33,794 bases of DNA from Pseudomonadota bacterium (lineage in GTDB: Bacteria > Pseudomonadota > Gammaproteobacteria > Pseudomonadales > Moraxellaceae): positions 1 through 33,794 of the forward strand of contig CAUJHL010000043.1 in the NCBI GenBank assembly GCA_963204705.1, given 5' to 3'. The number at the start of each line of letters is the position of its first letter. The first letter of the stretch is position 1. The notes under the pieces were generated by a model that saw only the letters and a list, made by a program, of their open reading frames with translations, did not search any database and was not told where the DNA came from. The position numbers were made by a program, and so were the translations under genes. Of the stretch, positions 1-33,794 are shown in pieces.

Positions 1-1015
1 CCTGTAAAATTTGCTGGTACTGGTCACGGGGAAGCCGAGGGCCGTATTGCTGTACCACGGCAGCCGCAATCAGTGAGGCCAGCAAACCGCAGTCACTCAG
101 AGTGAAATTCTGGCTAAGGCCATACAGGAAGCCACCAGCAAAGGCGTCACCTGCACCGTTGGTATCCACCACATCCACCACGGTCTGTGCGGAAACCGGT
201 TGAATCAGGCCGACGGCTTCTTCAGGACGCTCACCGACGTTGCGTTGCCCGATCAGTGCGCCATTCGCACCCATGGTTACGACCACCACTGGGCTGAATC
301 GGTGCAGTTCGGCAATGGCGTCATTGATGTCCAGACGATCGCTAAAAAGACGCGCTTCTTCCTCGTTGCAAAACAGTATGTCCACGCCATCGCCCAAGAG
401 ATCCAGCAAGCCTTCCCGGCAATGCACCACCATGGAAGGATCGGAAAGGCTCAGGGCAATTTTGGTCTGTTGCTCGCGTGCCTGAGCTCTAAGCTGAATC
501 ACCGCCGCGCGGGCTGAAGGGCTAGAAGCCAGGTAACCTTCAATGTAAAGCATGGCGGCATGTTGAAAGCGCGTAGCATCTACCTGTTCTGATGACAAAT
601 CGGTCGTGATGCCCAGGTGCGTGTGCATGGTGCGTTCACCGTCTGGGCTGACCATCACCAGACAAGTGCCGGTTTGACCCAGTCCACGGGAAAGCGGGGA
701 GGTCTGAACCCCTGCTGCGGCAAGATCCTTGAGATAAAAATCCCCGAGGGCATCATTGCCCACCCGACAGGCATAAAATACGGTACTTCCCAGTGCGGCC
801 ACGGCAAAAGCAGTATTGGCTGCTGAGCCACCCCCGGCCACTCCCGCTGGTGTTGTATGATCGTTCAGCCGGTCAGCCATGAGTTGCTGATTCAGTCCAT
901 CACTCAGGTGCATGGTTCCCTTGTTGAGCTGATACAGCCCCAGAAAGGCATCATCAATCGAAAATTCCTGATCGACCAGGGCATTGCCGATCGCATACAG
1001 ATCAAGAGTGGGCAT
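1..1015 (-). CDS. PfkB-family sugar/nucleoside kinase, adenosine kinase-like (3' end cut by window edge)
   Basis: The reading frame opens at an ATG at 1015 and stays open to the window edge, so the C-terminus is missing (about 338 codons visible). The N-terminus reads MPTLDLYAIGNALVD, followed by a Gly-rich GGGSAANTAFA stretch typical of the PfkB substrate lid and site. The PfkB signature 2, DTNGAGDAFAGG, lies near residue 285 and carries the catalytic Asp and the anion hole. The family transfers phosphate from ATP to a sugar or nucleoside hydroxyl; the overall layout resembles the adenosine kinase (cd01168-type) branch used in purine salvage, but substrate cannot be fixed from motifs alone. 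It is transcribed away from the M16C peptidase gene, with a 486-base intergenic region between them. The family call is firm; adenosine as substrate is an inference. Confidence 0.85.
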   Translation of the reverse strand, partial: MPTLDLYAIGNALVDQEFSIDDAFLGLYQLNKGTMHLSDGLNQQLMADRLNDHTTPAGVAGGGSAANTAFAVAALGSTVFYACRVGNDALGDFYLKDLAAAGVQTSPLSRGLGQTGTCLVMVSPDGERTMHTHLGITTDLSSEQVDATRFQHAAMLYIEGYLASSPSARAAVIQLRAQAREQQTKIALSLSDPSMVVHCREGLLDLLGDGVDILFCNEEEARLFSDRLDINDAIAELHRFSPVVVVTMGANGALIGQRNVGERPEEAVGLIQPVSAQTVVDVVDTNGAGDAFAGGFLYGLSQNFTLSDCGLLASLIAAAVVQQYGPRLPRDQYQQILQ

Positions 1016-1501
1016 GGGTGTGGCCTTTAAGCTGTTGTTATGGCAAACAGTTTGACGCGAGTTTGCGTAAATGACTATTTGGGTTTGGTATCATTGCCTT
1101 CGAACAATGGCCAAAACAGTGACGCAGCTCGCATAATTGTTTAGGGCGACCTGAAATTCTTCCTCATGAAGTGATTCATCAGATTGAAAAACGGGTGATT
1201 GCGCCCCATTTTTCAGGTCACTTCAGGTTGTACACTGGGGTTAATTCGGTGCAGGCAGACACACCTACCCAAGTCGATACACCCACGAAACGTTAAAACA
1301 GGAAGGTTAAAACAGGAATGCCGCAGCCCCCTTTTATTCACGGAAGCAGCGCAAGTTTTACGGAAGAAGCACAAGCTTGTTGTCCACAAATTTCATGCGG
1401 CATGGGCTGATACTGCCCGCGGTTGAATAGCATTTCACCTGTATTTTTCCTAACGTGCAAGCGTCCAGAGCCGAAGCGTTTATCAATAGATTGGAGCCTC
1501 C
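1016..1501. other. Intergenic region with short tandem and inverted repeats
   Basis: No convincing gene is seen in these 486 bases between two divergent genes, so both promoters should lie here. A perfect 9-base inverted repeat, GACCTGAAA (1148-1156) and TTTCAGGTC (1211-1219), encloses a small inner hairpin ATGAA-gtga-TTCAT. Further right are a 13-base direct repeat GTTAAAACAGGAA (1292-1304 and 1306-1318) and an imperfect 20-base tandem repeat beginning ACGGAAG (1340-1359 and 1360-1379; 16 of 20 bases equal). The 75-codon frame across this region has no family features and is regarded as spurious. Confidence 0.5.
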
Positions 1502-4500
1502 ATGCGCACTGAACAGACCGAAATTAATGGCAGTAAAATCAGCGGCACCAGTGCCAACGCGCCTAAGCCCTTACACACAGAGCCTCTACACCCCGCCTTT
1601 GAGTTTGTCCGTAGCCAGACGATTCCATCGCTCTCGATCGAACTGATCGAAAGCCGCCATAAGGTGACGGGCGCGACGCATTTCCATTTAGCCACCGATA
1701 ATGATGAAAATGCCTTTCTGGTAGCATTTCGCACCCAACCGATGGATTCGCGAGGCATTGCGCACATTCTGGAGCACACCACTCTTTGTGGCTCGGAAAA
1801 ATACCCTGTACGCGATCCGTTTTTTTCGATGATTCGTCGTTCGCTGAATACCTTTATGAATGCGTTCACGTCTGCGGACTGGACGGCGTATCCCTTTGCC
1901 AGCCAAAACCGCACGGATTTTTTCAATCTATTATCGGTGTATCTGGACGCAACGTTCTTCGCCAATTTGAATCCGCTGGATTTTGCGCAGGAAGGCATCC
2001 GGGTAGAGCTGGACAATGGCAAGCCGGTGTTTAAGGGCGTTGTCTTTAATGAAATGAAAGGCGCGATGAGCTCGCCCAATGATCAGCTGTACTATCGGCT
2101 AGCGCATCATTTGTACCCATCATCCACCTATCACTACAACTCCGGTGGCGATCCTGCGGTGATTCCGGATCTGACGTATGAGGATTTGCTAGCGTTTTAT
2201 CAAACGCATTATCATCCTTCAAACGCCGTGTTTATGACGTTTGGCAATCTGCCACTGGCCGAATTGCAGGCCCAGTTTGAGGAACAGGCGCTCAACCGCT
2301 TTGATGCGGGCAGGGCTTTGCAGTCTACACCCGAGCAGCGCTTTACCGAGCCCCGTCGCGTGGTCGATGGCTATACGCTCGATCAGGAAAATGCCAGTGG
2401 CCAGACCTTTCATCAGCTGGCCTGGTTGCTGCCTCCCAGCACGAATACGGAGTTGCGGCTGGCCTTGCGCCTTATGGAAGGAATTTTGCTCGAGCATTCG
2501 GCATCGCCGTTGCGTCAGTATCTGGAAACCAGTGGGCTGGGCAGTGCGCCCGCGCCGATGCTGGGACTGGATGACAGCAATTATGAAATGACGTTTATGG
2601 CGGGCATTCGTGGCAGTGAGCCTGAAAAAGCCGCCGAGCTGGAAGCAGGCGTGCTAGCCGTACTGGAGCAAGTGGCCTCTGCGCCGATCGACCCAGAACA
2701 CATTGAGTCGGTGCTGCATCAGATTGAGCTGAATCAGCGGGAAATTACCGGCGATGGCTTTCCGTATGGCCTGCAGCTGATTTTGAAAAGCCTGGGCAAT
2801 GCCATTCATGGCGGGGATGTACTGCGGGTCTGGCAACTGGATGATTTGCTCTCCGGTCTGCGCGCACAGCTGAAAGACCCGATGTGGCTGCCCGGATTGA
2901 TCCGTACCCATCTGATTGATAACCCGCATCGCGTCCTGCTGACCTTGCAGCCGGATGCCACGCTGAGCAGCAAACAAGCCGAGGCCGAACAGCACCGTCT
3001 GGAATCCCTGGCTGCCACCCTGACTGAGCCAGAAAAACAGGCACTGCAGGCACAACAGGAAGCGCTCGCCGCACGTCAGGCGCAAGTGGACGATATCAGC
3101 CTGCTGCCCAAGGTGGGTCTGGAGGACATTCCAGCCGATTTACACATTGCCCAGGGTGAGTGCATCGGTCTGCAAACAGCACAGGGCGAGCGCCCATTGC
3201 ATCGCTATGCCGCTGGAACCAATGGACTGTATTACGTCAAGGTGCTGCTGAGCCTGCCGGCGCATTTGTTGGGAAATCCCTTGCTGCCGCTGTATAGCCA
3301 GTTAGTGGGCGAGCTGGGCGCAGGCGAGCGGGATTATCTGGAGGTTCAGGAAGCGCAAGCGGCACAGTGCGGTGGCATCTCGGTTGGCTTGTCTACCCGC
3401 ACTAGCTTGCACGACAGTGGCGACATTTCGGCATTTCTCATGGTGTCTACCCGCGCGATGGTCAGTCATCCTGAAGCGCTGGGCCTTCTACAGCAGGTGT
3501 TTAATCAATGCCGCTTTGATGAATCCAGCCGCATTCTGGATTTGCTGATGCAACGCAAGGCGCGCTGGGAGGCCTCACTGTCCGGTAATGGCCATGCGTA
3601 TGCCATGCAAACGGCGTCGCGGGACATGAGTGCGCTGGCCAGGGCGGAATATCGCATGGCAGGGCTGCCTGCGCTGCAGTGGCTGCGTGAGGTGCTGAAA
3701 GAGGCAAGTCCTGACAGTGAGTCGCTGAGGGCCGTGCAACTGGGCCTACAGGCACTGCATCAGGAAATTCTGTCTTTACCCCGTCAGTTTTTACTGGTGG
3801 CCGAAAGCGATCAGCTGGATTCATTGACATCTGAGCTGGGTCGTGTCTGGCAACAAGAATTGCTACCGATGCGTTTGCCGTTTACTACCACTGGCGATAC
3901 TTCAGGCGATGCTGTATTACCTTCCATTGAACAATGGGCTGCGTCTGCAATGGATCAATCCTGGCTCATTCAGGCCTCCGTGCAATTTTGTGCCGAAACC
4001 TATCCTGCCGTGCCTTCAGGCCACGCCGATGCGCCCGCGCTGATGGTGCTTGGGCCCTATCTGCGCAATGGCTTTTTGCATCGTGCGCTTCGCGAGCAGG
4101 GTGGGGCCTATGGTGGCGGAGCGGGGTATGACTCCAATGCCTGCACCCTGCGTTTTTACAGTTTCCGAGATCCCCGGCTGGCCGAGACCTTTGAGGACTT
4201 TGGCAAAAGTATCCAGTGGCTATTGAACGAACCACAGGAAGCCTACCAGCTGGAAGAAGCCATTTTGGGGCTCATTGCAGGGATGGATAAGCCGGGTTCG
4301 CCAGCCGGAGAGGCGATCAGTGCCTGCCTGTCCTCCCTGCACGACCGCACACCGGAGGTGCGCAGGCAATTGCGTAAAGCCTTGCTTGGCGTGACGCTGG
4401 AGGATCTGCAGCGGGTTGCGAGGCGGTATGTTCAACCCGAATTACGGGTGCGTTCGGTCGTGGCTCCCTTTGCCAAGGCAGAGGCGGTGCAGCAGCTCGG

Positions 4501-4522
4501 CCTGAGCGCAACGAGTCTGTGA
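1502..4522 (+). CDS. M16C zinc metallopeptidase, PreP/presequence-protease-like
   Basis: This 1006-residue protein has the inverted zinc motif HILEH (H88, E91, H92) with the third ligand expected at E184 in VFNEMKG. This is the arrangement of the M16C subfamily (presequence protease PreP, falcilysin), which encloses and degrades unstructured peptides in a two-lobed chamber. The length of about 1000 residues fits a full M16C enzyme with both halves. The second half keeps the substrate-binding Arg/Tyr type segment around REQGGAYGGG (about residues 866-875). A Gln/Glu/Ala-rich stretch near residues 490-525 is the likely M16C-associated hinge helix. No signal peptide is visible, so it is probably cytoplasmic. 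The start ATG is preceded by GGAG. A terminator-like hairpin follows. Physiological substrate in bacteria is not shown by the sequence. Confidence 0.93.
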   Translation: MRTEQTEINGSKISGTSANAPKPLHTEPLHPAFEFVRSQTIPSLSIELIESRHKVTGATHFHLATDNDENAFLVAFRTQPMDSRGIAHILEHTTLCGSEKYPVRDPFFSMIRRSLNTFMNAFTSADWTAYPFASQNRTDFFNLLSVYLDATFFANLNPLDFAQEGIRVELDNGKPVFKGVVFNEMKGAMSSPNDQLYYRLAHHLYPSSTYHYNSGGDPAVIPDLTYEDLLAFYQTHYHPSNAVFMTFGNLPLAELQAQFEEQALNRFDAGRALQSTPEQRFTEPRRVVDGYTLDQENASGQTFHQLAWLLPPSTNTELRLALRLMEGILLEHSASPLRQYLETSGLGSAPAPMLGLDDSNYEMTFMAGIRGSEPEKAAELEAGVLAVLEQVASAPIDPEHIESVLHQIELNQREITGDGFPYGLQLILKSLGNAIHGGDVLRVWQLDDLLSGLRAQLKDPMWLPGLIRTHLIDNPHRVLLTLQPDATLSSKQAEAEQHRLESLAATLTEPEKQALQAQQEALAARQAQVDDISLLPKVGLEDIPADLHIAQGECIGLQTAQGERPLHRYAAGTNGLYYVKVLLSLPAHLLGNPLLPLYSQLVGELGAGERDYLEVQEAQAAQCGGISVGLSTRTSLHDSGDISAFLMVSTRAMVSHPEALGLLQQVFNQCRFDESSRILDLLMQRKARWEASLSGNGHAYAMQTASRDMSALARAEYRMAGLPALQWLREVLKEASPDSESLRAVQLGLQALHQEILSLPRQFLLVAESDQLDSLTSELGRVWQQELLPMRLPFTTTGDTSGDAVLPSIEQWAASAMDQSWLIQASVQFCAETYPAVPSGHADAPALMVLGPYLRNGFLHRALREQGGAYGGGAGYDSNACTLRFYSFRDPRLAETFEDFGKSIQWLLNEPQEAYQLEEAILGLIAGMDKPGSPAGEAISACLSSLHDRTPEVRRQLRKALLGVTLEDLQRVARRYVQPELRVRSVVAPFAKAEAVQQLGLSATSL

Positions 4523-4617
4523 ATCAGTCAACTTGTTTTTTTGAATAATCAGCCTGTAACGGGAAATGGTCAATAAGGTCCATATGCTGATGAGTGATCT
4601 TTTGCTGCTAACAAAAA

Positions 4618-4639
4618 CCAGTCAGTGAAGACTGACTGG
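4618..4639. terminator. Bidirectional intrinsic terminator between convergent genes
   Basis: A perfect 9-base stem, CCAGTCAGT and ACTGACTGG, closes a 4-base GAAG loop. On the minus strand it is followed by TTTTTG, serving the acyl-CoA dehydrogenase; on the plus strand it is followed by CTTGTTTTA, serving the M16C peptidase. Confidence 0.85.
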
Positions 4640-4706
4640 CTTGTTTTAGTGAGCTTTGCTGTGTGGCTTTGATCAAACGGCGCAGATCAACTGCCGCAAC
4701 TAACGC

Positions 4707-5879
4707 TTACAGCGTCCGCGAAATCAGTTCTTTCATGATTTCATTGGTACCGGCGTAAATCCGGTGTGCGCGGTTATCGACGTAAGCACGGGCAACCGGA
4801 TATTCCATCATAAATCCGTAGCCGCCATGCAGTTGCACACATTCATCCACGATGCGGTTGACCATATCGGATAGCCAGTATTTGGCGGCACAGGCGGCTT
4901 CAACGGACAAGGTGCCTTTGACTTGTTCGGCCATGCATTTGTCAGCATAGGCACGGCCGATATCAATCTGGGTGCGAATTTCGGCCAGCTTGAAACGGGT
5001 GTTCTGAAACGCCCCAATGGGTTTGCCAAAGGCTTTGCGATCCTTGGTGTATTTGACGGTGTGGGCAAATACTGCTTCTGCTGCCGCCTGTGACATCAGA
5101 CCGACCATCAGGCGTTCCCAGGCCAGCTCTTTCATCAGCATGATAAAGCCCATGCCCGGCATGCCGAGTAGATTGGATTTTGGGACACGGACATTGTCAA
5201 AAAACAGCTCACAGGTGTCCTGTCCGTGCATACCGACCTTTTTCAAGGGCTTGCCTTTGCTAAAGCCCGGGCTCTTGGCATCCATGATCAACAGTGAAAT
5301 ATTGGCCGCGCCCTTGTCGCTGTTGCCGGTTTTTACTGCCACAACAGCCATGTCACACAGATAGCCATTGGTAATAAAGATTTTAGAGCCATTCACCACA
5401 TAGTCGTCTCCGTCCTCGACGGCGGTGGTGCGGATACTTTGCAGGTCAGAACCCGTACCCGGCTCAGTCATGGCAATCGCGCCCACGACTTCACCCGTGG
5501 CCATACGAGGGAGCCAGCTTTTTTTCTGCTCCTCATTGCCAAAATTCAGAATGTAATTGGCAACAATATCGGAATGCAGCGCAAAGCCAGAGGCGGAGTC
5601 CAGCGCATAGGCCTGTTCTTCCATCAAAATCGCGCTGTATAAGCGATCGACGCCACTACCGCCATATTCTTCAGGCATGGTCGCGCACAGTAATCCCAGC
5701 TCACCCGCTTTGTTCCACAAATGGCGGTCTATGTGCTGCTGTTCAGCAAAGCGTTCCTGATGCGGCCCCAGTTCAGTTTCAAAAAAACGGCGCGCGGTGT
5801 CCCGAAAGGCTTCATGCTCCGGGCCATACAAGGTACGCGGAATCATCGGGGGCAGAGGGCGTTCAAAACTGACGGACAT
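4707..5879 (-). CDS. Acyl-CoA dehydrogenase, LCAD/IVD-type active site
   Basis: The 390-residue FAD flavoenzyme has the length of the short/medium/long-chain acyl-CoA dehydrogenase family, which introduces the alpha-beta double bond in acyl-CoA and passes electrons to ETF. The FAD/substrate motif MTEPGTGSD is at 137-145 and the DRKAFGKPI segment at 280-288. The position that carries the catalytic Glu in MCAD-like enzymes is Ala here (YAGTNE, 375-380). The helix-G motif ELAWERL instead carries a Glu at 255, matching the LCAD and isovaleryl-CoA dehydrogenase arrangement. The C-terminus [15 protein letters not shown] closely recalls LCAD. Start ATG is the longest and fits the family. The gene is apparently monocistronic, ending at a strong shared terminator. 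Chain length or branched specificity cannot be decided here. Confidence 0.93.
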
Positions 5880-6221
5880 AGCGATTCTCAGCTGTTTTCA
5901 TTGCAGGAGCGGGTTAGGCCAGCCCGTGGCTGGCGGTGGTTGACCCTGAGTAAACGCGCTTTGGCCCTTGCCGACAATGAGCGGATTTGCCAAGTGAGTG
6001 CGTAAGCTGAGCGCTTCGGTCAATGATTGGCAAAAGTGCTCGCAGATAAGCGGGGCAGTGGTGGGTTTGCTCAGAATTTTGAGGGGCTGGCAAAATAGCG
6101 AGTCGGCTAAGCAGAATATTCGCTGAATATTGTCATTTTAGCTAAAACGGCTAAAATGGATGAAATAGCTGCTCTTTACTATTTTTCTGCATTCAGAATC
6201 TTTTACCACAAGGAGTTCATG
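5880..6221. other. Divergent intergenic region, acyl-CoA dehydrogenase / toxin-antitoxin
   Basis: The region carries no supported gene. Near the dehydrogenase start is a compact perfect hairpin, GCCAGCC-cgt-GGCTGGC (5918-5934), which would lie in that gene's 5' leader on the minus strand. Near the other end is the toxin-antitoxin promoter/operator, listed separately. Two AATATT copies (6115-6120 and 6126-6131) sit just upstream of that operator. Confidence 0.5.
6130..6158 (+). promoter_or_regulatory. Toxin-antitoxin promoter overlapped by operator palindromes
   Basis: A sigma-70-like pair TTGTCA (6130-6135) and TAAAAT (6152-6157) with a 16-base spacer lies 65 bases before the antitoxin start. 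The spacer and -10 are covered by a 12-base perfect palindrome TTTTAGCTAAAA (6136-6147) and by a 9-base inverted repeat CATTTTAGC (6134-6142) / GCTAAAATG (6150-6158). That gives three GCTAAAA-type half-sites. Autorepression by the antitoxin or the antitoxin-toxin complex is the inference, as is usual for type II modules. Confidence 0.65.
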
Positions 6222-6452
6222 ATGCTAACCCTGACATCTTCTGAAGCTCAAAATACCTTTGGGACGGTGATAGACAAATCTCAGCGTGAAATCGTCTCCG
6301 TCACTCGCCGTGGGCGGGTGGCAACGCTCATCATGTCACCGGAAGTGTTGGAAGACTATGTGGATGCCCGGCTAGCCATGCAGGCAGCGGAACAGGGGTT
6401 CGCAACCGACGAAGAAACCGCTGAGTTTCTAAGCACGCTTCAGCATGCTTAA
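6222..6452 (+). CDS. Phd/YefM-family antitoxin
   Basis: A 76-residue protein with the Phd/YefM pattern: an N-terminal segment LTSSEAQNTFGTVID (DNA-binding fold), then EIVSVTRRGRVATLIMSPE, typical of the beta-strand region, and an acidic C-terminal tail that would neutralise the toxin. Two adjacent ATGs occur at 6219 and 6222; AGGAG at 6211-6215 gives 6 bases of spacing to the second, which is preferred. A longer frame from 6156 would start inside the operator and is unlikely. The stop overlaps the toxin start by 8 bases, which points to translational coupling. The antitoxin is expected to bind its own promoter and be degraded under stress; that is family knowledge, not visible here. Confidence 0.9.
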   Translation: MLTLTSSEAQNTFGTVIDKSQREIVSVTRRGRVATLIMSPEVLEDYVDARLAMQAAEQGFATDEETAEFLSTLQHA

Positions 6453-6729
6453 GTATCGGTTTACGCGACAAGCCCTGGCTTTTTTGAAAAAAATTCCACC
6501 AAAACACGCTCAGCAAATTGTTGCCAAAATCGAAAAACTTGCCAGTGATCAAAACTCAGTTCCCAGTATTCAACTTGAAGGATTCCCTCATCTGAGGCGT
6601 GGCAAATCCGGCGAATACCGATTCATTTTCCAGTTCACCGAGGGCACAGTGACAGTATACGTGCTGAAAATCGGTAAAAGGAACGACGGTGAGGTTTATA
6701 AACATCTAGAGCAGTTGGCTGGGGACTGA
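6445..6729 (+). CDS. RelE/ParE-superfamily toxin
   Basis: A 94-residue basic protein directly follows and overlaps the Phd/YefM antitoxin. It has the RelE/ParE fold signature: N-terminal YRFTRQALAFLKKIP helix region, a GEYRFIFQF strand and a C-terminal VLKIGKRNDGEVYK segment, equivalent to the common VLxxGHRxxVY ending. Such toxins are ribosome-dependent mRNA endonucleases (RelE branch) or gyrase inhibitors (ParE branch). Its pairing with a Phd/YefM partner favours the RelE/YoeB-like mode, but the exact branch is uncertain. The pair sits between two unrelated metabolic units, as expected of a laterally acquired module. The frame is intact. Confidence 0.9.
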   Translation: MLKYRFTRQALAFLKKIPPKHAQQIVAKIEKLASDQNSVPSIQLEGFPHLRRGKSGEYRFIFQFTEGTVTVYVLKIGKRNDGEVYKHLEQLAGD

Positions 6730-6766
6730 GCCTTTTCCGAAGGTTTGCCTGACTGCTGAAAAGGCT
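6729..6766 (+). terminator. Possible terminator hairpin after the toxin gene
   Basis: A perfect 9-base stem AGCCTTTTC / GAAAAGGCT with a 20-base loop begins at the toxin stop codon and is followed by TTTG. The loop is long and the T-run short, so function is uncertain. Confidence 0.4.
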
Positions 6767-6959
6767 TTGTACCGAATTTTGCCCCGTCATCAAACGGTGC
6801 ACTGAAACCACTTAAGTAGTATGAAACACAGTCTGGAGGGTCCAGCTGTGTCTTTTGCAAATTCCTCAGTACGCTTATCCCTCAGACACTACACCTTGTC
6901 GCCTGAACACGGCATACTTGCGCCTATTTGCCGGGCTGCTGCTGGAACCTGACGACCGC

Positions 6960-7889
6960 ATGGATATTTTCATACAACAATTGGCCAATGGACTCATCAT
7001 TGGCAGCATTTACGCACTGATTGCCCTGGGTTACACCATGGTCTATGGCATTCTTGGCCTGATCAATTTTGCCCATGGCGATGTGGTGATGGTCGGTGCC
7101 ATGACCACGATTTCGCTGTTTGGCCTGTTGCTTGGCCTACTGACCGGACTGCCGGCTGGCGTAGTGCTGGTGCTGGCGGTAGTGATTGCCATGCCGCTGT
7201 GTGCGGCACTCGGGTTTGGCATTGAACGGATCGCATATCGGCCTTTGCGTCATGCGCCGCGCCTGGCACCACTGATTACCGCGATTGGCGTGTCGATCGT
7301 GCTGCAAAATCTGGCGATGCTGATCTGGGGAAGGGGCTACAAATCGTTTCCAGACGTGCTGTCGGTTGAGCCCTTTGTGTTTTTGGGCGCACACATCACG
7401 ATGTATCAGGCTGTCACGTTTTTTCTTTCCCTGATTCTCATGGTGGGGCTGTGGTTTCTGGTGCAGCAAACCCGTCTGGGCCGCGCCATGCGGGCAACCG
7501 CGCAAAATGAAAAAGTCGCTGCCCTGATGGGTGTCAACGTCAATCGGGTCATCAGTCAGGTGTTCATGATTGGATCGGCACTGGGCTGCATCGCTGGGGT
7601 CATGTACACCGCGAGTTATGGGCAGGCTCAGGCGAGCATGGGGTTTTTGCTCGGCCTCAAGGCATTTTCTGCAGCGGTGCTGGGTGGTATCGGCAATATT
7701 CGCGGGGCGCTTTTAGGCGGTTTTTTGCTGGGCCTGATCGAAGCCTTTGGTGCAGGCTATCTGGCGGATCTGACCGGTGGCTTTATGGGCAGTGAATATA
7801 AGGACGTGTTTGCCTTTCTGGTGTTGATTGCGGTGCTGATGGTACGGCCCTCGGGTCTGCTCGGTGAAAAAGAATCGGAGCGTGCCTGA
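6960..7889 (+). CDS. livH: Branched-chain amino acid ABC transporter permease LivH
   Basis: LivH-type inner membrane permease of the HAAT family, forming the translocation channel with LivM. From the ATG at 6960 it gives 309 residues, the usual LivH length, beginning MDIFIQQLANGLIIGSIYAL, which matches family N-termini; the frame could extend upstream by 35 codons to 6855 but that extension is hydrophilic and atypical. The conserved segments YALIALGYTMVYGI, INFAHGDVVM and the late GLKAFSAAVLGGIGNIRGA are all present, with about eight membrane segments. The Shine-Dalgarno sequence is weak. It is the first gene of the liv operon, and its stop overlaps the livM start (TGATG). Confidence 0.93.
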   Translation: MDIFIQQLANGLIIGSIYALIALGYTMVYGILGLINFAHGDVVMVGAMTTISLFGLLLGLLTGLPAGVVLVLAVVIAMPLCAALGFGIERIAYRPLRHAPRLAPLITAIGVSIVLQNLAMLIWGRGYKSFPDVLSVEPFVFLGAHITMYQAVTFFLSLILMVGLWFLVQQTRLGRAMRATAQNEKVAALMGVNVNRVISQVFMIGSALGCIAGVMYTASYGQAQASMGFLLGLKAFSAAVLGGIGNIRGALLGGFLLGLIEAFGAGYLADLTGGFMGSEYKDVFAFLVLIAVLMVRPSGLLGEKESERA

Positions 7890-8974
7890 TGTCAGCTTTC
7901 GACTTTTGGGGAAAATGTTCACAGGGCAATCCCACACTCCGCTGGCTGGGGCTGGGCCTGATTGCACTGGCCCTGCTGCTGTTGCCGTTTGTGCTGGGTG
8001 GGCTGGGGCCTTCGTGGGTACGTACCGCAGACTATGCACTGCTCTACTGCTTGCTGGCGCTGGGGCTAAATATCGTTGTGGGCTATGCAGGTCTGCTGGA
8101 TTTGGGTTACATCGCGTTTTATGCGGTCGGGGCCTATACCGTTGGGATTTTGGCATCGCCACATCTTGGGCTGCATGTGTCGCCGTGGCTGCTGTTGCCG
8201 GTGGGCTTTGGTTTTGCAGCATTGGCAGGTGCATTACTGGGTGCTCCCACCCTGAAATTACGCGGCGATTATTTGGCCATTGTAACGCTGGGTTTTGGCG
8301 AGATTGTCCGGCTGTTTATGCAAAATCTGGATCGTCCGTTTAACCTGACCAACGGCACACAAGGCATCAGTGGCATTGATTCGCTGTCGATCGGCGGGCT
8401 GGAATTTGGCCGCGGTTTTACACTTTTTGGCCAGCACTTTAATGGCAGCTATTTGTATTATTACCTGTTCCTAGTGCTGGTGCTGCTGGTGATTGGCATC
8501 TGTCTGAGGCTGGAAAATTCCCGTATTGGCCGTGCCTGGGTGGCGATCCGTGAGGATGAAATTGCGGCCAAAGCCATGGGCATCAATACCCGTAACATCA
8601 AACTGCTGGCCTTTGCCATGGGCGCGAGTTTTGGCGGTGTGTCGGGTGGACTATTTGCCAGTTTTCAGGGCTTTATCGACCCAACCAGTTTTGGCCTGAT
8701 GGAATCGGTCATGGTGCTGTGTATGGTCGTGCTGGGTGGCATGGGTAATATTGCCGGAGTGATCCTGGGTGCGATCTTGTTGACCCTGACGCCAGAGGCC
8801 TTGCGAGCCGCGATCAACCCATTGCAACAAGCCCTGTTTGGTCGCAATCTGGTCGATCCGGACAATGTGCGGATGCTGCTGTTCGGTTTGGCGCTGGTGG
8901 CCATGATGCTGTTCCGGCCTGAGGGGTTATTGCCTTCCCGCCGTCGTCAGCTGGAGCTGCACGATGAGCATTGA
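7889..8974 (+). CDS. livM: Branched-chain amino acid ABC transporter permease LivM
   Basis: The second permease of the liv transporter, 361 residues with about eight to ten hydrophobic segments. Recognisable LivM stretches are YCLLALGLNIVVGYAGLLDLGYIAFYAVGAY, seen as consecutive conserved blocks after residue 50, then LRGDYLAIVTLGFGEIVRL and the coupling-helix region IGRAWVAIREDEIAAKAMGI, followed by MVVLGGMGNIAGVILGA. The start overlaps the livH stop as TGATG and the end overlaps the livG start by 11 bases, so the transporter genes are translationally coupled. The family moves leucine, isoleucine and valine, and sometimes other amino acids, using a periplasmic binding protein that is not encoded in this window. 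Confidence 0.93.
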   Translation: MSAFDFWGKCSQGNPTLRWLGLGLIALALLLLPFVLGGLGPSWVRTADYALLYCLLALGLNIVVGYAGLLDLGYIAFYAVGAYTVGILASPHLGLHVSPWLLLPVGFGFAALAGALLGAPTLKLRGDYLAIVTLGFGEIVRLFMQNLDRPFNLTNGTQGISGIDSLSIGGLEFGRGFTLFGQHFNGSYLYYYLFLVLVLLVIGICLRLENSRIGRAWVAIREDEIAAKAMGINTRNIKLLAFAMGASFGGVSGGLFASFQGFIDPTSFGLMESVMVLCMVVLGGMGNIAGVILGAILLTLTPEALRAAINPLQQALFGRNLVDPDNVRMLLFGLALVAMMLFRPEGLLPSRRRQLELHDEH

Positions 8975-9782
8975 AGCAGTTAAAAGCGAACCCATACACC
9001 AGCCGTTGCTCCAGTTAAGCGACATCAGCAAGTGCTTTGGTGGCGTCACCGCGCTGAATGCCGTGAGTCTGGAGATTCATCGTGGCACAGTACACGGGCT
9101 GATTGGGCCCAATGGTGCAGGGAAAACCACCTTATTTAATGTCATGACAGGTTTGTATCAGGCCGACAAAGGTGACATTCACTTTGCTGGAAAGTCACTC
9201 GGGCGCAAGGTTAGCCCGCAAACACTGGCACGTGCTGGCATTGCACGGACGTTTCAGAATATCCGGCTGTTTGCCAATATGACGGCACTGGAAAATGTCA
9301 TGGTCGGGCAGCATTGCCAGACGCGCACTGGCCTGATTGGTGCCATTTTGGCCACTCCAGCGGCACGGCGTGAAGAAATGGCCATCCGGCAGGAAGCCCT
9401 GCGATTGCTGGCTTATGTTGGACTGGAGACTAATGCCGCCCAGCGTCTGGCGCGCAACATGTCTTATGGCGATCAACGACGCCTTGAAATTGCCCGTGCA
9501 CTAGCGCTGAAACCGGCGGTACTGGCACTGGATGAACCGGCAGCCGGTATGAATCCCAGCGAAACCGCCCAGTTAAAACAATTGATTCGCCGATTGCATG
9601 GCGATGGCATGACCATCGTGCTGATTGAGCATGATGTCGGATTGATGATGCAGTTGTGCGACCGGATCAGCGTGCTGGATTTTGGCCAGAAAATCGCCGA
9701 AGGCACCCCGGAAGAAATCCGTCAGCATCCCGAGGTGATTCGGGCCTATCTCGGCAGCTCCGACGCAGCAGGAAAGCTTTGA
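8964..9782 (+). CDS. livG: Branched-chain amino acid ABC transporter ATPase LivG
   Basis: A 272-residue ABC ATPase of the LivG branch. The Walker A motif GPNGAGKTT is at 48-56, the Q-loop TFQNIR at 96-101, the signature NMSYGDQ at about 165-171, Walker B LALDEP at 187-192 and the switch His in IEHD at 223. The MSYGDQRRLEIARAL form of the signature is characteristic of LivG/BraF rather than LivF. It forms a heterodimer with LivF on the cytoplasmic side of LivH-LivM. The gene overlaps livM by 11 bases and its stop overlaps the livF start (ATGA type), within one transcript. Confidence 0.94.
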   Translation: MSIEAVKSEPIHQPLLQLSDISKCFGGVTALNAVSLEIHRGTVHGLIGPNGAGKTTLFNVMTGLYQADKGDIHFAGKSLGRKVSPQTLARAGIARTFQNIRLFANMTALENVMVGQHCQTRTGLIGAILATPAARREEMAIRQEALRLLAYVGLETNAAQRLARNMSYGDQRRLEIARALALKPAVLALDEPAAGMNPSETAQLKQLIRRLHGDGMTIVLIEHDVGLMMQLCDRISVLDFGQKIAEGTPEEIRQHPEVIRAYLGSSDAAGKL

Positions 9783-10561
9783 TGACCACAACGACGCATT
9801 CTGCTACCACTCAATCGAAGTCCCAGGCCGATTCCACGTTGCCGCCCATGCTTTCCCTTCAGGGGGTGAATGTGCGCTATGGCAATATCCATGCCGTGCG
9901 CGACTTAACATTGACGGTAAATCCGGGTGAGCTGGTGTGCCTGATCGGTGCCAATGGTGCGGGCAAAAGCTCCACGCTGGGCGCCATTTCAGGTCTGGTG
10001 GCTTCGACAGGCAGCATTCAGTATCTCGGACAAAATCTCCAGTCACTTGCTGCGCATGATCGCGTAGGGCAGGGTCTGGTACTGGTTCCCGAGGGGCGTG
10101 GTGTTTTTACCCGGATGACGGTTCAGGAAAATCTGGCCATGGGTGGCTATCTGCATCCGTCCCGTGAGGAAGAATACGAGGCAGTCTATGCCCGTTTTCC
10201 CCGCCTGAAAGAACGCCGTGGGCAACTGGCAGGCACCTTGTCGGGCGGAGAGCAGCAAATGTTGGCGATTGGACGGGCCTTGCTGGCACGCCCGCGATTA
10301 CTGCTGCTGGATGAGCCTTCAATGGGGCTGGCTCCACTGATGATTGAACTGATTTTTCAGACACTGGCCGAGTTAAAAGCGAGTGGCCTGTCGATGTTGC
10401 TGATAGAGCAAAATGCCCGGGGTGCCCTCGCATTGGCCGATCGTGGCTATGTCCTGGAACACGGTGACATGACGCTGACTGGAACGGGTCAAGCGCTGCT
10501 GCACGACCCACGCATTCATGCCGCCTATCTGGGTGCCTCACTGGAGAATGATCATGTCTGA
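9782..10561 (+). CDS. livF: Branched-chain amino acid ABC transporter ATPase LivF
   Basis: A 259-residue ATPase, the second nucleotide-binding subunit of the liv importer. Walker A GANGAGKS is at 56-63, the signature LSGGE at 153-157, Walker B LLLLDEP at 173-179, and the switch region reads LLIEQNA, with Gln in the place usual for LivF. The ATG at 9782 overlaps the livG stop; a longer frame from 9656 would run through the livG coding region and is rejected. About 22 Thr/Ser/Gln-rich residues precede the first conserved strand, slightly longer than usual. The stop overlaps the start of sdhE by 8 bases. Confidence 0.94.
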   Translation: MTTTTHSATTQSKSQADSTLPPMLSLQGVNVRYGNIHAVRDLTLTVNPGELVCLIGANGAGKSSTLGAISGLVASTGSIQYLGQNLQSLAAHDRVGQGLVLVPEGRGVFTRMTVQENLAMGGYLHPSREEEYEAVYARFPRLKERRGQLAGTLSGGEQQMLAIGRALLARPRLLLLDEPSMGLAPLMIELIFQTLAELKASGLSMLLIEQNARGALALADRGYVLEHGDMTLTGTGQALLHDPRIHAAYLGASLENDHV

Positions 10562-10853
10562 GACGAATGAGCAATTGGCCCAACCAGCCCAGTCGGCCCA
10601 GCCAGAGCCGACGCTGGCTGAACGCAAGGTGATTTATCGCGCACGCCGCGGATTAAAGGAGCTGGATCTGTATTTTGATCCCTATGTGCGGGAGCAGTAT
10701 TTACGGGCCGATGCTGCTGAAAAGGCCATATTTGCCGAGTTGATTGAACAGGAAGATCCCGATTTGCTCGACTGGTTTATGGGTGCCACCCCTGCGCCGA
10801 CAGAAGCCCTGCAACAGATGGTGCAGCGATTGAAAAACCTGAAACATTCCTGA
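10554..10853 (+). CDS. sdhE: FAD assembly factor SdhE (CptB/YgfY family)
   Basis: A 99-residue protein with the conserved RGxxE motif (RRGLKELD, about residues 31-38), the signature of SdhE, which helps insert covalent FAD into the flavoprotein subunit of succinate dehydrogenase and fumarate reductase. A further family block is IFAELIEQEDPDLLDWFMG. The ATG at 10554 has TGGAG 7 bases upstream; an in-frame ATG at 10548 is less well placed. The start lies 8 bases inside the end of livF, so the gene is coupled to the liv operon. A YgfX-like gene follows, reproducing the common SdhE-YgfX pairing. The N-terminal Gln/Pro-rich 20 residues are longer than in E. coli. Confidence 0.92.
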   Translation: MSETNEQLAQPAQSAQPEPTLAERKVIYRARRGLKELDLYFDPYVREQYLRADAAEKAIFAELIEQEDPDLLDWFMGATPAPTEALQQMVQRLKNLKHS

Positions 10854-10927
10854 GCACAGCGTGAAATACTCCCGTATTCTTCAGCCGACTTGGCTTTCTC
10901 TTGAGTACCGGCTCCACGAGAGACCCA

Positions 10928-11449
10928 ATGCCATTTGAGGGGCACATCCGAAGCAGTCTCTGGTCGATGTGGGCAAGTGGCTTGCTGTTGTTGCTTACGA
11001 TGGTCAGTCTCTGGGTCAGCGATTTAGGCTGGCTAGAGCGAAGTGTGCTCATCGGTCTGCTGGTCGCTGGATTTCTGCTGAGTCAGACTGTGTTTCGGTC
11101 TCGCCATCGTTACACGCATTTTGCAGTCCTCGATCCGTCACAACCTAGTCATTGGAAGCTCACTCAGCTAGAAACCCTCTCATTGCGCGGTCAACAGTCC
11201 GTAGCAACGCATCATCAAACGGGTATTCTGAAAGGCATTCACGCTACGCCCTGGGTTATTCGGCTGGAGTTTGGCATTGCTGTAGACACTGCTTCCAAAA
11301 GCATGGGGCGCGGTGGGGCAGAAAACCGCTTAGCACCCCGTGCCACTCCTGCATTGGTGATCTGGCGTGATCAGGTGTCCGCTGCAGACTGGCGCCGATT
11401 ACGGGTGTATGGCCGCTATTTCACGCCCATGCCCGAAAAATTCACTTAA
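10928..11449 (+). CDS. YgfX (CptA)-like membrane protein
   Basis: A 173-residue protein with two N-terminal hydrophobic helices (about residues 12-32 and 36-55) followed by a soluble domain. The C-terminal VIWRDQVSAADWRRLRVYGRY resembles the closing motif of YgfX proteins, which are encoded next to sdhE in many proteobacteria. In E. coli YgfX has been proposed as the CptA toxin of a pair with SdhE, and in other work as an SdhE-interacting membrane protein; neither role can be tested here. The ATG at 10928 has a GAGAG upstream and is preferred to a TTG start at 10901. A hairpin (11457-11489) follows. Similarity is weak except for the tail, and the genomic position supports the call. Confidence 0.72.
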   Translation: MPFEGHIRSSLWSMWASGLLLLLTMVSLWVSDLGWLERSVLIGLLVAGFLLSQTVFRSRHRYTHFAVLDPSQPSHWKLTQLETLSLRGQQSVATHHQTGILKGIHATPWVIRLEFGIAVDTASKSMGRGGAENRLAPRATPALVIWRDQVSAADWRRLRVYGRYFTPMPEKFT

Positions 11450-11456
11450 TAAACAT

Positions 11457-11489
11457 CGGCACCTTCTGAGAGAGAGTGTACAGGTGCCG
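11457..11489 (+). terminator. Hairpin after the ygfX-like gene
   Basis: A perfect 8-base stem CGGCACCT / AGGTGCCG with a 17-base loop begins 8 bases after the stop codon. No strong T-run follows (CTGATTGTTTGG), so it is a possible terminator or mRNA-stabilising hairpin. Confidence 0.4.
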
Positions 11490-11499
11490 CTGATTGTTT

Positions 11500-11531
11500 G
11501 GCTGGCACACAGTTCGGCTGGCACACAGTTC
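11500..11531. repeat. Perfect 16-base tandem duplication
   Basis: GGCTGGCACACAGTTC occurs twice with no gap (11500-11515 and 11516-11531) in the intergenic space before the YidB-like gene. A replication-slippage duplication is the simplest explanation. Confidence 0.85.
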
Positions 11532-11614
11532 TTATACCGAATTTCCCATCGTGACGGTTCACACTCAGTCCACATTGATTGAACGCCATTGATCGGAAAC
11601 AAGGGAGACATCAC

Positions 11615-12298
11615 ATGGGTATGCTGGATGGTTTGGTAGGAGAGCTGGCGCGCAATGCTTTGGGCAATGCGGTGGAGCGTAATGCGCCGGGTGGTCTCGG
11701 TGGTGTGCTGGGCGGTCTGATTCGTGGCTCACAGGCAGGCGCTGCGCCATCGTCAATGAATACCGGTGCTCAGGGTGGGCTGGGAGGGCTTGGCGGTTTA
11801 GGCGGAGTGCTGGGCTCTATCCTTGGTGGAGGTGCTGGTGCAGGGGGAGGTGGCGGCTTTCCGCAGGCGGCCCCTCAGCAAACGCCTACGTCGGGTGCCC
11901 AACAGGGTGGTCTTGGTGGCATGCTGGGTGGTAATAATCAATTGCTGATCATGCTACTACCTGTGCTGCTGGCCTGGATTCAGCAGCATGGCGGCATTAG
12001 TGCAGTACTGGGCAAACTGACCGGCGCCGGAATGGGCACTCAGGCCAATTCCTGGATCAGTCAAGGGGCGAACCAGCCGGTACCTGCAGATCAGGTCAGT
12101 GCACTGTTTAACCCTTCGGATATTGCCCAAATGGCAAACCAGTTTGGTGCAAGCCATGGTGAGGTGCAAAATGCCATTGCCACGCTGTTGCCTCAGGTCA
12201 TTAATTCCCTGACTCCGTCGGGTGATCTCAGTCAGGAATCTGCCGCCAATAGCGAAATTACTCAGGTCCTTCAGCAATTGCAGCAGACCTTCAATTAA
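11615..12298 (+). CDS. YidB/DUF937-family protein with Gly-rich N-terminal half
   Basis: A 227-residue protein. The C-terminal half aligns with the E. coli YidB pattern: a WIQQHGGISAVLGKLTGAGMG block (about residues 121-141), then a PVPADQVSALF segment, NQFGASHGEVQNAIATLLPQVINSLTPSGDL. The N-terminal half has MGMLDGLVGEL and then low-complexity Gly/Leu and Gly/Ala runs (about 26-36, 52-82 and 96-106). E. coli YidB is about 130 residues, so this version carries an extra flexible linker. The function of the family is unknown. The start is set by GGGAG 7 bases before the ATG at 11615. A strong intrinsic terminator follows. Confidence 0.85.
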   Translation: MGMLDGLVGELARNALGNAVERNAPGGLGGVLGGLIRGSQAGAAPSSMNTGAQGGLGGLGGLGGVLGSILGGGAGAGGGGGFPQAAPQQTPTSGAQQGGLGGMLGGNNQLLIMLLPVLLAWIQQHGGISAVLGKLTGAGMGTQANSWISQGANQPVPADQVSALFNPSDIAQMANQFGASHGEVQNAIATLLPQVINSLTPSGDLSQESAANSEITQVLQQLQQTFN

Positions 12299-12307
12299 GC
12301 CTACTGG

Positions 12308-12337
12308 ATGGCAGTGATTCGGTTCACTGCCATTTTT
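12308..12337 (+). terminator. Intrinsic terminator after the YidB-like gene
   Basis: A perfect 10-base stem ATGGCAGTGA / TCACTGCCAT with a 6-base loop runs into five T's. It lies 10 bases after the stop codon. Confidence 0.9.
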
Positions 12338-12511
12338 GCATTCTCATGCAGCTATTTTCAGGCTACCATTTTCAGGCTTATCCTGGCCTCTCTCAGCCCA
12401 ATTAACACCGATTCAACGCACGCTGTCCTGATGTGACAATAACTGGGTGCTTTGCTCGTCTTATCCTATTCAAACTATCGTATTCAAAAGTCACTGAAAA
12501 AAGCAGCCTCG

Positions 12512-13486
12512 ATGAAATCCGTACGACTCAAGGACACTATCAATACCAATACCCAGCAGTATCAACCCGCCAATCGCCGTGAACGCTGGCTATTGCTTGC
12601 ATTCAAAGCTCTGCTCACCACGAGTATTAAGCTGCCATCGCAGCTCCCATTTCGCTTGTCGCAATTACGTGCCGGGATGTTGGCCAGCAGTCGGCTGGTG
12701 GCAAAACTGGAGCCCAAAGGCCAAACGCCCTGGACACAAACAGAGTTTGCGGGGCTGAGCTGTGAGGTTCATGGTACCTGGCCCGAGCGTAATGCCGCAG
12801 GAGTGGTGTTGTACCTGCATGGCGGGGCATTTTTTGCGGGTTCGCCGGAAACGCATCGGGGATTGTGCGAACGCCTGAGTCAGTTGTCAGGGTACACCGT
12901 CATAGTCCCGGACTATCGGCTGGCACCGGAGCATCCCTTTCCTGCAGCCGTTGAAGATAGTTTGGCGGTGTATCAGGGGCTGTTAGCGGTGGGTTATGCT
13001 CCGGAAGCAATTCGGGTGGCCGGAGATTCTGCAGGAGGTGGACTAAGCCTATTGCTGGCCCAACACCTCAAGTCACACCAGTTGCCTTTGCCAAAAGCGC
13101 TGATGCTAGTGTCGCCGTGGGTGGATTTAAGCCTGACCTTGCCGACAGTTCGACACAACGCCCAGGCAGATCCCATGCTGACTCGTGATGCCTTGAACCG
13201 AGGAGGGGAGGCTTTTGCTGGCCCACTGTCACTGAATGATGCCCGAGTGTCTGCCTTGCGCGGCGATTTGGACGGATTACCACCAGTACTGATTCAGGTG
13301 GGCAGTGAGGAGATTTTGCTGGATGATTCGCGGCAACTGGCGCAGCGTCTAGGGCAAGCGCGGACGGAGGTTCGACTCGAAGTCTATCAGGGCTTTTGGC
13401 ATGATTTTCAGCTGTTTGCTCACTGGTTGCCCACCGCACGACTTGCCGTACAACGTCTGGCAGATTGGCAACGCGCCAAACCCTGA
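12512..13486 (+). CDS. Alpha/beta hydrolase, hormone-sensitive-lipase (HSL, family IV) esterase
   Basis: This 324-residue serine hydrolase has the HSL oxyanion motif HGG (103-105, in YLHGGAFFAG) and the nucleophile elbow GDSAGG with Ser173. The acid is probably Asp271 in the EEILLDD segment, and the base His297 in GFWHDF. The DYRLAPEHPFPAA block between them is also typical. Such enzymes hydrolyse short to medium acyl esters in the cytoplasm; the real substrate is unknown. A TTG start 60 bases upstream is possible, but the ATG at 12512 is chosen although neither has a good Shine-Dalgarno sequence. It stands alone between a terminator and the convergent ferritin-like gene. Confidence 0.9.
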   Translation: MKSVRLKDTINTNTQQYQPANRRERWLLLAFKALLTTSIKLPSQLPFRLSQLRAGMLASSRLVAKLEPKGQTPWTQTEFAGLSCEVHGTWPERNAAGVVLYLHGGAFFAGSPETHRGLCERLSQLSGYTVIVPDYRLAPEHPFPAAVEDSLAVYQGLLAVGYAPEAIRVAGDSAGGGLSLLLAQHLKSHQLPLPKALMLVSPWVDLSLTLPTVRHNAQADPMLTRDALNRGGEAFAGPLSLNDARVSALRGDLDGLPPVLIQVGSEEILLDDSRQLAQRLGQARTEVRLEVYQGFWHDFQLFAHWLPTARLAVQRLADWQRAKP

Positions 13487-13582
13487 CACTGGATTCAGGG
13501 CGACTGTCCCACTTTTAGTCTCAGCCCAAAGTACCAGTTCCAGCCCAGTTTAAGTACGCGTTAGCGCCACATGAGTATAAAA

Positions 13583-14065
13583 CTAGCGGGATTTTTTACC
13601 CGTTTTACGGTCAGGTTTGGGCGTCGTCGCATCGGCAACGACATGGCTCAGGGTTTCGGATAAGGGCAATACCGCCGTACTGACTTTTTTCCCAGCTTTG
13701 CTCACCAGTGACTCGGCCTGCTGGGTCACTTTGTCCAGCAAACTGTCTGGTTCGGACTCGCCGTGTTCCGATTCTTCTTCGATGTCCAGAATGGATTTAT
13801 CGGTGAACAAATAGGTGCGCAAGTGCTTATCCAGCTTGGCATCTCGCCTACGAATCCATTCAAGTACCATGGCGGCGTGTTCTTTTTCTTCGTCCGCGTT
13901 GTGCTGCAGGATTTTGCGTAATTCACTGTCTTTACAGGTAGCAACCCGCTGATTGTACCAATCGACTGCTTCCAGCTCTTCCATCAGGGATTCGATGGCG
14001 CGGTGCATGTCGCGGGTTTCAGCGCTCAGTTCGTCGTGGGGTTCGTGATAGCCAGCGTGAGACAT
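13583..14065 (-). CDS. Encapsulated-ferritin (EncFtn) family protein with extended C-terminal tail
   Basis: Residues 12-92 of this 160-residue protein match the EncFtn pattern known from Rhodospirillum rubrum: MEELEAVDWYNQRV, NADEEKEHAAMVLEW and HLRTYLFT. The expected ferroxidase residues are present: E30, W36, Y37, E60 and H63. EncFtn forms an annular decamer that oxidises Fe(II) but needs an encapsulin shell to store it. Here a 68-residue tail follows: acidic (95-107), then a predicted amphipathic helical stretch, then a basic end DRKTGKKSR. The classical targeting motif of the LxxGSLRG type is not visible. No shell gene lies beside it; the neighbours are a convergent esterase and folE on the same strand. 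AAGGAG 7 bases upstream fixes the ATG at 14065. Confidence 0.85.
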   Translation of the reverse strand: MSHAGYHEPHDELSAETRDMHRAIESLMEELEAVDWYNQRVATCKDSELRKILQHNADEEKEHAAMVLEWIRRRDAKLDKHLRTYLFTDKSILDIEEESEHGESEPDSLLDKVTQQAESLVSKAGKKVSTAVLPLSETLSHVVADATTPKPDRKTGKKSR

Positions 14066-14165
14066 GGAAAGGCTCCTTGCAAGAAGTACATCGAGCATAG
14101 CCCAGCCAAGGGTAAAATGGGAAAGTCACCACAAAATCCACACAAAAACAGGTGCAGAAGTGTTT

Positions 14166-14729
14166 TCAGCGTGGAATCGGCAGAGCAGATAAAAACTCAC
14201 TACGAGCCTGCGCCTCAGAACTAAAATCCCCAAGCAACGAGACACTACGGGTGGTGGAGTGCTGTTTTTCGACACCGCGCATCATCATGCACATGTGCGC
14301 CGCATCAATCACCACGGCAGCACCGCGGGCACCCGTAGTATCCATGATGGCCTGGGCAATTTGCTGGGTCAGATTTTCCTGAATCTGCAGGCGACGGGCG
14401 TACATGTTGACGATACGGGCCAGTTTTGACAGACCAAGCACATGGCCCTGAGGTAAATAGGCAGCGTGAACGACGCCATGAAAAGGTAACAAGTGATGCT
14501 CACAGAGCGAGTAAAATTCAATGTTCTTCACCATCACCATTTCACGATTCGGTGAGGGAAAAATGGCATCGTTGACCACTTCGTCGAGAGTCTGCTGATA
14601 GCCCTGGGTCATAAACTGAAAGGCTTTTGCCGCACGGGTTGGGGTCGCCACCAGTCCGGGGCGTTCCAGCTTTTCGCCGATGCCGGTGATGAGTGCAGCG
14701 TAAGAGTCTTTCAGTGTGTCGAGTGACAT
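14166..14729 (-). CDS. folE: GTP cyclohydrolase I
   Basis: A 187-residue enzyme that converts GTP to 7,8-dihydroneopterin triphosphate, the first step of tetrahydrofolate synthesis. The zinc ligands are seen as C76 and H79 in [12 protein letters not shown] and C147 in HMCMMMRGV. The substrate-binding blocks [15 protein letters not shown] and QENLTQQIA are intact, which marks the type IA zinc enzyme (FolE, not FolE2). The ATG at 14729 has GGTGAG close upstream and gives a family-like N-terminus; a further ATG at 14744 lacks a ribosome binding site. It lies between the ferritin-like gene and the Smr gene on the same strand, with gaps of about 100-145 bases, so co-transcription is possible but not clear. 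Confidence 0.95.
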
Positions 14730-14874
14730 ACGGCTCACCCTCATTAAAAAGGCGATAGGGTAGAGTATCGGGGCGCGTCACTCAAGTAGTAAACGTAGTG
14801 ACTGGATTTTCGCGGACAGTGAGACTGCTTGTGCGACCTGCTGTTTAAGCAGAAGTGAATCGAATCGTTTCGGA

Positions 14875-15630
14875 TTAGGAGCGCCGACGAAGCGCTAAAG
14901 TGTGATCCAGCGGAATTTTCTTAAGCAGCACCAATACCGCTCCAGTGCCACCCTGATTGTCCGGTGCACTGACAAAAGCCAGTACCTGATCGTGTTGCCG
15001 CAGCCAGCCATTCACATAGGTTTTTAGCAAGCCCTGCGCCCCTTTTCCGTGCACAATTTTGACGACCGTTTGCTGTTGGCACAGGGCCAGCCCAATCAGC
15101 TCAAGAATGCCTTCACGTGCCTGGTCAATGGTACACCCATGCAAATCCACGGCTTCGTACCAGCGCAATTTTCCGGCTTTTAGATCCGTGTAGATTCTCA
15201 GCGGTAGCGTAGGCTGCCGATAGGCGAGGTGGGCTTCAGCCGACACTGGATTAAGCGCCGCCCGCGTATCGGAAATAACAGGTACCCCAGTCTCCGAATC
15301 CTGACCAAAGCCTTCTGCTGCAGCGCGGCGGGCCACCAGTACAGGATCGGCTTTGGCAAGGCGTTTGGACGGTGGGGGGGGCAGGACTCGATCATTAGGT
15401 TTCAGGGGCTGGATCCCTGCCATTTCAGCGCGAAACAAACCAGGATCCTGATTGGCTTTTTCCTGTGCTTCCTGTTGTTGTCTAGCGGCATTTGCAGCTG
15501 CCTGTTTCACGGCCTCCGCAGCCTGATGTTTTAAATCAAGCGCCAGCTGTGCCAGTGAGGCCTGCATTGCGCTAGAGGCCGTGAGAGGCGAGGCGGGTTG
15601 AGCGGAGGGCTTGGAAGTGAATTTTTTCAT
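14875..15630 (-). CDS. Smr-domain protein, SmrA-like (DNA/RNA endonuclease family)
   Basis: A 251-residue protein with a C-terminal Smr (small MutS-related) domain. The strand motif VDLHG is at 161-165, followed by the helix TIDQAREGILELI, the HGKG loop at 194-197 and the GGTGAV end at 227-232. These are the three hallmark Smr motifs, found in nicking or RNA-cleaving nucleases. The N-terminal 60 residues are Ala/Gln-rich and likely helical or coiled; residues 85-140 form a Pro-rich linker. E. coli SmrA and SmrB share this layout (N-terminal extension plus Smr). SmrB acts on mRNA at collided ribosomes, but which homolog this is cannot be decided here. Confidence 0.88.
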   Translation of the reverse strand: MKKFTSKPSAQPASPLTASSAMQASLAQLALDLKHQAAEAVKQAAANAARQQQEAQEKANQDPGLFRAEMAGIQPLKPNDRVLPPPPSKRLAKADPVLVARRAAAEGFGQDSETGVPVISDTRAALNPVSAEAHLAYRQPTLPLRIYTDLKAGKLRWYEAVDLHGCTIDQAREGILELIGLALCQQQTVVKIVHGKGAQGLLKTYVNGWLRQHDQVLAFVSAPDNQGGTGAVLVLLKKIPLDHTLALRRRS

Positions 15631-15725
15631 GCGATCAGAAATGGCAAATACTCAGCCTGCCAGAGCTATACGGAGAAAGGGTTTTGGCCTGTCAACGTAT
15701 TTCACTGTAAATTTATTTATCATAA

Positions 15726-16556
15726 TCAGCGGCCTACGGTTGCTCGGCTGGATACCGCTCTGGGCTTCGGTACGCCAAACAATTCAGTAAAAGCCACTCC
15801 AGGATCGGGTGCCCGCATCATGCTTTCGCCTACTAGAAAGGCATGAATGTTGTGTGCCAGCATCAGCTCAACATCCATCTGGCTGTTAATACCACTCTCA
15901 GTAATCAATATCCGATCGGAGGGCACCAGCCGACTCAGACCGAGGGTGACATTCAGACTGACCTGAAAGTTTTTCAGGTTTCGATTGTTAATCCCGATCA
16001 GCTTGGCAGGGGTATTCAGGGCACGTTCGAGTTCTGTACGGTCATGGACTTCTACCAGCACTGACATGCCCAGATCATTCGCTGTCATGTACATTTCCTG
16101 CAGCTGTTGTTCCGACAAACAGGCTGCGATCAACAGTACACAATCCGCACCCAGCGCCCGACTTTCCACAATCTGGTAAGGATCAATCATGAAGTCCTTG
16201 CGTAAAATAGGCAGCTGGCAGGCAGTTCGTGCTTCTTTTAAAAAAGTGTCATGTCCCTGAAAAAAATCAACATCCGTCAACACAGATAAGCAGGCAGCAC
16301 CGGCTTTTTGGTACTGAAGGGCGATTTGTGCCGGTTTAAAGTCCGGACGAATGATGCCCTTTGACGGCGAGGCTTTTTTGATTTCAGCGATGACCGCCGG
16401 GCTACGTACCATCAGCGCTGCCGTGAAATCCCTTACTGCCGGTGCAAGACTCGCACTACGCTCCAAATCGGACACACTGTGACGCTGCTTACGCTCGGCA
16501 ACTTCTTCGCGTTTGCGGGCGACGATCTTGTCGAGAATGGAAGGTAGGCCTAGCAT
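15726..16556 (-). CDS. trpC: Indole-3-glycerol-phosphate synthase
   Basis: A 276-residue monofunctional TrpC, a TIM barrel that closes and decarboxylates CdRP to indole-3-glycerol phosphate. Motifs: IAEIKKASPSKG at 56-67, including the phosphate/catalytic Lys, LRKDFMIDPYQ at 118-128 with the catalytic Lys120, then IGINNRNLKNF and ILITESGI. There is no fused TrpF domain, in contrast to the enteric fusion. The ATG at 16556 is preferred over a TTG eleven codons upstream. It is the last gene of trpGDC, 127 bases after trpD. The remaining trp genes are elsewhere, as in Pseudomonas and Acinetobacter. Confidence 0.95.
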   Translation of the reverse strand: MLGLPSILDKIVARKREEVAERKQRHSVSDLERSASLAPAVRDFTAALMVRSPAVIAEIKKASPSKGIIRPDFKPAQIALQYQKAGAACLSVLTDVDFFQGHDTFLKEARTACQLPILRKDFMIDPYQIVESRALGADCVLLIAACLSEQQLQEMYMTANDLGMSVLVEVHDRTELERALNTPAKLIGINNRNLKNFQVSLNVTLGLSRLVPSDRILITESGINSQMDVELMLAHNIHAFLVGESMMRAPDPGVAFTELFGVPKPRAVSSRATVGR

Positions 16557-16683
16557 AGGGGATTGTCTCGCTGAATGCTGCCGCAGCAAAAATGTGCGGG
16601 GAATAGCTTATGTTTTGTTCATCTTGATTAAAATCAAGGCTAACCTACAAAATTGCCCGAAGGTTAGCACAGATTACGAATGT

Positions 16684-17769
16684 TTAAGATGTGACGGGAG
16701 TCCCAATTTTTAAGAGCTGGGTAAATTCCGACAGAATGGAGAGTTTTTCTTCCGCCTGCCCACCTTCGATCAAATCCGCCGCTAGCTCCACCCCCTGTTT
16801 TAAGGTATGGGTAAGCCCTGCCACGTAGATCGCTGCCCCTGCATTGAGAGCAATCATGTCTGCGGCTTTGCGGCCCAGCTCAGTTTTTTTGCGGCCCAGG
16901 GCATCCTGAATCAGTTCAAAACTCTGCTCAGGGGTCTGGACACTCAGTCCGATCAAGGTCTGGCTGTTAATACCCACCGATTCCGGTGTCAGCTCCCATT
17001 CCCTCAATATATCGTTTTTCAGCTCGCAGACCAGCGTTGGGCTGGCCAGACTGATTTCATCCAGTCCATCCCGCGAATGCACCACCATGACGTGCGTTGC
17101 GCCCAGTTCACGCATGACCTCGGCGATCGGGCGGCACAGTTTAGGCGTAAACACACCAATGACCAAACGCTTCACACCCGCTGGATTGGTCAGTGGGCCA
17201 AGCACGTTAAACAGGGTACGAATCCCCAGCTCTTTACGTGGGCCAATCGCGTATTGCATCGCCTTGTGATGATTGGGGGCAAACAGAAAACCGACGCCAA
17301 TTTCCCGTATGCAGCGTTCGGTCTGCGTCAAATCCAGATCGAGACGGATACCCGCTTTTTCCAGTAAATCAGAACTTCCCGAACGGCTGGAAACCCCACG
17401 ATTGCCATGTTTGGCCACATGCGCACCCGCCGCGGCAGCCACAAATGCAGACGCAGTGGACACATTAAACAGATGCTGGCCATCACCACCTGTCCCAACA
17501 ATATCGACTAAGTGCGGGACATCGGCGACGTCAACCGGAAGTGCCAGTTCCCGCATGACACGGGCTGCACCGCAGATCTCACCGATGCTTTCGCCCTTCA
17601 TTCTCAGGCCAATCAGCAAGGCACCAATTTGCGCAGGTGTGGCATTTCCGGTCATCAGTGTCTGCATGACCTGACGCATTTGTTCTTCGGTTAAATCGAT
17701 GTGTTGGACGATCTGATCCAGTGCTTGCGGGAGCGTAAAGGATGCGTCTATCCGGGATACTGTTGTCAT
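16684..17769 (-). CDS. trpD: Anthranilate phosphoribosyltransferase
   Basis: A 361-residue enzyme that joins anthranilate to PRPP, giving phosphoribosylanthranilate. The PRPP-binding GTGGD is at 92-96, [15 protein letters not shown] follows, and KHGNRGVSS starts at 120; the second-half motif [11 protein letters not shown] is also present. It has an N-terminal extension of about 15 residues over the usual 340-350. The ATG at 17769 has GGAG about 8 bases upstream and overlaps the trpG stop by 4 bases (ATGA), showing translational coupling; a longer frame to 17805 would overlap trpG more deeply and lacks support. Confidence 0.95.
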
Positions 17770-18386
17770 GATGTTACTCCGGGCACACCATTGGGGCGTG
17801 GCCAATCGGCGTAGGCCGTTAAAAAGTTCTGAAACAGCTGGTGGCCGTGTTCGCTCAGGATGGATTCTGGATGAAACTGAACGCCTTCAACCGGCAGTGT
17901 GCGATGCCGCACACCCATGATTTCCTCTAGTGCGCCGTCTTTTACTGTCCATGCGGTAACGTCGAGCACGTCAGGGCAAGTGTCTTTTTTAATCACCAGA
18001 GAGTGATAGCGGGTCGCCGTGAAGGGGTTAGGCAAATTGGCAAACACACCGACGCCGGTATGATGGATCGCTGACACGCGGCCATGCATCACTTCCCCTG
18101 CGCGGACGATCTCACCGCCAAACACTTGCCCGATGCATTGATGCCCAAGACACACACCAAGCAACGGAATTTTACCGGCAAAATGGCGGATGGCTTCCAT
18201 GGAAATGCCCGCTTCGTTGGGCGAGCAGGGGCCGGGTGAGATCACCAGATACGCTGGGTTAAGGGCCTCAATGTCTGCCAGTGATACTTCATCATTGCGG
18301 ACTACCCGAACTTCCTGACCCAGTTCACCGAAATACTGCACGATGTTGTAGGTAAAGCTGTCGTAGTTATCGATCATCAGCAGCAT
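17766..18386 (-). CDS. trpG: Anthranilate synthase glutamine amidotransferase subunit (also possibly PabA function)
   Basis: A 206-residue class I amidotransferase that supplies ammonia to TrpE. The active-site Cys79 is in [10 protein letters not shown] and the His172-Glu174 pair in FHPES; the N-terminus [14 protein letters not shown] is diagnostic. Such TrpG proteins often also serve PabB for folate synthesis. The ATG at 18386 gives this N-terminus; a GTG three codons upstream (18395), just after AAAGGG, is an alternative. It heads the trpG-trpD-trpC operon, while trpE is not in the window. The gene is divergent from glnA across about 660 bases. No leader peptide or attenuator could be made out on this strand. 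Confidence 0.95.
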
Positions 18387-18727
18387 TTTAGACACAACCC
18401 TTTGAATTATTGTCGATTAATCCCGCGGTGCAGACTGCGTTACTTACCATCATATTCACCATTCCAACTCTGCCAAAAAAGACCCGCAATGACAGCCCAA
18501 AAGCATAGCACATCGGATGTCATGCGGAATGAGGGTGAATTGTCCCCCAACAGCATTATGTACACAACCAAGGGTGTCTAACTGTGGGCTTGATCGCACA
18601 CTCAGCTAAAGTGGTTTTTGGCTTTCACCCTGCCACCGAGTGGAGTAGACTAGCGGCGAATTTCAACGGATGCGGCTGGAAATTGACGCCATCATGACAT
18701 TCTGTCGTTAGGGGATGCTGTGGTTGC

Positions 18728-18744
18728 TGCACTAATTAGGTGCC
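18728..18744 (+). promoter_or_regulatory. Distal NtrC-like enhancer site
   Basis: TGCACT-AATTA-GGTGCC matches the NtrC dyad TGCACC-N5-GGTGCA in 10 of 12 dyad positions. It is centred about 212 bases upstream of the expected sigma-54 start of glnA. Confidence 0.65.
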
Positions 18745-18809
18745 TTTTCTGGGCAAATCCAACGGAAAATCCGCGTTAAGGCCAAAACTTTTGTTGATCC
18801 TTGCAGTTC

Positions 18810-18826
18810 CGCACCAAAAAGGCGCA
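18810..18826 (+). promoter_or_regulatory. Proximal NtrC-like enhancer site
   Basis: CGCACC-AAAAA-GGCGCA matches the NtrC dyad in 10 of 12 positions. It is centred about 82 bases downstream of the distal site, and about 130 bases before the expected sigma-54 start. It is flanked by the 10-base direct repeat TTGCAGTTCC. Confidence 0.6.
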
Positions 18827-18860
18827 TTGCAGTTCCAGGACTAAAGTTTTGAATGCCAAA

Positions 18861-18889
18861 TTGACAATGGTCTACACTCTGAATACTCA
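18861..18889 (+). promoter_or_regulatory. glnA: Possible sigma-70 promoter of glnA
   Basis: A perfect -35 hexamer TTGACA (18861-18866) is followed after 17 bases by TACTCA (18884-18889), a weak -10. It lies upstream of the sigma-54 element, like the glnAp1/glnAp2 tandem of enteric bacteria. Confidence 0.45.
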
Positions 18890-18921
18890 TCAAATCAGTG
18901 TGTTTAGGGGTTTTGTCAGAG

Positions 18922-18940
18922 TTGGTATGTGTTTTGCTTT
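18922..18940 (+). promoter_or_regulatory. glnA: Sigma-54 (-24/-12) promoter of glnA
   Basis: TTGGTATGTGTTTTGCTTT has GG (18924-18925) and GC (18936-18937) separated by exactly 10 bases, the invariant sigma-54 spacing, and it resembles the E. coli glnAp2 element. Transcription would start near 18948, leaving a leader of about 100 bases. Confidence 0.75.
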
Positions 18941-19050
18941 AGCACGGTCGTATCGTTGGCTTTTAATCGTTTACGAGTAAGGCGCCTGTCACTGGCAATT
19001 CCCTGTGGTCAGGCACTTACTTCTCATGGTGGCACTGGAGCACTCCAAGC

Positions 19051-20460
19051 ATGGCAAACAAGGTTTTAAAACTGATCAAGGAAAACGAGGCCAAATGGGT
19101 CGATTTCCGCTTTACGGATACTCGCGGCAAGGAGCAGCACGTTTCCTTCCCCGCTCACACCGTTGACGAAGAAACCTTTGAAAGCGGCAAGATGTTTGAT
19201 GGTTCGTCCATCGCTGGCTGGAAAGGCATTGAAGCTTCTGACATGATCCTGATGCCGGATGCAGAAACCGCATTCATGGATCCCTTCTTTGAAGAAGCAA
19301 CCGTTGTGGTGACCTGTGATGTCATCGAGCCTTCGACCATGCAGGGTTATGAGCGTGACCCACGTTCGATCGCCCGTCGCGCCGAAGAATACCTGAAATC
19401 GACCGGTATCGGCGACACCGCTTTCTTTGGTCCAGAGCCTGAATTCTTTGTCTTTGACGAAGTCAAATGGTCGATTGACATGTCGGGTGCCCGTCACACG
19501 ATTTATGCCGAAGAAGCCGCCTGGTCCACCGACAAAACCTATGAAACCGGTAACACTGGCCACCGTCCACGGGTTAAAGGCGGTTATTTCCCAGTTCCTC
19601 CTGTCGATTCAGCTCAGGATCTGCGTGTGGCCATGTGTAACGCCATCGAAGCCATGATGGGCCCAGGCCGTGTCGAAGTACAACACCACGAAGTGGCTTC
19701 CTGCCAGTCTGAAATTGGTGTTTCCTTCAATACCCTGGTGCGCAAGGCCGACGAAGTTCAGGTGCTGAAATACGCCGTACTGAATGTTGCTCATGCCTTT
19801 GGCAAATCCGCGACCTTTATGCCGAAGCCACTGGTTGGTGACAATGGTTCGGGTATGCATGTTCACATGTCGATCAGCAAAGATGGCAAAAATCTTTTTG
19901 CTGGCGATGAGTACGCAGGCCTGTCCGAAATGGCGCTGTACTACATCGGTGGTGTGATCAAGCACGCCCGTGCTCTGAACGCGATCACCAACCCGGCTAC
20001 CAACAGCTACAAGCGTCTGGTTCCGCACTATGAAGCACCGATCATGCTGGCCTATTCCGCCCGCAACCGCTCTGCCTCGATTCGTATCCCTTACGTTTCC
20101 AGCCCGAAAGCCAAGCGTATCGAAGCCCGTTTCCCAGATCCAGTGGCTAACCCATACCTGTGCTTTGCAGCTTTGCTGATGGCTGGTCTGGATGGTATCC
20201 AGAACAAGATCCACCCAGGTGAAGCGGCTGACAAGAATCTGTATGACCTGCCTCCAGAAGAAGAAGCGAAAATCCCAACCGTCGCTCACTCGCTGGAAAT
20301 GGCCCTGGATGCCCTGCAGGCCGATCATGAATTCCTGCTGAAAGGCGGCGTGTTCACCAAAGAAATGATCGATGCCTACATCGAGCTGAAAATGGAAGAA
20401 GTTCGCCGTCTGAACACCACGACTCACCCAGTTGAGTTCGAGATGTACTACAGCTGCTAA
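19051..20460 (+). CDS. glnA: Type I glutamine synthetase
   Basis: A 469-residue GlnA, the dodecameric enzyme that makes glutamine from glutamate, ammonia and ATP in the cytoplasm. Visible blocks are [22 protein letters not shown], the GSGMHVHMS substrate loop and [17 protein letters not shown]. The adenylylation tyrosine is Y398 in NLYDLPPEE, so activity should be controlled by GlnE. The length and this site mark the GS I-beta class. Codon use is strongly biased to C-ending synonyms compared with its neighbours, as expected of a highly expressed gene. It is preceded by a sigma-54/NtrC control region and followed by a strong terminator; no ntrB or ntrC follows directly. Confidence 0.98.
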
Positions 20461-20487
20461 TCTCAGCGAATGACAGCTAGTGTCAGG

Positions 20488-20514
20488 GAACCCGCTTCGG
20501 CGGGTTCTTTTTTT
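20488..20514 (+). terminator. Intrinsic terminator of glnA
   Basis: An 8-base perfect stem GAACCCGC / GCGGGTTC closes a TTCG tetraloop and runs straight into seven T's, 27 bases after the stop codon. Confidence 0.95.
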
Positions 20515-20607
20515 AGTTGAAATTTTATGGAAGTGACACTGAGTTTTGCGAAGTGGCAAATTCTGATTTTTTCGAAGCTGTTAAATGCCTTCTATTAAAG
20601 TAATACA

Positions 20608-21672
20608 TCATCTAAACAACAGCCGCCTCACATCCCCCGCGTAATAACTCAGCAATCCTCCTAGAATTACCCCACACCCCAGCAACACATGCGGGCTAAA
20701 TTGTTCGTGATTGATGGTAGCGCCCAGCATCAGCGCCAAAGGTGGGGTGATCAGTGTAGCCAGCGCCATGGATGAGGCTTCAATCCGGGTCAGTAAAAAG
20801 AAATAGCACAGCATGGCCACAATGGAGCCACACACTGCGGAAAACCCCAGTGCGAGCCAGCTGGTGCTATCTGGCCATTGGGTTGGGACGGACCCACCCA
20901 GGAACGGCAAAATCACCACACAGCCTAAGACCGATAGCCACAGGGTGCCAGTAGTTTGAACCAGCGGAGAAAATCGCTTGGGCAGTTGCTGCATGCCCAC
21001 TGCGGATAGGGAATAGGTGAAAACGCCGCATAACACCAGCACCAGCCCTTCGGTAGCGATAGTGGCGCCGGCCTTAGGTAAAAACACCAGGATCAGCCCC
21101 AGGATTCCGAGCAGCATTCCCAGCCATTGGCTCCATTTCAGTAGCTTGCCATCGCGCAGCAGGAGCATGAGCCCTACCATCAAGGGAGACAGGCCATACA
21201 GTACCGAAATCATTCCCGAGGCCAATGTGCGCGCACCCTCATACGTAAACACCATGGCAAAGAAAATCCCGAGGCTACCGATGCCATAGCGTTTGAGCGC
21301 ATCCCGATCCCAGGGCAGTCGCTCCTTTCTCAGTACCACCATCACCGACGCCAAAATAGCCGCGATGGTGGTCCGTATGGCAAAGGCCCAGATGGCTCCG
21401 AGTTCGTGCATACTCAGCACGACGGACAGCGGCGTGGCAGACCAGATGAGCACCACCAGTAAATAGGCAAGGATGATGATAGCAGGTACTTTGGGTGGGA
21501 TACTGTGTTGCTTGGACTCAGGAAGCTCGGCAAATGCTGAGGCGCGTGGAATCGGAGCAGGACTTGGGTCAGTCGATTGCTCAGTGATTGAGCGGCTCTG
21601 TGACGCTTCACCTAGGTCAACACGGTTGTCAAGAGAGTGGCTAACAGGGGGTTTGGGCGGGAGTTTGGGCAT
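20608..21672 (-). CDS. DMT-superfamily (EamA) transporter
   Basis: The protein has about ten hydrophobic segments arranged as two EamA repeats (roughly residues 62-200 and 205-350), the drug/metabolite transporter fold. Recognisable parts are the first helix AIIILAYLLVVLIWSATPL and, in the second repeat, TLITPPLALMLGATI followed by the C-terminal HVLLGCGVILGGLLSYYAG. The substrate cannot be inferred. An N-terminal Pro/Ser-rich hydrophilic tail of about 60 residues is unusual for the family. The ATG at 21672 gives 354 residues; a TTG start at 21765 would add 31 more. Neither has a clear ribosome binding site. The start codon is therefore uncertain. Confidence 0.85.
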   Translation of the reverse strand: MPKLPPKPPVSHSLDNRVDLGEASQSRSITEQSTDPSPAPIPRASAFAELPESKQHSIPPKVPAIIILAYLLVVLIWSATPLSVVLSMHELGAIWAFAIRTTIAAILASVMVVLRKERLPWDRDALKRYGIGSLGIFFAMVFTYEGARTLASGMISVLYGLSPLMVGLMLLLRDGKLLKWSQWLGMLLGILGLILVFLPKAGATIATEGLVLVLCGVFTYSLSAVGMQQLPKRFSPLVQTTGTLWLSVLGCVVILPFLGGSVPTQWPDSTSWLALGFSAVCGSIVAMLCYFFLLTRIEASSMALATLITPPLALMLGATINHEQFSPHVLLGCGVILGGLLSYYAGDVRRLLFR

Positions 21673-21877
21673 TGGATCGACGCACACGCTAACGGAATGA
21701 AGTGTTTCCTTGATGCTATTGCTCCTTGTGGCCCACTTTATCAGTCTCTCGGTGCGTTGAGTCAATTTTTCGTGACACAGGCCTTGAAAAAGGCGACAAC
21801 AGAAGCATCACAGCATAGAGTCCTGATAGACTTGCGTGCATTCATTTCGGCTGCGGCCATGAGAATAGGAAATCACT

Positions 21878-22399
21878 ATGAATCGATTGCTGGCTGCTGC
21901 CCTGATGGCCGGGATGCCTTTGTTTGCCCAGGCGGCCATCTACAAAACGGTAGACGCCCAGGGAAATGTGTCGTTTAGCGATGCGCCGAGTTCGGGTGCG
22001 CAGGTCGTGAATCTGCCACCATTGCCGATTATTCCCAGCCTGAGTCAGGATCAGATTTCCAATGCACTGGCGGGTAGTACGGCCAGCAAGCCACAGCGCC
22101 CGGGACGCTATCAAGTGAGCTTTACGGCTCCGAGCACAGATCAGGTGATTCGTAAAGGCGAAGGGACGATTGAGGTATCTGTCGCGCTAAAACCGGCATT
22201 GTTTGCGGGTGATCAGGTGCAATTGCTGCTTGATGGCAAAGCCCTGACGATGGGTACTGAAGCTTCTGTCGCTACCGACGAACTTGATCGGGGACAACAT
22301 TTGGTGACGGCACGTGTGAGCTCCCCAGAAGGCAAGTTGCTGGGTGAAGCATCGGTACCCGTAAACATTCAGCAGCCTGTCATTCGACCCAAGCGTTAA
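21878..22399 (+). CDS. Secreted DUF4124-domain protein
   Basis: A 173-residue protein with a clear signal peptide: MNRLLAAALMAGMPLFAQA, with predicted cleavage after A19. The mature N-terminus AIYKTVDAQGNVSFSDAP is the DUF4124 signature (xxYKxxDxxGxxxxSDxP), common in proteobacterial periplasmic proteins of unknown role. After a Pro-rich linker (about residues 47-55), a C-terminal part (about 80-170) has alternating beta-strand patterning and may be an Ig-like or carbohydrate-contact domain, but this is uncertain. The start is supported by AGGAA about 7 bases upstream. It precedes ubiC by about 120 bases, but no functional link is visible. Confidence 0.85.
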   Translation: MNRLLAAALMAGMPLFAQAAIYKTVDAQGNVSFSDAPSSGAQVVNLPPLPIIPSLSQDQISNALAGSTASKPQRPGRYQVSFTAPSTDQVIRKGEGTIEVSVALKPALFAGDQVQLLLDGKALTMGTEASVATDELDRGQHLVTARVSSPEGKLLGEASVPVNIQQPVIRPKR

Positions 22400-22521
22400 A
22401 TATTGCTGGGCTAACTATGGGTGTCATGCCGCTGAACCATCAGCCTGCGGTAATTGGAAGCGAATCAGGGTTTACTGCTGTTCACAATCCATCTGCAAGC
22501 AGCCAGACTGGCGGGACTCTT

Positions 22522-23034
22522 ATGTGTGGCCGCTGGTCTCAGAATGCCAGTCGTCGGCTGAAACATCCGATTGCACCATGGCTCATCAGTAATGGTTCTC
22601 TGACACAGCGACTGACTGCGTACAGTGGCGGCTATTTTGCGGTAATGCCGATACGGGAGTATTTTGGTCGCCCGAGTCGTGATGAAACCGGCTTTTTGGG
22701 TGTGCCTGTGCAGCAGTTTGCCTGGATACGCGAAGTCTATTTGTTCGGTCATCCCCTTCGTTCGGATCAGCCTCCGGAGGCGCAAGCCTGGGTGATGGCA
22801 CGCAGTGTTATTCCCTTGAAAACGTTGCGGGGAAAGGGCCGACGATTGCGCTATCTGGGTCGGCGTTCGCTCGGTTCCGTGCTTTTTGCTCAAAAAAAAA
22901 TCAGTTGTCAGCGCCAGTACCGCTGTATGGAAGAAGGGGTTTATTCCCGCCGCAGTCATTATCGGTGGCATCAACAGTCCGTACTGGTGCAGGAAACGTT
23001 TTTGCCTGCTTTTGTTAATACCCTCATCGGATAG
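22522..23034 (+). CDS. ubiC: Chorismate lyase
   Basis: A 170-residue UbiC, which splits chorismate into pyruvate and 4-hydroxybenzoate, the first committed step of ubiquinone synthesis. Family features are PWLISNGSLTQRL near the N-terminus, WIREVYL with the expected substrate Arg70, ARSVIPL, the LGRRSLGSVLF block, RRSHY and VQETFLPAF with the catalytic Glu158. The end strongly recalls Acinetobacter UbiC. The ATG at 22522, preceded by GGGA, gives the usual length; an in-frame ATG at 22417 would add 35 residues without homology. ubiA follows after about 118 bases on the same strand, the common ubiCA order. Confidence 0.88.
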   Translation: MCGRWSQNASRRLKHPIAPWLISNGSLTQRLTAYSGGYFAVMPIREYFGRPSRDETGFLGVPVQQFAWIREVYLFGHPLRSDQPPEAQAWVMARSVIPLKTLRGKGRRLRYLGRRSLGSVLFAQKKISCQRQYRCMEEGVYSRRSHYRWHQQSVLVQETFLPAFVNTLIG

Positions 23035-23152
23035 TCGCCTTCATACACTGTCATAACGGCCATTGCCAATCGTATTTACGACTGTTTGCTTGTGACTATG
23101 TGCTCACTACTATTCCCTTGATAATAGTTCCTAACCGATGCTTTTTTGACTT

Positions 23153-24079
23153 ATGCCTCCTCAATCGCCCGTAATAAACCCCATTCCCAAGTGGCGAGCC
23201 ATCGTCGCACTGACCCGGCTGGATCGTCCGATTGGTATTGAACTCTTGCTATGGCCCACGCTCTGGTCGCTCTGGATTGCCGCAGCGGGAAGGCCTGCCA
23301 TTCTTCACGTCGTCCTGTTTACGCTGGGTGTGGTTCTTATGAGGTCTGCAGGCTGTGCTATCAATGATTTTGCGGATCGCAAGGTCGATGGACTGGTGGC
23401 GCGTACCGCCGGTCGTCCGCTGGCGACGGGCTTGTTGAGCGCACGTGAGGCAGTGGTGGTCTTTGCTGTATTGGTGGCAGCCAGTGCCCTGCTGTTGTTG
23501 GGTTTGCCCGTCTCGGTGTTTTACTGGTCGTTTGGTGCGCTGTTTTTGGCGACGCTGTATCCGTTTATGAAACGCTTTACCTATTTACCGCAATTGGTTC
23601 TTGGCGCTGCCTTTTCCTGGGCGATCCCGATGGCCTTTGTCGCCAATGGGCAGGATATTCTCCCCAGTAAACAGGGGCTGAGTGTTGCAGGCTGGAGCTG
23701 TTGGTTATTGTACTGTGCCAATCTGTGCTGGACAGTGGCCTACGACACCTACTATGCCATGGCCGATCGGGAGGAGGACATTCCCGCAGGCATCAAATCG
23801 ACGGCGATTCTGTTTGATCGCTGGGATCTGGCGATTATTGCGCTGCTGAATGGTATGTTTCTGGGGTTAATGGCGACGGTATATGTGCTGAATCAGCTGT
23901 CCGTACTGGCATATCTGGGTCTGCTGCTGGCGGCGGGATTAATGCTGTATCAGGGTTGGCGTGCCCGTAAGCGCGTGGCGTCCGAGTGTTTTTGGGCATT
24001 TTTACACAATCGCTGGGTGGGCCGACTGGTCTGGCTGCTGCTGATCGCCGGGTATCTCGGGGGAGCCGTGTTAGGCTAA
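23153..24079 (+). CDS. ubiA: 4-hydroxybenzoate octaprenyltransferase
   Basis: A 308-residue inner-membrane prenyltransferase that attaches the polyprenyl chain to 4-hydroxybenzoate, directly after chorismate lyase in the ubiquinone pathway. Both aspartate-rich Mg2+-diphosphate motifs are present: [10 protein letters not shown] (71-80) and [12 protein letters not shown] (198-209). About eight to nine transmembrane helices can be picked out, and [13 protein letters not shown] after the first motif is typical. The start gives the usual N-terminus leading to [17 protein letters not shown]. Confidence 0.96.
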
Positions 24080-24150
24080 CTCCATGTGAAGTGCCTAAAC
24101 GGGGCCTTGCTCCATGGGAATGACCTTAGAGAAAAGAATTCACCATAGCT

Positions 24151-25014
24151 TTAGTGGTGAGTACTGTCCTGCGGCATTCCGGTATGCAATCTGTGATCTT
24201 CCGGCATGTCCATTGTCGGATCCATGCTCTTATCCATACTCTCATGCGTGCTGTCATTCATGTGGTGAGGGAGGGTTTGATCACTGCCCGTTTTCTGCTG
24301 CATGGCATGATTATGGCTATGCTGCCCGTGATGGTTAGTACCATGCAGAACAAGCGGGCTAAGTAACCACACTCCGGCCAGAATCAGCAACACGCCATTG
24401 ATGGAGCGAAAATGCCAGCGTGACAAAAAGGTGTGCATGCGCTGGGCAAATACCGCCGTTAGCAGCAACATCGGCAAGGTTCCCAGCCCAAAGGCAAACA
24501 TGGCCAGCGCGCCTCCCGATACCGTAGGACTGGTGGCCGCCAGCAATAGCGCACCATAGACCAGACCACAGGGCAGTAATCCCCAGAGCAAGCCCGCCGC
24601 GAGCGCACGCGGCACCGTCATGAGGGGAAACAGTTTCTGGCGAATGGGGGCAAAGCTGCGCCAGACCATAGCACCCAATCGTTCCAGCGGGCTAAATAAT
24701 CCCACGCCCAGCATGCCCAGCCCAATCAGAATCAGCACCACACCCAGTGCTGTCCACGGAAAACTCTCGGGTGTGCCACCCAATAAAACCGTTTTACCCA
24801 GTGCTGCAGCCAGCAGGCCCAGCGTACTGTAACTGAGTAGCCGCCCCAGATGGTACATCAGTACCAAAAGCCGCTGACGCGCAGGGCTGAGTGTCTGCAT
24901 GGACAAGCCAAAGGCCGTGACGATGCCGCCGCACATGCCCAGACAATGCGGAGAGCCGAGAAAGCCACTACTCAAAGCGGCAGTCACAATGATCAGAATC
25001 GAAGTATCAGTCAT
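24151..25014 (-). CDS. Sulfite exporter TauE/SafE-like (DsbD_2-type) membrane protein with His/Met-rich tail
   Basis: A 287-residue protein with about six membrane helices. The first helix carries the diagnostic SPHCLGMCGG motif (C24, C28), and LLPCGLVYGALL (C149) lies in the second half. This group, often annotated TauE/SafE family, occurs beside ccoS in many cbb3-oxidase bacteria and has been linked to copper handling; the transported substrate is not established here. The last 64 residues (224-287) contain 13 His and 7 Met with acidic spacing, a likely metal-binding tail, probably an exposed loop. The start overlaps the ccoS stop by 8 bases. The tail is not part of the family's usual core. 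Confidence 0.85.
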   Translation of the reverse strand: MTDTSILIIVTAALSSGFLGSPHCLGMCGGIVTAFGLSMQTLSPARQRLLVLMYHLGRLLSYSTLGLLAAALGKTVLLGGTPESFPWTALGVVLILIGLGMLGVGLFSPLERLGAMVWRSFAPIRQKLFPLMTVPRALAAGLLWGLLPCGLVYGALLLAATSPTVSGGALAMFAFGLGTLPMLLLTAVFAQRMHTFLSRWHFRSINGVLLILAGVWLLSPLVLHGTNHHGQHSHNHAMQQKTGSDQTLPHHMNDSTHESMDKSMDPTMDMPEDHRLHTGMPQDSTHH

Positions 25015-25255
25015 GAGGTTTTGGATCAGTGGCTGAATCGGGCGCTACACTGGATTCGGAGTGACTTTCAGGTAAAGCGGTGCCTTGTTGATCCTGTAAG
25101 AATTGGCGTTGGTATTCCCGGTCTTCCAATATGATTCTGGCCCCTGCCGCATCCAGATCGTCAAACTGATGGGAACGAATCGCATAGCGAATACCCCAGA
25201 TCGCGCCAACCATAAAGAGCAGACTCAATGGAACCAGTAAGTACAGGATTTGCAT
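25007..25255 (-). CDS. ccoS: cbb3-type cytochrome oxidase assembly protein CcoS
   Basis: An 82-residue single-helix membrane protein. The N-terminal helix QILYLLVPLSLLFMVGAIWGIRYAI is followed by the CcoS signature QFDDLDAAGARIILED (30-45) and a hydrophilic tail. CcoS assists maturation of the high-affinity cbb3 terminal oxidase, including cofactor insertion. The longer frame to 25378 lacks homology; the ATG at 25255, with AGGAAG upstream, is chosen. It overlaps the TauE/SafE-like gene by 8 bases. The cbb3 oxidase genes and the copper ATPase ccoI are not in the window, so this half of the assembly set is detached. Confidence 0.92.
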   Translation of the reverse strand: MQILYLLVPLSLLFMVGAIWGIRYAIRSHQFDDLDAAGARIILEDREYQRQFLQDQQGTALPESHSESSVAPDSATDPKPHD

Positions 25256-25395
25256 GAAAATAGTCTTCCTAAACAGGAGCGGAAGTGAGCGGCTCATGGG
25301 CAAACAAGGGTACTCCCCCAGCTGGCAATGACACCCCAGGGCGAGTATATCGCGATTAGCCTGCCATGCAGCAAACATGACAAAATGGACAGGAC

Positions 25396-26166
25396 TTAAA
25401 GTGCGGTTCGGCTCAGGGCGATTTCTGTCGGGCTAAGGGGCCTCCAGTGACCACTGGGCAGAGTCAGCTGATCCAGCTGCAGACCTGCAATCGCAATCCG
25501 TTCCAGTGACACCACGCGGTGCCCGGTAGCCGCCAGCATACGGCGTACCTGATGGTAAAGCCCCTGAGTAATGCTGAGCTGGAGGCTGTGATCGTCCAGT
25601 TGCACGATATCTGAGGCCTGTACCACACCATCCTGCCGCAGTGTGACTCCATTCGCCAATTGGGTCAGGACATCTGCAGCGATAGGATCTGCGCATACGA
25701 GCTGATAGCGCTTGCTGACGTGTTTGCGCGGATGGGTCAGTGCATGCAGAAAACTACCATCATCGGTCAGTAGCAGTAGGCCAGAGGTATCCTGATCCAG
25801 CCGCCCCACACATTGCAGTCCCCGGCCAATAAAAGATGCCGGTAAGAGCTCAAAGACACTCGGATGATGGCTGGTCTGGTGTGAGCACTCATAACCAAGG
25901 GGCTTATTCAATGCCAGATAGAGCTGTTGATGGTAGGTATGTGTTTTAGCCTGAAACTGAAAGGTACTGACATGATCGTGCAGCTGCAGGGGAGTCGATG
26001 GATCGCGAATCGTTTCACCCTGGACCGTCAGGTCGCCATGACTAATCCAGTGTCGGCACTGTTTACGACTGCCGAAGCCCTGTGTTTGCAGTAGTTTCTC
26101 TGCCGTGAGAACTATGACAGCCGCATTCAGCAGACCGTGATTGGCGTCCCTAGAGGTATCCGTCAT
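25396..26166 (-). CDS. rsuA: RsuA-type 16S rRNA pseudouridine synthase
   Basis: A 256-residue protein with an N-terminal S4 RNA-binding domain (about residues 22-65: AEKLLQTQGFGSRKQCRHW) and an RsuA/RluB/E/F-family catalytic domain. The catalytic Asp124 lies in CVGRLDQDTSGLLLLTDDG, and LALNKPLGYECS and the GLYHQVRRMLAATGHRV block are intact. RsuA makes pseudouridine 516 in 16S rRNA. The S4 domain plus the short length favours RsuA over RluE or RluF, but the branch call is a judgement. The start has no clear Shine-Dalgarno sequence, and the first 20 residues are poorly conserved, so a later start is possible. Confidence 0.85.
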   Translation of the reverse strand: MTDTSRDANHGLLNAAVIVLTAEKLLQTQGFGSRKQCRHWISHGDLTVQGETIRDPSTPLQLHDHVSTFQFQAKTHTYHQQLYLALNKPLGYECSHQTSHHPSVFELLPASFIGRGLQCVGRLDQDTSGLLLLTDDGSFLHALTHPRKHVSKRYQLVCADPIAADVLTQLANGVTLRQDGVVQASDIVQLDDHSLQLSITQGLYHQVRRMLAATGHRVVSLERIAIAGLQLDQLTLPSGHWRPLSPTEIALSRTAL

Positions 26167-26217
26167 CGTAAATGAGCCCTTTGCAGTCGGTGACCACTAA
26201 CACCATTACCGGGAAGT

Positions 26218-26245
26218 AAAAAGGAAGGCCGAAGCCTCCCTTTTT
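26218..26245 (-). terminator. Intrinsic terminator after the distal acyl-CoA dehydrogenase
   Basis: AAAAAGGAAGGC-cgaa-GCCTCCCTTTTT forms an 11-pair stem with one mismatch; on the minus strand it ends in a T5 run. It separates the dehydrogenase from the rsuA gene. Confidence 0.85.
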
Positions 26246-26286
26246 ATTGACTGGCTATCAGCGATAGCGCATTCATCGCCAAAGTA

Positions 26287-28056
26287 TCAGGCAAAATACG
26301 CCGCATCAAAGGCCATCAGGGATTCCGCACCCCCTTCAATAGCATCAGCCCGTGCATAGAGCTCAGGCAAAACGCGGGCAACAAAGAATTTGGCAAGTGT
26401 CGTTTTGTTGGCATAAAACTCACCGGATTTGCCCGCTGCTGCATTCAGCAGCAGGACAAACATATAGCCATAGCTCATCAGGCCAAAGGCGTGCAGATAA
26501 TCGACACAGGCGGCGTTGACTTCGTCTGGGTTGGTTTTACTGCGCTCAATGACGGTGCGGGTAATGGCTTCAACCCGTGAAACTGCTTTTTCCATGGCAG
26601 TTTTCAGGAAATCATGCTCGGCGCCCAGTTTGCTCATGGCGTCACGAATTTCGGCCAGATAGGGCACAACAGACGCGCCACCGTTGCGGACGATCTTGCG
26701 GCCCATCAGATCGAGTGACTGAATGCCATTGGTTCCTTCATAAATCTGGGCAATCCGTACATCGCGGACATACTGCTCCATGCCCCATTCGCGGATATAG
26801 CCATGTCCACCAAAGACCAACTGCGCATCGAGAGTGGCATTGAGCGCACGGTCGGTCAGGAAGGCTTTGGCGACCGGAGTCAGCAGGGCAACGCGGTCAG
26901 CAGCGGCTTTTTGCTGTTCGGCAGTGCCGTATTTGGACAAATCCAGCTGACGGGCAACGTACATGGCAAAGCAGCGACCCGCTTCGTTATTTACCTTGCC
27001 ATTCAGCAGCATACGGCGGACATCGGGATGGTGAATGATTGGATCGGCGGCTTTTTCCGGAGATTTAGTGCCGGTAGCGCTGCGGCCCTGTATACGGTCA
27101 TGGGCATAGACAGCGGCATTCTGAAAGGCGATTTCCGAAGCACCCAATCCTTGCAGGCCCATGGACAGGCGCTCGTAGTTCATCATCACAAACATGGCGG
27201 CCAGTCCTTCGTTTTCTTTACCGACCAGAAAACCTTTGGCGCCATCAAAGTTCATCACACAGGTAGCCGACGCCTTGATGCCCATTTTGTGTTCGATGCT
27301 ACCCGCGGCTACCGCATTGCGTTCGCCCAGACTGCCATCGGCATTCACGTTGAATTTCGGGACAATAAACAGCGAAATGCCTTTGGAGCCTTCAGGCGCA
27401 TCCGGAGTCTTGGCTAGCACCAGATGGATATGGTTTGAGGTCAGATCGTGCTCACCGCCCGTAATGAAAATCTTGGTGCCCGAAATGGCAAAACTGCCAT
27501 CGCCGTTAGGAATCGCCTTGGTTTTGATGATGCCCAGATCGGTTCCGGCATGCGGCTCGGTCAGACACATGGTGCCAGACCATTCGCCACTGTAAATGCG
27601 CGGTAGATAGGTTTCTTTTTGCTCCTGGCTGGCGTAGGCAGAAATTGCCAGACAGGCACCGACAGAGAGGAGGGGATAGAGCGTAAACGATGGATTAACC
27701 GCAAAAATCATTTCTTCGGCCAGCATGGTGACCATCTTGGGCATGCCCTGACCGCCCCATTCTTCTGCAGCGCCCAGACCGACCCAGCCGCCCTCGGCAT
27801 ACAGCTTGAAGGCTTCTTTGAATCCCGTGGGCGTAGTGACCACGGTGCCCTCAATTTTGGCGCCTTCTTCGTCGCCACTCCGGTTCAGAGGCAGCAAAAC
27901 ACCAGCGCTGAATTTAGCCATTTCTTCCAGCACGGCATCAACGGTCGCCATGTCCACATGCGCCAGCTGCTCGTTGCTTTGCCAGAATTGATCGGCCTGA
28001 AATACATCGTTCAGGAGAAAGCGCATGTCTTGCAGTGGGGCGTTATAAATGGGCAT
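26287..28056 (-). CDS. Acyl-CoA dehydrogenase with C-terminal extension domain (copy 2)
   Basis: A 589-residue member of the long ACAD group with an extra C-terminal domain (about residues 450-589) after the canonical fold. The N-terminus MPIYNAPLQDMRFLLNDVF matches the group. The FAD/substrate motif LTEPHAGTDLG is at 165-175, and the catalytic Glu440 lies in IYEGTNGIQ, the MCAD-type position. The GGHGYIREWGMEQYVRD block is intact. Such enzymes oxidise fatty acyl-CoA in beta-oxidation; specificity is unknown. The ATG at 28056 with GGTGAT upstream is preferred over an extension to 28122. It lies downstream of a close paralog on the same strand, but a terminator between them suggests separate transcription. 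Confidence 0.93.
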   Translation of the reverse strand: MPIYNAPLQDMRFLLNDVFQADQFWQSNEQLAHVDMATVDAVLEEMAKFSAGVLLPLNRSGDEEGAKIEGTVVTTPTGFKEAFKLYAEGGWVGLGAAEEWGGQGMPKMVTMLAEEMIFAVNPSFTLYPLLSVGACLAISAYASQEQKETYLPRIYSGEWSGTMCLTEPHAGTDLGIIKTKAIPNGDGSFAISGTKIFITGGEHDLTSNHIHLVLAKTPDAPEGSKGISLFIVPKFNVNADGSLGERNAVAAGSIEHKMGIKASATCVMNFDGAKGFLVGKENEGLAAMFVMMNYERLSMGLQGLGASEIAFQNAAVYAHDRIQGRSATGTKSPEKAADPIIHHPDVRRMLLNGKVNNEAGRCFAMYVARQLDLSKYGTAEQQKAAADRVALLTPVAKAFLTDRALNATLDAQLVFGGHGYIREWGMEQYVRDVRIAQIYEGTNGIQSLDLMGRKIVRNGGASVVPYLAEIRDAMSKLGAEHDFLKTAMEKAVSRVEAITRTVIERSKTNPDEVNAACVDYLHAFGLMSYGYMFVLLLNAAAGKSGEFYANKTTLAKFFVARVLPELYARADAIEGGAESLMAFDAAYFA

Positions 28057-28280
28057 GTCATCACCGGAAAAAATGGCCCGGAGCATAAAGCCCCTGAGCG
28101 AAAACGTCTGATTTTTAAGCACGCATAGTTTAGCAAATTCTGTGCACTCTTGCCCGTGCCAATGGCAAATTTCATGAACTGTGGGGTTTACGATGACTCT
28201 ATGGAAACGATTTAATTACGGGCAAATTAAAAAATACAGATTACAAAATCCGACAACATCGAAAAAAATACCTGAAAACG

Positions 28281-28304
28281 AAAAACGCCCCGAAGGGCGC
28301 TTTT
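28281..28304 (-). terminator. Intrinsic terminator between the two acyl-CoA dehydrogenase paralogs
   Basis: On the minus strand AAAAGCGCCC-ttcg-GGGCGTTTTT follows the first paralog; the core stem is five G/C pairs plus an A/T flank after one mismatch, ending in T5. Confidence 0.8.
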
Positions 28305-28328
28305 CAACAGGCACTTTGCAATGCGGTA

Positions 28329-30131
28329 TTAGAACGCAAATTGCTCAACGTCCATTTCCATCAGGGTGTTCATGCCAGCATCAATGCGGGCAACATGGGT
28401 GCGGGTGCGTGGCAGAAGCTTGGCAAAGTAGAAACGGGCTGTTTTTACCTTGGCTTCGTAGAATGCACGCTCGGTGGTGTCACCGGCCAGTTTTTCCTGG
28501 GCCACGAGCGCCATACGTGCCCACAGATACGCCAGTGTGGCGTAACCGGAGAAGTACATGTAGTCCACGGCAGCGGCACCGGCTTCATTCGGATTCGCCA
28601 TGGCTTTCATACCGATACGCATGGTCAGGTCGCCCCATTCCTTGTTCAGATCCGCCAGAGGCTTCAGGAACTCGGCCATGTCGGCATTTTCGGCATTGGC
28701 TTCACAGAATTTGTGAATCATCTTGGTGAAGTTGCGCAGCAGGGCACCCTGAGTTTGCAGAACTTTACGGCCCAGCAGGTCCAGCGCCTGGATTTCGGTG
28801 GTGCCTTCATACAGGCAGGCGATGCGGGTGTCACGGACGATCTGTTCCATGCCCCACTCGGCGATAAAGCCATGGCCACCGTAAACCTGTACGCCATGGT
28901 TAGCCGATTCATAACCGACTTCGGTCAGGAAGGCTTTCGCGATCGGAGTCAGCAGGGAGAGCATGTCATCGGCAGCTTTGCGCTGTTCTTCCGTTTCAGC
29001 AACTTCGACGATGTCGGCAAATTGCGACAGGAAATACACCAGTGCACGGCCACCTTCGGCAAATGCTTTCTGAGTCAGCAGCATATTGCGGACGGCAGGG
29101 TGAACGATGATCGGATCGGCTTCTTTTTCTGGTGCCTGTGGGCCAGCCAGCGAACGCATGGCCAGACGGTCTTTGGCATAGGTCAGTGCGCCCTGGAACG
29201 AGCCTTCCGACGCACAGAGACCCTGAATGGCGGTACCGATACGAGCGGTGTTCATGAAGGTGAACATGCAGTTCAGGCCACGGTTTTCTGGTCCGATCAG
29301 GAAGCCCTTGGCACCGTCGAAATTCAGCACGCAGGTTGCGTTGCCATGGATACCCATTTTGTGTTCGATCGAACCACAAACGACACCGTTGCGGTCAGCC
29401 ATGCTGCCGTCAGCGTTGACGTTGAATTTTGGAACGATGAACAGCGAAATGCCCTTGGTGCCTTTGGGAGCACCGGGCAGGCGCGCCAGAACGATATGGA
29501 CGATGTTGTCGGCCATGTCGTGTTCACCAGCAGAAATAAAGATTTTCTGGCCAGTAATGGCATAGCTGCCGTCAGCGTTTGGCTCGGCTTTGGTACGGAT
29601 AATACCCAGATCTGAACCGGCATGCGCTTCGGTCAGACACATGGTGCCAGTCCATTCGCCGGTGATCAGTTTGCTCAGGTACAGGGATTTTTGCTCGTCG
29701 CTACCATGGTGCTCGATGGTACGAATCGCGCCGTGGGACAGGCCAGGATACATACCCCAGGACCAGTTGGCGGTACCGACCATTTCACTGATGAAATTAC
29801 CCAGCGAACCGGGCAGGCCCTGACCACCGTGTTCTGCCGGAACGGAGAGGGAGGGGTAGCCCAGCTCGATGTATTTTTTGTAGGCTTCCTTGAAACCTTT
29901 GGGAGTCGTAACGCTGCCGTCATCATGACGGGTACAGCCTTCGTGGTCACCGCTCTGGTTGATCGGGGAGAGTTCATTTTCACAGAAGCTGGCAGCAGCC
30001 TCCAGCACACCGTCGATCAGCTCGCGATTGGTGCCGGCATAGGCAGCCAGGCTGTCATAATGCGCTTCCATGTTCAGCAGTTCATGCATGACAAATTGCA
30101 TATCGCGGATGGGGGCTTTGTACTGGGGCAT
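28329..30131 (-). CDS. Acyl-CoA dehydrogenase with C-terminal extension domain (copy 1)
   Basis: A 600-residue paralog of the gene that follows it. N-terminus MPQYKAPIRDMQFVMHELLN; LTEAHAGSDLG at 167-177; catalytic Glu442 in LYEGTTEIQAL; GGHGFIAEWGMEQIVRDTRI before it. The shared blocks ISLFIVPKFNVNADGS and SIEHKMGI show that the two copies are close relatives. Codons are more biased than in the second copy, which may mean higher expression. GAGGA 8 bases upstream supports this ATG. The 531-base upstream region is unusually long and carries inverted repeats. A role in fatty acid beta-oxidation is a family inference. Confidence 0.95.
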   Translation of the reverse strand: MPQYKAPIRDMQFVMHELLNMEAHYDSLAAYAGTNRELIDGVLEAAASFCENELSPINQSGDHEGCTRHDDGSVTTPKGFKEAYKKYIELGYPSLSVPAEHGGQGLPGSLGNFISEMVGTANWSWGMYPGLSHGAIRTIEHHGSDEQKSLYLSKLITGEWTGTMCLTEAHAGSDLGIIRTKAEPNADGSYAITGQKIFISAGEHDMADNIVHIVLARLPGAPKGTKGISLFIVPKFNVNADGSMADRNGVVCGSIEHKMGIHGNATCVLNFDGAKGFLIGPENRGLNCMFTFMNTARIGTAIQGLCASEGSFQGALTYAKDRLAMRSLAGPQAPEKEADPIIVHPAVRNMLLTQKAFAEGGRALVYFLSQFADIVEVAETEEQRKAADDMLSLLTPIAKAFLTEVGYESANHGVQVYGGHGFIAEWGMEQIVRDTRIACLYEGTTEIQALDLLGRKVLQTQGALLRNFTKMIHKFCEANAENADMAEFLKPLADLNKEWGDLTMRIGMKAMANPNEAGAAAVDYMYFSGYATLAYLWARMALVAQEKLAGDTTERAFYEAKVKTARFYFAKLLPRTRTHVARIDAGMNTLMEMDVEQFAF

Positions 30132-30662
30132 CTTTAAGTCCTCTTTGCCGGTCTTGACCCAGATGGGCCAGACAATTGTTTCCGTCTCAGCTTGGCAGGC
30201 AGATTGCCCTTCTTGTGCTGATCCGGATCAAGGTATCAGGGGTGACTCATTATCCGCAAAAAGATTCGGCAGACGACGAGTGACGATGTATTTCCAATGT
30301 TGCTTTTGATCACCGCTGCATTCGATCACAAACCGACCGAACACTGATCGAAAAGCAGGCGAATGTGCTTAAAACGGCATGAAGTATCCGTAAAATGACT
30401 ACTTTTGCCAACAGTCTCCGCCCGCTTTCGGATAAAAACGTACTCAATTTGGCAAAATCAGGCTGAATCAGAAACGATTTCACCCATAAAACGCCCAAAT
30501 TGTCTGCCATTCCAAATAGCAGTCGCGGAACTGCTCATGACACCTGCATGATGCCGTTATTTTGTAACGTCTTTGTGAAAATTGTTTGACAATAATTTGA
30601 CTAAGCAGTCATCACTTTTTCGCCAAGCATTGCAAATGGCCCGACCTTCTAATCAACGCCTT
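30132..30662. other. Upstream region of the acyl-CoA dehydrogenase pair, with inverted repeats
   Basis: No supported gene in 531 bases between acyl-CoA dehydrogenase (copy 1) and selO. A perfect inverted repeat TTCGATCA (30321-30328) / TGATCGAA (30345-30352) has a 16-base spacer; an outer imperfect pair GCTTTTGATCA (30302-30312) / TGATCGAAAAGC (30345-30356) shares its right arm. Another small repeat is ATTGT-ttg-ACAAT (30581-30593). The dehydrogenase promoter must lie here on the minus strand, but no -35/-10 could be fixed. Confidence 0.5.
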
Positions 30663-32081
30663 TCATGAAGAACAGCTGACGGCCACACCCGAATCTCCTT
30701 GAGCCGGTGGCAGGCGGTCGGCGGGGCGTTCATTATCCGGTTGAGTCTCATAGGGATTACTGAGTAATTCAAATAGTCGGGCTACTTCAGTCAGGTCACC
30801 CTGATACGCGCGTTCAATCGCGTGTTGTGCCATAGCGTTGCGCAGCACATAGACCGGATTGGCTGTGTGGATCTGGGCGTGGTGTTCGTTTTCTGAGTCG
30901 TTGAGGGCTTGTCGGTATCGTTCGCTGAACTGTTTAAAGCGTTCGCGATCACTACAGTCATCCATCAGCGAGGCCCAGTCGCCAGCTAACAAACGGAAAC
31001 TATTGGTATAATCCAGTTGTTCGTGTTGCAGAATAGCAAGGAATTCCATGCCCAGTTGAAAGTGTTCCTGCGTGGGCGCAAGGCCCATTTTTTGGGCCAT
31101 ACCTTCCTGGTAATAGCCCAGAAACAGCGGTTCAAATTCTGCCAGTGCCTGTTGCAGGGCTTCTTTCTCCACGCCCAAGCGTAGCAATTGGCCAAGCCAA
31201 ACCCAAAGATTCCAGTGCGCAATAGCCGGCTGATTCTGGTAACTATAGCGTCCCTGATGATCGGAATGATTGTTGATCCAGTCTGGCTGAAAGCGCTCCA
31301 TAAACCCATAGGGCCCAAAGTCCAGCGTACTGCCGGTAATCGACAGATTATCCGTATTCATCACGCCATGGGCAAAGCCCACCAGTTGCCACTGCGCAAT
31401 CGTGTAGGCAGTGCGCCGAATGACTTCGCGGGCAAACTCCAGATAGCGCGTAGGACTATCCGTCAGGTCCGGGTAATGCCACTGAATGACCGCGTCCGTA
31501 AATGGTTGCAGTAAATCGGGTGCAAAGCGATTGATCCATTCAAAATGACCCAGTCGAATATGACTGTCAGCCACCCGGAGCAAGGTCGCCGCGGGTTCGA
31601 GCGTTTCCCGCTGAACGGGCAATTGCGTGGAATAGACAAATCCCAGCGCGTGGGAAGATGCCACGCCCAGCGCATTCAGGGCATGGCCAGCCAGATATTC
31701 CCGAATCACCGACCGCAATACTGCCCGGCCATCGCCGCCCCGTGAATAGGGCGTCACACCGGCCCCTTTCAGATGGAGATCCCAGACCTCACCATCGTTG
31801 GCAATCAGTTGCGTCAATAACAGCCCACGGCCATCGCCCAGCTGACCTGCCCATTGACCAAACTGATGTCCTGCATAAGCCATTGCCAGTGGGTCAAACC
31901 CATCGGGAAGTTCAGACCCCGCACACAGCGCCACCCAGTGTTGGTGCAACGTCGTCGGCAGATTTAAAAACGCTGCGAGTGCTTCATTAAAATGCCCCGG
32001 CTGTGGATGAGGAAGTGGGCTCGGCGTTTGCCGGTGAAAGAGGCGAGGGTCAAGCTGACCGTAGCGATTAAGAATATTCAT
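30663..32081 (-). CDS. selO: Protein adenylyltransferase SelO (YdiU family)
   Basis: A 472-residue pseudokinase-fold enzyme that transfers AMP from ATP to Ser/Thr/Tyr of proteins, linked to redox stress. Seen: LGDGRG (81-86), LHLKGAGVTPYSRGGDGRA (103-120), the catalytic-loop-like FAHGVMNTDN (236-245) and the metal-binding DFGPYGF (254-260). The C-terminus ends SCSS, with Cys470 where eukaryotic SelO has selenocysteine; this Cys form is usual in bacteria. The ATG at 32081 matches the family N-terminus MNILNRYGQLDPRLF; the frame runs 47 codons further without homology. A terminator of the desaturase gene lies just upstream, so it has its own promoter. Confidence 0.95.
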   Translation of the reverse strand: MNILNRYGQLDPRLFHRQTPSPLPHPQPGHFNEALAAFLNLPTTLHQHWVALCAGSELPDGFDPLAMAYAGHQFGQWAGQLGDGRGLLLTQLIANDGEVWDLHLKGAGVTPYSRGGDGRAVLRSVIREYLAGHALNALGVASSHALGFVYSTQLPVQRETLEPAATLLRVADSHIRLGHFEWINRFAPDLLQPFTDAVIQWHYPDLTDSPTRYLEFAREVIRRTAYTIAQWQLVGFAHGVMNTDNLSITGSTLDFGPYGFMERFQPDWINNHSDHQGRYSYQNQPAIAHWNLWVWLGQLLRLGVEKEALQQALAEFEPLFLGYYQEGMAQKMGLAPTQEHFQLGMEFLAILQHEQLDYTNSFRLLAGDWASLMDDCSDRERFKQFSERYRQALNDSENEHHAQIHTANPVYVLRNAMAQHAIERAYQGDLTEVARLFELLSNPYETQPDNERPADRLPPAQGDSGVAVSCSS

Positions 32082-32228
32082 ACCGGCTCTGATTCTGATA
32101 GGGCGTCTAAAATGGATGCTGAAAAGTTCGGCTAGCATGAAGGCTGGGCTACCTGCTGACAACCCGCGGAAAATAGGTTTGTGTAAAAAGTGTTTGTTTA
32201 AACAGATGGATGAGATCTCCAATAAAAA

Positions 32229-32247
32229 ACAGGCCAGAGTGGCCTGT
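32229..32247 (-). terminator. Intrinsic terminator after the desaturase gene
   Basis: A perfect 8-base stem ACAGGCCA / TGGCCTGT with a 3-base loop; on the minus strand it runs into TTTTTT. It separates the desaturase gene from selO. Confidence 0.9.
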
Positions 32248-32276
32248 CTTTAGGGAGGGCTTGAATTGCCAGCGGC

Positions 32277-33494
32277 TTAGGCGGCTTTACGGCCAAACAT
32301 CCGCAATTTGGACATCAACTCTTCCATCTGCAGACTGTGCGCTTTCATGCGCTGTTCCATCTGACGATATTGCTGCTTCAGTCGCTCATCGACTTCACTC
32401 AATTTTTGGCTGAGCTCAGCCTTTTTCAGTTCGATGGACTGCTCTTTTAGGGCAGACCATTCGCTCAGGGTCTGGCTAAAGGCTTCGTATTCCTGTCCGA
32501 TGCGTGCCTTCACGGTCTGGAAATCTTCACGCACATCATGACCATACGTTTCGAGATGCTGTTCAGCACGTTTGAATTTCATCGCCACTTCAGCTTTTTG
32601 AATGGTGAAATCCGGTACCCGTTTAAGTTCCGAGGTTAGTCCTACTTTGGACAATCCCAGAATCAGCCATTTGGTAGGGTCAAATTGCCACCATTTCACG
32701 CCATTCCGGTAGTCGTACTGGAAGATGTGGTGGAAATTATGATAACCCTCGCCCCAGGTAACCAGCGCCAGCCAGAAATTATCACGTGCGGTATTTTCAT
32801 CCGTGTAGGGCTGACTGCCAAACATATGCGCCAGCGAGTTGATGAAAAAAGTCACGTGATGGCTGATCACCAGACGCAGCAGACCGGCCAGCAATACCAC
32901 ACCCCAGAAATCATTGACCAGATAGCCCACTAGTGCCGTGAGGCCAAAATTGGTGAGTAAAACCAGCGGGATATAGTGGTCGTGCTGAAATTTAACCATA
33001 GGGTCGTTCAGCAAATCAGGTGCATTGCGATAGTCCGCATGTCCACTCGGGTAATTTCGCAGCATCCAGCCGAGATGCGAAAACCAGAAGCCACGTTTCG
33101 CGGAATAAGGATCAAGATCGACATGATCCACATGGCGGTGATGAGTGCGATGACCTGAAGCCCAGAACAAGACGCTGTTCTGAATCGCCATGGTGCCACC
33201 AATCATCAAAAACAGGCGTACCGGCCAGCTGGCTTTGTAAGCGCGGTGTGCCCACAGGCGATGATATCCGGCAGTGATGCCGAGACCATTCCACGCCAGA
33301 AACAGTGCGAAACTGACCCAGGCCGCCTGACTAAAATCGTGGCCCAGGGCATACCAGGGAATCAGCATCAATGCTGCCAGCGGCGTCAAACCCAGCACCA
33401 GAGCACCCGGCCAATTGATTGGAGCATTGTCAAAAGACGTACCAACTGGGAGTTCTGGTGGTGTGACGGAGGGGTCGCGAGAAATGTCGTTCAT
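32277..33494 (-). CDS. Acyl-CoA (stearoyl-CoA-type) delta-9 desaturase with C-terminal coiled coil
   Basis: A 405-residue membrane di-iron desaturase that introduces a cis double bond into acyl-CoA. The histidine boxes are HRLWAH (78-83), HRTHH (115-119) and HNFHH (252-256), with the extra ligand region NSLAHMFG (219-226). Two pairs of membrane helices lie around 28-75 and 172-212. Residues 300-395 form a highly charged, heptad-like helix rich in Lys, Glu and Gln, ending MFGRKAA; this extension is additional to the core. The ATG at 33494 is preferred by N-terminal character, without a good Shine-Dalgarno sequence; the open frame reaches 33728. No reductase gene is adjacent. Confidence 0.93.
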   Translation of the reverse strand: MNDISRDPSVTPPELPVGTSFDNAPINWPGALVLGLTPLAALMLIPWYALGHDFSQAAWVSFALFLAWNGLGITAGYHRLWAHRAYKASWPVRLFLMIGGTMAIQNSVLFWASGHRTHHRHVDHVDLDPYSAKRGFWFSHLGWMLRNYPSGHADYRNAPDLLNDPMVKFQHDHYIPLVLLTNFGLTALVGYLVNDFWGVVLLAGLLRLVISHHVTFFINSLAHMFGSQPYTDENTARDNFWLALVTWGEGYHNFHHIFQYDYRNGVKWWQFDPTKWLILGLSKVGLTSELKRVPDFTIQKAEVAMKFKRAEQHLETYGHDVREDFQTVKARIGQEYEAFSQTLSEWSALKEQSIELKKAELSQKLSEVDERLKQQYRQMEQRMKAHSLQMEELMSKLRMFGRKAA

Positions 33495-33794
33495 GGAAAC
33501 AGGGTTCTCAATGGTCGGATTCAAGAGAAATGAGATCGAAATAAATGCCAGTTTAACCAGAGGATCCCGAATCACGCTGGTCCCAATTGGCTTCGGGTTA
33601 ACGTGACGTGCATCGTGCAGCGACCGCCGGTTTTTCACACATTGTCCTACAGGGCAACTGTACCATAGTGTACGCCTGTACTCCAAATAATTACAGAAAA
33701 AGATTACCGATTCATTAACACCATTCACAAATAGTCGTCAGTAAACTAACTATCAGAAGCCAAAAGATATTCTTCTCCTTGTTTAGAATGAAAT
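33495..33794. other. Upstream region of the desaturase gene
   Basis: No supported gene in the last 300 bases. The desaturase frame continues open to 33728, but this part has no desaturase features and contains the operator-like site listed separately. The bases beyond 33728 are AT-rich and hold nothing recognisable. Confidence 0.4.
33667..33682. promoter_or_regulatory. DesT/FabR-like operator candidate
   Basis: AGTGTACGCCTGTACT is an imperfect palindrome (AGT..ACT ends, GTAC twice) about 175 bases before the desaturase start. Its first 13 bases closely resemble the DesT half of the Pseudomonas desaturase operator as remembered. Such regulators tune desaturase expression to the acyl-CoA saturation level. 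Assignment is tentative. Confidence 0.4.

What the first reader, a model, noticed from the sequence alone, without database searches (positions are those of the whole stretch)
13583..14065. Orphan encapsulated-ferritin protein with a 68-residue tail and no shell gene nearby
Seen: residues 12-92 carry the complete EncFtn pattern with E30, W36, Y37, E60 and H63. Known: EncFtn normally sits beside an encapsulin shell gene and carries a short C-terminal targeting motif. Here neither is visible: the neighbours are an esterase and folE, and the tail is acidic, then amphipathic, then basic. Inference: it either loads a shell encoded elsewhere through an unusual signal, or works without a shell, perhaps as a soluble ferroxidase or through a partner contacted by the tail.
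Basis: partly seen in the sequence, partly recalled or inferred. Interest (0 to 1): 0.65.

Follow-up and report, generated by a model that had tools for sequence, protein, structure and literature searches.

The report
Shell-less ferritin-like protein with extra tail
A small iron-oxidising protein usually said to need a protein shell is encoded here with no shell gene found in the genome; that turns out to be the normal state for a large, already named subgroup, and only its long, mostly disordered, genome-specific tail is unusual.

Summary
The gene is real, on the minus strand (14065..13583, 160 aa). It belongs to the short 'orphan' class (s-FLP; type protein NE0167, PDB 3k6c), not the shell-targeted class. 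No Linocin_M18 or SrpI-type encapsulin was found in its 99.5%-complete genome.

This is ordinary for the class. In 369 same-class genomes, 98 carry a full EncFtn. All 19 shell genomes carry one 19-167 bp from the shell; the other 79 have no shell. None of the 80 closest loci has a shell within the flanks held. A 2024 review already defines s-FLPs.

The tail is the unusual part. Most orphans end within about 15 residues of the domain; Moraxellaceae relatives end at 102. Residues 103-160 are found only in this genome among 349 family and 392 order genomes, have gene-like codon usage, are mostly predicted disordered and lack the published targeting motif.

Best reading: a shell-free decameric ferroxidase with a lineage-specific tail of unproven role.

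The parts
13583..14065 (-). EncFtn-like (s-FLP class) gene, 160 aa plus stop
13799..14050 (-). EncFtn-like domain with diiron ferroxidase residues E30, W36, Y37, E60, H63 (Rru E32, W38, Y39, E62, H65) and entry-site residues E29, E32
13586..13759 (-). Genome-specific C-terminal extension, residues 103-160: acidic linker, weak amphipathic helix about 110-123, then disordered with a Lys/Arg-rich end
13760..13792 (-). Residues 92-102 (ILDIEEESEH region), acidic extension shared with Moraxellaceae relatives that stop at residue 102
14166..14744 (-). Upstream same-strand neighbour folE (GTP cyclohydrolase I), not a conserved neighbour
12512..13486 (+). Convergent neighbour, Abhydrolase_3 esterase/lipase, not a conserved neighbour

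Best explanation
The gene encodes a member of the short, shell-independent EncFtn class (s-FLP). Shown: the domain, all ferroxidase ligands, the closest relation to NE0167 (3k6c), the absence of detectable encapsulin genes, and the absence of a shell gene as the rule for this class. Inferred from solved and assayed relatives: subunits pair to form the diiron centre and stack into an open decameric ring, which oxidises Fe2+ in the cytoplasm but cannot store it; the Fe3+ would pass to other sinks such as the one other ferritin-family (bacterioferritin-like) protein found in this genome. Inferred: the 58-residue tail is a lineage-specific extension, largely disordered, projecting from the ring, that is not a canonical shell-loading signal; it may tune solubility or contacts, but no function is shown.
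For: Domain and ligands. NE0167 is the top sequence hit (4e-36) and top structural hit (73% identity). Tree: the window falls inside the branch of short orphans and apart from the shell-adjacent proteins (quick tree; modest support). No shell in own genome, which is 99.46% complete: (the SrpI search was shown to work by 5 hits). Of 98 EncFtn genomes in a 369-genome class sample, 79 lack a shell; 20 EncFtn genes lie 19-167 bp from a shell and 83 do not; four genomes carry both a shell-adjacent and a separate orphan gene. Of 53 genomes carrying relatives of this gene, 50 lack a shell, and the 3 with one carry a separate EncFtn with a longer tail beside it. The NCBIfam encapsulin-associated profile matches positions 1-100 of 114 here but 1-114 in a shell-adjacent protein: the targeting end is missing. 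Isolated EncFtn oxidises iron but does not store it (PMC5012862; PMC11202242). Bacterioferritin-like protein.
Against: No biochemistry was found for this protein or for any s-FLP in the papers read. The review notes that s-FLPs could in principle be encapsulated without a targeting peptide. The genome is a 169-contig assembly, so a shell gene in the missing fraction cannot be fully excluded, and only two shell families were searched. AlphaFold modelled one monomer only; the oligomer was not tested.
Confidence: 0.72

Rival explanations
1. The protein is cargo of an unrecognised compartment (an encapsulin too divergent for the two families searched, or another cage), with the tail as a non-canonical loading signal.
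For: The protein scores just over the NCBIfam cut-off for encapsulin-associated ferritin-like protein (134 against 125 bits). The tail holds TAVLPL at residues 130-135, loosely like the targeting pattern. A tailed Thiothrix-type s-FLP genome (G218) carries an SrpI-type shell on another contig.
Against: No Linocin_M18 or SrpI hit in the genome. The published consensus L(F)X1V(I)X2X3L(I) is absent; a loosened pattern arises in 22% of shuffled tails, and the minimal LXI/L in 57%. TAVLPL is internal, 25 residues from the end. Most relatives without any tail also lack shells.
Confidence: 0.08
2. The basic end of the tail anchors the ferroxidase ring to DNA, membrane or polyphosphate, as Lys/Arg-rich tails do in some Dps proteins, so that iron is oxidised where it would do damage.
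For: The last 15 residues carry net charge +5; residues 109-126 form an amphipathic stretch (moment about 0.55). Thiothrix s-FLPs have an unrelated Ala/Lys/Pro tail. The Dps comparison is from general knowledge.
Against: The tail as a whole is net -3, was found in no other genome, and is mostly predicted at pLDDT below 50. No partner is known.
Confidence: 0.15
3. The tail is a functionless read-through or fusion relic: the stop at about residue 102 seen in relatives was lost and downstream sequence became coding. (Compatible with the best explanation for the domain; it concerns the tail only.)
For: Relatives stop at residue 102 after a matching EEESEH/EEESES; the tail has no homologue found.
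Against: Tail codon usage (0.746) is like that of the domain (0.720) and exceeds the 95th percentile of out-of-frame windows (0.645); third-position GC is also gene-like. So it has been coding for some time or came from coding DNA.
Confidence: 0.2

Closest known systems
s-FLP class of EncFtn, type protein NE0167 of Nitrosomonas europaea (PDB 3k6c)
   Same: Same domain, 73% identity in the fold search, same ferroxidase motif, no targeting peptide
   Different: NE0167 and most other orphans end near residue 95; this one continues for about 65 more residues
FLP-TP / EncFtn of Rhodospirillum rubrum (Rru_A0973) and Haliangium ochraceum
   Same: Same fold and diiron residues (about 57-66% identity)
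   Different: [quoted passage not shown] shell gene and motif are both missing here
Tailed s-FLPs of Thiothrix (L054, L066, L175)
   Same: s-FLP domain plus a C-terminal extension that is not a targeting peptide; no Linocin_M18 shell in the L054 and L066 genomes
   Different: Their tail is about 27 residues of mostly Ala/Lys/Pro and does not resemble this tail

Membership tests
EncFtn-like superfamily (PF22277) | Two-helix EncFtn domain above the curated cut-off | tested here: met
   142.9 bits against 27
EncFtn-like superfamily (PF22277) | Ferroxidase residues (Rru E32, W38, Y39, E62, H65) | tested here: met
   E30, W36, Y37, E60, H63
EncFtn-like superfamily (PF22277) | D5 decamer with ferroxidase activity | not testable with these tools
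   needs purified protein
s-FLP class (NE0167 type) | No C-terminal targeting peptide | tested here: met
   published consensus absent; profile match stops at 100 of 114
s-FLP class (NE0167 type) | Groups with short orphans rather than shell-adjacent EncFtn | tested here: met
   (quick tree, modest support); highest identity 82% to an orphan (L014)
s-FLP class (NE0167 type) | Short protein without a long disordered C-terminus | tested here: not met
   160 aa with a mostly disordered tail. Hence called a variant related to the class, not a plain member
Encapsulin cargo (FLP-TP) | Encapsulin shell gene, normally adjacent | tested here: not met
   none in window or genome
Encapsulin cargo (FLP-TP) | Targeting peptide L(F)X1V(I)X2X3L(I) | tested here: not met

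The most novel reading that the evidence does not exclude
A shell-free EncFtn ring has gained a tail that gives it a new cellular address (nucleoid, membrane or a specific partner), making a localised, cage-less ferroxidase.
Probability: 0.12. Interest if true: 0.6.

Novelty: new variant of a known kind. Interest (0 to 1): 0.33.

Why it matters
The name 'encapsulated ferritin', and database labels such as 'encapsulin-associated ferritin-like protein', mislead for this group: in the sampled class about four of five genomes with the protein have no shell of the searched type. What a ring that oxidises iron but cannot store it does in such cells is an open, testable question. This particular tail adds a single-genome curiosity.

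Tried and rejected
Encapsulin elsewhere in the genome: searched with two shell families, none. Homologues of the tail: Pfam, PDB, own genome, 349 family genomes (whole protein) and 392 order genomes, none. The apparent match of the tail in L083 (to residue 125) runs through stop codons and is taken as chance. tblastn extensions in L016 and L021 lie beyond the real stop codons. A conserved neighbour or operon: none; folE has a homologue in 1 of 80 loci and the esterase in none. Viral contigs: no relative. Plasmids: 7 records, none matching the tail. The careful tree did not finish; the quick tree was used. Papers on s-FLPs beyond the 2024 review: none found in the held library.

Full report
The gene runs 14065..13583 on the minus strand and encodes 160 residues. 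An AAGGAG site about 8 nt before the ATG at 14065 favours that start over the upstream ATG at 14098. Pfam EncFtn-like matches residues 6-89 at 2.6e-42 and NCBIfam TIGR04535 (encapsulin-associated ferritin-like protein) at 2e-39, 134 bits against a cut-off of 125. E30, W36, Y37, E60 and H63 correspond to Rru E32, W38, Y39, E62 and H65 and are invariant across 25 aligned relatives, as are the entry-site residues E29 and E32.

The protein belongs with a known class. Its best PDB match by sequence and by predicted fold is NE0167 of Nitrosomonas europaea, 3k6c. A 2024 review (PMC11202242) names this class s-FLP: short ferritin-like proteins without a long disordered C-terminus or apparent targeting peptide, first classed as non-encapsulated. 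In a quick tree of 182 rows the window sits among short orphans and apart from the shell-adjacent proteins; supports are modest because there are only 89 columns.

No shell was found in this genome. Linocin_M18 gives nothing in the 99.46%-complete, 2.40-Mb assembly, with control genomes ringing. SrpI gives nothing either; that search was shown to work by five hits among 229 class genomes. The caveats are that 169 contigs leave a small missing fraction and that only two shell families were searched.

This is the rule for the class. In a sample of 369 genomes of the taxonomic class, 98 have a full EncFtn domain (103 genes) and 19 have a Linocin_M18 shell. All 19 shell genomes have an EncFtn; 20 EncFtn genes lie 19-167 bp from a shell and 83 do not. 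Seventy-nine genomes have EncFtn and no shell, and four have both a shell-adjacent and a separate orphan gene. Among 53 genomes holding relatives of this gene, 3 have a shell, and each of those carries a distinct EncFtn with a longer tail beside it. With 13 shell proteins as queries, none of the 80 closest loci nor the window has a shell within the flanks held (up to 5 kb each side), while all ten control loci do. No neighbour is conserved: folE has a homologue in one locus and the esterase in none.

The two classes differ at the C-terminus. Most shell-adjacent proteins end in LGIGSL, LTVGSL or FTIGSL-type motifs. Orphans mostly stop at residues 94-104 with no motif; exceptions are Thiothrix (121-122, Ala/Lys/Pro tail), two distant Moraxellaceae relatives (109) and the window (160).

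The tail in detail. Only 6 of 349 family genomes carry the gene. The two closest family relatives stop at residue 102 after EEESEH or EEESES, so residues 103-160 are the genome-specific part. That part has no match in 392 order genomes, in Pfam, in the PDB, or elsewhere in its own genome. Its codon usage is gene-like (0.746, against an out-of-frame 95th percentile of 0.645), so it is not a fresh read-through of non-coding DNA. AlphaFold gives pLDDT near 97-98 for the core helices, about 52 for a helix at 110-123, and below 50 for 101-107 and 123-160. The published targeting consensus is absent; looser resemblances occur by chance in 22-57% of shuffled tails.

Mechanism. Isolated EncFtn oxidises iron as an open decamer but does not store it (PMC5012862). 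By inference this protein works as a soluble ferroxidase ring without a shell. The genome has one other ferritin-family protein, bacterioferritin-like, on contig 124, which is a plausible sink for the product; that step is inference. The tail's role is unknown; relic, solubility or local anchoring are all open.

Verdict. The orphan state is ordinary and already described. The tail makes this a variant of a known class seen in one genome.

Noticed in passing
L201 (G339:C227:5400-6550): A genome of the same class appears to encode an EncFtn domain and a Linocin_M18 shell in one open frame (EncFtn hit 5954-6205, shell hit 5531-5935, open frame 492 aa), an arrangement the review says is commonly archaeal.
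   Followed up: partly
L054, L066, L175: Thiothrix s-FLPs carry a tail of about 27 residues rich in Ala, Lys and Pro. The genome of L175 (G218) also has an SrpI-type (family 2) shell on another contig.
   Followed up: partly
G158, G339, G379, G390: Four genomes carry both a shell-adjacent EncFtn and a separate orphan EncFtn, suggesting two coexisting functional classes.
   Followed up: yes
L022: A Fretibacterium (Synergistota) MAG contig carries a proteobacterial-type s-FLP 77% identical to the query; horizontal transfer or binning error.
   Followed up: no
window 11615-12298 (+): A Gly-rich YidB-like protein lies near the esterase; ordinary but uncharacterised.
   Followed up: no
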